A stretch of DNA of 64,000 nt from Vulcanimicrobiota bacterium. GTDB taxonomy: Bacteria > Vulcanimicrobiota > Vulcanimicrobiia > Vulcanimicrobiales > Vulcanimicrobiaceae. The translations under genes and the position numbers were made by a program. How positions within the stretch are numbered: position 1 is the stretch's first letter; each line of letters opens with the position of its first letter. Location of the stretch: positions 1-64,000 of the forward strand of contig JAAXCX010000008.1 of NCBI GenBank assembly GCA_013036105.1, written 5' to 3'. Below the pieces are notes generated by a model, which made no database searches, had not been told where the DNA came from, and worked only from the letters and a program-made list of their open reading frames with translations. Below, in pieces: positions 1 to 64,000 of this stretch.

Positions 1-97
1 CGTACGCGATCTCATCGGTGACGTATGCGAACTCGTTGCCGAACGGCACGCCGCCGAGACCTAAGGGTTTTCCCTGGAAGATTTCAAACGCGTTCAT
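1..97 (-). CDS. Aldo/keto reductase, N-terminal fragment (runs off the window)
   Basis: Only the first 32 codons are in the window. The ATG is at 97-95 on the minus strand and the protein begins MNAFEIFQGK, followed by PLGLGGVPFGN and then VTDEIAY. The LGLGG-x-PxGN stretch followed by a short V-S/T-D-E-x-A-Y segment is typical of the first beta-strand of the TIM-barrel aldo/keto reductases, NAD(P)H-dependent enzymes that reduce or oxidise sugars and aldehydes. The Asp/Tyr/Lys/His catalytic residues lie outside the window, so the family call rests on the N-terminus alone. Confidence 0.5.
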   Translation of the reverse strand, partial: MNAFEIFQGKPLGLGGVPFGNEFAYVTDEIAY

Positions 98-599
98 GCA
101 CGCGCTTATACTAGCAAAGCGCGGAGCCTAACGCCAGCGCCGGGACTCCGGGCGAGCGCGTCGCTCCGGCGGAGATAACACATGGCGAACGTCAGTTGCA
201 CGGCGTCGTAGTCGGACGAGCGTACGACGACTGGATACGTGGCTCGCTTCTGCCGCCCTGGCGCGAAAAAATTGCTCGCTGTGGTCGAACCCCCGAATGG
301 TTCATCCCTTTCGGCGGCGGACATGATTAGCGTTTGGGAGAGCGGGGCGAGTCCGTTGTACGAAACGGAAGCGCCACGATTTCCACGAGATGCCGCCAAT
401 GCTCGACTGGCCCAGGGTGCGTGTAAACATGGTGATCGTAGCATTGCCATCTGCCATTTCGACGACTTCTTCGAGACGAATGAAAAGCCGCTAACCTCAT
501 GTGTGCGGGCGCGACGAACTCGTCGACACGTCATTGCGGAGGTTCCCGGAACCTCACTGGTGCAGAACCTCCTGACCTTCTCTAGAGAGGAAAGGCACG
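98..599. other. Intergenic region, no supported gene
   Basis: About 500 bases between the divergently oriented reductase fragment and the secreted protein at 600. Long overlapping open frames exist on both strands (roughly 106-810 minus and 239-823 plus), but their translations are Arg/Cys/Ser-rich with no domain, and both run into the better-supported gene at 600. I see no tRNA, repeat or clear promoter here. Confidence 0.4.
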
Positions 600-1022
600 A
601 TGCGTTATTTCGCCATAATTTTAATCGCCGCGCTGGCCCTTGTTCCCATAAAAAGTGGCGCTTGGGACCGCCTCTGCGTGTTGAATTCGACCTCCGAGAA
701 TACGACTCAACATGCCGTCTGGGCAGACGTTTCTTGGTCGTACAAAGGCCAAAAGTGGCACATCGACAAGGCCTTTTGTCTAGCACCGCGCAGCGGGCGA
801 AACACGGCATTCATCCGCTATAAACATGTGAACCTGGGACCCCAGGTCCGATTCCGTTTCTATGCAAAAGATCGCTCGGATTGTGGTGGCCGCACTCTCA
901 CGTGGAGTCAAAACAGCCAGAACATTCCTACGCGTGCCGAGTCGACATATTACGTTACGTACCGATCAATATATCGGGAACAAAACGGCCACTACTCCAT
1001 CGACACCCATCTGAGCAACTAG
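600..1022 (+). CDS. Small secreted protein of unknown function
   Basis: 140 aa. The N-terminus MRYFAIILIAALALVPIKSG is a clear signal peptide, so the mature protein should be periplasmic or secreted. The rest is rich in Trp, Tyr and Arg, with three cysteines that could form disulfides (about residues 26, 60 and 95), and looks like a small beta protein. The start is supported by a good Shine-Dalgarno (AGAGAGGAAAGG) just upstream of ATG. A strong bidirectional terminator follows directly. Codon use is less GC-rich than in the neighbours, and the gene resembles in size and style the other orphan secreted protein at 35676. I do not recognise the family. Confidence 0.65.
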   Translation: MRYFAIILIAALALVPIKSGAWDRLCVLNSTSENTTQHAVWADVSWSYKGQKWHIDKAFCLAPRSGRNTAFIRYKHVNLGPQVRFRFYAKDRSDCGGRTLTWSQNSQNIPTRAESTYYVTYRSIYREQNGHYSIDTHLSN

Positions 1023-1030
1023 ATTCAGGA

Positions 1031-1069
1031 TGCAAAAGAAAGAGGCCGCACGTAGCGGCCTCTTTTGCA
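1031..1069. terminator. Bidirectional rho-independent terminator
   Basis: Inverted repeat TGCAAAAGA...AAGAGGCCGC / GCGGCCTCTTTTGCA with a short ACGTA loop. A/T-rich flanks on both sides let it serve the secreted-protein gene on the plus strand and tRNA-Asn on the minus strand. Confidence 0.8.
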
Positions 1070-1070
1070 T

Positions 1071-1146
1071 TGGCTCCGGATGCTGGACTCGAACCAGCGA
1101 CCCGCTGATTAACAGTCAGCTGCTCTACCAACTGAGCTAATCCGGA
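1071..1146 (-). tRNA. tRNA-Asn(GTT)
   Basis: Read on the minus strand, a 7-bp acceptor stem TCCGGAT/ATCCGGA closes the gene. The D-arm is TAGCTCAGTTGGTAGAGCA, the anticodon arm is GCTGA-CTGTTAA-TCAGC with anticodon GTT, and the T-arm contains GGTTCGAGTCC. Discriminator G is followed by an encoded CCA. The total is 76 nt. The encoded CCA contrasts with the two other tRNAs in the window, which lack it. Confidence 0.97.
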
Positions 1147-1175
1147 CTGCGTTCGGCCTGTTCTCCGCTAACGAA

Positions 1176-1201
1176 AGCGGCACCCGTTTCGGGGTGCCGC
1201 T
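1176..1201 (-). terminator. Hairpin terminator downstream of the glycine-zipper gene
   Basis: Perfect 10-bp stem AGCGGCACCC / GGGTGCCGCT with a 6-nt loop. On the minus strand it is followed by TTTCGTT. It lies between the stop of the gene at 1227-1823 and tRNA-Asn and would end that transcript; the U-tract is imperfect. Confidence 0.6.
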
Positions 1202-1226
1202 CTGCACTCACGGGTTGGTGGAAGCG

Positions 1227-1823
1227 TTACGGCCCGGCTTGGCGGCGCACCAGCAAGGGACGCGTGAGCGTCAGCTGGATATTCGCCCCCGGCGAGAGCG
1301 TAAGGTTGGATTTCTTGTTCTGGCCGATCAGGAATCCGCCGGCAGCGCCGATCAAGCCGCCGATTCCGGTCGCAGCGTGAAAGATCGTCTTGCCGATGAT
1401 GTTGCCGGCAATTAATCCGCCGATCGTCGTCAGCACGGTGTGGCCGCCGCTCTTCTGCTGCTGCGTCGTGCCGGCGCCGGTCACTTCAGCATTGATCGGA
1501 TAGGACGAACCGTTTGACAACGTGATGGTCGAAAAGCTCAGAAGCAGTTCGGGGTTACGGCCTTGGCCGGCCGGCGTCACTTTGACGACTTCGCCGCTTG
1601 CAACGGCATTCGCCAGGTCGGTGTCGCCTTCAGGATACGGCGGAACGACGCGCGCGGTGAAGCGCTCGCCGACGTAGGCCGAGCCCGTGTCGAGCGTGCT
1701 CTGCATCGAAAGATTTACGTTGTCGCCCTTAGCAAGCGTGACGGTCGTTTGCGCGAACGCGAGCGACGGCGCCGCGAAGGCGGCGAGCATCACGACGGCC
1801 GCGATTTTGCTGCGGAAGTTCAT
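1227..1823 (-). CDS. Secreted glycine-zipper protein, function unknown
   Basis: 198 aa. The chosen start MNFRSKIAAVVMLAAF has a Shine-Dalgarno (AAAGGAG, 7 nt upstream) and opens a canonical signal peptide ending at ...AFAQ. An upstream in-frame start would add 14 residues and bury the signal. The middle is beta-rich (residues 25-120). The C-terminal part has a Gly-rich small-residue segment with IGGLIAG and GIGGLIGAAGGFLIG, a glycine zipper as in outer-membrane-associated envelope proteins. It lies downstream of metK but is separated by 57 bp with its own ribosome site. The role is unknown; envelope integrity is only a guess from the zipper. Confidence 0.7.
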   Translation of the reverse strand: MNFRSKIAAVVMLAAFAAPSLAFAQTTVTLAKGDNVNLSMQSTLDTGSAYVGERFTARVVPPYPEGDTDLANAVASGEVVKVTPAGQGRNPELLLSFSTITLSNGSSYPINAEVTGAGTTQQQKSGGHTVLTTIGGLIAGNIIGKTIFHAATGIGGLIGAAGGFLIGQNKKSNLTLSPGANIQLTLTRPLLVRRQAGP

Positions 1824-1880
1824 GCAATCTCCTTTGGCTGGCAGCGTTTTAGGAAGTAACGTCACAGGCCCGCAGGGAGT

Positions 1881-3113
1881 TCAATGCTTGGCGAAATCGG
1901 GGACCTTGAGCGCGTCTTCGCTCAGGCCCGAGGCCGCGCGCAGCGCCTCGACCTTGTCGAGTTTTTCCCACGGCAGATCCAAGTCGGGGCGGCCGAAATG
2001 CCCGTAAGCAGCCGTTTGCCTGTATATCGGACGGCGCAAGTCGAGCCGGTCGATAATTGCCGCAGGACGCAAATCGAATGTCTTGGCAACGATCTCTGCG
2101 ATCCGGTCTTCGGGAATTTTTGCCGTGCCGAAGGTTTCCACCGAAACATTCATCGGACGCGCGACGCCGATTGCATATGCGACCTGCACCTCGCAGCGAT
2201 CGGCCAGTCCGGCCGCGACAATGTTTTTTGCAACGTGGCGTGCCGCATACGCGCCCGAGCGATCGACCTTCGTCGGATCCTTTCCGGAAAACGCGCCGCC
2301 GCCGTGCCGCGCCATCCCGCCATACGTGTCGGCGATGATTTTGCGTCCGGTTAACCCGGCGTCGCCTTTGGGACCACCGATCACAAAGCGGCCCGTCGGA
2401 TTGACGTAGATGCGCGTGTTTTTGTCGCGCAGCGATGCCGGAATCACATGATTGATCACTTTTTCGGTGATCTCGCTGCGGATGGTTTCGAGCGCGATGT
2501 CGGGATCGTGCTGCGTCGAAACGACGACCGCATCGATGCGCACCGGTTTGTCTCCGTCGTACTCGACGGTCACTTGCGACTTGCCATCCGGCCGCAGATA
2601 GGGAATGTCGCCGTTTTTACGCAGCGCCGTCAGATGGCGCACCAAATTATGCGCCAGCACGATCGGCAGCGGCATCAACTCCTCGGTGTCGCGGCAGGCG
2701 TACCCGAACATCATGCCCTGGTCGCCGGCGCCCAGCCGTTCGTAGCGGTCGTCGGGGTGCTCGCCGGCTTTGGCCTCGAGCGAGTTGTCCACGCCCAGCG
2801 CGATATCGGCCGACTGCTCGTCGATCGAAACGCTGACACCGCAGGTTTCCGCATCGAAGCCGACAGCCGACTTTGTGTAACCGATGTCTTCGATTACTTG
2901 GCGCACGATGCGCGGGATATCGATGTACGTTTTGGTCGTAATCTCGCCCGCGATGTGAATCTGCCCGGTGATCGCGAACGTTTCGCAGGCGACGCGCCCT
3001 TGCGGATCCGCTTTGAGGATCGCATCGAGCACCGCATCCGAAATTTGATCCGCGACTTTGTCGGGATGTCCCTCGGTCACTGACTCGCTGGTGAAAAGAC
3101 GCCGGAATCCCAT
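1881..3113 (-). CDS. metK: S-adenosylmethionine synthetase
   Basis: 410 aa, slightly longer than E. coli MetK. It condenses ATP and methionine to S-adenosylmethionine. Visible family signatures are [20 protein letters not shown] at the N-terminus (ATP/Mg and K+ site), [12 protein letters not shown] (methionine/ATP loop) and [19 protein letters not shown] near residue 270. The start at MGFRRLF is one base after the ahcY stop (TAA-G-ATG) with GAGGGA as ribosome site inside ahcY, so the two are co-transcribed. Together they form the core of the activated methyl cycle: MetK makes SAM, AhcY removes the product inhibitor SAH. Confidence 0.97.
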
Positions 3114-3114
3114 C

Positions 3115-4425
<1,311 letters not shown>

Positions 4426-4471
4426 TTATTCTGCCACATGAGTTGCCTGCCCCGCTACCTAAAGTGTCGGC

Positions 4472-5014
4472 GTGGACGAGTATTTGACCAGGCTAGCGTC
4501 GGCCGAGGCCGTGCCCGGCGGAGGCAGCGCTGCGATGATTGTCGCAGCGGCCGGCTGCGCGCTCGTCGCCATGGTCGCGCGCATCTGCGATAATGCCGGC
4601 CTCGCCGCGAGGGCCGACGCGCTCCGCGCGCGAGCGCTGGAACAAAGCCGCCTCGATGAGAGCGCCTTCGAGCGCGTGATGGCGACGCGCGGGGAAGAAC
4701 GCCAAGCTGCCCTGGTCGAAGCCGCCGAGGTCCCGCTCCAGGGCATGCGCATCGCCCTCGACGCGCTGCACCTCAGCGCGAACGCCCTGGCCCTCGGAAA
4801 CGCCAACCTCGTCAGCGACGCAGGCTGCGCAGCTGAATTCGCTCATGCGGGTTTGCTTGGATGCGCGTACAACGTCCGCATCAATCACCGCTTCATGCGC
4901 GATGAAGCGACGGTTATCGCGCAACGCGCCATCCTCGAACGCTACGAGCGCGAAGCGACCGGCTTAACGGCCGCAATCCGTAAGGGCGTTAGCGCGGCAC
5001 TAACCCGGCAGTAA
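4472..5014 (+). CDS. Methenyltetrahydrofolate cyclohydrolase / formiminotransferase-cyclodeaminase domain protein
   Basis: 180 aa from a GTG start. The N-terminal EAVPGGGSAAMIVAAAGCALVAMVAR is the hallmark of the cyclodeaminase/cyclohydrolase family (FTCD C-terminal domain, FchA/SerA-cluster type), an all-helical dimer that opens or forms the 5,10-methenyl bridge of tetrahydrofolate. It links one-carbon folate units to neighbouring methyl-cycle genes, although it is on the opposite strand. The ribosome site is weak. Its 3' end overlaps the convergent PHP gene by 15 bp. Cyclohydrolase versus formimino-THF cyclodeaminase cannot be decided from the sequence alone; no formiminotransferase domain is attached. 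Confidence 0.85.
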   Translation: MDEYLTRLASAEAVPGGGSAAMIVAAAGCALVAMVARICDNAGLAARADALRARALEQSRLDESAFERVMATRGEERQAALVEAAEVPLQGMRIALDALHLSANALALGNANLVSDAGCAAEFAHAGLLGCAYNVRINHRFMRDEATVIAQRAILERYEREATGLTAAIRKGVSAALTRQ

Positions 5015-5803
5015 GTCCAGAAACGGGCGGATATCTTCTTGTGCCACGTCCATGCCGACGCCGCGCTTGTTGTAGCGGATATCGTGAAAATCCGAACCGC
5101 CGGTCATCACCAAACCGTTTTGCCGCGCGATCTCGCGAAAATGATGCCGCTGATTCGCGTCATGCGTCGGATAAAAGACCTCTAAACCGCGCAAGCCGCG
5201 CTGCGCCAATTCACTGATGATCGACTCGTCGCGCAAACGCCCGGGATGCGCGAGCACCGGAATGCCGCCGGCGGCGAGGATCGCATCGACTGCCTGATGC
5301 GGCGTGATGTGCGTGGAGGGAACGTAGCCCGGAGTTCCGCCGCGCAAGAAGGCGCGAAATGCGGTCTCGATGTCGGAGACGATGCCTTTGCGGATGAGCG
5401 CCTTCCCAACATGCGGGCGCCCCAGTGTCGCGTTGGGCGCGGCCTCCGCTTCCACGTCCGCGAAGCTGATGTCGTGGCCCGCTTCACGCAGTTTCGTCAC
5501 GATTTGACCGACGCGCACGCGTCGAGCTTCGCGATTTGCCTCGATCACCGCGGTCAGCGGAGAGGGACCGGTCTGCAGGCCGTAGCCAAGAATATGCACT
5601 TCGCCGCCGGCATGAGCGGCGTTGATTTCGATACCGGTGACGACGCGTAAGCCCGGCGCCGGCTCGAGCCGGTCAAACGCGGACAGCGTATCGTGATCGG
5701 TGATCGCGAAAATCTGCACGCCCCGCGCGCGCATGAGATCGCGAAGTTCTCCAGGTGAAAGGGTGCCGTCGCTCTCGCAGGTGTGCGAGTGAAAGTCGAC
5801 TAG
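5000..5803 (-). CDS. PHP-domain metal-dependent phosphoesterase (YciV/TrpH-like); start codon non-canonical
   Basis: About 267 aa. Family metal ligands are all present: N-terminal VDFHSHT (HxH), ITDHDT, the Glu in VTGIEINA, HILGYG, LAHPGRL, and GGSDFHD near the end, so a three-metal phosphoesterase of the nucleotide/oligonucleotide-processing type is expected. The problem is the start. The first ATG (5734) lies after the essential HxH motif, and no ATG, GTG or TTG occurs in frame upstream before a stop. The expected N-terminus is at CTA (5803-5801) or GTC (5800-5798), directly overlapping the spoVS stop codon TAG. I annotate from CTA on this basis. Last gene of the ymdB-spoVS-PHP operon. Confidence 0.8.
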   Translation of the reverse strand, partial: LVDFHSHTCESDGTLSPGELRDLMRARGVQIFAITDHDTLSAFDRLEPAPGLRVVTGIEINAAHAGGEVHILGYGLQTGPSPLTAVIEANREARRVRVGQIVTKLREAGHDISFADVEAEAAPNATLGRPHVGKALIRKGIVSDIETAFRAFLRGGTPGYVPSTHITPHQAVDAILAAGGIPVLAHPGRLRDESIISELAQRGLRGLEVFYPTHDANQRHHFREIARQNGLVMTGGSDFHDIRYNKRGVGMDVAQEDIRPFLDLLPG

Positions 5804-6111
5804 CGCTGCGCTTCCCCTTCCATGCGGCGCTCGATCCGCAACGAGATGCCCGTCCGCTCGTTGCCGTCTATCTGTACATCTATAAAGGAAGGCACGCAGC
5901 TCAAATCCATCTGCCCGGCCAAGTAACTGCGCGCGATCGCGATCGCCTTGACCGCTTGGTTGATGGCGCCCGCGCCGACGGCTTGCAATTCGACACCGGA
6001 CCGTTCGCGCAGAACGGCGGCCAGCGCGCCCGCAACCGAGTTGGGATTACTCTTGGCCGAAACTTTGAGGACGTTGCTCGTGATGACGGGTTTTGCCGGA
6101 TCCTCTATCAT
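5800..6111 (-). CDS. spoVS: Stage V sporulation protein S (SpoVS)
   Basis: 103 aa. The core VLKVSAKSNPNSVAGALAAV and GAGAINQAVKAIAIAR is the highly conserved SpoVS/Alba-like domain, a small protein of uncertain biochemical role (possible nucleic-acid binding) found in sporulating and non-sporulating bacteria. The start ATG overlaps the ymdB stop (ATGA) and has GCGAGG upstream. The C-terminus has about 15 extra residues compared with Bacillus SpoVS. The ymdB-spoVS order is the same as in Bacillus. Nothing else in the window suggests sporulation, so a regulatory role is more likely here. Confidence 0.93.
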   Translation of the reverse strand: MIEDPAKPVITSNVLKVSAKSNPNSVAGALAAVLRERSGVELQAVGAGAINQAVKAIAIARSYLAGQMDLSCVPSFIDVQIDGNERTGISLRIERRMEGEAQR

Positions 6112-6902
6112 GCTATGCCTCGCTGGAAGATTCGCTTGATCTCCGTCGCGCGCCCGGAGTCCACATCGATGGTTACGATCGCCGCACAAAACTGTTTCGT
6201 GCCGGCCTTCTCTACAGAAAACCTATCCGAGAAACCGGTGATGAAGCGATCCAAGACGGCTTCCGACTCCATTCCGATGATGCCTTCGGTCGGCCCGGTC
6301 ATGCCGAGATCGCTAATGTACGCGGTGCCCCCCGGCATGATGTGCTCGTCGGCCGTTTGCACGTGCGTGTGCGTTCCGTACACGGCCGCGACCTTGCCGT
6401 CGAGGTAGCGCCCCAGCGCCACCTTTTCGCTGGTCGCTTCGGCGTGCACGTCTACGACGATTATGCGGGCCTGCGCGCTCAGGTTCGCTAGTGCGGCGTC
6501 TACCGACCGAAACGGATCGTCCACCGGAGGCATGAACGTCCGGCCCATCACGTTTATGACGCCGATCGCGCAGCCGTTGACCGAAAACGTTCCGGTGCCT
6601 TTGCCCGGAACGCCCGGCGGGTAGTTGACGGGCCGTATGACGCGTTCGCTCGTCTCCAAGTATGACTTGAAATCGCGCTTGTCGAGAATGTGGTTTCCGC
6701 TGGTGATGAAATCGACGCCCGTCTCGAACATCTCTTCGGCGGTCAGCACCGTGAGGCCGAATCCGCCGGCCGCGTTTTCTCCATTGGCGATGCACGCGTC
6801 GATCTGGTATTGATCGCGCGCCATCGGGAGGCAGCGTTTGAGCGTTTCGCGTCCCGGCGATCCGACGACGTCGCCCACCAGGAGTAGATTGAGTGTCTTT
6901 AT
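6108..6902 (-). CDS. ymdB: YmdB-family metallophosphoesterase (2',3'-cyclic nucleotide phosphodiesterase type); ATA start proposed
   Basis: About 264 aa. Motifs of the calcineurin-like YmdB family are visible: LVGDVVGSPGR, NGENAAGGFGL, ITSGNHILDKR, DVHAEATSEK, YGTHTHVQTAD and SDLGMTGP. Homologues begin a few residues before the GDVVG motif. Here that position is ATA (6902-6900), overlapping the stop TAA of the preceding gene as ATAA. The only canonical alternative is GTG at 7025, which would add 41 basic residues over 127 bases of the upstream gene and looks unnatural. In Bacillus YmdB hydrolyses 2',3'-cAMP and affects biofilm and motility. It overlaps spoVS by 4 bp. Confidence 0.88.
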   Translation of the reverse strand: MKTLNLLLVGDVVGSPGRETLKRCLPMARDQYQIDACIANGENAAGGFGLTVLTAEEMFETGVDFITSGNHILDKRDFKSYLETSERVIRPVNYPPGVPGKGTGTFSVNGCAIGVINVMGRTFMPPVDDPFRSVDAALANLSAQARIIVVDVHAEATSEKVALGRYLDGKVAAVYGTHTHVQTADEHIMPGGTAYISDLGMTGPTEGIIGMESEAVLDRFITGFSDRFSVEKAGTKQFCAAIVTIDVDSGRATEIKRIFQRGIA

Positions 6903-7447
6903 CGGCGGGCCGGAGCCTTTGCTTTCTTTCGTGATTTTAAGAAGTAGACGAGCACGTCTTTTTCCTCGCGGAAGCCGACAAGACTCTTTGACTGCGCCGG
7001 ATCCCGCAAAGCTTCGATCGCACACTCGACCAGTTCGTCTTGCGCCGCCGGATCCTCGTCGGGATGTTCTTCCGGTACCGGATTGCGCACCAGCGCCGCT
7101 CCAAAGCGCTGCGCGAAGAGTCCGGTCAGCATGCCCAGTTCGTCTTTGGTGAACGTATCGAGGTCACGGCTCACGTGCACGAAACTGAGCGTCCGCTCCG
7201 ATTCGCACTCCACGCGCAAGTTGCCGCCGTCGCCCGATAACGCCAGAAAACCGTTGACGTGCGCCTCGATCTCGTCGCCTATCGCGCGCTGCGTCCGCCC
7301 GTCCATCCGCTGACCGATCGCAAAGGTAAACCGCACCATGCCCTCGCCGGGCATCGAGCGGATCGACGCAATCTCCGGATAGCGCACGAGCAGCGCACAC
7401 ACCAAATTGACGGTCTCGCTATTCTCGACAGGCTGCCGGGCGGTCAT
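6899..7447 (-). CDS. Hypothetical protein in the rny position upstream of ymdB
   Basis: 182 aa, starting MTARQPVENSETVNLVCALL. It looks like a soluble alpha/beta protein: a first domain to about residue 110 with two beta-alpha units (SIRSMPGEGMVRFTF, GGNLRVECESERTLSFVH), then an acidic Pro-Glu-Asp linker (EEHPDEDPAAQDE, about 125-137) and a basic C-terminus KSRKKAKAPARR. No recognised catalytic motif. It overlaps the proposed ymdB start, so it heads the ymdB-spoVS-PHP operon, the place taken by RNase Y in Firmicutes. The basic tail would suit RNA binding, but that is inference. Confidence 0.7.
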   Translation of the reverse strand: MTARQPVENSETVNLVCALLVRYPEIASIRSMPGEGMVRFTFAIGQRMDGRTQRAIGDEIEAHVNGFLALSGDGGNLRVECESERTLSFVHVSRDLDTFTKDELGMLTGLFAQRFGAALVRNPVPEEHPDEDPAAQDELVECAIEALRDPAQSKSLVGFREEKDVLVYFLKSRKKAKAPARR

Positions 7448-7615
7448 GATCGATACTTCCTCTGTACCTGACTTGGGCTGTGAGTGGCTGGGGGGTCCGG
7501 TCTCTTAGACATCCGCTCAAGAGCCCCCCTTGTGCTATTCACGCCCTCTCCAACCAATGACGAGGGGGGCCCGGTTGCCGGGGGGGCACGATACTCCTTC
7601 GCGAAGCCCTCAGCC

Positions 7616-8161
7616 GTGAGCAAACGCCTGCCGCTCTGGTTCGCCGCAGTGGTCCCCTCGATGGCGGCCGGTCACGTCGCGGGCTACGCGCTGTCGGGGG
7701 TTAGCGCGGCCGACGGCCGTCACGGCTGGCTCTCGCCCGCCCTCGAAATCGGCGCTGCGGCGCTGATCGGCTTAGGCGCTCTCATTGTCGCAAGCACATT
7801 GCTGCGCGCCGGCATTTTCCGTCGATCGAAGATCGAAAGCTCGGTCATTGCGCTTGCGCCTCGGTTGGCCGCGTCGCAGCTCGCACTGTTCGTTGCAGCC
7901 GAGACCTTCGAAGGGCGCAGCATCACACCGGCCGGCGTCGCCACGCAGCTGGTTTCGGCGGTACTCGCAGCGTATACGCTTTCGCTCTTCAGTAAACTCA
8001 TCGAACGCTGCATCGCAAGCGCCGGCGAAGCGGGCAGTTATCTCGAACGTCTCGCCGCGGCAGCCGCCGCGTTCGCGCTCATCGATCCTGCGCCGCGCGC
8101 CGTTGCGCTTTTCGCAAGTGCCGGCAACAACCGTTTTCAACGCCCTCCTCCGTTTGCGTAG
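7616..8161 (+). CDS. Small integral membrane protein upstream of the heme-porin gene
   Basis: 181 aa from GTG 7616 (MSKRLPLWFAAVVPS), with four to five hydrophobic stretches: about residues 5-25 (AAVVPSMAAGHVAGYAL), 40-62 (EIGAAALIGLGALIVAST), 75-95 and 105-125, and one near the C-terminus. An upstream in-frame start would add 44 non-membrane residues out of G-tract-rich DNA, so I prefer 7616. No known motif; a buried His in GHVAGY could bind metal. It precedes the cytochrome-porin gene by 41 bp on the same strand, and its partner in the cluster is the similarly small membrane protein at 11387. Function unknown. Confidence 0.6.
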   Translation: MSKRLPLWFAAVVPSMAAGHVAGYALSGVSAADGRHGWLSPALEIGAAALIGLGALIVASTLLRAGIFRRSKIESSVIALAPRLAASQLALFVAAETFEGRSITPAGVATQLVSAVLAAYTLSLFSKLIERCIASAGEAGSYLERLAAAAAAFALIDPAPRAVALFASAGNNRFQRPPPFA

Positions 8162-8202
8162 TCTGCACCATTTTTTGACTGCGCTCAAACGGAGGTACCC
8201 GC

Positions 8203-9969
8203 GTGTCGCAACGCATTCTCGTTGCCGCAGTTCGCGCGATGTGCGCGACTGTGGCGATCACGGCAGCCGTCGCCGGACGGGCTGAAGCTATTCCCGTCTT
8301 TGCCAACGGGCAAGGCGTCTCGTGTCAAACCTGCCACACGACATTTCCGGGCATGACGCGCTACGGCATGATGGTCATGATGAGCAATTTCCAAATTCTG
8401 GACAGGCATGCTCAAGATCAAGCGTTGCCCATCGCTGTCCGCATGTACGTTGATTCGGTGCTCGGCACGACAGACCAAAAGGGATACGTTCAGATGAGCG
8501 ATCTCTCACTGTTGGCCGGCGGTTTTCTCGGAAAAGACTTTACTTGGTATGCCGAGCAGCACGTCATCGACTCGGGCGTCATCGGTCAAACCGAACAGGT
8601 CTGGCTTTCGTGGAACGGATTGTTCGGCGGCACCAACTCGTTGCAAGTGGGAAAATTCCATACGCCGTTTCCGTTCATGCCCGCGCATGCGTGGACACCG
8701 TCCGGTTATTTGCTTGCGGAACAAACGACGGGACAGAACGATTTCAACGCGGCCGAAGCACGGTGGGGCGTCGCGTTCTCCGGCATGAGCAACGAGTTCA
8801 TGTACAACGCATCGTACCTCACCGGAAGCGGTCCGACGAGCGAAGCCCTCGACTTCAATAAGAGCTCACATCCCCGCGCCTTCGATTTCAACGTCTCGTA
8901 TGGCGGCATGTCGATTCCGTGGGAGCTCGGTTTGGTGGCGATTCGCGGCGACGCGCCGGTGCTCGACCCGGATTCCGGCGATTTTCTGTTCAGCGATCAG
9001 TGGTCACGCCAGGGCGCCTATCTCTCGTATCAAGACAGCCGCTGGCATTTTCAAACGATGTATTATCGTGGAAACGACACGCAGCCCGACGTCGATACCG
9101 CGAACACGACGTCCAACGGATTCTTCTTTGAAGCGGGCCGCGACTTCGCAAAAGACCACCTCCTGGTCCGGTACGATGTCGCCTCGAGCGATTCGCTCGA
9201 CCGGCAATACCTCGTGGACATATCGCACAACTTTCAGCCGAATCTCGCGCTGATCGGTGAAGTCCGCATGGTGCCGGCGCAAAAGCCGCAGATGCTCTTT
9301 AGGCTTGCGTACGCCGGACCGTGGGATAACGGCCACCGCATTCTTTCCAACGGACACGACGTTCCGATCGGATCGATGTTCCAACCGTCATCGGCCATAC
9401 CCGTCGCGTCCGCGCCGCCTACCGCGGCGCCGCCGGCGCCTGCGCCGGCCGGTAATGCCAACAACGGTGCGCAGCTCGTGCAATCCAACGGTTGTGCGGG
9501 CTGTCACGGCGCGGGACTGAAGGGCGGGCGGATCGGACCGGCGCTTTTCGGCATCGAACATCACATGTCCAATGACCAGATTGCGGACTTCATCGTGCAT
9601 CCGAGGGCCCCGATGCCGAACTTCGGTTTCAATCCGTCGCAGGTTGCCGATATCGTGGCGTATCTCACATCGCTCGACGGCGGCATCAATAGCGCAGCCC
9701 CGACCGTCACGATATCGCCGCAAACGCCGGTTGATTCTGCAACGATCAGCATCACGTTTCCTGGAACGCCGCCAACAAGCGTCACCGTTCTTCCGGTGAT
9801 GCACATGGGAGCGGGCACGCATCACACTGCGATGGTCCAATTGCAGCCGTCGCCGGCTGATCCGCACACGTTTACGGGACGCATCACATTTTCGATGGGC
9901 GGTCCGTGGATCGTGCAGGTTCAATACGACGGACACGAGATGGACATACCGCTGAACGTCGGGACATAA
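8203..9969 (+). CDS. Outer-membrane cytochrome-porin fusion with second heme c and YtkA-like domain
   Basis: 588 aa from a GTG with GGAGGT upstream. Domain order: signal peptide (1-29); c-type heme site CQTCH at 41-45 in the context FANGQGVSCQTCHTTFPGM, the arrangement seen in Cyc2-like fused cytochrome-porins; a long beta-barrel-like region (about 60-390) of alternating aromatic strands; a Pro/Ala linker (about 397-420); a second class-I cytochrome c domain with CAGCH at 431-435 and a candidate Met ligand in PRAPMPNFGF; and a C-terminal YtkA/FixH-like beta domain (about 505-588) with PVMHMGAGTHH and SMGGPWIVQVQY. It could pass electrons across the outer membrane to or from a periplasmic acceptor. 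The stop overlaps the multicopper oxidase start (TAATG). Domain calls are from motifs only. Confidence 0.8.
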   Translation: MSQRILVAAVRAMCATVAITAAVAGRAEAIPVFANGQGVSCQTCHTTFPGMTRYGMMVMMSNFQILDRHAQDQALPIAVRMYVDSVLGTTDQKGYVQMSDLSLLAGGFLGKDFTWYAEQHVIDSGVIGQTEQVWLSWNGLFGGTNSLQVGKFHTPFPFMPAHAWTPSGYLLAEQTTGQNDFNAAEARWGVAFSGMSNEFMYNASYLTGSGPTSEALDFNKSSHPRAFDFNVSYGGMSIPWELGLVAIRGDAPVLDPDSGDFLFSDQWSRQGAYLSYQDSRWHFQTMYYRGNDTQPDVDTANTTSNGFFFEAGRDFAKDHLLVRYDVASSDSLDRQYLVDISHNFQPNLALIGEVRMVPAQKPQMLFRLAYAGPWDNGHRILSNGHDVPIGSMFQPSSAIPVASAPPTAAPPAPAPAGNANNGAQLVQSNGCAGCHGAGLKGGRIGPALFGIEHHMSNDQIADFIVHPRAPMPNFGFNPSQVADIVAYLTSLDGGINSAAPTVTISPQTPVDSATISITFPGTPPTSVTVLPVMHMGAGTHHTAMVQLQPSPADPHTFTGRITFSMGGPWIVQVQYDGHEMDIPLNVGT

Positions 9970-11390
9970 TGCAGCGCTCGACATTTTTGCGGGCGGGCGG
10001 CGGCGCGATGATCGTCGCCGCTCTTCCGCCGCTTACGGAGCGCGCACTGGGCGCCGAGTTGGTCCAGTACACGCTGACGGCCGCTCCGGTGCCGTTCTCG
10101 CCGGTACCCGGTCTCAATTTCGCCGGACTCGGCTATAACGGCAGCATTCCGGGGCCTCTTCTGCGCGTGGTTTACGGACAGCGGCTGCGCGCGAAATTCG
10201 TCAATAACACCGGGCAAGGCTCGACCATTCATTGGCACGGAATGATCTTGCCGAACAAGATGGACGGAGCGGAGGGCGTGACGCAGCCGGCCGTTCCGCC
10301 GGGCGGATCGTTTGTGTACGAGTTCTCGCCCGAACCGCCCGGCACGCGCTGGTACCACGATCACGTCAGCGACGGAATGCTGCGCGGGCTTTTCGGCATG
10401 ATCGTCGTTGAAGATCCGAGAGACCAAAAAGCGGATGCGGAGTTCGCGCTCGTCTTCCACGATGTCCCGAAGCCGGGCTCCGCGCGCGCCGCCATGATGG
10501 GCGTCAGTACCGCCCCGATGGTGGACCCACCGGCTTCACCCGAACTCCGGGAGATGGCGCCCGACGACAAGATGGGCGATGAGATCGCGTTTATCGCGCA
10601 TTGCATCAACGGCGCTTCCTACCCGAATACAAAGCGGCTGCCGGTCAAAGTCGGCCAGCACGTGCGGCTGCGCATCCTTAACGCCAATCCGACGCAGACG
10701 CGTTACGTGCGTCTGGCCGGCCATCGTTTAATCGTCACACACAGCGACGGCAACCCGCTCCCAAAGCCGCTGGAAGTCGACGCGCTTCGCGTCGGCGTAG
10801 CGGAACGTTACGATGCATGGTTCGAAGTCAGCGAACCCGGCTCGTGGCTGCTGCAAGGCCTTTCGAGCGATCCGCTCGGATACGAACAAGCCGCCGTCGT
10901 GCATACGCCGGGCATGGAAAATGCTTCGCCGCTCAGCAGCCCGCAGTCGCTCGAAGGTGTAGATTATTTCACGTACGCGAAAGCGGGCGGCGCGGGCAGC
11001 GCCGTGCCGGCGAAAGGCGCGAAGCATTACGACTTCACCTTGGGCGGAGGGCAATACGGGAGCTCCCGGTGGACGATCAACGGCAAGACCTACCCGAATA
11101 CACCCCGCATTGACGTGCGCCGCAACGATCTCGTCACTGTCCGCTTTACCAACAAGACCGACATGGATCATCCGATGCATTTGCACGGCCACGTTTTTGA
11201 GGTGACCGAAGTCGACGGCGTCGCGCTCGCCCGGCCACTGCCGAAAGATACGTCGCTGGTGCGCGCGAACGAAGGGACGCTCAGCTGGCGCTTCCGCGCC
11301 GACTCGCCCCCGGGCCGCTGGCTGCTGCACTGCCACAACGCAATTCATATGATGGACGGCATGATGACCGACGTCGTCTATACCACATGA
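9969..11390 (+). CDS. Multicopper oxidase (laccase/CueO-like)
   Basis: 473 aa, start ATG sharing a base with the previous stop. All four copper-binding segments are present: HWHG (88-91), WYHDH (128-132), HPMHLHGH (401-408) and HCHNAIHMMDGM (454-465). The type-1 copper Cys is 455, and Met 465 is the likely axial ligand. Such enzymes oxidise phenols or metal ions (Cu(I), Fe(II), Mn(II)) and reduce O2 to water in the periplasm. The N-terminus QRSTFLRAGGGAMIVAALPP is a signal peptide with a partly Tat-like character but only one Arg. No Met-rich loop as in CueO is seen. Coupling to the heme-porin gene suggests they share a substrate or an electron path. Confidence 0.93.
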   Translation: MQRSTFLRAGGGAMIVAALPPLTERALGAELVQYTLTAAPVPFSPVPGLNFAGLGYNGSIPGPLLRVVYGQRLRAKFVNNTGQGSTIHWHGMILPNKMDGAEGVTQPAVPPGGSFVYEFSPEPPGTRWYHDHVSDGMLRGLFGMIVVEDPRDQKADAEFALVFHDVPKPGSARAAMMGVSTAPMVDPPASPELREMAPDDKMGDEIAFIAHCINGASYPNTKRLPVKVGQHVRLRILNANPTQTRYVRLAGHRLIVTHSDGNPLPKPLEVDALRVGVAERYDAWFEVSEPGSWLLQGLSSDPLGYEQAAVVHTPGMENASPLSSPQSLEGVDYFTYAKAGGAGSAVPAKGAKHYDFTLGGGQYGSSRWTINGKTYPNTPRIDVRRNDLVTVRFTNKTDMDHPMHLHGHVFEVTEVDGVALARPLPKDTSLVRANEGTLSWRFRADSPPGRWLLHCHNAIHMMDGMMTDVVYTT

Positions 11391-11875
11391 TGATGCGCAC
11401 GTTCTCCGTTTCGGTACTGCTCGGTCTGCCGGCTGCAATACTGGCTCACGCAGGCATTTTCCACGGCACGCACGCCGCCGGCGGCGCCGCACATGGCATA
11501 CTCGTGACGCTTTCGATCATTTGCGCAGCCCTCGCGGCGGCCGCCGCGCTATCGCCGAGATTCTTCCGATTACCAGCGCCGCCGGTCGCCGGCACTGTCG
11601 CAAGCGCGGCGGCATGGTTCGCATTCATCGAACTGCGTGAGAGCCCGCATTCCGTCGCGCTTTTGCCTTGTCTGGCCGCCATCTGTTTGGCCGCATGGAT
11701 CGTTTTATCAGCGTGGCACGGATTCGCGCGTGTCGCGGCCGGCGCCGTTCGGCAATTTTTCGCAAGATTACGCCCGCCGGTGCAGCGGTACGCGACCCTC
11801 TGCCGCGCTGCGGTGCATGCTTTCGGTTCGCTAAGCCCAACCTACCGGCTTTTCTCTCGACCACCACCGGTTTAA
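11387..11875 (+). CDS. Small integral membrane protein coupled to the multicopper oxidase
   Basis: 162 aa, ATGA overlap with the multicopper oxidase stop; three consecutive ATG codons make the exact start ambiguous. Hydrophobic segments near residues 5-20, 33-55, 65-82 and 90-110. A His-rich early segment AHAGIFHGTHAAGGAAHG sits between the first two segments and could bind copper or heme. The C-terminal 45 residues are basic and amphipathic. No family recognised. Its position inside the oxidase/TonB-receptor cluster suggests an accessory role in metal handling or anchoring of the periplasmic components. Confidence 0.6.
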   Translation: MMMRTFSVSVLLGLPAAILAHAGIFHGTHAAGGAAHGILVTLSIICAALAAAAALSPRFFRLPAPPVAGTVASAAAWFAFIELRESPHSVALLPCLAAICLAAWIVLSAWHGFARVAAGAVRQFFARLRPPVQRYATLCRAAVHAFGSLSPTYRLFSRPPPV

Positions 11876-11920
11876 CGCAAACCGCGCCTTAGCGCGCCTT
11901 TTCTTACTCTTTGCGTTAAA
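11871..11920. promoter_or_regulatory. Inverted repeat in the leader of the TonB receptor gene
   Basis: Perfect 11-bp arms TTTAACGCAAA (11871-11881) and TTTGCGTTAAA (11910-11920). They enclose a second small hairpin CGCGCCTTAGCGCG followed by CCTTTTCTT. The right arm ends directly at the Shine-Dalgarno AAAGGAAAA of the receptor gene (ATG 11931). It could be an operator for a dimeric regulator or an RNA fold that occludes the ribosome site; the inner hairpin plus T-rich tract could attenuate read-through from the upstream operon. Confidence 0.55.
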
Positions 11921-11930
11921 GGAAAACAGC

Positions 11931-14246
11931 ATGCGACAACTCGTCCCGGCGCTTTGCGCCGTCCTCGTATTTTTTGCAGCGCTCCCGGCGGCGGCGGCCG
12001 TTACGGGCGTCGTGCGCGGCAGCGTGATCGTCGACAACGCGCCGCGCGCCGGCGTTAGCCTGGCACTTAGCGGCGAAGGCTCTCTGCTGCGCTCCACAAG
12101 CGACGCCGCGGGTAACTATGTTTTTTCTCAAGTGCCGTTTGGCGACTACACGCTCACGGCAACGTATCCGGGAGTTCCGGAACGCATCTTAAGCGTTTCG
12201 ATCGCTTCCGACTCGGTGCTCACGATCAATATAGCGCTCGGCCAGCTCAAAGTCATCGGCAATCTCAACGTGATCTCGCGCGCCGGCGCATCGGGAACGC
12301 CCGTCTCCGGCAACATTCTCAGCCGTCAACAGCTGGCCGCACTACCGTCGAACAATAGTTTAGACCGCGTCGTGCAAACGGTGCCCGGCATCGTTCGCTT
12401 TTCGTATAACGAACCGGTCGCTCACGGCTTCCACGGATTGACCTACGAAATCGATGGCGCGCCGATTCCGCAAGCGACCAGCTCGAATTTCTCAGAGATC
12501 ATCGATCCCAAGAACATCGACTCGCTTGAGATTTTTACGGGCGCGTTTCCGGCGGAGTACGGCGGCAGCCGGCAAGGTGCCGTCGTCAACATCGTCACCA
12601 ACCGGCTCAGCAGCCTACAGGTTCCCGCGCAGGGCGCCTTGACGCTAGGCGGCGGGAACTATGGTCAGGCCGTCGCGAGCTTCGACGAAGCGCTGAAACT
12701 GGGTTCTTCGCAGTTATTCTTGACTGCGAACACTCAGCACACCAATCGCGGCATCGACGCGCCGACGTTCAACGCGGTCCACGACAACTCGTCGCAGTCC
12801 GACGAATTCTTACGCTTCATTACCCCCGCGGGCTCGCGCGGAACCCTCTCATTTGATTTTTCAAACCAACTCGCGCAATTCCAGATTCCTATAAACACCG
12901 ATCCGAACAATCCAAACGACTCGGTCGTAAACGTACCCGGCACGGACGACGTGCAGCGCGAGTACGACCGCTACGCAAATCTGAATCTGACGCTCTCTTC
13001 CAAAGACGGGGACGCCGTCTTCCAGATCATCCCGTGGTACCGTTACACCCGGATCGCCTATGACGGCGACCTCGCCAACGACGTGCAGGCGACGCAGCCC
13101 GATCCGGACACGGGCGATCCCGTGAACCTCGTAGGCTTACGCCAAGACCGTCAAGCCAGCTATGCCGGCTTGCGCGTTTCACAATTCCGGGCATCCGACC
13201 ATCACGCGGTAAAAATCGGCGCCGACTTTTCGCGCGAGATCTTCAACTCGCGTCAAGTCTTCGGCATGCTCGATGAAGGCGGAGCGCTTGCCACGGTGGC
13301 AAGCAATGTCTCGCAACCAGGCTGGCAAGTCGGCGTGTACGCACAAGACAAGTGGACGCCTTCGCACGCCCTCTCGGTCGATTACGGTCTGCGCTGGGAT
13401 CACTCCACCGGGTTTACGAGCGGCTATCAGATCAGTCCGCGCATCGGCGTGAACGTTGCGCCCGACGCAAAGAACGTCGTCCACTTCTACTACGGACGCA
13501 TGTACGCGGCACCGCAATTGGAAGACGTCCGGCAGGCATGCGTTGCGCTACAAGGTTGCCCGAACGTTCCCGTTTACGATCTGAAACCCGAAAGTGACTC
13601 GTACTTCGAAATGGGCGTCGCGCATACGTTCGACCCAAGCATGACCGGATACGTCAACTTCTTCATGCGCAGCGCCGTGAACGTGCTCGACACAACGCAA
13701 CTGCTCAATACGCCGCTCTTCGCGGTGTTCAACAACGCCATCGGGCGCGACGAAGGCGTGGAATTGCGGCTTCAGGGACGCCGCGGCATCGCTGACAGCT
13801 GGTTCCTCTCGGCAACGGCTTCGCGGGCGGAAGCAGCAGGCGTTTCCGGGTCTACTTTCCTGTTTCCGCCGGATGTCAATCCTCCGGGACCGATAACGGC
13901 GGCGGACTTCCAGCCGGAAGATCACGATCAAACGTACGAAGCGAACGGGGCATACACACACCGGTTCGGCAAAAACGCAGGGTGGTTTGCGACGGTGCAA
14001 GGCGAATACGGCACCGGCTACCCGGTTCAGTTCGAGAACGGCGAGGGACGGCTCCCGGCGCATCTGACCGCCAATCTTTCATTCGGAAAGGATGCCGGAA
14101 AGAACGGCGATCGTACGCTCGGCTTCGATCTCAACGTCGAGAATCTGTTGAATCATCAGTACGTCATCAAAATCGCCAACGGATTCAACACGACGCAAAT
14201 TTCGACCGGACGCACAATCTTGCTGCGGCTGACTGCGCCGCTCTAA
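11931..14246 (+). CDS. TonB-dependent outer-membrane receptor with N-terminal carboxypeptidase-regulatory-like domain
   Basis: 771 aa. Signal peptide MRQLVPALCAVLVFFAALPAAA; residues about 25-110 form an Ig-like carboxypeptidase regulatory domain (GVVRGSVIVDNAPRAGVSL...GNYVFSQVPFGDYTLTA). A plug domain follows (LDRVVQTVPGI ... GGSRQGAVVNIVTN, about 140-225), then a 22-strand barrel ending in an aromatic-rich strand RTILLRLTAPL. No clear TonB box was spotted. It imports an unknown ligand using the proton-motive force. Its place between the multicopper oxidase genes and the permease suggests a metal complex, but the substrate cannot be read from the sequence. No Fur-like site was seen upstream, unlike the receptor at 28728. 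Confidence 0.92.
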   Translation: MRQLVPALCAVLVFFAALPAAAAVTGVVRGSVIVDNAPRAGVSLALSGEGSLLRSTSDAAGNYVFSQVPFGDYTLTATYPGVPERILSVSIASDSVLTINIALGQLKVIGNLNVISRAGASGTPVSGNILSRQQLAALPSNNSLDRVVQTVPGIVRFSYNEPVAHGFHGLTYEIDGAPIPQATSSNFSEIIDPKNIDSLEIFTGAFPAEYGGSRQGAVVNIVTNRLSSLQVPAQGALTLGGGNYGQAVASFDEALKLGSSQLFLTANTQHTNRGIDAPTFNAVHDNSSQSDEFLRFITPAGSRGTLSFDFSNQLAQFQIPINTDPNNPNDSVVNVPGTDDVQREYDRYANLNLTLSSKDGDAVFQIIPWYRYTRIAYDGDLANDVQATQPDPDTGDPVNLVGLRQDRQASYAGLRVSQFRASDHHAVKIGADFSREIFNSRQVFGMLDEGGALATVASNVSQPGWQVGVYAQDKWTPSHALSVDYGLRWDHSTGFTSGYQISPRIGVNVAPDAKNVVHFYYGRMYAAPQLEDVRQACVALQGCPNVPVYDLKPESDSYFEMGVAHTFDPSMTGYVNFFMRSAVNVLDTTQLLNTPLFAVFNNAIGRDEGVELRLQGRRGIADSWFLSATASRAEAAGVSGSTFLFPPDVNPPGPITAADFQPEDHDQTYEANGAYTHRFGKNAGWFATVQGEYGTGYPVQFENGEGRLPAHLTANLSFGKDAGKNGDRTLGFDLNVENLLNHQYVIKIANGFNTTQISTGRTILLRLTAPL

Positions 14247-14255
14247 GGAGGCACC

Positions 14256-15368
14256 ATGCACGCGATCGGCCAGGCACTCTTGCTTGCCGCAGGAATGTTC
14301 TGGCAGGTCGCGTGGAGTCTGGTCCTGGGCTTTTTTCTTTCCGCGGCGATTCAGACGCTGGTCTCAAAAGAGCGCATGACGGAGCAGCTCGGCCGCAACG
14401 GTGTGCGTGAGATCGCGCTCGCAACTCTTTACGGCGCGGCGAGCTCTTCGTGTTCGTACGCCGCGGCGGCAATGAGCAAGACGCTCTTCAAGAAAGGCGC
14501 CGGCTTCATTCCGTCGCTGGCGTTTCTCTTCGCCTCAACCAATCTCGTCGTCGAGCTCGGCGTCATTTTATATCTGCTGATGGGCTGGCAATTCACGGCG
14601 GCGGAGTGGCTGGGCGGCGTGCTGCTGATTGCCATCATGGCGCTGATCGTCAAAGCAACCTATCCGGCAACGCTGATCGCGCAAGCGCGGCGCCACCTCG
14701 ACGACGCGACGGGTGACGACGAAACCGTCGCCGGCCAGACATTTTGGGATAAGCTGCGCAATCCGCAAACACCGGTAACGATCGCACAAACGTTTGTGAT
14801 GGACGTCTCCATGCTGTGGAAGGATCTGGCTGCCGGATTCTTGATCGCGGGCGCGCTTGGCATCTTCATTCCGGCGGGCGCCTGGGGCGCGTTCTTTTTG
14901 CACGGCGCGCCGGCGGGTGTGCAGATTGTCGCCAATGCGATCGCCGGTCCGCTTGTGGCAATCGTGTCATTTGTTTGTTCGATCGGCAACGTGCCGATGG
15001 CGGCGATCCTATGGGGCAGCGGCATCAGCTTCGGCGGCGTCCTGAGTTTCTTGTTTGCCGATCTGATCGTGCTGCCGCTGCTCGACGTGTACCGGCGTTA
15101 TTACGGCCTAAAAATGGCCGCTTACATCGGCGCCGTCTTCTTCGTCACCATGGTTGCAGCGGGCATCATCATGCAATGTGTCTTTGACGCGTTCGGGGCA
15201 ATTCCGCACCCCAACCCGCATATTCGCACCGATCTCTCGCTGTTCGCAATCAACTATACATTCTGGCTGAACCTTGCGCTCGGCGCCTTGGCGGTCTCAC
15301 TCTGGTACGTAAACGTCAGACATCCGATGGCGCACAGCTGTCCGGCGCACGAGGGCCACGCCCACTAG
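14256..15368 (+). CDS. DUF318/UPF0718-type permease
   Basis: 370 aa with about eight to ten membrane helices. The conserved first-repeat motif GAASSSCSYAAAAMSKTLFKKGAG, with a Ser/Cys cluster at the membrane, and the second-repeat sequence VSFVCSIGNVPMAAILWGSGISFGG are typical of the permease family that includes ArsP-like organoarsenical exporters and YraQ-like proteins. The cysteines in each half could bind a soft metal. It follows the TonB receptor by 9 bp with a good ribosome site (TAAGGAGG), so the two belong to one operon. The C-terminal tail is His-rich (HPMAHSCPAHEGHAH), consistent with metal binding. Substrate unknown. Confidence 0.85.
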   Translation: MHAIGQALLLAAGMFWQVAWSLVLGFFLSAAIQTLVSKERMTEQLGRNGVREIALATLYGAASSSCSYAAAAMSKTLFKKGAGFIPSLAFLFASTNLVVELGVILYLLMGWQFTAAEWLGGVLLIAIMALIVKATYPATLIAQARRHLDDATGDDETVAGQTFWDKLRNPQTPVTIAQTFVMDVSMLWKDLAAGFLIAGALGIFIPAGAWGAFFLHGAPAGVQIVANAIAGPLVAIVSFVCSIGNVPMAAILWGSGISFGGVLSFLFADLIVLPLLDVYRRYYGLKMAAYIGAVFFVTMVAAGIIMQCVFDAFGAIPHPNPHIRTDLSLFAINYTFWLNLALGALAVSLWYVNVRHPMAHSCPAHEGHAH

Positions 15369-15401
15369 GCACTCCCGGCCCCCGAGCGGAACGTAAACCG
15401 C

Positions 15402-16433
15402 ATGCACTTTCTTGGACGGGGCCGCATCGTCGTAACGGGCGGAGCCGGCTTCATCGGAAGCGCGCTCGTCTGGGCGCTCAATCTGCGCGGCATCGACGAC
15501 ATCTTGATCGTCGACAGACTCGACCAAACCGAAAAGTGGAAAAACCTCGTGCCGCTCCGTTACCGGGATTACATGGACGCAAGCGATTTCGAATGCGCCC
15601 TCCTTTCCCGGCCCGGGGATTTCAAGGACGTTGCGACGCTGCTCCATTTGGGCGCTTGCTCGTCAACCACCGAAACCGACACGGCATTCTTGATGCGCAA
15701 CAATTATGCGTACACGAAACATTTGGCGCAGTGGGCGATCGAACGAGGCGTGCGTTTCGTGTATGCCTCATCCGCCGCAACGTACGGCGGACTCGAACGC
15801 AACCTGCGCGACGACGCCGAACTCGATTCGCTCCGCCCGCTGAATATGTACGCATATTCGAAGCACCGTTTCGATCTATTCGCTCGCGACAGCGGCTGGT
15901 TCGACAAGATCACCGGGCTGAAATACTTCAACGTCTTCGGACCGAACGAACAGCACAAGGGCGACATGCGCAGTTTGGTTGACAAAGCGTTCGCGCAAAT
16001 CCAAGAGACGGGCACCATACGCCTGTTTAAGAGTTACCGCAGCGAGTACCGCGACGGGGAGCAGCGGCGCGACTTTCTGTACGTGAAAGACGCCGCCGAA
16101 ATGACGCTGCACCTCGCGGACCGGGAGGCGTTCGGCCTGTTCAATCTTGGCTCGGGACAAGCGCACACGTGGCTCGATCTCGTACGTCCGATTTTTCGGT
16201 CGCTCCACGTCCCCGAGCGTATCGAGTTTGTCGACATGCCGCCGCAGCTGCGCGACAAGTACCAGTACTGCACGTGCGCCGCGATCGAACGGCTGCGCGC
16301 CGCCGGCTACGACCGTCCCATAACGCCGCTGGACCGCGCCGTCGACGATTATGTCTCCAATTACTTGCTGCCCGGCCACGGGCTCGATCCGGCGCAGGCC
16401 GAATCGTTCGCCGCACTTAATCGCAGCGCATGA
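15402..16433 (+). CDS. hldD: ADP-L-glycero-D-manno-heptose-6-epimerase
   Basis: 343 aa, extended SDR fold. NAD(P) loop VVTGGAGFIGSALV at the N-terminus, the catalytic pair in MYAYSKHRFD (Tyr-x3-Lys), the substrate loops HLGACSSTTETD and YFNVFGPNEQHKGDM, and YRDGEQRRDFLYVKD match HldD/RfaD. The enzyme inverts C-6 of ADP-heptose for the inner core of lipopolysaccharide, so it supports a diderm cell. No other heptose genes adjoin it. Its stop overlaps the next gene (ATGA), coupling it to a protein of unknown role. Confidence 0.92.
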   Translation: MHFLGRGRIVVTGGAGFIGSALVWALNLRGIDDILIVDRLDQTEKWKNLVPLRYRDYMDASDFECALLSRPGDFKDVATLLHLGACSSTTETDTAFLMRNNYAYTKHLAQWAIERGVRFVYASSAATYGGLERNLRDDAELDSLRPLNMYAYSKHRFDLFARDSGWFDKITGLKYFNVFGPNEQHKGDMRSLVDKAFAQIQETGTIRLFKSYRSEYRDGEQRRDFLYVKDAAEMTLHLADREAFGLFNLGSGQAHTWLDLVRPIFRSLHVPERIEFVDMPPQLRDKYQYCTCAAIERLRAAGYDRPITPLDRAVDDYVSNYLLPGHGLDPAQAESFAALNRSA

Positions 16434-17188
16434 GTTCTCGCGCAGATCGCCGCCGTCAACAGCGTGGAGGGTCGGGGCCCCCGCCGCGCCGCGATCCCAT
16501 GGTCCCGGTGTACATCGGCCTCGCCGTTTTTATCGTATTGGTTTTCGCGGGCTTCGGCATCATGTCGGCCGTGCAAAATTCCAAGCGCAATGCCCAGCAA
16601 AGCTTCGTGACGGCGACGCCCACGCCGGGAGCCGGCCCAAGTTCCAAGCCGATTCAACTCAAAGACGGCGCTGCCGTCGGCAAGCGAGTCTTTCCCACTC
16701 CCGATCCAGGGCATGGCTTCATCGGCGACACGGTCTTAGGCGGACGCAGCCTGCCGGTCGACAACATTCCTTGTGAAACGTCGGAAGCAGCGGTGCTGCA
16801 CGTGCATTCGCATCTGTCGATCTTCAATCACGGCGTGCAGGAACAGCTGCCGCCGTATTTAGGAATGGCGTCGCTCTCGGCGTCGCAGGGCTGTTTGTAT
16901 TGGCTTCACACGCACGATGGCAGCGGCATCATTCACATCGAAGCCGGTAGCATCGTCTCGCCAAACGGCGGAAACTACACGCTCGGAAACTTCTTCGATA
17001 TCTGGGGTCAGCCGCTCAACCGCACCCAAGTCGGCCCATTCAAAGGCGCGGTCACTGCATTCGTCAACGGCTCGCCGTACAGCGGCGATCTCACATCGAT
17101 TCCGCTGCGCGCCCATCAACAGATCGTCTTGGAGGTCGGAACGCCGGTCGTGCCTCCGCCGAACTATATTTTCCCCTTCGGGGACTAA
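16430..17188 (+). CDS. Membrane-anchored His-rich protein of unknown function
   Basis: 252 aa. A basic cytoplasmic N-terminus (about 1-22) is followed by one membrane helix (PVYIGLAVFIVLVFAGFGIM, about 25-46), a Pro/Thr linker, and an extracytoplasmic beta domain. The conserved-looking core has HVHSHLSIFNHG and CLYWLHTHDGSGIIHIE, a pattern I recall from uncharacterised actinobacterial and Chloroflexi proteins. The clustered His (HVHSH, HTHD, IIH) and two Cys suggest metal binding. Between hldD (4-bp overlap) and the Sco gene it may be part of the copper/electron-transfer cluster; this is inference. A strong terminator follows. Confidence 0.65.
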   Translation: MSSRADRRRQQRGGSGPPPRRDPMVPVYIGLAVFIVLVFAGFGIMSAVQNSKRNAQQSFVTATPTPGAGPSSKPIQLKDGAAVGKRVFPTPDPGHGFIGDTVLGGRSLPVDNIPCETSEAAVLHVHSHLSIFNHGVQEQLPPYLGMASLSASQGCLYWLHTHDGSGIIHIEAGSIVSPNGGNYTLGNFFDIWGQPLNRTQVGPFKGAVTAFVNGSPYSGDLTSIPLRAHQQIVLEVGTPVVPPPNYIFPFGD

Positions 17189-17204
17189 AACAAATGCTTT
17201 ATCC

Positions 17205-17349
17205 GGGATGTGGCTCCCCGCTGAAACCGCTCGCGAAATTACCTCCATGTAATTTCGCGGCTTCAGCGTTTTTTCGAGAAAGCAAGCTTTGAAGTCGACA
17301 TCCTGTCGAGCTCGAAAAAAGCGCAGATTTCAGCAAAGAGCCACATCCC
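17205..17349 (+). terminator. Terminator nested in a 145-bp imperfect inverted repeat
   Basis: The inner part (17219-17274) is a strong rho-independent terminator: a stem of about 22 bp around CGCGAAATTAC / GTAATTTCGCG, then TTTTTTC. It is enclosed by a perfect 12-bp outer repeat GGGATGTGGCTC (17205-17216) / GAGCCACATCCC (17338-17349). Further partial pairings lie between GCGTTTTTTCGAG and CTCGAAAAAAGCGC. The right half overlaps the first codons of the Sco gene, so the structure could also control its translation or be a small mobile-repeat remnant. Confidence 0.75.
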
Positions 17350-18320
17350 TGATTTTCCTTTTTGTTTTCAGCGCGTTCCTCACGACACTGTCACTAGCCG
17401 CAACTCAATCGCCAATTATCCCCATACACGGTATCGTGCTGGCCGTCACTTCGAAAAATACCGCGATCGTGCGGAACGAAGCCGTGACCGGCATGCTGCC
17501 GCCGGCAACTCGCGCGTACCGGATCGAACCGCAGCTGATCCTGAGCAGCGGTGCCGGCATAGATGGCTTTGTCGACCAAAAGACGCGGCCGTGGCGTCTG
17601 TACGACGCGGCTCTGGCCGGGCCGTTTGTCGCCGGCGTGCCGCAAACCGGCAAAGTGATCGCGCTGGACATCGGCTCGAGGCTGCCGCACACGCAGCTGC
17701 TCGATCAGCGCGGGCAACTCGTCGACCTGGCGGCGTTTGGGGGCGTGTCGCTGACGAGTTTCATCTTCACGCGGTGCAAAGACGAGTGCCCACTCATCGC
17801 GGCAAAATTTGTGGAGATGCAGAAGCAGCTCGATTCGAGCCGGTTCCATCTCTTTTTGATCACCATCGATCCGATGTACGATTCGCCGCTGGTCATCGCG
17901 CGCTACGCACGCCGGTTCCGGATGAATCCGGCTTCGATCTCCGTGTTGACGGGCCAGCCGCACGACATTGCAACACTGCTCGACCAATTCGGCATCACGT
18001 CGCTGCAAAACGGCGACGCCAATTTCATTCACAGCGACAGTGTCTTTTTGGCGTCGCCGGACGGACGCGTCGCGCAAATTTTGCAGACAGCCGGCTTCAC
18101 CCCGGGTTCGCTCGCCGCACAGGCTCGTCACCTCGCGGGCATGTCGGCAAGCCCGTTCGGGCGTTTTCAACTATGGCTGGTAGCCGGTGTAACCGCGCTC
18201 TGCGGCGGCAATCAATTTGCCGGCATCGTCGCACTCGAAACGGTCCTGTTCTTGATTATCGCCGGTATCTCGTTTGTGACGCTAGGATGGGCCGTGCGGA
18301 AGATCTGGGGGAGTACGTAA
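17289..18320 (+). CDS. Sco1/SenC-family copper chaperone with C-terminal membrane anchor
   Basis: 343 aa from TTG 17289; no better start exists before the hydrophobic segment SLIFLFVFSAFLTTLSLAA. The thioredoxin-like domain carries the copper site FTRCKDECPL (Cys163-x3-Cys167) and the conserved His248 in NFIHSDSVFL, typical of Sco proteins that deliver copper to the CuA site of cytochrome oxidase or reduce its cysteines. Residues 30-130 form an extra beta region (GIVLAVTSKNTAIVRNEAV) that resembles the Cu-sensing/YHYH-type leader of some Sco proteins. A second membrane helix ends the protein. It fits the copper theme of the preceding block. Confidence 0.88.
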   Translation: MKSTSCRARKKRRFQQRATSLIFLFVFSAFLTTLSLAATQSPIIPIHGIVLAVTSKNTAIVRNEAVTGMLPPATRAYRIEPQLILSSGAGIDGFVDQKTRPWRLYDAALAGPFVAGVPQTGKVIALDIGSRLPHTQLLDQRGQLVDLAAFGGVSLTSFIFTRCKDECPLIAAKFVEMQKQLDSSRFHLFLITIDPMYDSPLVIARYARRFRMNPASISVLTGQPHDIATLLDQFGITSLQNGDANFIHSDSVFLASPDGRVAQILQTAGFTPGSLAAQARHLAGMSASPFGRFQLWLVAGVTALCGGNQFAGIVALETVLFLIIAGISFVTLGWAVRKIWGST

Positions 18321-18552
18321 AGGCGCCGCTCAAGGCGCGCGCCCCCAGCATTCCCCAGGCGAGCATGGCAGCGACCACGAGCAGCATCATCGACAGGTTC
18401 GCCACCAGCAGCTGCAAGAGCAGCGGAACGTCGCCCGCGCGCTGCGCGAGCGCCAGATAGGTGTAGCGGAGAAGCGGGATTCCCCCAACGATGGCCGTTA
18501 CGTCGGCAGCGACAATCACTAAGAACAAAAAGCGCGCGCGGACCTTTTTCAT
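18256..18552 (-). CDS. Small two-helix membrane protein coupled to the HprK-like gene
   Basis: 98 aa; ATG 18552 overlaps the stop of the HprK-like gene as ATGA, so the pair is translationally coupled. It begins MKKVRARFLFLVIVAADVTA. Two hydrophobic helices are seen (about 8-28 and 45-72, the second rich in Leu and Met: LLLVVAAMLAWGMLGARAL) with a basic C-terminus. The 3' end overlaps the convergent Sco gene by 65 bp. No family recognised. Confidence 0.55.
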   Translation of the reverse strand: MKKVRARFLFLVIVAADVTAIVGGIPLLRYTYLALAQRAGDVPLLLQLLVANLSMMLLVVAAMLAWGMLGARALSGAFTYSPRSSARPILASQTRYRR

Positions 18553-19430
18553 TGCGCCATCATGGTGACGGCATACGTGATCGCGACGGCCGTCTCGTCG
18601 GGCGTTCCCAGCACGAGCCGGAAACAGTGCACGCGCCGCAGCAGCGCAATCGCGCGCGTGACGCGATCCATCAAGTCGCCTCGCGCGTCGAACCAGCGCG
18701 TTATCGCCGGCAGCGCTGAGGCTGCGTCGATATGTTCGAGCGAAGCCGAAGCGCCTGACCCCGCTATCACAAAGAGCGCACGGAGCGGATTCGGTTTCGC
18801 GACGGCTTCGGATCCGAAGCACGTTTTCAGCGAAAGCTCGGGCGGATCGAGCGCTGCGTCGCGGTCGGCCAGCAAGAGCCGCGCGCCTGCAGCGCGCACC
18901 GAGGAACGGCGCAAGAACGGGTACATCGTCGTCCCGCGAATCAAGGCGCGTTCGTCGGAATAGACATGCATGCCGCGGCGAACGCACGCGAGCATCGCGC
19001 TTGCCTTCGCGGAGCTGGAGTTTCCCGCGATCGCGATTGCCGCGCCTTGGTATTCCAGCGCGGCAGCGTGTATCGATGCGATCTCGGAGTCGTAACGAAT
19101 GACAGCCGAGACGATCACGGCGTCGGCGAGAAAGACGATCGCGTCAGCCGGCAGCGGACCTTGCGTCCAGCGCCACGACGGCGCGTGATCGGACCAAAAT
19201 GCGTATCCCGCGCGCGCAGTCGAAACGTAATAGCGGAAATCGGGCTCGCCCGTCGCCGCGTGGTCCGCGTAGCGCAAGCCGAAAAGGCGAGCGACTTCAG
19301 CGATGTCGGTACGCAGCTCCATAACGACGCCGGCGATTTCGCAGCGCGCGGAATGCACGCACCGCAGCGCGAGCTCCGCGTGCGACGTATCGCCCGAACG
19401 GGTGAGCTGCTCCGCCCGGATCACTCGCAT
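18549..19430 (-). CDS. HprK-related protein with degenerate P-loop
   Basis: 293 aa from ATG 19430 (MRVIRAEQL, GAGAAG upstream). Residues 115-155 match the fold of HPr kinase-like proteins found beside PqqD/peptide-modification genes: IHAAALEYQGAAIAIAG, then a P-loop-like GNSSSAKAS (136-144), then MHVYSDERALI, equivalent to the Walker-B-like SDE-x-A-L segment. The usual G-x-x-G-x-G-K-S/T is altered: Lys is kept, but the surrounding glycines are Ser/Ala and the final Ser/Thr is Ala. Nucleotide hydrolysis may be lost or changed. The N-terminal 100 residues are of unknown fold. It forms a unit with the small membrane protein downstream and is divergent from the sigma-factor operon. Confidence 0.6.
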   Translation of the reverse strand: MRVIRAEQLTRSGDTSHAELALRCVHSARCEIAGVVMELRTDIAEVARLFGLRYADHAATGEPDFRYYVSTARAGYAFWSDHAPSWRWTQGPLPADAIVFLADAVIVSAVIRYDSEIASIHAAALEYQGAAIAIAGNSSSAKASAMLACVRRGMHVYSDERALIRGTTMYPFLRRSSVRAAGARLLLADRDAALDPPELSLKTCFGSEAVAKPNPLRALFVIAGSGASASLEHIDAASALPAITRWFDARGDLMDRVTRAIALLRRVHCFRLVLGTPDETAVAITYAVTMMAQ

Positions 19431-19552
19431 GCTGCTTCTCGCGCCATAGTATCTACCAAGGTACCCAGTGCGCAGCGCGAGGCCCGGACAAGCGGCAGCC
19501 TGCCATGCCTTGCACAGGGCATGAAGCAAGCGTACGGGTAAAACGAGGCACG

Positions 19553-20125
19553 ATGGCAGTCCCCAGAAAGCCGGTTGCGCCGCCCACCCCGGAACAGTCG
19601 GCCTTTCTCGAGCGGGCGATCGAGCAATACGGCAAGGCGACCTATAATTTCGCCTACCGGCTGACGCGCAACGAGGCCGACGCCCGCGATTTGACCCAGG
19701 AGGCCTTCATCCGCGTCTACCGGGCGTGGCGGTCATTTCAGCCCGGGACGTCGTTTCTCTCCTGGATCTACCGGATCGTCACGAATCTTCACCGGGACGA
19801 ACTTCGCCGCCGAAAGGGACGTTATCAGGAAGAGATTCCCGAGGACAACGCACCTCAGGAATTCGCGGGGGAACGCCCCCTGGCCGTGTCGCCTATAGAG
19901 GATTACGTCGAGAGCCAACTGAGCGAACCGCTTGCGCGGTCGCTCGAGCAGCTCTCGGGAGACCAGCGCCAGGTGATCGTGCTCGCCGACATCGAGGAGT
20001 ACAGCTATCAGGAAATCGCCGAAATCATGGGGTGCTCGATAGGAACGGTCCGTTCGAGACTCCACCGTGCCAGAGCGCTACTTCGCAGACTCGTACAAAG
20101 ACAAATGGAGCAACAAAAATCATGA
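19553..20125 (+). CDS. ECF RNA polymerase sigma factor (sigma-E/W type)
   Basis: 190 aa from ATG 19553 (MAVPRKPVAPP) with ACGAGG upstream. Region 2: YNFAYRLTRNEADARDLTQE and AFIRVYRAWRSF, FLSWIYRIVTNL; region 4: LSGDQRQVIVLADIEEYSYQ and EIAEIMGCSIGTVRSRLHRA. The two regions are joined by an acidic linker. Its stop overlaps the anti-sigma start (ATGA), and a MucB-like gene follows, so this is the classic sigma / anti-sigma / periplasmic regulator operon for envelope stress. Confidence 0.95.
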   Translation: MAVPRKPVAPPTPEQSAFLERAIEQYGKATYNFAYRLTRNEADARDLTQEAFIRVYRAWRSFQPGTSFLSWIYRIVTNLHRDELRRRKGRYQEEIPEDNAPQEFAGERPLAVSPIEDYVESQLSEPLARSLEQLSGDQRQVIVLADIEEYSYQEIAEIMGCSIGTVRSRLHRARALLRRLVQRQMEQQKS

Positions 20126-20637
20126 CCGAGCATCTAAACAACTACATTTTAATCGACTACATGCATGCAGGCTTGAGCCCCGAGCAGGACGCGCGCGTTT
20201 ACGCGCACCTCGAAGCCTGCCCGGAGTGCCGCGCGGAGTATGACGCAGAACTGGCGCTAACCGATTTGGTGCGATCGTTCGCCGCCGCCGACACCCGCGA
20301 GCTCCCCTCAACGGTCAAAGCCGAAATTTGGGAACGCATCCGCGCCGCCCGCCCGTCACCCTTTGGTACGTGGGCACGCTGGCTTCGTCCGGCGGTCTCG
20401 CTTCCGGTTGCCGCGGCTTTGGCGCTGGCAGCGTATTTCGGAACGTCCTATCTGGGACCGCACGGTCCTGCTCCTATCGATGCCGGTTATTATCTGCAAG
20501 ACCACGCCGCACTCACCAGCACGGTGCCGTTTAGCGATCACGCAACGGCCAGCGCCGCCGATCTGGAATCGTCGACGCCCAAAGCTCCAAGCTCCGTTGC
20601 TGTGACCGCTTCCTACACGGCGTACGCCAATCCATAG
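20122..20637 (+). CDS. Zinc-finger anti-sigma factor, single membrane span
   Basis: 171 aa. The cytoplasmic N-terminal domain carries the ZAS motif HLEACPECRAEYD (His-x3-Cys-x2-Cys, around residues 29-36) that binds the cognate sigma factor. A membrane helix is near 95-115 (AVSLPVAAALALAAYFGTSY), and the periplasmic tail is short and Ser/Ala-rich. It overlaps the sigma gene by 4 bp and should sequester it at the membrane until envelope stress triggers release. Confidence 0.9.
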   Translation: MTEHLNNYILIDYMHAGLSPEQDARVYAHLEACPECRAEYDAELALTDLVRSFAAADTRELPSTVKAEIWERIRAARPSPFGTWARWLRPAVSLPVAAALALAAYFGTSYLGPHGPAPIDAGYYLQDHAALTSTVPFSDHATASAADLESSTPKAPSSVAVTASYTAYANP

Positions 20638-20638
20638 C

Positions 20639-21637
20639 ACGCGTGCGCTCGCGCTGGCGCTGACCGGCACGCTCCTGCTGGGGTCGGCGCAGCGAAGCGA
20701 TCCCGCGACGCTCTTAAGGCAAGCGGTTGAAGCATATAGCACGATCTCGTACGTCGGACAAGTTCAGAGCGTTGATTTTGGAACCAGCCGCGCCGACGCG
20801 GTTCTTTTCCGAGTCGAACACCGCGCGCCCGACAAGACGCGCCGGTGGTATTTGGCGCCCGAATCGCTCTATGGCGATTCGATCATCAGCCGCGGCACGA
20901 TGGAATACGACGTCGACATGCACCGTAACCGGATCGTCGTTGCACGCAACGACGCGCTCGACGACCAAGTGGCCTTCGATGATAATTTCGGCCTGCTTTT
21001 GCGCAACTACAATGCGGTGCTTGCGCCGGACACGAGCGTCGCCGGGCGCCGGGCCTTTCAAGTGCTTCTGGTAAACAAATATACCGGAGAAACGGTCATC
21101 CGGCTTTCGCTGGATTCGGAAACGAAACTGGTGCTCGCTCGAGACCGCTTCGGCGCCACCGGCACGGTCACCAGTCAGATGCGGTTCGAACAGATCCGGT
21201 TCACGTCGGCAATTGCCGAGCAGACTTTTGACGTGCCGGCCGGATTTAAGCAGGTCCACGGCACGGATGAAGGCCTTCCCTCAAACGATCTGAAGGGCTT
21301 GGTCAAAGCGGCCGGCTTCCGGGCGCTCGGCCCGAAGTACTTGCCCGAAGGTTTCTTGCCGATCGCCGGCGATTTGCACAACGTCAAGGACGTGCGCACG
21401 CTGCACCTGCTGTATTCCGACGGACTGCGCACCGTCTCGCTCTTTGAAAACGCGCGCGGCGCAGCAGTGGACCTGAGCCGCTACACCGTTCACGCGACCA
21501 AACTTCAGTCACGCGACGCGCAGTACGTGCGCGATGGTCCGACGACGCTACTCACCTGGACCGATGGAAACTTGCACTTCGCGCTCGTCGGCGAATTGAC
21601 GCTGACCGAACTGACGCGCATCGGGTCGTCAGTCTAA
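20639..21637 (+). CDS. MucB/RseB-like periplasmic sigma-regulator; ACG start proposed
   Basis: About 332 aa. The first canonical start in this frame is TTG at 20852, but coding sequence clearly extends upstream: translation from ACG 20639 gives M-RALALALTGTLLLGSAQ, a perfect signal peptide, then DPATLLRQAVEAYSTISYVG, the start of a LolA/MucB-type domain. A stop (TGA 20603) closes the frame further upstream and no ATG, GTG or TTG lies between. The anti-sigma stop is one base before the ACG. The C-terminal domain (GLVKAAGFRALGPKYLPEGF ... TVSLFENARG) matches MucB/RseB, which senses lipid or unfolded barrel signals and protects the anti-sigma from cleavage. Confidence 0.82.
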   Translation, partial: TRALALALTGTLLLGSAQRSDPATLLRQAVEAYSTISYVGQVQSVDFGTSRADAVLFRVEHRAPDKTRRWYLAPESLYGDSIISRGTMEYDVDMHRNRIVVARNDALDDQVAFDDNFGLLLRNYNAVLAPDTSVAGRRAFQVLLVNKYTGETVIRLSLDSETKLVLARDRFGATGTVTSQMRFEQIRFTSAIAEQTFDVPAGFKQVHGTDEGLPSNDLKGLVKAAGFRALGPKYLPEGFLPIAGDLHNVKDVRTLHLLYSDGLRTVSLFENARGAAVDLSRYTVHATKLQSRDAQYVRDGPTTLLTWTDGNLHFALVGELTLTELTRIGSSV

Positions 21638-22642
21638 CGTCTCGATCGTTTCGAGCAGCTCGCGCTGAGATGCGGGAATCGCCGAATCTTGCGCGCCGCT
21701 CGTTTCGGGCGTTTGCGGGGCATCGTGCGCTTCGATCACCGCAGCGACCGAACGCGCTAGTGCGTCGACGTCGTAGCCGCCCTCCAAAACGTAAGCCACG
21801 CGTCCGCCGCAATACTCTTGCGCCAGCCGGCGTATGAGCGCTGCCAAATGCGTAGCGGCCTCGACGTCAACGCCGAGATCGCCGGCCGGATCGCCCTTCA
21901 CATAATCGAAGCCCGCGCTTACGATCAGCATGTCCGGCCGCACGCGCGCCACCGTTGCCGCAAGCAGACGCTCCCACACCGCCACGAAAGGTTCGGTTCC
22001 GAAGTCGTGCGGCGGCAGCGGAACGTTGACGATCGCGTCGCGTTCCGGGAGCGCGTAGTTCTCGTCGCGTCCGCCGGTGCCCGGATAGGCCGGAAACGCG
22101 TGCGTTGAGACATACGAGAGACCATCGCCGCTGACGGCTTGCGTGCCGTTGCCGTGATGATAATCGAAATCTACGATAAGCGTGCGCGCGCCGAACTGTG
22201 CCTGCGCCGCGCGCGCTGCGATAGCGGCGTTGTTGAAGACGCAGAAACCCATGCCGCGCCGCGCCTCGGCATGATGACCGGGCGGGCGCAGAATCGCAAA
22301 CGCACTACCGCTTTCGTGCATCGCGGTCTCCATGGCCACCACCGCGCCGCCGGCAGCCCTGCGCGCCACATCGAAAGAGTGCGTGTCGATAACCGTATCG
22401 CCCGTGGAAAGATAACCTGCAAAGTCAGCCATGCCGGCAACTTCGGCGCGCACGAGTTCGACGTAGCCGGGCGCGTGCACGCGCTCGATCTCGGCTGTGG
22501 TTGCGTCGCGAGGCGCTATAACGTTTTCGAATTTCCCGCTTCGGCGCAAAAAATCGGCGACCGCTTCAACGCGGCCCGGCGATTCCGGATGAGGTATGCC
22601 GCGTAAGTGGTCGCCGTAGAGCTCGTCGTAGACGATTCTCAA
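21629..22642 (-). CDS. Histone deacetylase / acetoin-utilisation (AcuC-like) family hydrolase
   Basis: 337 aa. Arginase/deacetylase fold with zinc and catalytic motifs: RPPGHHAEA (His-His), GFCVFNN, VDFDYHHGNGTQ (Asp and His zinc ligands), SAGFDYVKGDP (Asp) and EGGYD. It removes acyl groups from lysine side chains or polyamines. The sequence resembles class-II-like bacterial deacetylases, which include acetylpolyamine amidohydrolases; the exact substrate is not clear. It overlaps the convergent MucB-like gene by 9 bp and shares strand with the TPR gene 5 bp upstream. Confidence 0.92.
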   Translation of the reverse strand: MRIVYDELYGDHLRGIPHPESPGRVEAVADFLRRSGKFENVIAPRDATTAEIERVHAPGYVELVRAEVAGMADFAGYLSTGDTVIDTHSFDVARRAAGGAVVAMETAMHESGSAFAILRPPGHHAEARRGMGFCVFNNAAIAARAAQAQFGARTLIVDFDYHHGNGTQAVSGDGLSYVSTHAFPAYPGTGGRDENYALPERDAIVNVPLPPHDFGTEPFVAVWERLLAATVARVRPDMLIVSAGFDYVKGDPAGDLGVDVEAATHLAALIRRLAQEYCGGRVAYVLEGGYDVDALARSVAAVIEAHDAPQTPETSGAQDSAIPASQRELLETIETLD

Positions 22643-22647
22643 GCCAT

Positions 22648-24195
22648 CTAATGTTTCTTTTTGGCCGCCGGCGCAGACGCGCAGACCTTTGCCGACGTCG
22701 CCGAGATCTGCTTATACTGAGTCGTGCTCTTCTTCATCATCTTCAGCAGCCGTGTGTACGACGAGCATGCCTTGGCCGGCTGTTTCGTGCCTGCATACGA
22801 AACGCCCATCATGTAGAGATAATCCGGATGCTGAATGATGTATCCGGGAAGTTGCGTGTCGAGAATGGTGAAAAGTTGAGCGGACTCCTTGTAATTCTTC
22901 ATGCTGTAGTCGGAACCCGCGATGCACGCCAGCGTATCCGGATTGCGCACCATTTGGAATGACTGAGCGCACGCCGCGCGCGCCAAAGCGTACTGGTGAC
23001 TGGAAACGTAGGCTTGTCCGAGCAGGGCAAACGTTTGTCCGCTCGGAGCGTCGTCGGCAAGCTGTTTGAGATACCGCGCCGCGTCGGCCGGTTTGCCTTG
23101 GCCCATCTTCAGCTGCGCGAGATCGATCAGCGCGCTTGTGTCGTTCTTGTCGATGCGCACCGCTTGAAGGAACTGCTGCTCGGCGCGGCCGGGCTGACGG
23201 TTGGCCATCCAGTACTCGCCGTACGCGGTGTGCAGAGTCGAAACAGCCGGGTACTGCCGGAAGGCGGCGTCGTAGACTCCCTGCGCTTGTGACGGCTGTT
23301 TGGCCGTCGCGTACATCAAGGCTTTTTGCACGACGATCGCGGCTTTCTCGTTGTCGTTGGTCGAAGCTGCGATGGCGTCGTCGAAGGCTTGAGCCGACGC
23401 GGCAATATTGTTTTGCTTGGCAAGCACTCCGGCCCGGAAGATGAGCGCCCGCACGTTTTTCGGATCCAGCGAAATGGCGCGATCGATCGTCGTCAACGCG
23501 TTCGGCAGCGTATTTTGGGCCACCCATGTTTGCGCTTCCTGAATGAGCGGACTGACATCTTTCGTATCGAGCTGATAGGCCTGCTCGAATTGTTTGCGCG
23601 CGTCGTCCCACTTCTGTTCCGCGGCGAGCACGACGCCAAGTGTGACGTATGCACGGGGCTCGGTCTTGTTAAATGTCACCGCCCGGTTGGCAATCCGTTC
23701 CGCATCGGCGGAGCGCGGGGGCTTGGCTTGCAGATACAACTGCGCGAGCTGCCCGAGCACGGCGAGATTGGTGGGCTCGAGATTCGAGGCCGCTTCGAAG
23801 TCGGCCGTCGCCGCCCCGAGCTGGCCTAGGGCGAGCTGCCCGGAGCCGTCCAGGAAATAGACCTGCGCGGTTTTCGTGCCGAGCTGCATGACATGCTGCG
23901 TGAGCTGCACGGCCGCTTGCGTGGCCTGCGGCGACCCCAGCCCTAAAAATTGGCTTGCCAATTCGATCATTGCATCGCGATCGTTGGGATTGGCTTTTAG
24001 CCGGGCCTGGAGCCGCGGAATCGCGATCTGCGGCGGCTCGGGCGAAGCCGTGGGAAGCGGCGCCGGGCTGGGCGACGGAGTGGCCGTCGCCGCCGCGCGA
24101 GCGGCGATCAGCGTTGCGTGCGCCGGCGTACCGGAGAAAGCAAGCGCCGAACCGAGTGCGGCTGCGAACGAGGCGAGCAATAGGAAACGTTTCAA
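22648..24195 (-). CDS. Exported TPR-repeat protein
   Basis: 515 aa. Signal peptide MKRFLLLASFAAALGSALA, then an Ala/Thr/Pro low-complexity linker (about 35-57), then about eleven tetratricopeptide repeats of 34 residues with Ala-8/Ala-20 spacing (for example AYVTLGVVLAAEQKWDDARKQFEQ is one helix pair, abbreviated here to its core VVLAAEQKWDDARKQ). A Lys-rich C-terminus (AAKKKH) ends it. TPR arrays are protein-interaction scaffolds; a periplasmic assembly role is likely. No enzymatic domain. Confidence 0.85.
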   Translation of the reverse strand: MKRFLLLASFAAALGSALAFSGTPAHATLIAARAAATATPSPSPAPLPTASPEPPQIAIPRLQARLKANPNDRDAMIELASQFLGLGSPQATQAAVQLTQHVMQLGTKTAQVYFLDGSGQLALGQLGAATADFEAASNLEPTNLAVLGQLAQLYLQAKPPRSADAERIANRAVTFNKTEPRAYVTLGVVLAAEQKWDDARKQFEQAYQLDTKDVSPLIQEAQTWVAQNTLPNALTTIDRAISLDPKNVRALIFRAGVLAKQNNIAASAQAFDDAIAASTNDNEKAAIVVQKALMYATAKQPSQAQGVYDAAFRQYPAVSTLHTAYGEYWMANRQPGRAEQQFLQAVRIDKNDTSALIDLAQLKMGQGKPADAARYLKQLADDAPSGQTFALLGQAYVSSHQYALARAACAQSFQMVRNPDTLACIAGSDYSMKNYKESAQLFTILDTQLPGYIIQHPDYLYMMGVSYAGTKQPAKACSSYTRLLKMMKKSTTQYKQISATSAKVCASAPAAKKKH

Positions 24196-24248
24196 GTGTT
24201 CGTCCTTATCGAAATGCTACGGTGTTAACGGCCCAGGGGAGGCGAACG

Positions 24249-25235
24249 TCACGTATGGGCCGCTTTCGCCTGTTGGACCAGCGTGGTGAGGGCGGGAATG
24301 ATCTGGAAAAGGTCGCCGACCACGAGCAAATCCGCAGTTTCGCCAATTGGTACGGTGCCGTCCCGGTTGATCGCCACGATCGTCCCGGCAGTCTGCATTC
24401 CGACTTTATGCTGGATGGCTCCGGAAATGCCTACAGCGATGTAGAGTTGAGGGCTGACGATCTTGCCGGTCTGGCCGATCTGCAGGCTGTAGGGCACCCA
24501 GCCGGCGTCGGCGGCCGCCCGCGAAGCGCCTACGGCGCCCCCGAGAGCCTCAGCCAACGGTTTCAGCAACGTCTCGAAAGGCTCCGGACCGCCGAGGCCG
24601 CGGCCTCCGCTGACGACGACCGCGGCTTCTTCCAAACCGATTTCGCCGCTCGCCTCTTCAACGTCGCTCTCGACGGCCATGCCGTAGGTTTTGCCGGCCG
24701 GCTTTTCGAGGGGCACCAATTGCGCGCCGGTCGCTTGCGGCTGCGCGGCAAAAGCGTTGGGCCGCACCGTGATGACGCCGTAGTCTCCAGCTTTAAACGT
24801 GCACGTCGTGATCGTCGAGCCTTGGAGCTTGGGCGCGATGCATTGCACGCGGCCGTTTTCAACGCGTAACTCGGTGACGTCGGAGGCCAAGCCCGCATCT
24901 AATCGCGCGGCGATCCGGCCGGCAACATCGCGGCCCAGCATCGTGTTCGGCACCAAGATAACGGCGGGTCCAGTGACTTTCGCGGCGGCTTCCAAATAAT
25001 CGACGACGGGATCGAGCAGAAACTTGTCGACGTCGGGGTCCTCGGTGTGAAAAATCTTATCGAGCGGATGATTTTGCAGCTGCTGCGCGAGCGCCGCCGA
25101 TCCGGACCCGGCGACCAGTGCGTGCGCTTTGCCGCCGAGCGCATCAGCCAAGCGGCGCGCCTCGGCCGCGAGTTCGAAGGTGACCTTACGCGTTTGTCCG
25201 CCGCTGTGCTCGACGAAAATAATGACGTCGCGCAT
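24249..25235 (-). CDS. etfA: Electron transfer flavoprotein alpha subunit
   Basis: 328 aa. N-terminal domain with DVIIFVEHSGGQ, then the C-terminal FAD-binding signature in PYSLQIGQTGKIVSPQLYI and VGISGAIQHKVGM. With EtfB it accepts electrons from acyl-CoA and other dehydrogenases and passes them to ETF-quinone oxidoreductase. The start ATG overlaps the etfB stop (TGATG). No acyl-CoA dehydrogenase or ETF-QO gene adjoins. Confidence 0.95.
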   Translation of the reverse strand: MRDVIIFVEHSGGQTRKVTFELAAEARRLADALGGKAHALVAGSGSAALAQQLQNHPLDKIFHTEDPDVDKFLLDPVVDYLEAAAKVTGPAVILVPNTMLGRDVAGRIAARLDAGLASDVTELRVENGRVQCIAPKLQGSTITTCTFKAGDYGVITVRPNAFAAQPQATGAQLVPLEKPAGKTYGMAVESDVEEASGEIGLEEAAVVVSGGRGLGGPEPFETLLKPLAEALGGAVGASRAAADAGWVPYSLQIGQTGKIVSPQLYIAVGISGAIQHKVGMQTAGTIVAINRDGTVPIGETADLLVVGDLFQIIPALTTLVQQAKAAHT

Positions 25236-26026
25236 CAGACGAGTTTCCGTTCGCGCAGAAAATCGAAGATGGCTTGCGCGCCAGAGGGGCCGTCGGCCGC
25301 CTCGACTATTTTTGCTTTTTCACGCGCTCTTGGTGCGGCAATCGCCACGACTTCCATTTTTGCGCCGTCGCTGCCGGCTGGACGATCGATGCCGCAATCG
25401 GCGGCAGAAAGCGTGGATATCGTTTTTTTCTTGGCGCCCATGATGCCCTTGAGCGATGCGTAACGCGGTTCGCCGATGGCCATCGTTACCGTAACCAGTG
25501 CCGGCAACGGTCCCGAAACGACTTGGTAGCCGCTATCAGTTTCGCGCTGCGCCTTGATGCGGCCGTCGCCGATCTCTTCAATCTTACGCACGTTGGTCAG
25601 TCCGGGCACGCCTAAATACTCGGCCAGCGCGCCGGGCACGCCACCGGTGTTGCCATCGTCGGAAAGCGCACCGGAGAGAATCAGATCGAAGCCGGTCTTC
25701 TTGAGCGCTTGCGCCATGGCGTATGCCGTCACCGAAACGTCGCTGCCTTCCAAAGCGGGATCGCTCAACATCACGGCGTCGTCGGCTCCCATCGCTAGCG
25801 CCTTACGCAGCGACTCTTTCATGCTCTCAGGCGCCATCGTGAAAACGGTGACGGTGGTATCGGCACCGAGCCGTTCTTTCAATTGAAGAGCAGCTTCGAT
25901 TGCGTACTCGTCGAAAGGGTTGAGTGCGGTTTCAAGGCCCGCGCGCACCAAACGTTTTGTCGTGGGATCGATGCGCCGCACGGCATTCGGATCCGGCACG
26001 AGTTTTACGGTTACGACGATCTTCAC
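25235..26026 (-). CDS. etfB: Electron transfer flavoprotein beta subunit
   Basis: 263 aa, beginning MKIVVTVKLVPDPNAVRRID. The AMP/structural region NPFDEYAIEAALQLKE and the signature-like VTMAIGEPRYASLKGIMGAKKK (abbreviated: EPRYASLKGIMGAKKK) are typical of EtfB and form the recognition loop for partner dehydrogenases. First gene of the etfBA operon. Confidence 0.95.
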   Translation of the reverse strand: MKIVVTVKLVPDPNAVRRIDPTTKRLVRAGLETALNPFDEYAIEAALQLKERLGADTTVTVFTMAPESMKESLRKALAMGADDAVMLSDPALEGSDVSVTAYAMAQALKKTGFDLILSGALSDDGNTGGVPGALAEYLGVPGLTNVRKIEEIGDGRIKAQRETDSGYQVVSGPLPALVTVTMAIGEPRYASLKGIMGAKKKTISTLSAADCGIDRPAGSDGAKMEVVAIAAPRAREKAKIVEAADGPSGAQAIFDFLRERKLV

Positions 26027-26068
26027 GCGAGGAAAAGACCTCCAAGAAATGCAGAGACCCCGGAAGGG

Positions 26069-26084
26069 GTTCGGGAGAACCCGG
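26069..26084. promoter_or_regulatory. Short hairpin upstream of the barrel-protein gene
   Basis: GGGTTC-GGGA-GAACCC, a stable 6-bp stem with a GGGA tetraloop, in the 74-bp divergent region between etfB and the ATG at 26101. It would lie in the leader RNA of the plus-strand gene. No function known. Confidence 0.35.
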
Positions 26085-26100
26085 GTTCATTGTGTTCGGT

Positions 26101-26901
26101 ATGGTGACGCCCCTGCTTACGGTCATTCTCGCTGCAGCTGCGGCCGCTTCGCCCTCCCCCGCCCCAGCGCCGGACCCGTGCGGAGGAGCGACGACGAATC
26201 TGCTCGCGACCCTGAACCGGCCGACGATTGGTTTCAGCGCCTGCGCCGTAAAGCCGCGCGAAAGTTTATGGGAACTCGGATACGTCAACCAGGTTCAAAA
26301 CGACGGAACGCACGCCGCGGTGTATCCGCAGGGTTTCATCCGTTTCGGCGCGGCGCCGCGCTTGGAATGGGACGTCGTCGGTCCCAACTATTTGGTTCAG
26401 AACGGCAGCGGCGTTCTGCAGCGCGGTTTCCTTGACGGCGGAGTCGGCGCGAAGTACCAATTTCTCAGCGCGCCGTCCGATACCGCGGCGCTCGATCTGC
26501 TCTATATTTTTCCGACCGGTTCCGCGCTGTTCACGGCCGGAGCACCCGTTGAAACGCTGAATTTCGATTACGGGCATTCGCTTTCGCCCGTTGCGGGCGT
26601 TGCCACGACGATCGGCGTGCAATCGTCTTTCGCGCAAACGCTCGACGGACGCGCATCGCGTTTTACATCGCTGCTGCCGTCGGTGGCTTTCACCATTCAA
26701 AGTAATCCACGCACGCAGTTTTACGCGGAGTGGTACGGCCAAACGCGGACCCGACCCGACGGCGGAACGCTTTTTGGCGTGAACGGCGGCATCCAATACA
26801 TGCTGCGGCCGAATCTTGAGATCGACGCGGAGCTTGGACAAACGGTCACCGATTCAGCGCGTGGCCATTATTTCGGCTTCGGCATCGGAGTGCGGCCCTA
26901 A
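26101..26901 (+). CDS. Secreted beta-barrel-like protein (outer-membrane transporter-like)
   Basis: 266 aa from ATG 26101 (MVTPLLTVILAAAAAASPSP), a signal peptide followed by a short Pro/Ala linker. The body consists of repeated amphipathic beta strands with Gly/Asn turns (WDVVGPNYLVQNGSGV, FLDGGVGAKYQFL, SLSPVAGVATTIGVQSSF, RTQFYAEWYGQT) and ends in GHYFGFGIGVRP. This resembles the MetA-type/transporter outer-membrane family (12-strand barrels). No conserved catalytic motif. It stands alone, divergent from etfB. Confidence 0.65.
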   Translation: MVTPLLTVILAAAAAASPSPAPAPDPCGGATTNLLATLNRPTIGFSACAVKPRESLWELGYVNQVQNDGTHAAVYPQGFIRFGAAPRLEWDVVGPNYLVQNGSGVLQRGFLDGGVGAKYQFLSAPSDTAALDLLYIFPTGSALFTAGAPVETLNFDYGHSLSPVAGVATTIGVQSSFAQTLDGRASRFTSLLPSVAFTIQSNPRTQFYAEWYGQTRTRPDGGTLFGVNGGIQYMLRPNLEIDAELGQTVTDSARGHYFGFGIGVRP

Positions 26902-26921
26902 ACATGCTGTCGGTGCACTAA

Positions 26922-27131
26922 ATGAACCCCGGATTGCCGGTAGCCGCTCTGGTTATCGCCATCTTCGCGGTGGCTCTGGGAGCACGCCAGGTGTTCTGGG
27001 GCAGACCTAGCGGCTGGCCGGGCGCGGCCCTGATCGTCGTAGTGACCATTGCCGGCTTGATTTTGGTGCTGGCCGTTATTGTGATTATGACGTTCGCCGT
27101 CGTTTGCGGCCATGGGCGGCCATGCTTATAG
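26922..27131 (+). CDS. Small two-helix membrane protein
   Basis: 69 aa, MNPGLPVAALVIAIFAVALG, with a first helix, a short basic loop (RQVFWGRPSGWP) and a second helix AALIVVVTIAGLILVLAVIV. No Shine-Dalgarno is seen before the ATG. Resembles the generic two-helix small membrane proteins often found in such genomes; function unknown. Confidence 0.45.
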   Translation: MNPGLPVAALVIAIFAVALGARQVFWGRPSGWPGAALIVVVTIAGLILVLAVIVIMTFAVVCGHGRPCL

Positions 27132-27166
27132 GGGCGTTTTACTCAGGTATATAATAGCGTGTATGC

Positions 27167-27201
27167 TTGACATAATGTCGCGTATACGTTACATTATGTC
27201 A
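27167..27201 (+). promoter_or_regulatory. Sigma-70-like promoter buried in a 34-bp palindrome (candidate XRE operator)
   Basis: Arms TGACATAATGT (27168-27178) and ACATTATGTCA (27191-27201) are perfect inverted repeats, and the centre CGTATACG (27181-27188) is palindromic about the same axis, so 30 of 34 bases are symmetric. A promoter fits inside: TTGACA (27167-27172), 17-bp spacer, TACATT (27190-27195). Transcription would begin near 27202, right at the ATG at 27203, so the mRNA would be leaderless. A second TATAAT lies at 27150-27155. The small XRE protein encoded two genes in is the obvious candidate autorepressor. Confidence 0.75.
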
Positions 27202-27202
27202 C

Positions 27203-27601
27203 ATGAACACGCCAAACCATACCGCGACAGCCGGCCGTCGCTATGCCATCGAGTTCTCGATTTCGATGGTCGCCTATGCGGTCGTACTCATCGCTAGTAT
27301 AAAAACGATCGAGCATGGCTTACCGCCGGCGCTCAAATTCGTCTTCACCCTGCTACCGGTTATCCCGATCGCATTCGTCTTTGCGGCGATCGTACGGTAC
27401 ATGGGCAGCATCGACGAGCTGCAACGCCGGATTCAGATCGAATCGCTTTCGCTTGCAGCAGGCATCACCGCGCTGCTCGCCATCACCTACGGATTTCTCG
27501 AAACCGTTGGGTTGCCGCACTTGAGCGCGTGGTACACGTACGCCGCGGTCATGGCCGCTTGGCTGATTGCACAACCGTTCGTAGCGCGACGGTATCGCTA
27601 G
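27203..27601 (+). CDS. Four-helix membrane protein paired with an XRE regulator
   Basis: 132 aa. A short hydrophilic N-terminus (MNTPNHTATAGRRYAI) is followed by four hydrophobic helices at about 14-33, 43-64, 82-100 and 107-125. A charged loop (SIDELQRRIQIESL) sits between helices two and three. There is no Shine-Dalgarno; the start probably lies at the 5' end of the transcript. It is translationally coupled (TAGTG) to the small regulator gene that follows. Such membrane-protein/short XRE pairs are widespread and uncharacterised. Confidence 0.75.
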   Translation: MNTPNHTATAGRRYAIEFSISMVAYAVVLIASIKTIEHGLPPALKFVFTLLPVIPIAFVFAAIVRYMGSIDELQRRIQIESLSLAAGITALLAITYGFLETVGLPHLSAWYTYAAVMAAWLIAQPFVARRYR

Positions 27602-27801
27602 TGCGTAACCGCATCCGCGTTCTTCGCGCCGAGCATGAATGGTCGCAGGCCGAAGTGGCCGATCGCCTCGGCATCGCGCGCCAAACGATTAACGCCCTCG
27701 AAACGGGGAAATACGCACCCAGTCTTCCGCTTGCTTTCAAAATCTCTAAGCTATTTAAGAAACCGGTCGAAGAGATCTTCGATCCGGCTTCCGAGGAGTA
27801 A
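27601..27801 (+). CDS. Small XRE-family transcriptional regulator
   Basis: 66 aa from GTG 27601, sharing a base with the stop of the membrane-protein gene. The whole protein is one Cro/C1-type helix-turn-helix: IRVLRAEHEWSQAEVADRLG, IARQTINALETGKYAPSLPL, AFKISKLFKKPVEEIF. The recognition helix is QTINALETGKY. It probably binds as a dimer to the palindrome at 27168-27201 and represses its own operon. Confidence 0.92.
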   Translation: MRNRIRVLRAEHEWSQAEVADRLGIARQTINALETGKYAPSLPLAFKISKLFKKPVEEIFDPASEE

Positions 27802-27804
27802 CTC

Positions 27805-28731
27805 ATGCGCCGCCTTCTTCTTGCAGTAACACTTGCCGTGCTCGCCTCGCCGGCAGCCGCGCGGGCGGCAGTTCCTCCGCCACTGCCCACCCCGACGAGA
27901 TCCTTCGATTCGGGCTCGCTTCATGTCGACGTCTACGGCACTCCCGGAAGGCGCGCGCTGGTTTTTATTCCGGGTTTAACGTGCGGACCGTGGGAATGGT
28001 CGGGCGAAATCGCGCAGTTCTCGCCGTCTTATACGATTTATGCGCTCACGCTTCCAGGTTTCGACGGACACCCGGCGATCAAGACGCCGCTCTTCCAAAC
28101 GGTTTCCGCCGATTTTTGGACGCTTCTGCAGACGGAGGCGATCGTGAAGCCCGTGGTCATCGGACACAGTTTGGGTGGGACGCTCGCCATCATGCTTGCA
28201 GAGCAACACTCCGGCAAACTAGGCGGCGTCATATCAGTCGACGGCCTCCCAACCTTTCCCGGCATGGACAGAATGACGGCCGATCAGCGTACGCAAGCGG
28301 CGGCGCAGATGACTGCCGCTATGGCGCAAGCTTCAACGCCGGCGCAATTCTCGGCAATGGAACAGACCTACGTGCTGCCCAACCTGATGACGTCACCCGA
28401 GGACATCGCGGTTGTAGCACCTCTAGCCGCGCGCAGCGATATTGCGGCAACGGCAGCCTGGACATCCGAAGATATCGCGCTCGATCTGCGTCCGCAGCTC
28501 ACGCAGATCACGATCCCGCTCTTGGTCATTGCGCCGTTCGATGCGGCGCTCGAAGGCAAAGTACTTCCGGACGCCGATGCTAAACGCGGCTACTACGACG
28601 CCCTTCTAGCGAACGACCCCGCCGCAAACGTACAAATGATCGAGCCATCACGGCACTTCGTCATGTACGACCAGCCCAAAAAACTCCATGATGCTATCGC
28701 GGCATTTGTAAGACAGCACCCGCCGGGCTAG
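27805..28731 (+). CDS. Secreted alpha/beta hydrolase
   Basis: 308 aa with signal peptide MRRLLLAVTLAVLASPAAARA. Oxyanion region VFIPGLTCGPWEWSGEI, nucleophile elbow VIGHSLGGTLAIML (Ser), a likely acid in the region LLVIAPFDAALE, and catalytic His in EPSRHFVMYDQP. The fold is clear but the substrate is not; esterase or lipase-like activity is possible. It follows the XRE gene by three bases with GAGGAG overlapping that stop, so it may be under the same autoregulated promoter. Confidence 0.88.
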   Translation: MRRLLLAVTLAVLASPAAARAAVPPPLPTPTRSFDSGSLHVDVYGTPGRRALVFIPGLTCGPWEWSGEIAQFSPSYTIYALTLPGFDGHPAIKTPLFQTVSADFWTLLQTEAIVKPVVIGHSLGGTLAIMLAEQHSGKLGGVISVDGLPTFPGMDRMTADQRTQAAAQMTAAMAQASTPAQFSAMEQTYVLPNLMTSPEDIAVVAPLAARSDIAATAAWTSEDIALDLRPQLTQITIPLLVIAPFDAALEGKVLPDADAKRGYYDALLANDPAANVQMIEPSRHFVMYDQPKKLHDAIAAFVRQHPPG

Positions 28732-31004
28732 CGCGGTTTTGAATTCGAGCCGAACATTAGATGCAGCTCGACGCTGCGCGGTCGCGCGAAATGCGTACCC
28801 TGGAGCGAGCTGTTCAAGGTGATCGCGTAGCGATCGTTCAGCGCGTTGCGAATAGCAAGTCCCAGCGACGCATTCCTCCCGACGTTTAAGCCATAGGCAA
28901 AATCGAAGGTTAGGTGCGGCGGCACTTTACACGTGTCGCACGCAGTCGTAGAGAGGCCGCTGCCGTATTCAGTCTCGGCCGAAAAATAACCGGTCTGGTC
29001 TACGCTGACGATTCCTGCGGTAGCGTCCCAACGCTGATCGTGATCGGCCTGCGCAAAATCGTCCGGGAAGGCGCTGCAATCGATGAGCAGCGAACTGCCG
29101 CAACCCTTGCTGAATGCGCGGCTGTGCGTCAAGCTCACATAGGCTCGGCCGCCCTGGGTGAGCGCACGCTGTAAGAGCGCCGACTCGATGTCGATGACTC
29201 CTTGCGCGAAGTTGATGTCTTGGTGAATATTCGTAGACCCAACTTGACCGTCGTCCACGACGTTGGTCAGCGCGTAATGCGCAACCCGCAAGCCTAAGTC
29301 GTAGGCTCCCACGGGTAGGTGCGCTCCCGCTTCGTACAGCGAATCGCGCTGCGGTTTGAGATCGAAGGTCGTGCCGCTGGCCGGATTCAGAAATTGAGCG
29401 TTTCCGCCGGAGACGTTCTCGAATGAGAACGGGACGAAGAGTCTGCCATAGTAGATGTACGCACTGGCACGCGAGCCGAACGCTCGCGTCAATTTGAGGC
29501 GCGGACTGAGTTGAGCATAGCCGACCGCAAAATCGCTGGATTTCAACTGAAAGCTGTCCTGGCGCAACCCCAGATCGGCCGACCAGCCACCGCCCATCTT
29601 CCAGCTGTCTTGTACGTAGGCAGATTGTGAATGCGCCACGTTGGGCGTATTATCGACGATCTGCAGCGGCGCGGACTGAATGAAGTTATCGCCTTGCAGC
29701 GTGATATTATACAGCTTCGCGATATTGTCGTTCCGATAAGCGGCTCCGGCGCGGATCTCGTGGCGAGAGCCGCGGAAATCGTAATCGCCGGAGAACCCGT
29801 AACTGGTCGAGAGCCGGTCGCTGGCGGCCGAGAAGACGCAATCACTGGGGTTGGAACTGCAATCGTCGCCGGCAGCCCCGGCCAAATCGTTGGCGAGATC
29901 GTTAAAATCTTTGATATGCGAACGCTTGAACGACGGCCCGAATGAGAGAATCCCGCTCGTTCCGATCGCGTGATGATATTGCAACGTCACGAACGTGTCG
30001 TCTTGAGTTTCGACGTCGTCAGTCGAAGCCGGTTGGCCGTTGGTCGTATCGGGCGGAATTTGAAACGTCTGATACGTGTGATTGAGATCGAGGTTGATAT
30101 TGTCAAAACCGTGCACCGGCAAACTGACGCGCAGGAATTGCGTCGCGATGCTGCCGGCGTCGTGAACAGGATTGGGAACCGGCGGGTCGAGCGCCCAGCC
30201 ATCCCGTTGAATCCGGTTGCTAAACGTCATGCCGCCGGCCGCGCCGACCGGCGCGTGATAAAGCAGATCCGATTCGGCTAGGCCCAGGCTACCCTGTATG
30301 AGCTCGCCGCTGAATCCGGCCGAGCCGCTGCCTGCGCGCGTCGCAATATTGATGACCGCGCCGAATTTGTCCCCGTACTGTGCGGGGAACGCGCCTTCGA
30401 TAATTTCCGCATAGCCGACATTGGCCACGTCGAACTCGGTGCCCAGTACGCGTGACAGGGCTTGCGGTACCGGGACGCCGTCGATGATGTAATTGACGAA
30501 ACCGTGATCACCGTTCACGTGGATCTGGCCGTTGCTGCCGCGCGCAGCCGACGGCAGTTGCGCGAGAATATTTGGAAAGCTCTTTGCGTTGGGCGCATAC
30601 TGCAACCCGGCGCCGCTAATTGAAAGCGAGGAGCCCGAGGCCAAGATATTGGGACGCGCCTGTGTGCGCGTGTTCGAAATCTCTTTCAGTTCGGCCAGGT
30701 CGAGCCTCAGTTGCGCGCCACCGCTAGGTACTTCCAGCGCCACATCGGTAGCGTAGCGATCCTTCTGGGCCGCGATCCGGTACAGCCCGAGCGGAACGGC
30801 AGAAAAAGAAAAACTGCCGTCGGCGTGCGAGACCGTCCGGAATACGAGGTTGTTTCCGGAAAGCGTGACCGCGGCGTTGGCGACTGGGCGCCCCTGCGAA
30901 CGTACGACGCCCGAAACAAAAGACGCGCTCTGCGCCGCGGCCGGTACGTTCAGGGCGGCACTGAGCAGCGGGAGGAGACAAAGAAAAGCGAATATGCGAA
31001 CCAT
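28728..31004 (-). CDS. TonB-dependent receptor with carboxypeptidase-regulatory-like domain, Fur-type site at the start
   Basis: 758 aa from ATG 31004 (MVRIFAFLCLLPLLSAAL). A TTG at 31022 is an alternative but lies inside the Fur-like site. N-terminal regulatory Ig-like domain (SFVSGVVRSQGRPVANAAVTL is its first strand pair, abbreviated GVVRSQGRPVANAAVTL), plug (YAPNAKSFPNILAQLPSAA ... VNGDHGFVNYIIDGVPVP), then a 22-strand barrel with a last strand RPRSVELHLMFG. Paralogous in layout to the receptor at 11931. The Fur-like operator suggests iron-dependent expression and a siderophore or heme ligand. It overlaps the convergent hydrolase gene by 4 bp. Confidence 0.92.
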   Translation of the reverse strand: MVRIFAFLCLLPLLSAALNVPAAAQSASFVSGVVRSQGRPVANAAVTLSGNNLVFRTVSHADGSFSFSAVPLGLYRIAAQKDRYATDVALEVPSGGAQLRLDLAELKEISNTRTQARPNILASGSSLSISGAGLQYAPNAKSFPNILAQLPSAARGSNGQIHVNGDHGFVNYIIDGVPVPQALSRVLGTEFDVANVGYAEIIEGAFPAQYGDKFGAVINIATRAGSGSAGFSGELIQGSLGLAESDLLYHAPVGAAGGMTFSNRIQRDGWALDPPVPNPVHDAGSIATQFLRVSLPVHGFDNINLDLNHTYQTFQIPPDTTNGQPASTDDVETQDDTFVTLQYHHAIGTSGILSFGPSFKRSHIKDFNDLANDLAGAAGDDCSSNPSDCVFSAASDRLSTSYGFSGDYDFRGSRHEIRAGAAYRNDNIAKLYNITLQGDNFIQSAPLQIVDNTPNVAHSQSAYVQDSWKMGGGWSADLGLRQDSFQLKSSDFAVGYAQLSPRLKLTRAFGSRASAYIYYGRLFVPFSFENVSGGNAQFLNPASGTTFDLKPQRDSLYEAGAHLPVGAYDLGLRVAHYALTNVVDDGQVGSTNIHQDINFAQGVIDIESALLQRALTQGGRAYVSLTHSRAFSKGCGSSLLIDCSAFPDDFAQADHDQRWDATAGIVSVDQTGYFSAETEYGSGLSTTACDTCKVPPHLTFDFAYGLNVGRNASLGLAIRNALNDRYAITLNSSLQGTHFARPRSVELHLMFGSNSKPR

Positions 31005-31006
31005 TT

Positions 31007-31021
31007 TGAGAATGATTCGCA
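31007..31021 (-). promoter_or_regulatory. Fur-box-like operator at the TonB receptor start
   Basis: TGAGAAT-G-ATTCGCA, a 7-1-7 arrangement with 12 of 15 matches to the Fur consensus TGATAATNATTATCA and 6 of 7 symmetric positions. It sits immediately before the ATG at 31004, over the expected ribosome site or leader. Iron repression of the receptor is the natural reading. Confidence 0.6.
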
Positions 31022-31047
31022 AATTTAGATGGGAACCCTCTTTCTAA

Positions 31048-31200
31048 TTACACGTGTTCGTCGGGCTCGGCGTGGTGTGCGTCCCTCTCGTCGTCGGCGT
31101 TGGGATTCAAATCGGTGTCGCCGTAGACGGCTTCGGCCGGCTCGACCTCATCGGTTTCGCGCTCCACTTTGTCTTCGTCGTCGAGATGTTCGCGCTCCAT
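31048..31200 (-). CDS. Small acidic protein, 50 residues
   Basis: 50 aa (MEREHLDDEDKVERETDEVE...), too short for standard ORF cut-offs. Strong Shine-Dalgarno AAGGAG six bases before the ATG and a 9-bp gap after the HAD gene support it. About 20 of the 50 residues are Asp or Glu, with His near the end (DAHHAEPDEHV), so it is probably disordered. Its operon partner upstream (31875-32069) is also a short acidic protein. Function unknown. Confidence 0.6.
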   Translation of the reverse strand: MEREHLDDEDKVERETDEVEPAEAVYGDTDLNPNADDERDAHHAEPDEHV

Positions 31201-31209
31201 AGGATCTCC

Positions 31210-31872
31210 TTATTCTTCACGCACGCCGAGTTCGTCTAAGTGCCGGCGCATTTCTTCCGGATCGGCGTAGACTCGGAATGCTCCGGCTTGCTCCAACTCT
31301 TGTTGCCCGTAACCGCCACTGAGTACGCCCACGCCCAAGAAATTCGCGCGCCGCGCCGCCAGCATATCCCACACGCTATCGCCGACGACCATCGCCTCAA
31401 CGTCTTTAGCGTGAAGCTTCTTGGCGGCGGTGAGGAAGAGATCTGGATCGGGTTTGGCGCGCTTGACGTCCTCGCGCGTAATGATGTTTTCGTCCGGGCG
31501 CCCCAGCAGTTCGAGCATCGGCCCTGCATCGGCTGTTGTTCCACTGGTCGCTATGATGTATGGGATCTTCAGCTCGCGCAATTCAGCTAAGAGTTCGCGC
31601 GCTCCGGGAAGCGGAGATACCGAAGGGATGCGGCGCTTAAACTCTTGCTCGTGCAGTTCGCTCAGCCGCTTGATCACCGCTTCGTCGAGCGGCATATCGA
31701 GCTCGCGCGCGAGCGCGCGTATCATCAGGCCCCCGCTCATGCCGATGCGGCGGTGGAGGCGCCAAATGGAAAGATCGAAACCGCATTCGCGCAGCGCCGC
31801 ATGCCACGCCATGACGTGCTGATAGACGCTGTCGACGAGCGTGCCGTCGAGGTCGAAGATGAACGCGGGCAA
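31210..31872 (-). CDS. HAD-superfamily phosphatase (phosphoglycolate phosphatase / beta-PGM-like)
   Basis: 220 aa. Motif I FDLDGTLVDS with the Asp nucleophile, motif II Thr/Ser in YIIATSGTTAD, Lys in DVKRAKPDPDLF, motif IV MVVGDSVWDMLAA. The cap is helical (C1 type). It is likely a small-molecule phosphatase with a sugar-phosphate or phosphoglycolate substrate. In an operon between two short acidic proteins (3 bp after the 64-residue one, 9 bp before the 50-residue one). Confidence 0.9.
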   Translation of the reverse strand: MPAFIFDLDGTLVDSVYQHVMAWHAALRECGFDLSIWRLHRRIGMSGGLMIRALARELDMPLDEAVIKRLSELHEQEFKRRIPSVSPLPGARELLAELRELKIPYIIATSGTTADAGPMLELLGRPDENIITREDVKRAKPDPDLFLTAAKKLHAKDVEAMVVGDSVWDMLAARRANFLGVGVLSGGYGQQELEQAGAFRVYADPEEMRRHLDELGVREE

Positions 31873-31874
31873 AC

Positions 31875-32069
31875 TTAGGGCTTCTTCGGGTCGTTCACGC
31901 CGAAGAGATTTTCTTCCATGTCGCGATCGTCTTCTTGCGAATCGACTCCGGGGTCCATGGTCTCGTCGCCCGCGGCGTCGTCGCGGCGCGGCCCTCCGGG
32001 TTTGCTTTGGTTTTCGGTCAGGTCGTCTTGAAAGATCTCGCCGTCGCGGTCTTTGGGAAGCTTATCCAT
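31875..32069 (-). CDS. Small acidic protein, 64 residues
   Basis: 64 aa, MDKLPKDRDGEIFQDDLTEN, with many Asp/Glu, few hydrophobics, and a C-terminus ENLFGVNDPKKP. It is likely disordered. It is 3 bp upstream of the HAD phosphatase and heads that small operon. I do not recognise it. Confidence 0.5.
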   Translation of the reverse strand: MDKLPKDRDGEIFQDDLTENQSKPGGPRRDDAAGDETMDPGVDSQEDDRDMEENLFGVNDPKKP

Positions 32070-32091
32070 GAAGCGGTCTTACCCGCTTTGG

Positions 32092-32427
32092 TTAGACGCG
32101 CGGGGTTGCGCGGAACGCACCCGAACCGCAGATCTCGACGATCTGATCGTTGCTCAGGCGGCGGAAACTCACGTTGCAGTACTTGAAGGCCTCGCCGGCC
32201 TCAGCGGCCTCATAGAGCCCCTGGGCTTCGGGATTGAGACTCGGATGCTGGCGAACCGTCCGGTTTTTGAAATTCACGCGGTAGACGAGCTTCTCTCCGA
32301 AAAGCGAAACGTCGCCGCGGGCATTCTCATAGCCGCCGTAAATGGGTTCTTGGACCTCCTCGGCGCCTGCCTGTTTGGCTTTTAGGAGCAGGACGTCGAC
32401 GGGGGCGATTTCAGGTTCGCAGATCAT
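32092..32427 (-). CDS. Conserved-looking small protein of unknown function
   Basis: 111 aa starting MICEPEIAPVDVLLLKAKQA. It has a mixed alpha/beta composition, a Gly/Tyr turn (EPIYGGYENARGD), a beta pair (EKLVYRVNFKNRTVRQ) and CNVSFRRLSNDQIVEICGSG. No recognisable domain. It lies 22 bp upstream of the 64-residue acidic gene on the same strand and may be part of that operon. Confidence 0.55.
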   Translation of the reverse strand: MICEPEIAPVDVLLLKAKQAGAEEVQEPIYGGYENARGDVSLFGEKLVYRVNFKNRTVRQHPSLNPEAQGLYEAAEAGEAFKYCNVSFRRLSNDQIVEICGSGAFRATPRV

Positions 32428-32484
32428 ATCGCTTCACCTAACCCCCGCAGCGCGCTAAAGGTTGCATCCGGGCGCGGAGGGTCA

Positions 32485-33051
32485 TTATGTGCTGGGAAGC
32501 GTGCCGAAAAGCAGTGCAATGTAGAGCACAATCCAGACCAACATGGTCACGGCGACGATTTTTTGCACAAATGCCTGCCCGATGAAAATCGGGAGTGCGA
32601 CGATGGCCATCATGAGCCCCTTCAGACCAAAGTCGGCATTGAACGTCAAATGCCCGTCGAGGAGATATGTCTGCGCGAAGGTAGCGAGAATCCCGGTCAC
32701 AAGCAGCGAGAAAAACCAGCGCCGGTTTTCTCCGTACGCCCGTTCCATATCTTCGACGCCCGGCGGTAAGATGAGTCCTGAAACGATGTAAAGGAGCCCG
32801 GGGACAGCGATAGTGATCCCGTAGATCGCAAACGTCCAGCCATGTCGGTGGCCAACGAGGCTGAAGTCAGACCACCACAGCAACAGCATGATCAGCAGAA
32901 GATTGATGATCCACACCACGCTCGGCAAGAAAAACGTAATCCGGCCGCGGTGTGCGATCAGCCGGATGATCGAACCCAGCAGATGCGCGATACCCAGCCC
33001 AAGGACGATCGAGACGAGAACGGAGAGGTACGAAAAAACCTCGACTTTCAC
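32485..33051 (-). CDS. Integral membrane protein of unknown function
   Basis: 188 aa, start MKVEVFSYLSVLVSIVLGLG. Five or six hydrophobic segments: about 5-27, 40-60, 72-92, 110-128, 138-155 and 160-182. A short loop carries EDMERAYGENRRWF. No motif for a transporter or enzyme. It immediately follows the prolyl oligopeptidase on the same strand (6 bp after its stop at 33058), so the two may be co-transcribed. Confidence 0.7.
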   Translation of the reverse strand: MKVEVFSYLSVLVSIVLGLGIAHLLGSIIRLIAHRGRITFFLPSVVWIINLLLIMLLLWWSDFSLVGHRHGWTFAIYGITIAVPGLLYIVSGLILPPGVEDMERAYGENRRWFFSLLVTGILATFAQTYLLDGHLTFNADFGLKGLMMAIVALPIFIGQAFVQKIVAVTMLVWIVLYIALLFGTLPST

Positions 33052-33057
33052 GCCCGT

Positions 33058-35232
33058 CTATTCCATCAGTTTTTTCGTGAAATACGTCCACTCCAATGCC
33101 GAGGTGTGGGCGCGCTCTTTCAGGTTGGCGCCCGATCCGTGTCCGCCCTCGGTGACTTCGTAAAACAGATACGGCACCTGCATTGCCGAGAGCATGGCGG
33201 CGAACTTGCGCGCGTGCTGCGGGCCAACGCGATCGTCCTTGGTTGTCGTCCAAATGAAGGGCTCGGGATACGCGGTGCCCGCGCGAAGGTTATTGTACGG
33301 CGAAATCTTCGCCAGGAACGCCTGTTCCGCCGGAACCGAAACGCTTCCGTATTCGCCAACCCACGACGCGCCGGCTTGAATTTTTTCGTAGCGCAGCATA
33401 TCGAGAAGCGGAACTTGAATGTCGACCGCGTTCCACATCGAGGGATGCTGCGTGAACTCGACGCCCATGAGCAGACCGCCGTTCGAGCCTCCTTCGATTC
33501 CCAAATAGCGCGGTGACGTAATCTTGCGCGCGACCACATCTTGGCCCACCGCGTAAAAATCATCGTAGATGCGCTGGCGGTTCGTTTTCAGCCCGGCCTC
33601 GTGCCAGGCCGGCCCGAACTCGCCGCCGCCGCGGATATTGGCCAGCACGAACACGCCCCCGCGCTCGAGCCACAGTTTGCCCAGCGTACCAGAATAGAAC
33701 GGCGTCTCCGATATTTGAAAACCGCCGTACGCGTTGATCACGGTTGGATTGCGCCGGTTCAGCTTCATATTTTTGGGATGCACGATGAAATACGGGATCT
33801 TCGTGCCGTCTTTGGATGTTGCTTCGTGCTGCTCGACGGCATCGTGCGATGCGTTGAATTGCGCCGGAAGCGCCTTCTCAACCGATGCCGATCCGGTTGA
33901 CGTATTAACGGCCCATAGCGTCGTCGGAGCCAAGAAGCTTGTGACTTGCAGAAACGCGTTACCGTTGTGCAGATCGCTGTCAACTAGATTCACCGCCGCA
34001 TTGTCGGGAAGATTGAGCCGGCGCGAACTCCACGTTCCGTTCGCCCGCGGCGAAAAGACCATCCCGCGCCCGCGCACGTTTTGATAGAGCGCCACTAAGA
34101 GCTGCGAACGAGTGGCCTGCACTCCGTCGATCGACTCGCGCGGCCCCGGCGCGTAGACGAGCTGCGGTTTGAGATGCGCCGGATCGGCCTTTGCCGCCGC
34201 CAAATCAACGGCGACCAGCGCGCCAGGCGTAAACGACTGGCCGTTTACCGTCCAGTTTTCGTTGGGCGAGAGAATGATTTTTCCGCCAACCAGGGAGCGT
34301 ATGTCGGCCTTGAGCGGCACCGCCAGGCGCTGCAGGCCGCGCGGCGTGAAAAGGTAGTACTGCGACGTAAAGAACGTAACGCCGCGCCGGATCATGGTAG
34401 CGCGGTTCCCCGATCCGTCTTGCAAGGTAAAGGGATCCGTACTGACGTCGCTCTTTTCTCCGCGAAAGACCTCGACCGCGCTGGAAAGCGGCTGCCCGCG
34501 TTTCACGCGCTTGATGATGTAGGCGTACCCCGACGAAGTGAGCTCGCCCGGATTCCACTCGCGCGAAACCAACAGCGTGTTCGCATCTTCCCACGCAGCT
34601 TGCTGCTTGCCGCGCGATAGCGTAAAGCCATTCGGCACGAACGATCGGGTGCCGAGGTCGAATTCCCGAATCGTTCGCGCGTCTTCGCCGCCGTCGGAAA
34701 GCGCCACCAAGCAGCGCTGCTCCGCCGGCCAGTAGCAATCGGCACCCTCCCAGACCCAATTTGCTTTTTCCGATGCGGCCAGCGCGTCGAGATCCAGCAC
34801 CGTCGTCCACTGCGGCGACGCTGAAGCGTAGCTGGATGGCGTCGTTCGGCGGAAAATGCCGCGCACGTGCTGGTCGTCTTGCCAAAAATTATAGATCGCG
34901 CCATGGATGATCGAGGGAACGGGAATGCGTCCTTTCGCTTGCGCGATCTTGAGCGCATCGGCGTACAATGTCGCGTAATGCGGATCGCCTTGCAGCACCG
35001 GGAGCGTTTTATCGTTTTCAGTTTTCACCCACGCCATCGAACGCGCGCCGTCTTTATCCTCAAGCCAGAGAAACGGATCCACGCCACCGGGGCTAACGGG
35101 CGGCGCTTGCGCGACGGTCGTCTGCGCCGACAGTTCTGACGATTGCGCGCCGGCCGGCAGCGCGAGGTTCTGCCCAAAAGCCAGGGCGGCGATTAATGCT
35201 ACGGCGCTAAGCGAACGGATGATGCTATTCAT
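33058..35232 (-). CDS. Secreted prolyl oligopeptidase (S9 family)
   Basis: 724 aa from ATG 35232 (MNSIIRSLSAVALIAALAFG, GGGAGAT upstream), with a signal peptide, so periplasmic or secreted. The N-terminal propeller (about 60-440) is followed by the peptidase domain with nucleophile IEGGSNGGLLMG, Asp in TTTKDDRVGPQHA and His in TEGGHGSGANLKER. The segment AYGGFQISETPFYS is typical of the S9A oxyanion region. Expected to cleave short peptides after proline. A longer upstream frame exists but lacks a signal peptide and has a poor codon pattern. Confidence 0.93.
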   Translation of the reverse strand: MNSIIRSLSAVALIAALAFGQNLALPAGAQSSELSAQTTVAQAPPVSPGGVDPFLWLEDKDGARSMAWVKTENDKTLPVLQGDPHYATLYADALKIAQAKGRIPVPSIIHGAIYNFWQDDQHVRGIFRRTTPSSYASASPQWTTVLDLDALAASEKANWVWEGADCYWPAEQRCLVALSDGGEDARTIREFDLGTRSFVPNGFTLSRGKQQAAWEDANTLLVSREWNPGELTSSGYAYIIKRVKRGQPLSSAVEVFRGEKSDVSTDPFTLQDGSGNRATMIRRGVTFFTSQYYLFTPRGLQRLAVPLKADIRSLVGGKIILSPNENWTVNGQSFTPGALVAVDLAAAKADPAHLKPQLVYAPGPRESIDGVQATRSQLLVALYQNVRGRGMVFSPRANGTWSSRRLNLPDNAAVNLVDSDLHNGNAFLQVTSFLAPTTLWAVNTSTGSASVEKALPAQFNASHDAVEQHEATSKDGTKIPYFIVHPKNMKLNRRNPTVINAYGGFQISETPFYSGTLGKLWLERGGVFVLANIRGGGEFGPAWHEAGLKTNRQRIYDDFYAVGQDVVARKITSPRYLGIEGGSNGGLLMGVEFTQHPSMWNAVDIQVPLLDMLRYEKIQAGASWVGEYGSVSVPAEQAFLAKISPYNNLRAGTAYPEPFIWTTTKDDRVGPQHARKFAAMLSAMQVPYLFYEVTEGGHGSGANLKERAHTSALEWTYFTKKLME

Positions 35233-35380
35233 AATCTCCCTCGTGTCTACAACTCGACGAAACTGGGATGGCCGGGACTCCAATGCGTACCATTCGGGCT
35301 CCCGGGGGCTCCTGGTGGTTCCCGAAGGTTCAAAACCCCCCATTTCGTGAGGGTTCGCGGTTCTCATTGGTTCACGATGG
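35233..35380. other. Intergenic DNA with repeated GGTTC words
   Basis: The 148 bases upstream of the oligopeptidase contain GGTTC or GGTT at about 9-10 base spacing (around 35318-35385), in a pyrimidine/purine-biased run. No gene is supported. It could be a regulatory region or degraded repeat. Confidence 0.3.
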
Positions 35381-35668
35381 TTGCCGCGGAATGCTAACCA
35401 ATTGGCTAACTACAAACCGCGCCGCACCGACCTGGCATGGTTCCAAGTCAACACCGTGGGCATGCCCGATTTTAGCGGTGTATTAAAAGATATGCCGCTC
35501 ATCCCGGTAAATACGATCGGGACCTTGCTGCAGCAGTCGGCCGCCGCCCCGCAGAAAATCTCGAACGACCAGTACGCGTACATGAAGGCCACGTTTATTA
35601 CATCACCATACACCTCGAGCCGGAACTCAATCCACCACTGCTTCACGAAGTCGTTACCGATAGGCTGA
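35381..35668 (+). CDS. Doubtful ORF or frameshifted gene remnant
   Basis: 95 codons from TTG. The first 70 residues (RRTDLAWFQVNTVGMPDFSG and on) have GC-rich third positions like real coding DNA. The last 20 do not, and in the adjacent frame an uninterrupted protein-like stretch runs through EGHVYYITIHLEPELNP to a TGA that overlaps the next gene start (35676). A frameshifted short gene upstream of the secreted protein is the simplest reading. No family recognised. Confidence 0.3.
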   Translation: MPRNANQLANYKPRRTDLAWFQVNTVGMPDFSGVLKDMPLIPVNTIGTLLQQSAAAPQKISNDQYAYMKATFITSPYTSSRNSIHHCFTKSLPIG

Positions 35669-35675
35669 GATCAAA

Positions 35676-36143
35676 ATGAAACAGTTGATCGTTATCGCCC
35701 TATTGACTGCCTGGATCGGCCTGCCCGCAGCAGCAAAAGGAAAATACCCAATTGCACCCTATGCTCCTCCGCTGGTTGGGGCAACGTGTTTTGACCCATA
35801 TCTGGCGCTTGGCACGTCTAACATCCCGGCAGATAGCTCGGCGCGAACCACCGTGATTAACATGAACGCGCTCGTGACGCAGAATTCTGCGGGTGAAAGC
35901 GTCCCCATCGGAATCGTTGTAAAGAACTTTGCTCGGCAACTCTGGTTGATACCATATCAGGGCTTCAACGCATATCTATCTCACACAGCCATTCGCGTGC
36001 AAGACAACGGGATGAGGCGCGAGAGACCGCGACTCATAACACAACCAGAACTGAACAGGATGACTTCTGCGCTAGCAAAGTCTAAGGTTCAAGTCTGGCG
36101 CTGTTTTCAACGCGACCTGAGTTTCAAGCCTAAACACAGATAA
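35676..36143 (+). CDS. Secreted small protein of unknown function
   Basis: 155 aa. Signal peptide MKQLIVIALLTAWIGLPAAA; two Cys (about 38 and 142) could form a disulfide; the C-terminus is basic (RDLSFKPKHR). It has a lower GC content than neighbours and reads like an acquired orphan. A strong terminator follows. The upstream stretch ends in a TGA that overlaps its ATG, so it may have been the second gene of a now broken pair. Confidence 0.6.
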   Translation: MKQLIVIALLTAWIGLPAAAKGKYPIAPYAPPLVGATCFDPYLALGTSNIPADSSARTTVINMNALVTQNSAGESVPIGIVVKNFARQLWLIPYQGFNAYLSHTAIRVQDNGMRRERPRLITQPELNRMTSALAKSKVQVWRCFQRDLSFKPKHR

Positions 36144-36156
36144 GGAACTGTCTAAC

Positions 36157-36193
36157 AGCGCCCCGCCGAAAAAAAAACGGTGGGCGCTTTTTT
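36157..36193 (+). terminator. Rho-independent terminator
   Basis: Stem AGCGCCCCGCCG / CGGTGGGCGCT with an all-A loop, followed by TTTTTT, 13 bp after the stop of the secreted-protein gene. Confidence 0.88.
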
Positions 36194-36423
36194 GATCTCC
36201 ACCCAAGTCTGCGGCGCATACGTTATGGGTGTGAGGCATAGCGCCTGAGCTCTATGCCTCGAAGGGTCACGACGCGGGCGATCATCCGAGCGCCCCGCCC
36301 GGCCGCCCTCCTAGCGTCCGCGCACCTCGTGCCCAACGCGACGGCCAAAGCCGTCGAGCTCATCGCCAAGCGACTTGCGAGCGCGGGTTAGCAGCCTCAT
36401 CGCTAACCACACCGATCTGCGCT
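36194..36423. other. Non-coding region with a 9-bp hairpin and a weak 45-codon ORF
   Basis: GAGGCATAG (36233-36241) / CTATGCCTC (36252-36260) is a perfect hairpin. An ORF from ATG 36254 to TAG 36391 (45 aa, Arg/Ala-rich) starts inside it and has no ribosome site; I do not call it a gene. Nothing else is evident. Confidence 0.35.
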
Positions 36424-36448
36424 AAGAAAAAGCCCTTAAAATAAGGGC
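36424..36448 (-). terminator. Terminator of the tRNA-Leu transcript
   Basis: On the minus strand GCCCTTA-TTT-TAAGGGC (36432-36448) is followed by TTTTTCTT, eight bases after the tRNA 3' end. Confidence 0.85.
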
Positions 36449-36456
36449 GATTTCCA

Positions 36457-36762
36457 TGGGACGGCCGGGACTCGAACCCGGACGGCCTTACGGCCAGCAA
36501 ATTTTCGCACCACTATAACTTTCGCTACCGCGCCGCTGAGCGACCCGTTTGTGGTCCGGACTGTGCCTTGACCCTATGACTCGCATCACGTAGGCCGCGC
36601 CCGTCCAGTCTCTACACCTTCCACCGAAGTGGCTTGGCTCGGCGTTGGCACCCGCCGCGTGTGGCGAGAGCGTTCACCGAATTTGAGCGCATCCCGCGGG
36701 CGGTTTCCCTATCCGCGGCTCCAAGAAAAGTCTGCTGTGTCTACCGATTCCACCACCATCCC
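36457..36762 (-). tRNA. tRNA-Leu(UAA) interrupted by a group I intron
   Basis: Minus strand. 5' exon 36762-36728 (35 nt), intron 36727-36506, 3' exon 36505-36457 (49 nt). Joined exons give an 84-nt class II tRNA: acceptor GGGATGG/CCGTCCC with one G-U pair, D-arm GTGGAATCGGTAGACAC, anticodon arm GCAGA-CTTAAAA-TTTGC with anticodon TAA, long variable arm TGGCCGTAAGGCCGT, T-arm CCGGG-TTCGAGT-CCCGG, discriminator A. CCA is not encoded. The interruption lies between U34 and A35, the same site as in cyanobacterial and plastid tRNA-Leu(UAA). The gene begins two bases after the T-tract of the terminator of the upstream operon, and no separate promoter was recognised. Confidence 0.93.
36506..36727 (-). 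ncRNA. Self-splicing group I intron (tRNA-Leu type)
   Basis: 222 nt with no ORF. The core elements appear in order on the minus strand: P-like CAAATTCGGTGAAC (36685-36672), Q-like AACGCCGAGCCAAGC (36646-36632), R-like GGTGTAGAGACTGGACGG (36618-36601) and S-like AAGGCACAGTCCGG (36569-36556). The 5' exon ends ...CTT, able to pair with GAG in the intron start TTCTTGGAGCC with a U-G at the splice site, and the intron ends in G. The layout suggests the IC3 subgroup found in bacterial tRNA genes; self-splicing is inferred, not shown. Confidence 0.9.
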
Positions 36763-36763
36763 A

Positions 36764-36806
36764 AAAGAAAGGGGCGGTCGACTCTTATCGAATCGGCCGC
36801 CCCTTT
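36764..36806 (-). terminator. Terminator of the envelope operon, abutting tRNA-Leu
   Basis: On the minus strand AAAGGGGCGGCCG / CGACCGCCCCTTT (13-bp arms, one wobble/mismatch) ends in TTTCTTTT, two bases before the first base of tRNA-Leu. Confidence 0.8.
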
Positions 36807-36826
36807 ACTGCCTGGAAAGCAGTTCT

Positions 36827-37312
36827 TTAGGTCATCGACGCCGTGTCGTCGGGCATCATCTCCGCGGTTTGCGTGCGGATGGAAGCCGTGGCGGCTTCCT
36901 TCGTTGCCTCGATCGTGTCCTTGATGACTTCGCCGCCGCGGCGTACGATTTCGCCGCCGGCTTCGCGCATTTTGTCTTTCATCTGGTCCGTCATCGGCCC
37001 GATCCGCTCGGACTCGAAACGGGTAACCGGCAGCATCATGCCGGCCAGGAAACCGACCGCCATGCCGGCGAGCAGCATGCCGATTGGGTTTTCCACCGTC
37101 ACGTCCCGTACGCGCATCCCCGCGCTGCCGATCGCATCTTTGGCGCCCTGCACGCGATCCATGACAGCACCCTTTGCGTCGTCGATTTTGTTCTGTGCCG
37201 CTTCTTTGCCGCGCTCGACGACGTTCGCGTTGTACGCAACCGAACGAACGTCTTCAGCGACGCGCTCGCGCGCGTCTTCTACTTCGCGGAATTCATACCG
37301 CTCTTGATCCAT
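36827..37312 (-). CDS. YtxH/DUF3618-like envelope protein
   Basis: 161 aa, ATG supported by AAGGAGGAC upstream. Long charged amphipathic helices flank a short Gly/Met-rich membrane segment NPIGMLLAGMAVGFLAGMML (about 76-95), the typical layout of YtxH/ElaB-YqjD-like proteins that coat the inner membrane and are induced by stress or stationary phase. The coding start overlaps the previous gene by 34 bp. Last gene of a three-gene operon (37671, 37279, 36827). Confidence 0.75.
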   Translation of the reverse strand: MDQERYEFREVEDARERVAEDVRSVAYNANVVERGKEAAQNKIDDAKGAVMDRVQGAKDAIGSAGMRVRDVTVENPIGMLLAGMAVGFLAGMMLPVTRFESERIGPMTDQMKDKMREAGGEIVRRGGEVIKDTIEATKEAATASIRTQTAEMMPDDTASMT

Positions 37313-37674
37313 GCTATGTCCTCCTTCACGCTACGCGCCGTTTGATCGAAATCCAGTGGTGTTGCTTCTCGAAATTTGGCGATTGCGGCGGCCAGCAAAC
37401 CGGCTGCCCCAATCCCGTAAAACAGAGTCACGATGAGCGCCGACGCCCAGAGCGGCAGCGCCAAGCCGAGCGCTATGATCAACAGCGCCGTGAATGCGCC
37501 CAGAAATGCCAGGCCCAGTACCGCGGCGCCCGCCATCCAAATCCCGGCCGCGGCCAGGCCGCGGAGCTGCGTCGCCGTTTCGCGCTTGAACAGCGCGAGC
37601 TCGGCGCGAAAAAGATCGCCGAGATCGCTCGCCAGGTGGCGCAGCGAATCCCCGAGCGACTCGTGTTGGTTCAT
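37279..37674 (-). CDS. Phage-holin superfamily / holin-X-like membrane protein
   Basis: 131 aa. The N-terminal amphipathic helix DSLRHLASDLGDLFRAELAL FKRE region precedes two long membrane helices (IWMAGAAVLGLAFLGAFTAL and LALPLWASALIVTLFYGIGA) and a basic/charged tail, as in the actinobacterial holin-X/DUF1469 (YqjE) family. These proteins occur beside YqjD-like proteins, exactly as here; they are not prophage lysis genes. It overlaps the genes on either side by 4 and 34 bp. Confidence 0.8.
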   Translation of the reverse strand: MNQHESLGDSLRHLASDLGDLFRAELALFKRETATQLRGLAAAGIWMAGAAVLGLAFLGAFTALLIIALGLALPLWASALIVTLFYGIGAAGLLAAAIAKFREATPLDFDQTARSVKEDIAWIKSGMNSAK

Positions 37675-38123
37675 AACCGCTCGTCGTACCGCCCGCCGTT
37701 CAGCGAGGACTCGCCGAACGTAGAATCAGTTTGCGCATACGACTCGACGTAGTCGGGCTGCTGCCAATCGCGCGCGCGGCCGGCGCTGCGCACCGCACGG
37801 GCCGCGGCCATGCCGCCGACCAACCCAATTCCGGCCAACAGCCAGGTGCGGCCGCGGGCAAACTCTTGCGCGTCGCTCCAAAGCGTGGTGCCGTCATGCG
37901 ATCGCAGGTAGTTCGCTGCATCGCTGACGCCGCCGGCCAGCATGTCGACCAAATCGGCCGCCTGCGGTTCGCCTTTTTCGCGCAGCACTTCGCCGACATC
38001 GCTCGCGACGGTGCTATAGTGCTCGACCCGATCGGCCAGCAGCTCGGCACCGCGGCCGACGGCTTGGTTGATCATGCCCTGAGAGCGTTGCCACAAATCA
38101 CTGGGGTCCATACGTACCGCCAT
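37671..38123 (-). CDS. Envelope stress-type protein with central Gly-rich membrane segment
   Basis: 150 aa from ATG 38123 (MAVRMDPSDLWQRSQGMINQ) with a strong GGAGGT upstream; a longer frame lacks such a site. The soluble helical N-terminal part (about 1-95) is followed by one membrane segment WLLAGIGLVGGMAAARAV and a polar C-terminus. First gene of the YqjD/YqjE-like operon; its role is presumably structural at the inner membrane. Confidence 0.7.
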   Translation of the reverse strand: MAVRMDPSDLWQRSQGMINQAVGRGAELLADRVEHYSTVASDVGEVLREKGEPQAADLVDMLAGGVSDAANYLRSHDGTTLWSDAQEFARGRTWLLAGIGLVGGMAAARAVRSAGRARDWQQPDYVESYAQTDSTFGESSLNGGRYDERL

Positions 38124-38233
38124 CTTGTTACCTCCGTTAAGGTGAGTCACGTCATACATACCCAAGCACGAAGCCCGAAGGGCGGGCAGGCGACCGTTTC
38201 CAACCCTACTTCCTTGGAGAAACAATCGCTGCG

Positions 38234-38884
38234 ATGATCTTCAAGGATCGCGCCGATGCGGGCCGGCAGCTGGCCGGAAAACTGGCCTCTTATAACGATA
38301 GCGGCGCGCAGGTGCTGGCGCTGCCGCGCGGGGGAGTGCCGGTAGCTTTCGAAATCGCGCGTGCGCTCCGCGCGCCGCTCGATGTGTTTGTCGTGCGTAA
38401 ACTCGGCGTCCCGGGGCACGTTGAACTGGCCATGGGAGCGATAGCTTCGGGCGGCGTGCGCGTGCTGAATGAAGATACGCTGGCAGAACTACGGATCGGC
38501 GAAGCCACCCTGCACGCCGTCACTCAAGCCGAACTCGCGGAACTGCAACGCCGTGAGAACGCCTATCGCGGCAGTGTGCCCGCGCCGGATGTTTCCGGAA
38601 GAACGGTCATCTTGATCGATGACGGGCTCGCAACGGGGGCGAGCATGTACGCGGCCGTTCTTGCGCTGCGCGCGCTGTCGCCGAGCAAGATCATCGTCGC
38701 GGTGCCGGTTGCGCCGGCCGACACATGCGCGAATATCGCGCGGTACGTCGACGACATGGTCTGCGCCGCAACGCCCGACCCGTTTCGCGGCGTCGGCGCT
38801 TGGTACCGGGACTTCCGGCAAGTGAGCGACGACGAGGTGCGCGCCATGCTGCGCGATGCCCGCGAATGGTCGCTGCCGCTATGA
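38234..38884 (+). CDS. Phosphoribosyltransferase-domain protein
   Basis: 216 aa. The PRPP-binding loop VILIDDGLATGASM (about 118-131) is preserved, with an N-terminal hood (LALPRGGVPVAFEIA). Such PRTases of unassigned substrate are commonly fused or paired with a dienelactone-hydrolase-like alpha/beta hydrolase, as here with the next gene (ATGA overlap). Nucleotide salvage or a regulatory role is possible. The substrate cannot be told from sequence. Confidence 0.88.
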   Translation: MIFKDRADAGRQLAGKLASYNDSGAQVLALPRGGVPVAFEIARALRAPLDVFVVRKLGVPGHVELAMGAIASGGVRVLNEDTLAELRIGEATLHAVTQAELAELQRRENAYRGSVPAPDVSGRTVILIDDGLATGASMYAAVLALRALSPSKIIVAVPVAPADTCANIARYVDDMVCAATPDPFRGVGAWYRDFRQVSDDEVRAMLRDAREWSLPL

Positions 38885-39537
38885 GTGAGCGCGAGATCGA
38901 ATTGGATGCCGGCCGCAATCGGCTTGCGGGCACGCTCGGAATGCCGGACGGAAACGCGCGTGGCCTGATTATTTTCGCCCACGGCAGCGGCAGCGGGCGG
39001 CGCAGTCCGCGCAACCGCTTCGTCGCCGCGAGTTTGAATGGCGCCGGATTTGCGACGCTGCTCATGGATCTGCTGACCGCGGACGAAGAGCGTGTCGACG
39101 ACCGCTCGGGTGAACTGCGGTTCGACATCGGCCTCCTGGCGCGGAGAATGGTGGATGCGACCGTTTGGGTGCGCAATCAAAACGAAATCGGCAACTTGCC
39201 GATCGGATACTTTGGAGCGAGCACGGGAGCCGCGGCGGCGCTGGTCGCGGCGGCGGAACGAAAAGACGTCGCCGCGATCGTCTCGCGCGGCGGGCGTCCG
39301 GATTTGGCGGGGGATGCGCTCGGGTCGGTCGCCACGCCGGTATTGCTGATCGTCGGTTCGCACGATCCAGCCGTGCTAAACTTGAACCGCTTGTCGGCTT
39401 CGCGCTTGCAAAACAGCGAATTAGCGGTCGTTAACGGCGCCACCCATTTGTTTGAAGAGCCCGGTGCGCTCGAAGAGGTGACAGGTCTTGCGCAACAATG
39501 GTTTGCCGCGCATCTCCCTGAAAGCGGCGCGCCGTGA
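38881..39537 (+). CDS. Alpha/beta hydrolase (dienelactone hydrolase-like) paired with the PRTase
   Basis: 218 aa. Oxyanion region IFAHGSGSGRRSPRN, a nucleophile elbow YFGASTGAAAALV (Ser), Asp in IVGSHDPAV, and His in NGATHLFEEPG. The fold is the small serine hydrolase of the PRTase-DLH pair; the activity is unknown. Coupled at both ends: ATGA with the PRTase, GTGA with the LigD polymerase gene, so a four-gene operon runs to the ligase. Confidence 0.88.
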   Translation: MSEREIELDAGRNRLAGTLGMPDGNARGLIIFAHGSGSGRRSPRNRFVAASLNGAGFATLLMDLLTADEERVDDRSGELRFDIGLLARRMVDATVWVRNQNEIGNLPIGYFGASTGAAAALVAAAERKDVAAIVSRGGRPDLAGDALGSVATPVLLIVGSHDPAVLNLNRLSASRLQNSELAVVNGATHLFEEPGALEEVTGLAQQWFAAHLPESGAP

Positions 39538-40460
39538 CCCTGATTCCCAAGGACGCGGAAAACGCGACAATCAAAGTCGCCGGCAAGTCGCTGCCGCTCA
39601 CAAATCTCAACAAGGTTTTCTGGCCGAAGCTCGGCTTGCGCAAGCGCGACTTGCTCGAATACTACGAAGGTATCGCGCCGGCGCTCTTGCCGCACTTGCG
39701 CGACCGCGCCATGGTGATGAAACGCTACCCGAACGGCATCGACGGTGAGTTCTTCTTCATGAAACGGACTCCGCCGTCGCGCCCGGAGTGGGTCAAAACG
39801 TGTCCGGTCGAGCACGGAAAAGGCGTCATCGATTTTCCGCTCGCCAACGATCTTGCGTCGCTGCTGTGGCTCATCAATCTGGGCTGCATCGATCTCAATC
39901 CGTGGTACGGCTTCTGCGATTCGCCTGGTCAGCCCGACGTGCTGCACTTCGATCTCGATCCGGAAAAGGAGGCGCCGTTTGCCCTCGTACGCGAGGCGGC
40001 GCTCATCGTGCGCGATGCACTCGAGGGTTTAGGGATGACCGTCTTCGCCAAAACCTCCGGTGGCCGCGGCATGCATATCTATGTCGGGATCAAGCGCGGA
40101 CCGGCGCAACACGAAGTCTGGGCATTCTCAAAGAAGCTCGGGCACGAACTCGCTCGCGCGCATCGCGACGTTTTCACGGTCGAATACAAAGTCGCGAACC
40201 GCCCGCGCGACAAAGTCCACCTCGACTATAATCAGAATCGCTCGGGCGCGACGCTGGCCTCCATCTATTCGGTACGACCGAATGCTTTTGCGGGCGTTTC
40301 AATGCCGGTCTCATGGGACGAAGTCGAGCGCGGAATCGAGCCGCCGGATTTTACGATGCTCAATGCCGTCAAGCGCGTTAAAAAAATAGGCGACCTATGG
40401 AAACCGCTGACGCAATCGCGCGGTCGCTTTGATTTACAGCCCTTGATCGAACGGCTATAA
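39534..40460 (+). CDS. LigD-type polymerase/primase domain protein
   Basis: 308 aa from GTG. LigD PolDom motifs: NLNKVFWPKLGLRKRDLLEY, MKRYPNGIDGEFFFMKR, HFDLDPEKEAPF (catalytic Asp pair), KTSGGRGMHIYVG, and RPRDKVHLDYNQNRSGAT. In NHEJ this domain fills gaps and adds ribonucleotides at Ku-bound DNA ends. Here it is a stand-alone gene, 3 bp from the ligase gene, instead of the single fused LigD protein. No Ku gene is seen in the window. Confidence 0.93.
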   Translation: MTLIPKDAENATIKVAGKSLPLTNLNKVFWPKLGLRKRDLLEYYEGIAPALLPHLRDRAMVMKRYPNGIDGEFFFMKRTPPSRPEWVKTCPVEHGKGVIDFPLANDLASLLWLINLGCIDLNPWYGFCDSPGQPDVLHFDLDPEKEAPFALVREAALIVRDALEGLGMTVFAKTSGGRGMHIYVGIKRGPAQHEVWAFSKKLGHELARAHRDVFTVEYKVANRPRDKVHLDYNQNRSGATLASIYSVRPNAFAGVSMPVSWDEVERGIEPPDFTMLNAVKRVKKIGDLWKPLTQSRGRFDLQPLIERL

Positions 40461-40463
40461 CGG

Positions 40464-41480
40464 ATGCCTTCATCTAAGCATCTTCCGCTGACACCGCCAA
40501 TCGAACCGATGGAAGCCAAGCCCATCAAGGAAATTCCCGTTGGGAAAGACTGGCTCTACGAGCCCAAATGGGACGGCTTCCGCTGTATCGCGTTTCGCGA
40601 CGGCGGCGATGTCGCGCTGCAGTCGAAATCCGGTCAGCCGCTCGAACGGTACTTTCCGGAAATCGTTGACGCACTGAAGGCACTCACGCCGGACGCGTTC
40701 ATTCTGGACGGCGAACTAACAATTGAACTCGAAGGCAAACTCGATTTCGACGCGCTTCTGCAGCGCATCCATCCGGCGGAATCGCGCGTCAAACGGCTCG
40801 CGGTCGAAACGCCCGCAGCCTATGCGGTTTTCGATGCGCTTTCATTGCCGGCCCGAGCGAGACTGTATGAGGAGCCTTTGAAAGCCCGGCGCGCTTCCCT
40901 CGAATCATTTGCGCAGAAACACTTGCTGAAAGACACGCGACTGGCTCTCTCCCCAGCGACGAGCGATATAAAAACTGCGCGCGAGTGGCTGGCGGGCGGA
41001 CTCACGCATTTCGACGGGGTGATCGCAAAGAAAATCGACGAGCCGTACCACTTTGGCGATCGCAACGCAGTCGTGAAGATCAAACGCATCTATACCGCAG
41101 ACTGCGTCGTCGGCGGCTTCCGCTTGGCGAAGGATGGGAAAACAATTGCGTCATTATTACTCGGACTCTACGACGACGGCGGTCTGCTGAATCTGGTCGG
41201 TTTCGTCGGAAGCATGAGCGCAGCTGAAAGAACGCGTGCGGCCGAGCTACTCAAACCAATCCAGGAAGGCCCCGGGTTCACCGGAGCGCAGCCGGGCGGA
41301 CCGAGCCGGTGGGGGTCGCGCGAAGCGCAATGGCATCCGGTCGCGCCACGCATCGTGGTTGAGGTTCAGTACGACCGCGTCACCGGCGACCGCTTCCGCC
41401 ACGGCGCCAGGTTGCTTCGATGGCGCCCCGATAAGGCGCCACGCCAATGCACCATGGAGCAAATGGCCCGTTCGGGGTAA
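40464..41480 (+). CDS. ATP-dependent DNA ligase (LigD ligase-domain type)
   Basis: 338 aa. Adenylation motif I YEPKWDGFRCI with Lys nucleophile, motif III AYAVFDALSL, motif IV DGVIAKKIDEPY, motif V VVKIKRIYTADCVVGGF, and an OB-fold C-terminus. It seals nicks using ATP and, together with the preceding polymerase gene, forms a split LigD module. Length fits the minimal LigD/LigC-like ligases without extra domains. Confidence 0.94.
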   Translation: MPSSKHLPLTPPIEPMEAKPIKEIPVGKDWLYEPKWDGFRCIAFRDGGDVALQSKSGQPLERYFPEIVDALKALTPDAFILDGELTIELEGKLDFDALLQRIHPAESRVKRLAVETPAAYAVFDALSLPARARLYEEPLKARRASLESFAQKHLLKDTRLALSPATSDIKTAREWLAGGLTHFDGVIAKKIDEPYHFGDRNAVVKIKRIYTADCVVGGFRLAKDGKTIASLLLGLYDDGGLLNLVGFVGSMSAAERTRAAELLKPIQEGPGFTGAQPGGPSRWGSREAQWHPVAPRIVVEVQYDRVTGDRFRHGARLLRWRPDKAPRQCTMEQMARSG

Positions 41481-41489
41481 AGAAGTTTC

Positions 41490-41666
41490 ATGGAGATCGT
41501 GATACGGTCCGACGCGGCGCGCGCCAACCGGCTGCTGCTCGCGCTGGAACGACTCGATCAGCAGGGCGGATTAGATCCCGCACTGGCCGAGCTCCGCGAC
41601 GAGCTGAGGCAGGGCTTAGTGAAAAAATCCTCGGGCGACGTCGACAGCGCCCCAAGTACCGAATAG
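41490..41666 (+). CDS. Small helical protein, 58 residues
   Basis: 58 aa (MEIVIRSDAARANRLLLALE), a Leu-rich amphipathic helix followed by a Lys/Ser tail. It is 9 bp after the ligase stop and 14 bp before the next gene, so probably in the same operon. Too short to assign. Confidence 0.45.
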   Translation: MEIVIRSDAARANRLLLALERLDQQGGLDPALAELRDELRQGLVKKSSGDVDSAPSTE

Positions 41667-41680
41667 GGTAGGAGGTAAAA

Positions 41681-41965
41681 ATGGCGAGAAAAAAACGCAC
41701 GGGCGGCCGCAAAAAAAGTACCGGACGTAAGAAAACGTCATCACGCAAGGGCGGGCGGAAGAAAAGCGGCGCACGCAAGAAACGCAAGTACGGACCGAAG
41801 GCCTCGCGCAAAGTCGAGCGCAGCATGCATGAAATGAAGCGCGGCGAGCTCAAATCTGGCCGCAGCGGGAAGAAAGTCACGAGCCGCAAGCAAGCTATTG
41901 CGATCGGGCTTTCCGAAGCGCGCAGCGAAGGCGCCAAGGTTCCGAAGAAAAAAGGCTCGCGCTGA
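41681..41965 (+). CDS. Lys/Arg/Gly/Ser-rich DNA-binding-like protein (DUF6496-like)
   Basis: 94 aa, start with a strong TAGGAGGTAAAAA before ATG. The first 45 residues are a basic low-complexity tail (MARKKRTGGRKKSTGRKK...), like a bacterial histone-H1-like protein. The C-terminal half VERSMHEMKRGELKSGRSGK and KVTSRKQAIAIGLSEARSEG matches the DUF6496 pattern. Next to the NHEJ-type genes a chromatin/DNA role is plausible but unproven. Confidence 0.8.
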   Translation: MARKKRTGGRKKSTGRKKTSSRKGGRKKSGARKKRKYGPKASRKVERSMHEMKRGELKSGRSGKKVTSRKQAIAIGLSEARSEGAKVPKKKGSR

Positions 41966-41988
41966 TCGAAAAAGTCGCGCCGTCCCAA

Positions 41989-42318
41989 GTGGACACATCA
42001 ACGATGCCGACGCTCGACGTTCGCAGCCATCGCGGACGCACGCAAATTCGTGGTGCGCTCCGTTACGACCCGAAAGCGCTGCTAAGCCAAGAGCGTCTGG
42101 CATTGCCCCTGCCGCACGATGGAAAGATCGTCGTCTACGGCGATAACGACGCGAGCGCCGAACAGATCGCACAGCGCCTCGAGGAGCAAGGTTACAACAA
42201 CGTCGCCGTGCTCGCGGGCGGATTCGAAGCGTACGAAGAGGCCGGCTTTCCTACCGAAGAGGCGACGCAAGAGCAACCCATTCCCGGAGTTGAAGGCGCG
42301 GGAATCCCGCGTATTTAG
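41989..42318 (+). CDS. Rhodanese-like protein without the catalytic cysteine
   Basis: 109 aa from GTG 41989 (ATG 42004 also possible). The fold is visible: IRGALRYDPKAL, then VVYGDNDASAEQIAQRLEEQ, then YNNVAVLAGGFEAYEEAGFP. At the normal active-site loop (VVYC-x-x-x-x-x-S) the Cys is Gly (VVYGDNDAS), so sulfurtransferase activity is unlikely; a sensing or phosphatase-like role is possible. It overlaps the convergent gene at 42315 by 4 bp. Confidence 0.75.
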   Translation: MDTSTMPTLDVRSHRGRTQIRGALRYDPKALLSQERLALPLPHDGKIVVYGDNDASAEQIAQRLEEQGYNNVAVLAGGFEAYEEAGFPTEEATQEQPIPGVEGAGIPRI

Positions 42319-42839
42319 TCGCTCGTTAGACGCGGCGGGGAGATCTGCAATAAGCCCAGCACGTGTGAGAGCTTTTCTGCTAGCGACTTCTGTCCGCCGC
42401 GCAAGGCTTCTTCGCGCAGCGCCCGCAGCTCTTCGACAGCCCGGCTCACGTTGGGACGGTTCATTTCGCGGAAGACTTCGCGCGCCCGGTTGAAGCGCGT
42501 TTCCTCGTCTTCTTCGCGCGAGCGGCGTTCGAACGACGGCAAATCCTCCGAATGTCCGAGCACGATGTCGCCCGCGATTTCGATGATCGCGTCGGCATGC
42601 ACGCGCGCTCCCGTCGCAGCCAAATCCACGTAGCGATCTTCGCGATCGTGCGCGGAGATCGCAATCAGATTGGCCTCAACGCAGAGTTCGATCAAACCGC
42701 CGACATAGGGTATGGCTTCAGTCGCCGTCTCGAGATACGCCTCGTAAAGCTCTTCCTCGTCTTCTTCGGTCGCGTCTAAGTAGTAGCTCCACGCGCGCCG
42801 CGCGTCAAGCACGGCCCGGAAAACCTCGCTATCGCTCAT
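42315..42839 (-). CDS. Hypothetical acidic protein
   Basis: 174 aa from ATG 42839 (MSDSEVFRAVLDARRAWSYY). Very acidic and Glu-rich (ATEEDEEELYEAY), then a helical region with an alternating Glu/Arg pattern (SREEDEETRFNRAREVFREM). No domain recognised. It lies upstream-adjacent on the same strand as the Ppx gene but separated by 33 bp. Confidence 0.6.
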   Translation of the reverse strand: MSDSEVFRAVLDARRAWSYYLDATEEDEEELYEAYLETATEAIPYVGGLIELCVEANLIAISAHDREDRYVDLAATGARVHADAIIEIAGDIVLGHSEDLPSFERRSREEDEETRFNRAREVFREMNRPNVSRAVEELRALREEALRGGQKSLAEKLSHVLGLLQISPPRLTSD

Positions 42840-42872
42840 CAAGCGCACTTCTACGCACGCCGCTCCGGTCCG

Positions 42873-43742
42873 CTAGTGACGGAGCAGATAGCCTAAGAGC
42901 AAATCGTTGGTTGATACGACCGCTTCGGCGTGGCGCGTCAGCGCACAGGCTTCGTCGAGAATGAGCGCACCGGCGAGCAAAACGTCCGCTCGTTGAGCAA
43001 CCATGCCTGGCAGCTCTTTGCGCCGGTCGAGCGGGAGTAAAGCAAGCCTAGCGATTACGTTGGCCAGGTCTGCACGCGTTATCACCCCGTATGGGTCCGT
43101 CATGCGGCGGCCCGTCAATACCGCGCGCGACGTCGTCGCACTTCCTCCAACCATAACCAACCGATCGATTTTCGCAAATGTTCGCAACGGCTGGAGGACG
43201 GCTCGCGCTTCAGTTCGAGCGCGTTCGATTTCATCAGCTCCCACGTTTTCACGGAGCGACGGAAATCGCTCAGTCAAACGCACTGCGCCGATCTCGAGCG
43301 AGATGTCCACTTCTCGGGTCGCGTACTCCGAGCTGCCGCCGCCGACATCGAGCACGGCGTAACTTTGCTCCGACGGCAATCCGGAGATCGCGCCTTCATA
43401 AGAACACCGCGCTTCTTCTTCGCCGCTGATTATTTCAAGTGGTACGCCTGTGATGGCTCGAACGGATTCTGCAAATTCGTCCCCGTTGTCGGCGCGACGC
43501 AGTGCGCTTGTGCCAATCGCACCGAGCTCCGGCTGAAACTCACGGATCGCTGCGACATGCCCGTCGATTGCTTCTAACGTGCGGCGCATCGCTTCTTCGC
43601 GCAACCGCCCGCTCTCACGAAGCCCTTCACCTATACGCGTTCCGGTAGATCGTTGCAACAAAATCTTCGGCGCCGGATCGAACTCGGCGACGAGCGCTCG
43701 CGTCGAGTTCGTGCCTATGGAAATGACCGCTTTAGCTGTCAG
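42873..43742 (-). CDS. Ppx/GppA-family exopolyphosphatase-like protein; CTG start proposed, first active-site Asp replaced
   Basis: About 289 aa. ASKHA-fold motifs: GTNSTRALV near the N-terminus, AIGTSALRRADNGDEF, ISGEEEARCSYEGAI, VLDVGGGSSEY (phosphate 2) and MVGGSATTSRAV. The first canonical start (TTG 43661) would remove the essential N-terminal strand. Translation upstream gives MTAKAVISIGTNS from CTG 43742, 11 bases inside the preceding gene's end, and no ATG/GTG/TTG exists there. The usual IDxGTNS is ISIGTNS, so the Asp is Ser. It would hydrolyse polyphosphate or pppGpp if active. Part of the ftsB-S1-like-ppx cluster. Confidence 0.82.
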   Translation of the reverse strand: MTAKAVISIGTNSTRALVAEFDPAPKILLQRSTGTRIGEGLRESGRLREEAMRRTLEAIDGHVAAIREFQPELGAIGTSALRRADNGDEFAESVRAITGVPLEIISGEEEARCSYEGAISGLPSEQSYAVLDVGGGSSEYATREVDISLEIGAVRLTERFPSLRENVGADEIERARTEARAVLQPLRTFAKIDRLVMVGGSATTSRAVLTGRRMTDPYGVITRADLANVIARLALLPLDRRKELPGMVAQRADVLLAGALILDEACALTRHAEAVVSTNDLLLGYLLRH

Positions 43743-44097
43743 GGCTGTGGCGGGATTCGAAGAGTGCGGCGCGCCGTTTCTTGCGCAAGAAGTGGCGCTC
43801 GTGCGCGGGCGCGGCGTCGGGCTTCTCCCATTCCTGCGTCATTTTGAGGTAGTGCGTGATCTGCTCTTCGAGATCGGCGTCGTGTATTTGGGGGGCGAGC
43901 ATGGCCAGCGGATGACGCTCATCGCCGGTCACGATGAACTCAGCAGGCTTGCGCCGCGCGAGCGCGCGGTCATAGCGGTCGCGGTTACGGGCTAGATCCG
44001 CGGCCGGAACGGTCGCCAAGCGGCCGTCGTCTAAACGGACGACGGCTCCGAGCGCGTGGATGTTGATGACGACGCCTTGCTGCGTCCGGGAGTTCAT
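43732..44097 (-). CDS. YabR-like small S1-domain-related protein
   Basis: 121 aa. The N-terminus GVVINIHALGAVVRLDDGRL followed by TVPAADLARNRDR fits an OB/S1-like RNA-binding strand pattern; the C-terminus is a basic helix HERHFLRKKRRAALFE. In other bacteria an S1-domain gene lies between the FtsB/DivIC-like gene and a Ppx/GppA gene, as here. The S1 call rests mainly on this context. Confidence 0.6.
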   Translation of the reverse strand: MNSRTQQGVVINIHALGAVVRLDDGRLATVPAADLARNRDRYDRALARRKPAEFIVTGDERHPLAMLAPQIHDADLEEQITHYLKMTQEWEKPDAAPAHERHFLRKKRRAALFESRHSPDS

Positions 44098-44438
44098 TGC
44101 CGAGGCGGTTTTACGTAAATGATCGTTTCGTTGGGGCCGACGAGGTGCAGCCGGTCGTGGATCTCCGGTACGGCGCCCTGCGGATCCATCAGGCGGCGGA
44201 TCTCGCGCTGTTCGCTGCGCTTGCGGCGCGCGAGCACACCGATATCTTTTTGAACGGACGAAAGCGAGCGAGCCATCGCCACGTTTTCATTGACGATGTG
44301 CGCGAACTGGATCGAGACCAAGGTGGCGGCTACGAGAATCATGGCGGCGACGGCGAGACGGCTCAGGAGACGGAAAACCTGACCCGACCGCTTTTTCACG
44401 GGCCTGTTTTTACTACTTCTAGGCGCTCGTTTTGCCAT
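44094..44438 (-). CDS. FtsB/DivIC-like septum-formation initiator
   Basis: 114 aa. Basic cytoplasmic N-terminus, one membrane helix (VAAMILVAATLVSIQFAHIV, about 30-50), then a coiled coil to about residue 85 and a short tail ending IIYVKPPRQ, the classic FtsB/DivIC layout of a cell-division scaffold. A GTG at 44399, overlapping the accA stop as GTGA, is an alternative start that would drop the first 13 basic residues. It overlaps the S1-like gene (ATGA). Confidence 0.8.
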   Translation of the reverse strand: MAKRAPRSSKNRPVKKRSGQVFRLLSRLAVAAMILVAATLVSIQFAHIVNENVAMARSLSSVQKDIGVLARRKRSEQREIRRLMDPQGAVPEIHDRLHLVGPNETIIYVKPPRQ

Positions 44439-45376
44439 GCGCCTATTCGCCGGTACTTCTGATAGCGTGCCTCTTTCAGCTGCGCCGCCGGCAAGCTCGC
44501 AAGCTCGTCGAGGGCGTCACCGATATTCTTCAACACGCGCGAGATCGTCCCCGCTGGATCGCGGTGCGCGCCGCCCGTCGGTTCGGGTACGATTTCGTCG
44601 GCGATACCGAACTGCAGCAGATCTTGCGCGGTCAGCTTGAGCCGCGTAGCAGCTTCTTCAGCTTTCGATGCATCGCTCCAGAGAATGGCCGCGCACCCTT
44701 CCGGACTCGCGACGGAATAATAGCTGTGCTCGAGCATGATGATGCGATCGGCGATGCTCATCGCCAAGGCGCCGCCGCTGCCGCCCTCGCCGATGACCGT
44801 CGCCACGATCGGCACGCGCGCGACCGTGAACTCATACAGGCACGCCGCGATCGCTTCCGATTGGGCGCGTTCTTCCGAGCCGATGCCCGGATCCGCTCCC
44901 TTGGTGTCGACGAAGGTCACGATCGGTAAACCCAGATGCGACGCCAAATGCGCCAAGCGCTGAACTTTGCGGTATCCCTCGGGAGAGGGCATGCCGAAAT
45001 TGCGCCGCAGATTCTCTTTGGTGTCGCGTCCGCGTTGCTGCGCGATCGCCATCACCGAGCGCTCGCCGAGCTTAGCGAACCCGCCGACGATCGCGTGATC
45101 GTCGCGAAAATGCCGGTCGCCGTGCAGCTCGTCGAACTGCGCAAATTCCGCGATGTAGTCCGCCGCGGTCGGACGATTCGGATGGCGGGCCATGTGCACT
45201 TTTTGCCACGGCGTCATCGAACCGAAGATCTCGCGCTGAATCTGTGAGTATTTCTCTTCGAGCGCGCGAATTTCGGGCGAAAGGTCGAGCGACTGCTGGG
45301 CGTTCGCCGCGCGCAGCTCGGCTATGCGTTTTTCGAGTTCGAGCAGCCCTCTCTCGCGTTCCACGATCAAATTCAC
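44396..45376 (-). CDS. accA: Acetyl-CoA carboxylase carboxyltransferase subunit alpha
   Basis: 326 aa. N-terminal helix pair, then the carboxyltransferase core: MARHPNRPTAADYI, FDELHGDRHFRDDHAIVGG, FGMPSPEGYRKVQRL, FVDTKGADPGIGSEERAQSE, IGEGGSGGALA, and YYSVASPEGCAAILW. With AccD it transfers carboxyl from biotin to acetyl-CoA for fatty-acid synthesis. Overlaps accD by 4 bp. Confidence 0.96.
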   Translation of the reverse strand: MNLIVERERGLLELEKRIAELRAANAQQSLDLSPEIRALEEKYSQIQREIFGSMTPWQKVHMARHPNRPTAADYIAEFAQFDELHGDRHFRDDHAIVGGFAKLGERSVMAIAQQRGRDTKENLRRNFGMPSPEGYRKVQRLAHLASHLGLPIVTFVDTKGADPGIGSEERAQSEAIAACLYEFTVARVPIVATVIGEGGSGGALAMSIADRIIMLEHSYYSVASPEGCAAILWSDASKAEEAATRLKLTAQDLLQFGIADEIVPEPTGGAHRDPAGTISRVLKNIGDALDELASLPAAQLKEARYQKYRRIGAWQNERLEVVKTGP

Positions 45377-46227
45377 GAGGCCGCGGTCCGCGCACGGTGG
45401 CCGGCGGCCGCATAATCGAGCAGCCGCGTCAAGGTCGCTTTGAGATCGGTGCGCGGAACGACCATATCGATATGGCCTTTCTCCAACAAAAACTCGGCGG
45501 TCTGAAACTGATCGGGGAGTTTCTGCCGGATAGTTTGTTCGATTACGCGCCGTCCGGCAAAGCCGATCATCGCTTTAGGCTCGGCCGCAATCACGTCGGC
45601 CTGGAAGGCGAATGAGGCCGAAACGCCGCCGGTCGTCGGATCGGTCAAGACCGTCACGAAAAAGTTTCCATCTTCACGGAAACGCGCTACGGCTGCGGTT
45701 GTCTTTGCGAGTTGCATCAGCGCGAGCATACCTTCTTCCATTCGCGCGCCGCCGCTGGCGGTGAAGATCACGCACGGCAAATGAAATTCGCGCGCCCGTT
45801 CGAGCAGCATCGAAATCCGTTCGCCAACCACGGTTCCCATCGTGCCGCCACGAAAATGAAAATCCATCACGCCGATCGCCGTTTCGAATCCGCCGATCTT
45901 TCCCGTTCCGCAGATGACGGCTTCGCTCAACTGCGACTTTTCGCGATCGCCGGCGAGCTTTGTCGCGTATTTCTTTTTATCAACCCACTCCAACGGATCG
46001 CCGGGCAGAACGTCTCCGCCGATCTCTTTGAAGTCGCCGTCGACGGTAATATTGATCCGGTCGACCGCGCTCATGCGGAAATGATGGCCGCAGCGCGGGC
46101 AGACCCAGAGATTGGCCGCCAGATCGCGCCGGTACAATACCTCGGAGCATTTGGGACACTTGCTCCACGTTGCAGCATCTTCGGCTTGTTCGTTCTTGGC
46201 GCGGCGGCGCGGCAGCCAATCAGGCAT
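45373..46227 (-). CDS. accD: Acetyl-CoA carboxylase carboxyltransferase subunit beta
   Basis: 284 aa. Zinc ribbon with Cys24/27 and Cys43/46 (WSKCPKCSEVLY, WVCPRCGHHF), then the crotonase-like carboxyltransferase domain with GKIGGFETAIGVMDFHFRGG, TASGGARMEEG, LTDPTTGGVSASFA and IGFAGRRVIEQTIRQKLP. Partner of AccA; accB/accC are not in the window. Confidence 0.97.
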   Translation of the reverse strand: MPDWLPRRRAKNEQAEDAATWSKCPKCSEVLYRRDLAANLWVCPRCGHHFRMSAVDRINITVDGDFKEIGGDVLPGDPLEWVDKKKYATKLAGDREKSQLSEAVICGTGKIGGFETAIGVMDFHFRGGTMGTVVGERISMLLERAREFHLPCVIFTASGGARMEEGMLALMQLAKTTAAVARFREDGNFFVTVLTDPTTGGVSASFAFQADVIAAEPKAMIGFAGRRVIEQTIRQKLPDQFQTAEFLLEKGHIDMVVPRTDLKATLTRLLDYAAAGHRARTAAS

Positions 46228-46938
46228 CTACGATCTCGAAAATATCCGGCCGGCGTATAATCTGCGCAGCTGCTTCAAGTAGTTGGCGATCTCTTTATTG
46301 TTGAGCTTCGACTCGCCCAAAACGCGATCGGTGAACACATACGGCACTTCCAGCGCCTTGCCATAATGTCCCTTCGCGATCACTTCCAGCCCAATTTTAA
46401 AACCGATCGGATCGAGTTCGACGTCCTCAATCGCGGAGCGCCGCACCAAAAAATACCCGCTGGTAATATCTTTGATGCGCGTCAGCGGCTGCGCCAATGC
46501 GCACGCAACTTTGGAGGTAACGATTCGCCTCCAGGGCCAGTTGGTAATTCCGCCGCCGCGAACGTACCGGCTGCCGACCGCCAATCCGTAACCATCTTCG
46601 AGCGCGCGTACGAGCTTCGGGAAAATAGCAATGTCGTGACTGAAGTCGGCGTCCATCGCGCCCAGCGCCTCGGATTCCGGCCTGGCCGCGCGCCACCCAT
46701 CGATCACGCCACTCGAAAGACCGAGTTTCCCGGGCCGGTGCAAACAGCGAACCGGAAACTCCAGGGCGAGGCGGTCCACGATCGCGCCGGTTCCGTCGGG
46801 CGAATTATCGTCAACGACGATGATCTCGCCGTCGAGCGCGTTCCGTTTGAACACATCGTCGAGCTCGCGAATGAGGCGTTCTATGCCGCCCGCTTCATTA
46901 TAGGTTGGAATGACGATGGAGAATTTCAAACTGGACAT
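46228..46938 (-). CDS. GT2 glycosyltransferase (dolichyl-phosphate mannosyltransferase-like)
   Basis: 236 aa, no membrane domain. GT-A motifs: IVIPTYNEAGGIERLI at the N-terminus, VVDDNSPDGTG (nucleotide-sugar), DADFSHD metal site near 97-103, VGSRYVRGGGITNWP, and TSGYFLVRRSA. It resembles polyprenyl-phosphate mannose/glucose synthases (DPM1-like), supplying lipid-linked sugar for glycan or lipoprotein modification. The stop lies one base before the accD start on the same strand. Confidence 0.92.
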   Translation of the reverse strand: MSSLKFSIVIPTYNEAGGIERLIRELDDVFKRNALDGEIIVVDDNSPDGTGAIVDRLALEFPVRCLHRPGKLGLSSGVIDGWRAARPESEALGAMDADFSHDIAIFPKLVRALEDGYGLAVGSRYVRGGGITNWPWRRIVTSKVACALAQPLTRIKDITSGYFLVRRSAIEDVELDPIGFKIGLEVIAKGHYGKALEVPYVFTDRVLGESKLNNKEIANYLKQLRRLYAGRIFSRS

Positions 46939-46990
46939 ACCGTTCTCACAGGATACGACGCTGGAGCGTCGTGTCCCGGTCCGCGACGTT

Positions 46991-47272
46991 CTAGGAGAGG
47001 CGCTTCAGCAGCGGATTGGTCTGCGGGTCGTAGCCGGGCAGCACGTTATACATCTCGCGCCCGCTGCGAAGCATGACGCCATCGTCGGAGATCGAAAGCA
47101 CCTCGTCCGCATCGAGCAATGTCTCTTCTTTCGTATCGTTCCAAAAAACGAGCAAGCACTCAGGGACGCGCGTCTCGCCAATCGCGAAGACGCCGCGAAC
47201 TTCGCCCAGTGTGCCTTCCGTGGAACTGAGCACCGGCGTTCCGTGAGCCAGATTTTCGAGCAGCTTAGGCAT
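46991..47272 (-). CDS. Hypothetical small beta protein (PRC-barrel-like?)
   Basis: 93 aa, MPKLLENLAHGTPVLSSTEG, then a series of short beta strands (EVRGVFAIGETRVPECLLVF, EVLSISDDGVMLRSGREM). The pattern resembles a PRC-barrel or a small sensor. It is in the same run as rsmE (47279, 6-bp gap) and the glycosyltransferase. The function is unknown. Confidence 0.55.
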   Translation of the reverse strand: MPKLLENLAHGTPVLSSTEGTLGEVRGVFAIGETRVPECLLVFWNDTKEETLLDADEVLSISDDGVMLRSGREMYNVLPGYDPQTNPLLKRLS

Positions 47273-47278
47273 GTCTCA

Positions 47279-48010
47279 TCATACCCCCGTGAGGTAATTC
47301 AGCAACGCGACCACGACCAGAGCGGCGGTTTCCGTGCGTAAAATATGCGTTCCCAAACCGATCACGCGAGCCCCGCTGCGCTCGGCCGCCTCGACCTCCG
47401 AATGTGCGAAGCCGCCCTCGGGTCCCACGACAACCAGAACGCGCCGCACACCCGCAACTATCGAGGGAAGCACATCACGCAACGGCGCACCGCCGGCAAG
47501 TTCCCACGGAAAAAGCACGCAGTCGTATTGCGCAAACATTTCGAGGAGCTCGGCGAAATTGACGGGTTCCCGTACTTCCGGAATTTCGTTGCGGCCGCAT
47601 TGCGTAGCCGCGGTTTTTGCCAGGCGTCGCCAGCGATCCAGTTTTCCTTGACCGCTTTCGAGTACGACAGAACGTTCGGAATAAAATGGAACGATCGCCG
47701 CCCCACCAAGCTCGGTCAGTTTTTCGACGACGAAATCCATCTTTTGCCCCTTGGGCACGCCTTGCGCGACGGTTATTTGCAGGGGCGGCGCGGTCTGCTT
47801 TGCAACGGGCGCGCTCAGCTGCGCACGCACGGATCCGTCCTCTATTTCGAGCACGGCATCGAAACGATTGGCCGCCGAATCGATGATCTGAATCGCATCG
47901 CCCGATCGCTTTCGCAGAACGTGAGCGATCTTATGCGCGTCATCCCCCGCCAGCGTCACGGTTTGGCCCGCGCCGTGCACGCCCTCGACGAAAAATCGCG
48001 GCGCGGCCAT
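47279..48010 (-). CDS. rsmE: 16S rRNA (uracil1498-N3)-methyltransferase
   Basis: 243 aa. N-terminal PUA-like domain (DDAHKIAHVLRKRSGD), then a SPOUT knot: VVVGPEGGFAHSEVEAAE, LGTHILRTETAALVVVALL. It methylates N3 of U1498 in the small-subunit rRNA using SAM. It is 2 bp after dnaJ, an arrangement (hrcA-dnaJ-rsmE) seen in several phyla. Confidence 0.95.
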   Translation of the reverse strand: MAAPRFFVEGVHGAGQTVTLAGDDAHKIAHVLRKRSGDAIQIIDSAANRFDAVLEIEDGSVRAQLSAPVAKQTAPPLQITVAQGVPKGQKMDFVVEKLTELGGAAIVPFYSERSVVLESGQGKLDRWRRLAKTAATQCGRNEIPEVREPVNFAELLEMFAQYDCVLFPWELAGGAPLRDVLPSIVAGVRRVLVVVGPEGGFAHSEVEAAERSGARVIGLGTHILRTETAALVVVALLNYLTGV

Positions 48011-48012
48011 CG

Positions 48013-49152
48013 CTATTCCGGCCGGAACGCGTCTTTGACTTTGTCGAAGAACGACCGCTCTTGGATGCGATCGCCGCCCAAACGCGCGTACTCTTCGAGT
48101 AATTCGCGTTGGCGGTGCGTCAGTTTTCCGGGAATCTCGACGTGCACCGTGACAATATGGTCGCCGCGCTGCGTACCGCGAACGGTGGGCATCCCGCGGC
48201 CGCGCATTCTGATGCTGACGCCGGATTGCGTGCCTGCACCGATGCCCAGTTCGAGCTGGCCCTCAAGCGAAGGAACATCGATCGCACCGCCAAGCGCCGC
48301 CTGCGGGAAACTGATTGGCACGTCAACGTACGTGTCGAGTCCGCTGCGTCTGAAGATCTTGTGCGGCGCTAGAGTAATGTAGACGTACAGATCGCCCGCG
48401 CTGCCGCCGCGCGTTCCGGAAGCGCCGCCGCCGTTGATGCGAATACGGCTGCCTTCGTCAACGCCTGCCGGAATCTTCACGCTCAGCGTGCGCTCGACTT
48501 CGCGCCGGCCGCGTCCGCCGCAATCCGGGCACGGATGCTCCACAACCTGACCTTCGCCTCCGCATTTCGAACATGCGGACTGGGTGACGAATTGCCCGAG
48601 CGGAGTCTGGCGTACCGTTCGCATGACCCCCGTTCCGGCGCAGCGATCGCAGGGCGTTATCAGCGTGCCAGGCGCCGCCCCCGATCCGCGGCACGTTTCG
48701 CAAGCCGCAAGATGTGAGAACTGAATCTCCCGGGTGACGCCGGTAAAGGCCTCTTCGAGCGTAATCTGCAGGTCGTAACGCAAGTCTTCACCGCGGGCGG
48801 GTCCGTTGCGTCGCATCGTTTGCTGCGCGCCGCCGCGTTCGCCGAAGAACATGTCGAAGATGTCGCCGAAACCGCTCGAGCCGAATCCCTGACCGAAACC
48901 AAAGTCACCGAAGCCCGGTCCGGCTCCGGCGCCGTTGCCAATCGTGCCGTAACGATCGTACTGGGCGCGTTTCTGCGGATCCGAAAGCACCTCGTAGGCC
49001 TGATTGATCTCTTTGAAACGGTGCTCCGCATCGGACTTGTCGACCGCCACGTCGGGGTGATGCTTGCGCGCCAGCTTGCGATAGGCGCGGCGCACCTCGT
49101 CCGCATCCGCTGCTCGGCCTACGCCGAGCACTTCGTAAAGGTCGCGCGACAT
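48013..49152 (-). CDS. dnaJ: Chaperone protein DnaJ
   Basis: 379 aa. J-domain with YEVLGVGRAADADEVRRAYR and the HPD in RKHHPDVAV; Gly/Phe-rich linker (about 75-105); four zinc CxxCxGxG repeats (CETCRGSG, CDRCAGTG, CSKCGGEG, CPDCGGRG); C-terminal substrate domain. It hands unfolded proteins to DnaK. It lies directly downstream of hrcA by 3 bp; grpE and dnaK are absent here and must be elsewhere in the genome. Confidence 0.97.
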   Translation of the reverse strand: MSRDLYEVLGVGRAADADEVRRAYRKLARKHHPDVAVDKSDAEHRFKEINQAYEVLSDPQKRAQYDRYGTIGNGAGAGPGFGDFGFGQGFGSSGFGDIFDMFFGERGGAQQTMRRNGPARGEDLRYDLQITLEEAFTGVTREIQFSHLAACETCRGSGAAPGTLITPCDRCAGTGVMRTVRQTPLGQFVTQSACSKCGGEGQVVEHPCPDCGGRGRREVERTLSVKIPAGVDEGSRIRINGGGASGTRGGSAGDLYVYITLAPHKIFRRSGLDTYVDVPISFPQAALGGAIDVPSLEGQLELGIGAGTQSGVSIRMRGRGMPTVRGTQRGDHIVTVHVEIPGKLTHRQRELLEEYARLGGDRIQERSFFDKVKDAFRPE

Positions 49153-49155
49153 CGG

Positions 49156-50208
49156 CTACTTGATCTCGGCGTCTGAGAGACGCGCTGACAACGTTTCAGC
49201 CGTGCCCGATGCAAGCGCCATCAACCGCGCGTACGGCATGCGCCGCGGGCCTAACACCGAGAGCATGCCGATCGCGCTTTCGCCGAACCGGTACGGTACG
49301 GTGACGATACTGAAATCTTGCATCTCGTCCACGCCCAGCTCGTGGCCGATCTTCACTTCGGGCGCTTCGGCCGTCATCGAATCGGCGACCAGGTCGTACA
49401 GCGTCTTTTGCTCTTCAACGATGTTAAGGATCGAACGCAACTTGCGCGCGTCTTGAAACTCCGGCTGATCGAGCAGGTTCTGCGCACCCGACGCAGCGAG
49501 CGTGGACTGCTCGCCCGAGCGCGCGCTGCGCAACGCCGTCATAATCACGGTTTTGAATTCGCCGGCCAAGCCGAGTTCGTCCACCGCCGCCGCAACATCG
49601 CTTTCACGAATGTCGCGCAGCATTTTGTTGCCGAGCCGCGAGTTGAGCGCGTTCGAAAGCCGCGTCAGCTCGTCGGGACCAACGTCGGCGGCGAGTTCGA
49701 ATAGACTTTGCGACGCAACTCCCATCGACGTCACCACGATGGCCATACCCGTTCGCGCCGAGAGCCAAATCAGTTGCAAATGGCGGAAGGTCTGCGCGTC
49801 GTTGGAAGGCTTAGTTGCAAACGCCAGATTTTTTGAAAGTCTCCCGAGCAGGCGCGTGGCGTTTTCGATCACTTCGTCGAGTTCGCGGCTTGCATCGCGC
49901 AGCTCGTCACGAATGCGCCGGCGGTCGGCAGCCTGGAGCGTCTCCGGTTGCATCAGTTGATCGACAAACGTGCGGTAGCCGGCATCCGACGGAATCCGGC
50001 CGGCCGACGTATGCGGCTGGACGAGATAGCCGCCCGCCTCCAAGTCGGCCAATTCGTTGCGGACCGTCGCCGAGCTGACGCCCAGGTGGTATTTTTGGGT
50101 GAGCGTCTGCGACGCCACCGGCTCGGCCGTGGCGATGTACTCGTAGACGACCGTTGCCAGGATATAGGCTTTGCGCTTATCCAGGCCGCCGGGGCTCCCG
50201 GGGTTCAT
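49156..50208 (-). CDS. hrcA: Heat-inducible transcription repressor HrcA
   Basis: 350 aa. N-terminal winged helix DKRKAYILATVVYEYIATAE, EPVASQTLTQKY and SSATVRNELADLEAGGYLVQ, then QPHTSAGRIPSDAGYRTFVD typical of HrcA, followed by the GAF-like middle and dimerisation parts with GHELGVDEMQDFSIVT. It represses heat-shock operons through CIRCE. The gene itself carries a CIRCE 10 bp upstream of its ATG, so it is autoregulated. Confidence 0.96.
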   Translation of the reverse strand: MNPGSPGGLDKRKAYILATVVYEYIATAEPVASQTLTQKYHLGVSSATVRNELADLEAGGYLVQPHTSAGRIPSDAGYRTFVDQLMQPETLQAADRRRIRDELRDASRELDEVIENATRLLGRLSKNLAFATKPSNDAQTFRHLQLIWLSARTGMAIVVTSMGVASQSLFELAADVGPDELTRLSNALNSRLGNKMLRDIRESDVAAAVDELGLAGEFKTVIMTALRSARSGEQSTLAASGAQNLLDQPEFQDARKLRSILNIVEEQKTLYDLVADSMTAEAPEVKIGHELGVDEMQDFSIVTVPYRFGESAIGMLSVLGPRRMPYARLMALASGTAETLSARLSDAEIK

Positions 50209-50217
50209 GGGTCTATC

Positions 50218-50244
50218 TTAGCAATCGCGGGCTAGGAGTGCTAG
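50218..50244. promoter_or_regulatory. CIRCE operator of the hrcA-dnaJ operon
   Basis: TTAGCAATC-N9-GAGTGCTAG against the consensus TTAGCACTC-N9-GAGTGCTAA, i.e. 16 of 18 arm positions and exact 9-base spacing. It is located between hrcA (ATG at 50208) and the divergent acs gene. Confidence 0.9.
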
Positions 50245-50301
50245 GTCCTCGCAGGATTTTTTCGGCAGGCGCCGCCGTCCCGGTCCCGGTAAACTCGCCG
50301 C

Positions 50302-52263
<1,962 letters not shown>

Positions 52264-52279
52264 CTCTGCGCTGATGGCG

Positions 52280-53302
52280 CTAGTCGCTGCTGCCCTTCGG
52301 CGGTGGCGCGCCGTTCAGAATGTCACGAACGCTCTGAGACGGATAGCCGACTTTTGCGTTGAGACTATCGTACCAGGCAAGCGTGATAAGATCGCGTAAT
52401 TCGACGGCGCCTCGCGCAAGCTGAGTTGCGGTGAACTTGACCGCAGCCGGCGAGCCGTTCGCGAAGCCGCCCGCCTTCTCGATATCGTAGAGCGGCCCCA
52501 CCGCCTGCAGCGATCCTTGTATGTAGCCCGCGATGAGCGTCTGCACTTGCTCTTGCGTTAGGAGCGCGTCGGGCGGCTGAATCATCGAAGGAACCATCTG
52601 CTGATTGACGATTCCCGGCGTAATGTACCGATCGACAAATGTGCTCTCAAAAAACGAGTGTGTGTTTTTCGCGTTCGTATAGCCGTTCGGGTTCGGATAG
52701 TTTCCCCAACCGTTAAAATGAATGGTGACGTGGAGCGGCTGGCAAGCATCCTCGACAAAATGTCCCCAAACGCCGGCGTCGCGCAGAATCAGCGATTGGT
52801 CGATGGCACGATCCGTCGCCGCAACGGCGCGGGCGCCCGACGTAGAGGCGTGCGTCGCGCGGTAGTTGTCGACGCGCCAGTACCCAAAATCGTAGCGCAG
52901 CTGCTGCCAGCCTTCGAGGATCGCATACGGCGAATACCCTTGACGGTACTGGTTGGTGCCCGCGGCTCTGAGCGCCGTGTCGTAATCCTCGCGGCTCGCA
53001 GGCAACTTTTGAAGCGAGACGACGCCGGCAATCATGCCGTTGTCGTCCAAATCAATGTAGTGTCCGGGATCGTTTTCATCGTCCCAAGCCGTGCCCGAGC
53101 CTTTCAGGCGATCGAGTTCGGGTCCGAGATACATCAGTTCATACTGCGCGGGCATCGTTCGCATGAAGGCCGGCACGGTAGACGGAAGCGACGAGCCGGC
53201 GAGCTGTCCGATAATCTCGTGTCCCTTGTTGCCCCACGCGAATGCAGGCGCGCTGCAAGCAAAGACCGAGGCAAGCGAAGCGGCGATAATTTTACGAAAC
53301 AT
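52280..53302 (-). CDS. S1/P1-nuclease family secreted enzyme
   Basis: 340 aa from ATG 53302 (MFRKIIAASLASVFACSAPA), signal peptide ending AFA. The mature protein starts WGNKGHEIIGQLA, the N-terminal Trp/His zinc ligands of the S1/P1 nuclease and phospholipase C fold. Further Asp/His ligands are DPGHYIDLD and WGHFVEDACQPLHV, and a later His in AKNTHSFFE. A secreted zinc nuclease/phosphatase releasing 5'-nucleotides is expected; some members act on lipids. The middle and C-terminal sequence is longer than classic P1 (about 270 aa). Confidence 0.85.
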   Translation of the reverse strand: MFRKIIAASLASVFACSAPAFAWGNKGHEIIGQLAGSSLPSTVPAFMRTMPAQYELMYLGPELDRLKGSGTAWDDENDPGHYIDLDDNGMIAGVVSLQKLPASREDYDTALRAAGTNQYRQGYSPYAILEGWQQLRYDFGYWRVDNYRATHASTSGARAVAATDRAIDQSLILRDAGVWGHFVEDACQPLHVTIHFNGWGNYPNPNGYTNAKNTHSFFESTFVDRYITPGIVNQQMVPSMIQPPDALLTQEQVQTLIAGYIQGSLQAVGPLYDIEKAGGFANGSPAAVKFTATQLARGAVELRDLITLAWYDSLNAKVGYPSQSVRDILNGAPPPKGSSD

Positions 53303-53333
53303 TGTTCTCCTTTTCGGAAAATGGCAAGAGCAT

Positions 53334-55238
53334 TTAGGCGAAAAACCCTGCGAGTTCGTCGAGATGCGTGATGCGCGTGGCCGGTGGAAGTGCACGCAAA
53401 ATTTGCTCGCCGTAACGCGACGAAGCGGCGCGCCCGTCCAGCAGCGCCACCATGCCGCGATCGTTCTTGCTGCGCACGAGCCGCCCAAAGCCTTGTTTGA
53501 GGCGCACAATCGCCGACGGAATCATGTAGTTATCGAAGCCGCTCAAACCACGCGCTTCCAGCGACTCGATGCGCGCTTGCACGAGTGGATCGCCCGGTGA
53601 TGGAAACGGCAGCCTATCGATGATCACGCACGACAACTGCTCGCCCACGACGTCGATGCCTTCCCAAAACGTCGCCGTCGCGAAGAGCACTGCATTGGGC
53701 GTCGTGCGAAACCATTCCAACAAGTGCATGCGCGGCAGTTCACCCTGCAGGCGGACCGGAAACGGGATCCGCTCGCGCAACAGAGCGTAGACTTCGCGCA
53801 AGCGCGCATGTGATGTGAAGAGCACGAATGCGCGTCCGCGGCTGCGGTCCAGACATTCCTCGACCAGCGGCGCAGCCAGCTTCGCGAAATGCGGCATTTT
53901 CGGATTGAGTTCGGGCGGCGCGACATACAAGCGTGCCTGCGAGGGGTAATCGAACGGCGAGGGCGCGATCAGTTCTTGCGCTTCGGCGACGCCGAGCGAG
54001 CGTTTGAGAAACTCAAAGGCGCCCTCTCGCGATCCGGTATCGGCGATGGTCGCGCTAGTCAGCACAACGCTTTGTGTGCGTTCAAACAGCATCGCACGCA
54101 AATACTCCGATACATCGTAGGGAGCGCTGTTCAGTTGGTAGGAACTATCCGCATCAGAGCGCTCAACCCAAGCGATGGCGGTATCGCTCGGTGATTGCGC
54201 GCGTTCGATGGTGGCTTGATGTGCCAAAATCGCACGCATCGCAAGATCGCGCCGGCGCTCGGCTTCCGCGTCGTTCTGCGGTTTGCGCTTGAGGGCGTCG
54301 TGCCAGCTGGCGTAGAGCCAGTTCTCCAACTTGTAGAGCGAGTCGCGCATCGTCTCGAGCGCGGGCCACGCCGACTCGTTCGCGTGCAGCGGATAGCGGT
54401 CGCCCGGCACGCTGGCGAGCGCCGACTCAAAGCCTCGCATTCCACGCTCGAATTCGGCGTCGAAATGTCCGGGAACGATATACGAGCGGTGCAGCTTGCG
54501 CATCATGCGCCCGATGGTCCCGCGCGAGAGCGTGGCCGTCAGCGCCGCGGTCGCCCATCGCTCGCATTGATGCGCTTCATCGAGAATCACGTAATCATAG
54601 GGCGGCAAGAGACCGCCGCCCATGGCGAGATCCAGAAAAAACAGCGCATGGTTGACGATCACGATATCGGCGAACTTCGCCTCGTCGCGCTTCTTGAAGA
54701 AAAAGCACTCGCGGAAGTGTTCGCAGTACTCGCCGACGCAGTCGTCGGCATCCGCATCGAGTTGCTCCCACTCGTCGTAGGCCGGCAAGAACGGCAGTTC
54801 GGCGCGGTCGCCGGTCTGCGTGCGCGCGCCCCATTCCCACATCTGCTGCATCTTGCGTGAGGGAGCCAGCAGCCTGTCCGCCCGCATGTTCTCGAGCTTC
54901 TGCTTGCAGAGGTAGTGATTGCGCCCTTTGAGCAGCGTTACGCGGGCCGGAATATCGAGTGCCTGCGTGACGAGCGGAATATCTTTGTTGTAGAGCTGCT
55001 CCTGCAATGCAATCGTCCCGGTCGAGATGACAATTTTCTTTCCGCTGCGTAGCGCCGGCACCAGATAGGCCAGCGACTTGCCGACACCCGTTCCGGCTTC
55101 GACGATCGTGTGCATGCCTTCGAGAAAGCCGCGCTCGATGAGCTGCGCCATCTGCAGCTGACCCGGGCGCGCTTCAAACCCGGCCAGCGATTTTTCGATC
55201 GGCCCCCCCGGAGCAAAGACTTCGTCGATAGCCGTCAC
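53334..55238 (-). CDS. dinG: DinG/XPD-family ATP-dependent helicase with Fe-S cluster
   Basis: 634 aa from GTG 55238, which overlaps the rhomboid stop (GTGA). Walker A EAGTGVGKS (47-55), Fe-S candidate cysteines in LCKQKLE and DDCVGEYCEHFRECFFF, DEAH box YVILDEAHQCERW, later motifs SATIADTGSREGAF, FVLFTSHARLREVY, ATATFWEGIDVVGE and LKQGFGRLVRSKNDRG. It unwinds DNA 5'-3' and acts on R-loops or damaged DNA. No exonuclease domain. Confidence 0.92.
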   Translation of the reverse strand: MTAIDEVFAPGGPIEKSLAGFEARPGQLQMAQLIERGFLEGMHTIVEAGTGVGKSLAYLVPALRSGKKIVISTGTIALQEQLYNKDIPLVTQALDIPARVTLLKGRNHYLCKQKLENMRADRLLAPSRKMQQMWEWGARTQTGDRAELPFLPAYDEWEQLDADADDCVGEYCEHFRECFFFKKRDEAKFADIVIVNHALFFLDLAMGGGLLPPYDYVILDEAHQCERWATAALTATLSRGTIGRMMRKLHRSYIVPGHFDAEFERGMRGFESALASVPGDRYPLHANESAWPALETMRDSLYKLENWLYASWHDALKRKPQNDAEAERRRDLAMRAILAHQATIERAQSPSDTAIAWVERSDADSSYQLNSAPYDVSEYLRAMLFERTQSVVLTSATIADTGSREGAFEFLKRSLGVAEAQELIAPSPFDYPSQARLYVAPPELNPKMPHFAKLAAPLVEECLDRSRGRAFVLFTSHARLREVYALLRERIPFPVRLQGELPRMHLLEWFRTTPNAVLFATATFWEGIDVVGEQLSCVIIDRLPFPSPGDPLVQARIESLEARGLSGFDNYMIPSAIVRLKQGFGRLVRSKNDRGMVALLDGRAASSRYGEQILRALPPATRITHLDELAGFFA

Positions 55239-55867
55239 GATTCGAGTTGGGATTCGTACACGGCGCCGGTGTTCGGATCGTAGGCGCGCGTGCGCACCGG
55301 TTTGGGCGGCCAGAAAAGTGCGAGCGTTAACACGAAGCCGGTAATCAACCCGCCGACGTGCGCCTGCCAAGAAATGCCGGGAAACGAGAACGAGTAGATC
55401 AAGTTCAGGATAAGGATGCCGATGTTCGAGCGGACCAGCTGGAAACCGCGTTCCCCAAGTTTTAGGCCGATGGCGAACAACGCACCGAACAAGCCGAAGA
55501 TCGCGCCGCTCGCGCCAAGCGTCGCCGCGTCGGGCGGAGAAAAATACACGATTGCCATTCCGGCGCCAATCAAGGAGCCGGTGTAGATCGCGAGCATGCG
55601 CGGCGAACCCAGCACGAGTTCGACGAACCGACCGAGCATATACAGCGAAAACATATTCACCCCGATGTGAATGATGCTGCCGTGTAAGAAAGCCGACGTG
55701 ATTATGCGGTAATATTGATGATATTGCGTGACGGTCACCGGCGCCAGCATGCCGTCGTATATGCGCGAGTTCGCGGGGATGTTGCCGCCAAAAACGCCGG
55801 AGCCGCCGACGTACATCTCCCACAGAAAGCCGATGACATTGAGAACGATCAGCAGGCGAGTGATCAA
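55235..55867 (-). CDS. Rhomboid-family intramembrane serine protease
   Basis: 210 aa from TTG, stop overlapping dinG and start overlapping the DtxR gene stop. Six membrane helices; active-site motif LGASGAIFGLFGAL (Ser) and the His helix ISWQAHVGGLITG complete the catalytic dyad, with HxxxN in IIHIGVNMFSLY. It cleaves within the membrane-embedded part of substrates. Confidence 0.93.
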   Translation of the reverse strand: MITRLLIVLNVIGFLWEMYVGGSGVFGGNIPANSRIYDGMLAPVTVTQYHQYYRIITSAFLHGSIIHIGVNMFSLYMLGRFVELVLGSPRMLAIYTGSLIGAGMAIVYFSPPDAATLGASGAIFGLFGALFAIGLKLGERGFQLVRSNIGILILNLIYSFSFPGISWQAHVGGLITGFVLTLALFWPPKPVRTRAYDPNTGAVYESQLES

Positions 55868-56529
55868 CCGGCCACCATTACCATGCGGGCGAGTTCGAGG
55901 GAAATGGCGTGTCGGCGCTTCTCTACCTCAACGGTCATCGGTCCGCCAAGCGGAGCCTTTTCGCGCACCGTGACGTGCGCGCCCGGGCGCAATCCGACGT
56001 CGCCCAAGTAGCGCAAGATCTCCGGAACTTCTTCGGTGACGCCTTGCACGATCGCGTCGCTGCCGACGTCGATTTGCGCGAGCGGAACGCCGTCGCGCTG
56101 CGGAGCGCTCAAGTCTTTAGGCGGAATCGGCAAGCCGTGCGGACAGACTTTGGGATCGCCCAGAATCTCGATCAGGCGCGCTTCCATTTTCTCGGTGATC
56201 GCATGTTCAAGCATGCACGCTTCGGATTGAACTTCATCCCACGGCATGCCCAAAACGTTGGTCAGCAGACACTCCGCCAGTCGGTGGCGGCGCACCACGC
56301 GAACGGCAACTTCCAGCCCCTTCTGCGTGAGCTTCACTTCGCCACGCGCGACGTATTCGAGATGGCCTTCGGACGCGAGCTTTTTCAGCATGCCCGAGAC
56401 CGACGCCGGCGCGACGCCCAATTCCGAAGCCAGGCCCGAGGTCGTAACGCCCGGCCCTTCGCGCTCAAGCCGGTAAACGGCTTCGAGATACTCCTCGGTA
56501 GATTCCGCGAAGTGGCTGTGCCCCGACAT
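55864..56529 (-). CDS. DtxR-family iron/manganese-dependent repressor
   Basis: 221 aa from ATG 56529 (MSGHSHFAESTEEYLEAVYR). N-terminal winged helix with SGLASELGVAPASVSGMLKK, a metal-binding/dimer domain with the conserved EHAITEKME and HGLPIPP motif (MntR/IdeR type), then a C-terminal FeoA-like SH3 domain (LRPGAHVTVREKAPLGGPMT). A longer upstream frame is a shadow. It probably controls iron or Mn uptake. Confidence 0.93.
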   Translation of the reverse strand: MSGHSHFAESTEEYLEAVYRLEREGPGVTTSGLASELGVAPASVSGMLKKLASEGHLEYVARGEVKLTQKGLEVAVRVVRRHRLAECLLTNVLGMPWDEVQSEACMLEHAITEKMEARLIEILGDPKVCPHGLPIPPKDLSAPQRDGVPLAQIDVGSDAIVQGVTEEVPEILRYLGDVGLRPGAHVTVREKAPLGGPMTVEVEKRRHAISLELARMVMVAG

Positions 56530-56552
56530 GTCCGAGCCTTTCGACGCCGGGC

Positions 56553-57599
56553 TTAGGCTTCCGGGCCAAAGGCAGCGAGGCGCTCGCGCAACCGCATTTT
56601 GGTTTGCGGGGACGCAAAGGCGGCCTCGATCGCGTTGCGCGTGAAACGCAGGGGAGCGTCCTCGCCGGCAATTTCGGCCGCGTAGGCCAATTCCTCGGTT
56701 ATCGTTGTTTTGAAAATTGCAGGATCGTCCGCATCGATCGTGACGATACATCCCGCCGCGTCGAGATCGACCAACGGATGCGGAGCTTCGCCAAGCGCAA
56801 CGCCGGTGAGAAAATTCGAAGTCGGGCACACTTCCAACGGAATCTTCTTCTCGACCAGCAGCCGCATGACCGCGGGATCTTCAAGCGCACGAATCCCGTG
56901 ACCGATGCGTTCGGCGCGCAGCGATTCAACGGCGGCGCGGACGCTTGCCGCTCCCGCGCTCTCGCCCGCGTGCACCACGCAATGCAAACCGCGGGCGCGC
57001 GCGAAATCGAAGCACCCCTCAAAAAGTTCGGCCGGATAGTGCGCTTCATCGCCGCCCAAGCCAACGCCGATCACGCCGAGGTCTTGCAGCTCGACGGCGA
57101 GTTTAGCCGTGGTCATCGCGCTCTCAACGCCGAAATTTCGCGTCAGGTCAACGATAAATGAAATTTCGATGCCGTCCGTTTTGCGCGCCGCTTCGCACGC
57201 GGCGCGAATCGCGGCCATGCACGCGCGCACGTCGATGCTTTTGTGAAAGTATCGCCAAACCGACGGCGAGACGAAGAGCTCCGCATACGCAACGTTCTGC
57301 GCAATCGCGTCTTCGATATATTGTGACGCGAGCAGCTGATAATCGGCCGGCCCGGCCAGCGAGCGGCTGACGGCGGCGAACGTGAGCAGAAAGCCTTCGA
57401 AATCTTTGAACGTGTAGGGATCCGCCGCGCCGGCCGGCGACTCGTCGGCCGGGAACGGCCCGGCGCCGCGTGGGCGATACGTCAGCGCAACCCCGTGCTG
57501 GCGCGCGAGGTCTATGAACGTGGCCGGACGCAGCGTGCCCTCTAAATGGCAATGCAACTGCACCTTAGGCATCTTCCGCAGGAGTTCGGAGGTCATCAT
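56553..57599 (-). CDS. add: Adenosine/aminodeoxyfutalosine deaminase family
   Basis: 348 aa from ATG 57599 (MMTSELLRKMPKVQLHCHLE; a second ATG follows directly). Zinc ligands HCHLEGTLRP, GLGGDE, VVHAGESAG, ERIGHGIRALED, VCPTSNFLTG and TIDADDPAIF. It converts adenosine (or aminodeoxyfutalosine in the menaquinone pathway) to the inosine form. It lies divergent from tRNA-fMet and shares its upstream region. Confidence 0.93.
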   Translation of the reverse strand: MMTSELLRKMPKVQLHCHLEGTLRPATFIDLARQHGVALTYRPRGAGPFPADESPAGAADPYTFKDFEGFLLTFAAVSRSLAGPADYQLLASQYIEDAIAQNVAYAELFVSPSVWRYFHKSIDVRACMAAIRAACEAARKTDGIEISFIVDLTRNFGVESAMTTAKLAVELQDLGVIGVGLGGDEAHYPAELFEGCFDFARARGLHCVVHAGESAGAASVRAAVESLRAERIGHGIRALEDPAVMRLLVEKKIPLEVCPTSNFLTGVALGEAPHPLVDLDAAGCIVTIDADDPAIFKTTITEELAYAAEIAGEDAPLRFTRNAIEAAFASPQTKMRLRERLAAFGPEA

Positions 57600-57619
57600 A
57601 CCGTATAAGAGTCTTCCGC

Positions 57620-57693
<74 letters not shown>

Positions 57694-57699
57694 CCTGTA

Positions 57700-57739
57700 C
57701 AGGTCCACTTATTGATCGATAAGTGGACCTGTTTTTTTT
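57700..57739 (+). terminator. Terminator after tRNA-fMet
   Basis: Perfect 13-bp stem CAGGTCCACTTAT / ATAAGTGGACCTG with a 6-nt loop and eight T residues. Confidence 0.92.
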
Positions 57740-57811
57740 GATTCCGGACAAAACAGCTTGGAAATGGCGGCGATCGAATCTTCCTTATATGTGGCGGACT
57801 GATCCACTATC

Positions 57812-58714
57812 CTACCGCCGAGGCTCCAGATACTCCGCCGGTTCCACCAGGCAGAATCCGGGCATGTCGCGGGCGAGCTCGCGCAGGATGCCGAGGTGGC
57901 CTGACCCGATCAGGAGCAGATCCCGATCGTGCGGTCGCTTTGTCTCGCGAACGACGTTGGCCCAGATGCGAAAGTTTCGCTTGTACCAGTTGAGCAGCGT
58001 GTCGGTCTTGGTGTACAGAGCCACGTCGCTAGGGTCATCCTCGAAGAAGCTCATATATCCGAGATAATCCGGCAACCACTGATCCTCGCGGTTTGCATAG
58101 GCGAGGTTCTCCGCGATGCTATGCTGGCGAATACGGAGTTCTTCAGGGCTAAGCTGCCGCGGCTTTTGCGGCGTCGGTGGCGCAGCGCTCTGGGCAGGCG
58201 CGGCGGGCTGCCCGCGACCGAAGTCTACCTCATCGTAAGTGAGTCCGCTCATGAACATCGGGAAATCGACAGGGGTTATGGCCGCGAGCTCCATCCGCTT
58301 GGCGAGCCTGAAGCCGATCTGATCGATCTCGTTTCGAGTCAGCTCATACTTTCCGGACAGGTATGCCGTGTATTGTTGCTGCTCCGCCGGGCTCGAATAC
58401 GGCGCTTCGACCATGACCTTGGTTGGCCGGAACCGCGCCAGCTGCTCGACTACGCCGGCGATTTCATTCTGTCGCCTGGGCGCAAGGACGTCATCGGCCT
58501 CCATCTTGACGAAATCGAGCTCCGGGTTGGCCATGTGATAGGTGCCCAGGATCATGATCGGCGAGCGGTCGGGCGGGCAGGCTTCGGCTGTCGCGACCGG
58601 GTCGAACTTCGTCTTTTGCGTGGCGGCGACGGCGCCCGAACTGAACATGGCCCCAAACGCTAATAGCGCAATCGCGGCGCAAAAGCGCAGAAAGCCGCGC
58701 TTCGAACTGTTCAT
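57812..58714 (-). CDS. Secreted DUF5694-like protein
   Basis: 300 aa from ATG 58714 (MNSSKRGFLRFCAAIALLAF), signal peptide to about 30. The mature part begins PIMILGTYHMANPELDF and later contains FRPTKVMVEAP, IGSGHLGILRELARD and a Pro/Ala/Gln insert near 195-210. This matches the DUF5694 family (TraB-like fold, uncharacterised). The His and Glu residues in the TYHM and MVEA elements are like TraB peptidase-like proteins; activity unproven. Confidence 0.75.
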   Translation of the reverse strand: MNSSKRGFLRFCAAIALLAFGAMFSSGAVAATQKTKFDPVATAEACPPDRSPIMILGTYHMANPELDFVKMEADDVLAPRRQNEIAGVVEQLARFRPTKVMVEAPYSSPAEQQQYTAYLSGKYELTRNEIDQIGFRLAKRMELAAITPVDFPMFMSGLTYDEVDFGRGQPAAPAQSAAPPTPQKPRQLSPEELRIRQHSIAENLAYANREDQWLPDYLGYMSFFEDDPSDVALYTKTDTLLNWYKRNFRIWANVVRETKRPHDRDLLLIGSGHLGILRELARDMPGFCLVEPAEYLEPRR

Positions 58715-58933
58715 ACCGATGAACCTTAACCCCCAAGGAATGTAGCCCCACACCTAAATTATTAAGTCATAGTAATCGAGGATGCGGCGGACGTCAACCG
58801 ATTGCATTTTTTACGAGAGGTTTTTTACGTGCCGCCGTTTGTTAAGTTCGCGCACGTACCAAACGCGAAGCGCACTAATTGGGTACATTACTACCAGTTG
58901 ATCAGGTTCTACGCCCAGCGAGCGCCTACTTGT

Positions 58934-58962
58934 TTGACAATCAACGACGCTCTTTTCATAAG
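58934..58962 (+). promoter_or_regulatory. Sigma-70-like promoter for the propeller lipoprotein gene
   Basis: TTGACA (58934-58939), 17-bp spacer, CATAAG (58957-58962). Seventeen bases separate its -10 from the ATG at 58979. The -10 matches only 3 of 6. The rest of the 58754-58978 gap is A/T-rich with no gene. Confidence 0.5.
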
Positions 58963-58978
58963 AGCAGGGGTGGACACC

Positions 58979-60028
58979 ATGATCAGCATTTTGCATTTCA
59001 GGACTTTTAGCTTTGGCCGCATTCTTGCGAGTACATCGCTGCTTGCGTTGAGTTTAGCCGCCTGTAGCGGTGGCTCAAGCGGCGGCTCCGCCGGAGGCGG
59101 AGGCATTGGCGGCGGCCTGCCGCCGGTTGCGCCGGCTACAACAGCCGGTGTGATCACCGAATATGCCGTTCCGACGGCCAATTCTTTTCCGTATGGGATT
59201 ACGGAAGCCGCGGATGGCAACATCTGGTTTACGGAAAACGGCGGCAACAAGATCGGAAAGCTCACTCCGAACGGCACCTTCAGTGAATATGCGATCCCAA
59301 CCGGGAGTTCGAGTCCTGAAGGCATCGCCGCCAGCAAGGACGGCTTTCTCTACTTCACCGAAAGCCAAGCGAACAAACTCGCGCGGATCGACACGAGCGG
59401 CAACATCCTCGAGGGCCCCGTGCCAACTGCGAACTCCTGGCCTTACAACATTAACCCAGGGGCCGATGGGAACATCTGGTTCACGGAATACATCGGGAAC
59501 AACGTCGCCAAGGCCGACACTTCGACCGGCGCAATCGTCGAGTTTCCCATCCCCACCCTCAATTCGGCGCCGCGCGGCATCACCGCCGGCCCGGACGGAA
59601 ACACGTGGTTCGTCGAGAGCAACGGCAACAAGATTGGAAAGATTACCCCAGCCGGCGCAATCACAGAATATCCGATTCCTGGGGTTCCTGGACCGCAACG
59701 CATCGCAACCGGTCCCGACGGCAACCTCTGGTTTACCGAGAACGCCAGCGGCAAGATCGGCAAAATTACGCCCACCGGAACGATCACGGAATATCCGCTC
59801 CCCTTGGCAGCGTCTCAGCCTACGGGTATAACCGCCGGCCACGACGGCAATATGTGGTTCTGCGAAAGTGCGGGCAACAAGATCGGACGCATAACGATCT
59901 CCGGCACGATCACCGAGTATGCCATTCCAACGCCCGGCTCCGGGCCCGAAACCATCGCTGTGGGCTCTGACGGCAACCTCTGGTTCGACGAACAGCTCGG
60001 AAACAAGATCGGAAAGATCACACCGTAG
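58979..60028 (+). CDS. Seven-bladed propeller lipoprotein, virginiamycin-B-lyase-like repeats
   Basis: 349 aa from ATG 58979. The signal sequence ends in a lipobox LSLAACSGG followed by a Gly/Ser linker. Seven repeats of about 42 residues each hold an ITEYxIP strand, a PxGITxGxDGNxWFTE segment and GNKIGKITPxG. These are the blades of a Vgb-type beta-propeller. Unlike streptogramin lyases I see no evidence for the catalytic Mg/His site, so it is more likely a binding or surface protein common in this lineage. Confidence 0.85.
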   Translation: MISILHFRTFSFGRILASTSLLALSLAACSGGSSGGSAGGGGIGGGLPPVAPATTAGVITEYAVPTANSFPYGITEAADGNIWFTENGGNKIGKLTPNGTFSEYAIPTGSSSPEGIAASKDGFLYFTESQANKLARIDTSGNILEGPVPTANSWPYNINPGADGNIWFTEYIGNNVAKADTSTGAIVEFPIPTLNSAPRGITAGPDGNTWFVESNGNKIGKITPAGAITEYPIPGVPGPQRIATGPDGNLWFTENASGKIGKITPTGTITEYPLPLAASQPTGITAGHDGNMWFCESAGNKIGRITISGTITEYAIPTPGSGPETIAVGSDGNLWFDEQLGNKIGKITP

Positions 60029-60986
60029 GAGTGCTCGAGGGAGCCGGCAGTGGCGCGCCGCCGCAGAGCGTGCGCATCGACTGCTGAGCTCCCGCATCCG
60101 TATAGCTCGATGGATGCAGGTACGAAAGCACAAACGTTCCGTCCATGCCCTGCGCGGCTGCCACGCTGTATGTCATGCCGAAGCCGGGCGGTACGGTGAA
60201 CTGGGCCGTGGCCAACAGGCCCGGCGTTCCGCAGAACTTCAGTTTCTGAACCGACGCGCGATACTTCACCGAATGCTGCGTGCCGGATGCTGACGTGGGC
60301 GCCATCTGTGCCGCCGACAGAAGGTCCGGCATACCGCGTGCTTTCAGCATCCACATCGTCTGCAAAGGCGCATTGCCGAGCCAAATGCCGCCAAGTTCGA
60401 AGTCTAAACCCTTTTGCAGTGCGCTCCACCCGGATGGGGGAGTCGCGTCGGGCAAACCGCCGCCCGGCAGCGGACACGCCGAACGCACCGCCGATTCGAT
60501 CGCGGGATCGGGCTTGCTCGACGTCCGCACGTAGACCGTCGCGTATGTCAGCCCGCGCTGCGAGAGCGTGGTCGTCTCAATGAATGCCGGTTTCGAACCG
60601 TAGAGATGTAGCGTTGAAACGCTTGCCGTGGCACCGCATACCTTCGAAGAGGCCGTCGCCATCGTCAGTTTCTGCTTCGTCTTCGCACTCGCGAACACGT
60701 TACGAAGTTGCGCGAGCAACGCGGCGACGATCCCCGACGGAAGCGGAAGCACCGCTTGCGCAAAGACTCCGCCGCCGGCCGGGCCGCCCGTTCCGGGTCC
60801 GCGCCACATATTCTTGATCTCCGTGAGCGTAAAGCCGCGCGGCAATTGCACCCAATCCGCCGGCGCGACAAATGGCGCGGCTAGCGGCGCCGGGGAAGGC
60901 GATGGCGCGGGCGTCGATTGGGCGGACGAAGGAAGCGCGTTGCTCAGCAGCAATGCGCCAATCAGGAGTGCATACAAGCTCCTCAC
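60018..60986 (-). CDS. Secreted protein of unknown function
   Basis: 322 aa, signal peptide MRSLYALLIGALLLSNALPS and a Pro/Ser/Ala linker (about 25-40). The rest is a globular beta-rich domain with four Cys, repeated-like segments FVAPADWVQLPRGFTLTEIK and PSGWSALQKGLDFELGGIWL (two related halves, each a W-x-x-L...G...W segment). It probably has a duplicated domain, but no match is recognised. It overlaps the convergent propeller gene by 11 bp. Confidence 0.65.
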   Translation of the reverse strand: MRSLYALLIGALLLSNALPSSAQSTPAPSPSPAPLAAPFVAPADWVQLPRGFTLTEIKNMWRGPGTGGPAGGGVFAQAVLPLPSGIVAALLAQLRNVFASAKTKQKLTMATASSKVCGATASVSTLHLYGSKPAFIETTTLSQRGLTYATVYVRTSSKPDPAIESAVRSACPLPGGGLPDATPPSGWSALQKGLDFELGGIWLGNAPLQTMWMLKARGMPDLLSAAQMAPTSASGTQHSVKYRASVQKLKFCGTPGLLATAQFTVPPGFGMTYSVAAAQGMDGTFVLSYLHPSSYTDAGAQQSMRTLCGGAPLPAPSSTPTV

Positions 60987-61004
60987 GCTAACCGGCTTCC
61001 TTTC

Positions 61005-62195
61005 TTAGATTAAGCCGACTTCTTTTCCGACGCCGGCAAAAGCCGCCAAGGCACGATCCATCTCGTCCGTGGTGAGCTTGGCGCTGATTTGTACGCGAAT
61101 GCGGGCCGTGCCTTCGGGGACCACCGGGAAGCCAAATCCCGTTACGAAAACACCTCGCTTCAGCAGCCGGTCGCTCATGGCGATCGCGAAGGACGTTTCG
61201 CCAACGATGATCGGAACGATCGCGCTATCCCCTTCGAGCGGTTTGAATCCAAGCGCCACCAGCTTTTCGCGAAAGTATCGCGTGTTATCGCGCAGCCGCC
61301 CGACCAGCTCGGGGTGCTCGTCCAGATAATCGATCGCTTCAAGCGAACTGCACGCCACCGTCGCGGGCAAAGCGTTGGAGAACAATTGCGGCCGCGACCT
61401 TTGGATCAGCGTGTCGATCAGGGCGTGACTGCCCGCGACAAATCCGCCGGCGGCTCCGCCCAGCGCCTTTCCGAGCGTACCGGTGATGATGTCAACCTGT
61501 CCATCCAAACCGAAGTGCTCGATCGTACCGCGGCCGGTCTTTCCCATCACCCCGGTGCCGTGCGAGTCGTCGACGACCGTAACCGCGTTATATTTCTTGG
61601 CGAGCTCGACGATCTCCGGAAGCTTCGCTAGACTGCCTTCCATCGAAAAGACGCCATCGGTAACGATCAATACCGGCGCCGAGCCTTGCACCGCTTTCAG
61701 TTTCTCCTCGAGATCGCGCATGTCGCTGTGCTTGTAGCGTTCGCGTCGTGACTTCGAGGCTAAGCGGCAGCCGTCGATGATCGAGGCATGATTCAACTCG
61801 TCGGAGATGATCGCCGAGCCGGTATCGCAGATCGTTGGAAAAAGTCCGGTATTGGCGTTCCAGCAAGAAACGTATGTGAGCGACGCTTCCGTTCGCAGAA
61901 ACTGCGCGATGCGATCTTCAAGCTGACGGTGGATATCGAACGTGCCACAGATGAAGCGCACCGACGCCGTGCCGGCGCCGTATGTATCCAAGCCGCGCTT
62001 GCCGGCTTCAATCACGGCGGCTTCGTCCGATAGACCGAGATAATTGTTGCTGGAGAGGACGATGACGTCGCCGGCCTCCTCCATGTGCACTTCGGGAGCC
62101 ATCGGCGTCGTTAGGTGGCGCAGCGTTTTGTAAGTGCCGGCGGCTTTGAGTTTTTCGATCTCGCTCTGAAGGCTGCGTTCGAAAGCGGTGTTCAC
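61005..62195 (-). CDS. kbl: Glycine C-acetyltransferase (2-amino-3-ketobutyrate CoA ligase)
   Basis: 396 aa from GTG 62195 (AAAGGAA upstream), overlapping the tdh stop as GTGA. PLP-dependent: VIVLSSNNYLGLSDEAAV, SDELNHASIIDGCRL, VVDDSHGTGVMGKTGRG, and the lysine loop IITGTLGKALGGAAGG. It splits 2-amino-3-ketobutyrate with CoA into glycine and acetyl-CoA. The two genes form the threonine degradation route. Confidence 0.95.
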   Translation of the reverse strand: MNTAFERSLQSEIEKLKAAGTYKTLRHLTTPMAPEVHMEEAGDVIVLSSNNYLGLSDEAAVIEAGKRGLDTYGAGTASVRFICGTFDIHRQLEDRIAQFLRTEASLTYVSCWNANTGLFPTICDTGSAIISDELNHASIIDGCRLASKSRRERYKHSDMRDLEEKLKAVQGSAPVLIVTDGVFSMEGSLAKLPEIVELAKKYNAVTVVDDSHGTGVMGKTGRGTIEHFGLDGQVDIITGTLGKALGGAAGGFVAGSHALIDTLIQRSRPQLFSNALPATVACSSLEAIDYLDEHPELVGRLRDNTRYFREKLVALGFKPLEGDSAIVPIIVGETSFAIAMSDRLLKRGVFVTGFGFPVVPEGTARIRVQISAKLTTDEMDRALAAFAGVGKEVGLI

Positions 62196-63232
62196 GCGAT
62201 TCCTTTCAAGTCCAAGACGATTTTCGCGGCTTCGCCGCTGCGCATCAAAGCAAAACCCCGTTCGAATTGATCGAACGGGATCACATGTGTGATGATCGGT
62301 TTCAAATCGACGCGGCCGCTGCGAACCAGCTCTTCGGTTTGATACCACGTTTCGAACATTCGGCGCCCATTGATACCGAGCAGCGTCAAGCCTTTGAAGA
62401 TCACCCGATCGGCCAGGTCGATCGTGACGTTCTCCGACGGTATGCCCAGCAGCGCAGCGCAGCCGCCCTTGCGCACGGCGCGCAAACCGGTGTCGAGCGC
62501 CTGGGGATTCCCCGACATCTCCAAGAGCACGTCAACGCCTTCGCCGCGCGTTGCCGCCACAATTTTTTCCACGACTTGCGCATCGGTGGCGGAAAACGCC
62601 TCGTCCGCGCCGAGTTTCTTCGCCAGATCCAGTTTGGCGGGGTTGATGTCAACGGCGTACACGGCCGAAGCTCCAGCCGCTCGCGCGACGGGTATGGCCA
62701 TCAGTCCAATCGATCCCACGCCCATGATGAGCACGGACTTTACGCTGACGCCCGCAGCCATAACGCAATGCACTGCGTTGCCCAGCGGATCGAAGACGGC
62801 CGCGAATTCGTCGGGAATAGATGCGTCGAGCTTCCAGACGTTGCTTTCGGGCATCGCGATATACTCGGCGAACGCGCCGTCACGATCGACGCCGATGATC
62901 TTCAGGTTTTCGCACAAATGGGCTTGTCCGGTGCGGCATAAGAAACAGGTGCCATCAGCGATGTGGCCTTCGGCGGAAACGCGATCGCCGGGCCCAACCA
63001 TGCGGACAGAGCTGCCTACCGCAGTAACGCGGCCCATAAATTCGTGCCCCATGACCAGCGGCGGCTTTATGCGGCTTTGCGCCCACTTGTCCCAAGAAAA
63101 AATGTGGAGGTCGCTGCCGCAGATACCGGCTTTCTCGACCCGAATGAGGACGTCCGATGGCCCGAATTCGGGAACCGGAACGTCGCAAATTTCGAACCCC
63201 GGCTTGGGCGCCGTCTTGCAGAGCGCGCGCAT
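62192..63232 (-). CDS. tdh: L-threonine 3-dehydrogenase
   Basis: 346 aa from the second ATG (63232; MRALCKTAPKPGFEICDVPV), chosen because AGGATGG is well placed upstream of it; an ATG nine bases earlier is also possible. Zinc medium-chain dehydrogenase: catalytic zinc ligands ICGSDLHI and GHEFMG, structural zinc CFLCRTGQAHLCEN, NAD loop VLIMGVGSIGLMAI. It oxidises threonine to 2-amino-3-ketobutyrate, passed to Kbl. Confidence 0.95.
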   Translation of the reverse strand: MRALCKTAPKPGFEICDVPVPEFGPSDVLIRVEKAGICGSDLHIFSWDKWAQSRIKPPLVMGHEFMGRVTAVGSSVRMVGPGDRVSAEGHIADGTCFLCRTGQAHLCENLKIIGVDRDGAFAEYIAMPESNVWKLDASIPDEFAAVFDPLGNAVHCVMAAGVSVKSVLIMGVGSIGLMAIPVARAAGASAVYAVDINPAKLDLAKKLGADEAFSATDAQVVEKIVAATRGEGVDVLLEMSGNPQALDTGLRAVRKGGCAALLGIPSENVTIDLADRVIFKGLTLLGINGRRMFETWYQTEELVRSGRVDLKPIITHVIPFDQFERGFALMRSGEAAKIVLDLKGIA

Positions 63233-63319
63233 GAAGGCCATCCTATTCGCAGGCGCGATAGGATTACATCCCTTGCTTACCCAAGCGCCCTTCGAGCAAC
63301 CGCTGCCTCAAGCAAGCCG

Positions 63320-63613
63320 ATGGACGATACACAAAAAACTAATAAAATCGAAGCAATTTACGATCTGCGAGAAGCCGTAGAGCAAAAGGTTCATGCCGAG
63401 AAAGAGCTCGAGGCTCGCCCTTCGGCGGAGAATCGTGACGCTCTCCTCGACGCGCAGCTTGCCGTCGAAGCAAAGACGCAAGACGCCATCGAGTCATGCC
63501 TGGAATGCGGAACGTGTCACGCCCCCGAGGAGCCGCACCGCGGGGTGGTCGAGCGTGACGGCAATGTCCTAGGCGTAAACTTTAACGACGCACCACAGAA
63601 GGACGGCGGTTAG
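63320..63613 (+). CDS. Small acidic protein with CxxCxxCH motif
   Basis: 97 aa from ATG 63320 (MDDTQKTNKIEAIYDLREAV). A helical acidic N-terminal half (EQKVHAEKELEARPSAENRD), then SCLECGTCHAPEEPHRG, with CxxCGTCH and a nearby His. There is no signal peptide, so a heme c site is unlikely and a small zinc or iron-sulfur motif is more plausible. Its stop overlaps the convergent RsbW-like gene by 4 bp. Confidence 0.5.
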   Translation: MDDTQKTNKIEAIYDLREAVEQKVHAEKELEARPSAENRDALLDAQLAVEAKTQDAIESCLECGTCHAPEEPHRGVVERDGNVLGVNFNDAPQKDGG

Positions 63614-64000
63614 GCACGCCGTCGCTCGTCGGCGTCGCAAGAGACGGCGTTCGGTAACCGCTTACACAGCCGCAACCTCGTCCCGTGCTCACTGTACTCC
63701 ATTTCATCCATCAACTCACGCATGATGAACGTGCCGTATCCGCGCGCTGAATTCGACATCGGCCGCACGTAGTCGGATGCGTTCCATCGTGCGAAACCCG
63801 CGCCGCTGTCTTTGACCTCGATGACCAGTTCGCGGCCCTCGCAGGTGCAGCTGATGTCGATAGAAGTGCCGTTGGTATGCCCGTGCTCGGCCGAATTCGA
63901 GAGCGCTTCGCCGACCGCGTACTCAATGTCGCCCAGCTCTTCACCAGAAAACCACTGCCGGGCAAAGTCTACGACGGCGCGCCGGGCCGGCCCGACGCAC
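63610..64000 (-). CDS. Anti-sigma regulatory (RsbW/SpoIIAB-like) serine kinase, partial at the 5' end
   Basis: 130 in-frame codons reach the window edge. HATPase-2 motifs: FSGEELGDIEYAVGEALSNS (N-box EALSNSAEHG), LVIEVKDSGAGFARW (G1-like DxGxG), and SARGYGTFIMRELMDE (G2-like), then a short basic C-terminus. It binds ATP and is expected to phosphorylate an anti-anti-sigma factor or hold a sigma factor in a partner-switching module. About 20 N-terminal residues lie beyond the window. Confidence 0.85.
   Translation of the reverse strand, partial: CVGPARRAVVDFARQWFSGEELGDIEYAVGEALSNSAEHGHTNGTSIDISCTCEGRELVIEVKDSGAGFARWNASDYVRPMSNSARGYGTFIMRELMDEMEYSEHGTRLRLCKRLPNAVSCDADERRRA

Follow-up and report, generated by a model that had tools for sequence, protein, structure and literature searches.

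Genes at the locus

The window (the whole stretch of 64,000 nucleotides that was analysed) comes from a soil bacterium of the Eremiobacterota (Vulcanimicrobiota). It contains a gene encoding a heme-porin fused to a cytochrome c and a tentatively YtkA-like domain, followed directly by a gene encoding a multicopper oxidase (MCO). The genes and features considered here were:

7489–7580, + strand: conserved 5′ leader at the operon head, genus-specific (one copy per genome in 7/7 genus members)
7616–8161, + strand: TM202, ~181 aa, hydrophobic and probably a membrane protein; His/Glu residues are conserved and the C terminus carries R[FY]xRPPP
8203–9969, + strand: heme-porin/cytochrome c/YtkA-like fusion protein, 588 aa, a single open frame with a GTG start
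8323–8337, + strand: N-terminal heme motif CQTCH (C41, C44 and H45 invariant in 19/19)
8368–8382, + strand: MMxMM motif (M56, M57, M59, M60), a class-specific feature of the MCO-linked porins
8431–9318, + strand: predicted 16-stranded outer-membrane beta-barrel (residues 77–372; AlphaFold2, Foldseek, VIA-align)
8653–8688, + strand: KFHTPFPFMPAH motif, conserved in the class, within the long loop that follows strand 5, which is the position of the porin L3 constriction loop
9454–9675, + strand: second cytochrome c domain, CBB3 type (Pfam, 19/19 members), with its CxxCH at 9493–9507 and the candidate axial Met471 at 9613–9615
9700–9966, + strand: C-terminal beta-sandwich, tentatively YtkA-like (sub-threshold Pfam match), with M533, M535 and M565 invariant
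9969–11390, + strand: MCO, 473 aa, three cupredoxin domains (Pfam Cu-oxidase, E 2.5e-39, 8e-19 and 3e-36) and a Tat-type signal
11387–11875, + strand: TM162, a small member of the TM202 family, probably a membrane protein, conservation not universal
11931–14246, + strand: TonB-dependent receptor, accessory, in some relatives only (Pfam, synteny)
14256–15368, + strand: ArsP_1 permease, accessory, variable among relatives (Pfam; NCBIfam CuZnOut_SO0444 below cut-off)

Domain architecture of the fusion protein and the MCO

The fusion protein runs from a signal peptide, Sec-like by inspection, through a CxxCH motif, a porin barrel and a Cytochrome_CBB3 domain to a C-terminal beta-sandwich, with the two CxxCH motifs at residues 41–45 and 431–435. 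Pfam and NCBIfam models matched nothing in the first 400 residues, and searches of the barrel region against both collections gave no PcoB/CopB-type match. The AlphaFold2 model of the full-length fusion was poor (pLDDT 43) and was left out for detail; a model of the porin domain alone was better and predicted 16 strands with moderate confidence (pTM 0.57, pLDDT 52). Foldseek related this porin model to 16-stranded porins (OmpU, E 3.5e-10; OprO, 1.9e-7), and VIA-align returned Z scores of 18.7 for OmpU, 18.5 for OprO and 17.9 for OprP, the best PDB matches all being 16-stranded. Since pLDDT fell below 50 both in the heme region and in the long pore loop bearing the conserved motif, we infer the placement of heme 1, and any metal site in the model would be unreliable.

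The second cytochrome domain was identified by a match to Cytochrome_CBB3 (PF13442) at residues 418–488 (E 1.6e-11; 44.8 bits, above the threshold of 27), with C431, C434, H435 and M471 invariant in 19 fusions. The C-terminal domain reached a pLDDT of ~80–88 in the full-length model and gave a weak, uninformative match in fold comparison. An initial annotation of this DNA had named it YtkA/FixH-like; a weak YtkA match (PF13115) was indeed found at residues 526–573 (E 0.0024), scoring 18.9 bits, below the gathering threshold of 25.9, and recurring at E 0.01 in 5/19 fusion homologs. Its identity as a YtkA domain is tentative. In all 19 aligned full-length fusions both CxxCH motifs, M471, M56, M57, M59, M60, H153, M159 and H162 were invariant.

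The ATG of the MCO gene at 9969 uses the last base of the fusion stop codon (TAATG, one base shared). All four copper-ligand motifs, HWHG, WYHxH, HPxHLHGH and HCHxxxH, were invariant among 20 homologs. The best NCBIfam model, copper_res_A (TIGR01480), scored 181.1 bits, below its cut-off of 478.95, and the nearest solved sequences in the PDB were generic bacterial laccases and MCOs. Three-domain MCOs generically accept many substrates. The twin-arginine signal (9972–9992) reads QRSTFLRAG in the window and RRSxFL in most relatives, with QR in place of RR.

The initial annotation had thus correctly read one protein with an N-terminal CxxCH, a barrel-like region and a second cytochrome c domain (a frame at 8203–9969, the Pfam CBB3 match and the 16-strand model), and a complete MCO sharing a base with the fusion stop (TAATG at 9969, three Cu-oxidase domains and invariant copper motifs). 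The checks it had proposed also came out in its favour: structure prediction for the barrel and domain order gave a 16-stranded porin fold with Z ~18, and the heme Cys and His residues were invariant in 19/19.

Conserved linkage of porin, cytochrome and MCO

Full-length fusion orthologs were found in more than 20 Eremiobacterota genomes, and a survey of the class at E 1e-40 gave a match in 49/117 genomes, a count that includes cytochrome-only forms and other heme-porins. Fusion homologs were 50–88% identical, and the named relatives carrying them were likewise Eremiobacterota, palsa isolates among them. An exact-peptide scan was extended to genome contigs beyond the phylum, where the named records matched were Eremiobacterota; profile searches stayed within the phylum. 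A plasmid search recovered no homolog of the fusion or of two other heme-porins, and with the MCO as query it recovered generic relatives alone (~35%). The host genome itself contains Cytochrom_C_asm (cytochrome c maturation) genes, one COX1, and MCO-domain genes in addition to the MCO of the window.

Among 40 related loci, an MCO was the next same-strand gene in 37, usually separated from the fusion or cytochrome gene by –4 to +12 bases (three start calls being ambiguous). By form, this adjacency was seen in 22/24 fused, 3/3 split and 9/10 cytochrome-only loci, and in 3/3 loci of a class-level variant, f3. Of the two fused loci without an adjacent MCO, one (G088) ends at a contig end and the other (G012) has a helicase gene next; no MCO adjoined in the DNA examined from G012 and G121. 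Family f2 has the fusion split in two: the frame closes after the porin, and the cytochrome-YtkA-like part follows as a gene of its own with its own signal, the order relative to the MCO being kept. Such split genes, like the cytochrome-YtkA-like genes that keep an MCO where no porin gene was found, are Rosetta-stone evidence suggesting a functional link between porin, cytochrome-YtkA-like protein and MCO. The f3 variant comprises a porin with two cytochrome domains and no YtkA-like domain, together with a divergent MCO. No porin gene was found at ten cytochrome-YtkA-like loci, one of which starts at a contig edge. What the loci share is a cytochrome together with an MCO; in most of them a heme-porin is attached as well. 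The invariance of the heme Cys and His residues (n=19 full-length fusions) and the recurring overlap or near-overlap with the MCO gene across the class lie far beyond chance. In one genome (G089, locus L091), TM202 and the fusion are immediately preceded by a second cytochrome-YtkA-like gene.

Class-specific residues and other heme-porins of the phylum

The string HTPFPFMPAH occurred in 30/30 porins of the MCO-linked class, whereas H153, M159 and H162 were present in 0/21 other heme-porins of the phylum. Met or His accounted for 9/22 class-specific porin residues vs 25/359 across the porin region (p ~2e-6, a value inflated by sequence relatedness, and for a class delimited by a string that itself contains H153 and M159). 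This enrichment hints at a soft metal, for example Cu(I), as the substrate, and is the main hint for it. In a tree of 51 heme-porins, the MCO-linked group of families f1 and f2 formed a clade (100/100), and its union with f3 was weak (72/15).

The phylum also has Cyc2-like heme-porins with the pattern AMPPFAQxYG...CHTxVPALNAYGRY, some of which adjoin cupredoxin, COX2, COX1 and two-component genes. In sister species, rus-like clusters (L064:1736–8629 and L067:701–7917) contain COX2, COX1, regulators and two pairs of a cupredoxin with a Cyc2-like heme-porin; they are a parallel in which a heme-porin is combined with a terminal oxidase. In the host genome, genes for a histidine kinase, a response regulator and Sco adjoin a shorter Cyc2-like heme-porin (L063:3347–4474, contig C2). 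A further group of porins in the phylum, mostly diheme, has an ANGQG heme motif; those at L062, L068, L069, L071 and L072 are diheme with a C-terminal cytochrome c domain, and no MCO was found adjoining them.

Comparison with known systems

Cyc2, an iron oxidase (Keffer et al., 2021), has a 16-strand barrel resembling OprO/OprP, a length of >365 aa, and a strict motif, AXPXFAR[Q/K][T/Y] upstream of CxxCH and PXL downstream (PMC8406198). The fusion shares with it a signal peptide, a single N-terminal CxxCH behind that peptide, a 16-stranded OprO/OprP-like porin in a moderate model, a length >365 aa, and, in the same register, the opening AXPXFA of the motif. The strict motif is absent: the fusion reads AIPVFANGQ and PGM, with NGQ, conserved in the f1/f2 class, in place of R[Q/K][T/Y], and PGM in place of PXL. 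The Cyc2-like context proposed initially thus holds for the architecture and not for the strict motif. The fusion further differs from Cyc2 in its MMxMM and HTPFPFMPAH motifs, in its additional C-terminal cytochrome c and YtkA-like domains, and in the MCO directly downstream. Porin-cytochrome systems of the MtrAB/PioAB type combine a multiheme cytochrome with a ~26-stranded barrel, in contrast to the one N-terminal heme motif and 16 modelled strands seen here.

In the PcoA/PcoB (CopA/CopB) pair, a periplasmic MCO gene likewise adjoins an outer-membrane barrel gene, and an electron conduit has been hypothesised (He et al., 2017; PMC5566968). The present barrel differs in being 16-stranded in the model and heme-bearing, with a cytochrome fused in and an MCO below the copper_res_A cut-off. 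MofA-MofB-MofC and OmpB resemble the locus in combining an MCO gene with a cytochrome c gene and in having a proposed role in metal redox chemistry; no heme-porin fusion is described there, and MofA/OmpB homologs are predicted to be extracellular (PMC5566968). The rus operon of Acidithiobacillus (cyc2-cyc1-cup-cox) also links a heme-porin to a cytochrome and a terminal oxidase, the latter being an aa3 heme-copper oxidase (PMC10654088) in contrast to the periplasmic MCO of the window. In agreement with the initial annotation, which knew of no system combining these parts, a literature search, with many subscription papers lying outside it, turned up no account in which a fused heme-porin and cytochrome is paired with an MCO.

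Proposed function

The reading that we consider best, with a probability of about one half, is a two-gene outer-membrane electron conduit leading from a metal through the hemes and the MCO to O2 and serving metal oxidation or detoxification. A conduit of this kind paired with an MCO had been suggested initially and is partly supported, in that the modelled barrel, the domain order and the conserved hemes agree with it. The barrel would lie in the outer membrane and, following the proposal for Cyc2, would hold the N-terminal heme domain inside its pore or next to it. Heme 1 would take an electron from a reduced metal ion, for which the abundance of Met and His among the conserved class-specific residues makes Cu(I) a likelier candidate than Fe(II). 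The cytochrome c domain, tethered on the periplasmic side, would relay the electron to the type-1 copper of the MCO; this enzyme, exported through Tat, would reduce O2 to water in the periplasm, and the YtkA-like tail may dock it or load it with copper. Reduction of O2 by a periplasmic MCO pumps no protons, which makes respiration a less likely role than detoxification or metal oxidation, except if electrons from the cytochrome enter a respiratory chain as well. Against a porin-to-MCO conduit we count the cytochrome-only loci, because they indicate that the MCO-cytochrome pair can exist without the porin, the lack of an adjacent MCO in the DNA examined from G012 and G121, and the broad substrate range of generic three-domain MCOs. 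A narrower version would make the pair a copper-specific counterpart of Cyc2: Cu(I) would be oxidised within the pore of the heme-porin, and the dedicated periplasmic MCO would pass the electrons to O2. We advance it tentatively, as less likely than not; if true, the whole route from metal to oxygen would lie outside the inner membrane.

The Cyc2 architecture and the 16-strand barrel are also what would be expected of an Fe(II) conduit in which the heme-porin delivers electrons through the cytochrome domain to the respiratory chain, the MCO then serving as a safety valve or side branch. In its favour, palsa isolates are among the named hosts, a Cyc2-like gene has been reported from an acid-mine-drainage Eremiobacterota MAG (PMC8357290), and the host genome has one COX1. 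We nevertheless regard this as rather unlikely given the departure from the strict Cyc2 motif, the more Cyc2-like heme-porins that lie beside COX genes elsewhere in the phylum, and the Met and His residues of the MCO-linked class at positions where those porins have others. Comparably doubtful is a PcoA/PcoB-type copper-tolerance unit, in which Cu(I) oxidation is the work of the MCO itself, copper crosses or is exported through the porin, and the cytochrome-YtkA-like part has no role beyond supplying copper or electrons to mature the MCO. Among NCBIfam models the MCO matches copper_res_A best, yet its score of 181 falls far short of the cut-off of 479; PcoAB, an MCO and an outer-membrane barrel, is essential to copper resistance (PMC5566968), yet the present barrel lacks a PcoB/CopB match, is fused to heme and resembles 16-stranded porins. 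YtkA-family CtaK and YcnJ have been implicated in copper delivery to an oxidase in Bacillus (PMC13344008), yet the YtkA match here is sub-threshold. That the cytochrome-YtkA-like gene keeps its MCO even without a porin fits a maturation role; pure transport, however, leaves the invariant heme of the porin unexplained, and no CsoR-family regulator was found in the genus. Very improbable, finally, is the oxidation of phenolics or humics by the MCO as a laccase, with the heme-porin exchanging electrons with redox-active peat or soil organic matter: the MCO is close in sequence to generic bacterial laccases in the PDB, but the conserved module has no recurring catabolic genes and the invariant Met and His residues point to a metal.

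Heme-porins serve as markers of microbial iron oxidation. The conserved class, linked to an MCO in place of a heme-copper oxidase, suggests that the heme-porin architecture serves more than one metal and cautions that not all Cyc2-like genes should be labelled iron oxidases. On the conduit reading preferred here, the locus would be a concrete case of a porin-MCO conduit, previously a hypothesis alone (PMC5566968), from a phylum of which very few members have been cultivated.

Flanking genes and operon leader

Upstream of the fusion, TM202 was present in many f1 and f2 genomes and was the sole other frequent partner of the module. It had no significant Pfam match and was homologous to TM162 (hhalign probability 95, E 4e-8); the two represent a single unnamed family, hydrophobic and probably membrane-bound, in which His/Glu residues and an RPPP motif at the C terminus are conserved. 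The initial annotation had taken the neighbouring TonB receptor, permease, Sco and His-rich genes as pointing to the handling of copper or another metal, a view not upheld by the neighbourhood survey, which placed them outside the conserved module. The Sco, His-rich and rfaD genes were rejected as parts of the module; they stay with a chromosomal block. In several relatives the metK-sahH block and the rfaD/His-rich/Sco genes flank the slot; in many others the module lies at a different place that lacks these genes. The porin-MCO pair also occurs in many relatives with none of the rfaD, His-rich, Sco, TonB receptor and permease genes.

The strongly conserved leader had no Rfam match, showed no covariation and gave no convincing match outside the genus. 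Its G-tract was considered as a CsoR-type operator and rejected, no CsoR-family protein being found in the 7 genus members. Runs of G and of C within it could form mutually exclusive hairpins. The leader tracks the head of the operon, lying upstream of TM202, but upstream of a TM162-like gene in G003; a further copy lies at L044:4953–5044.
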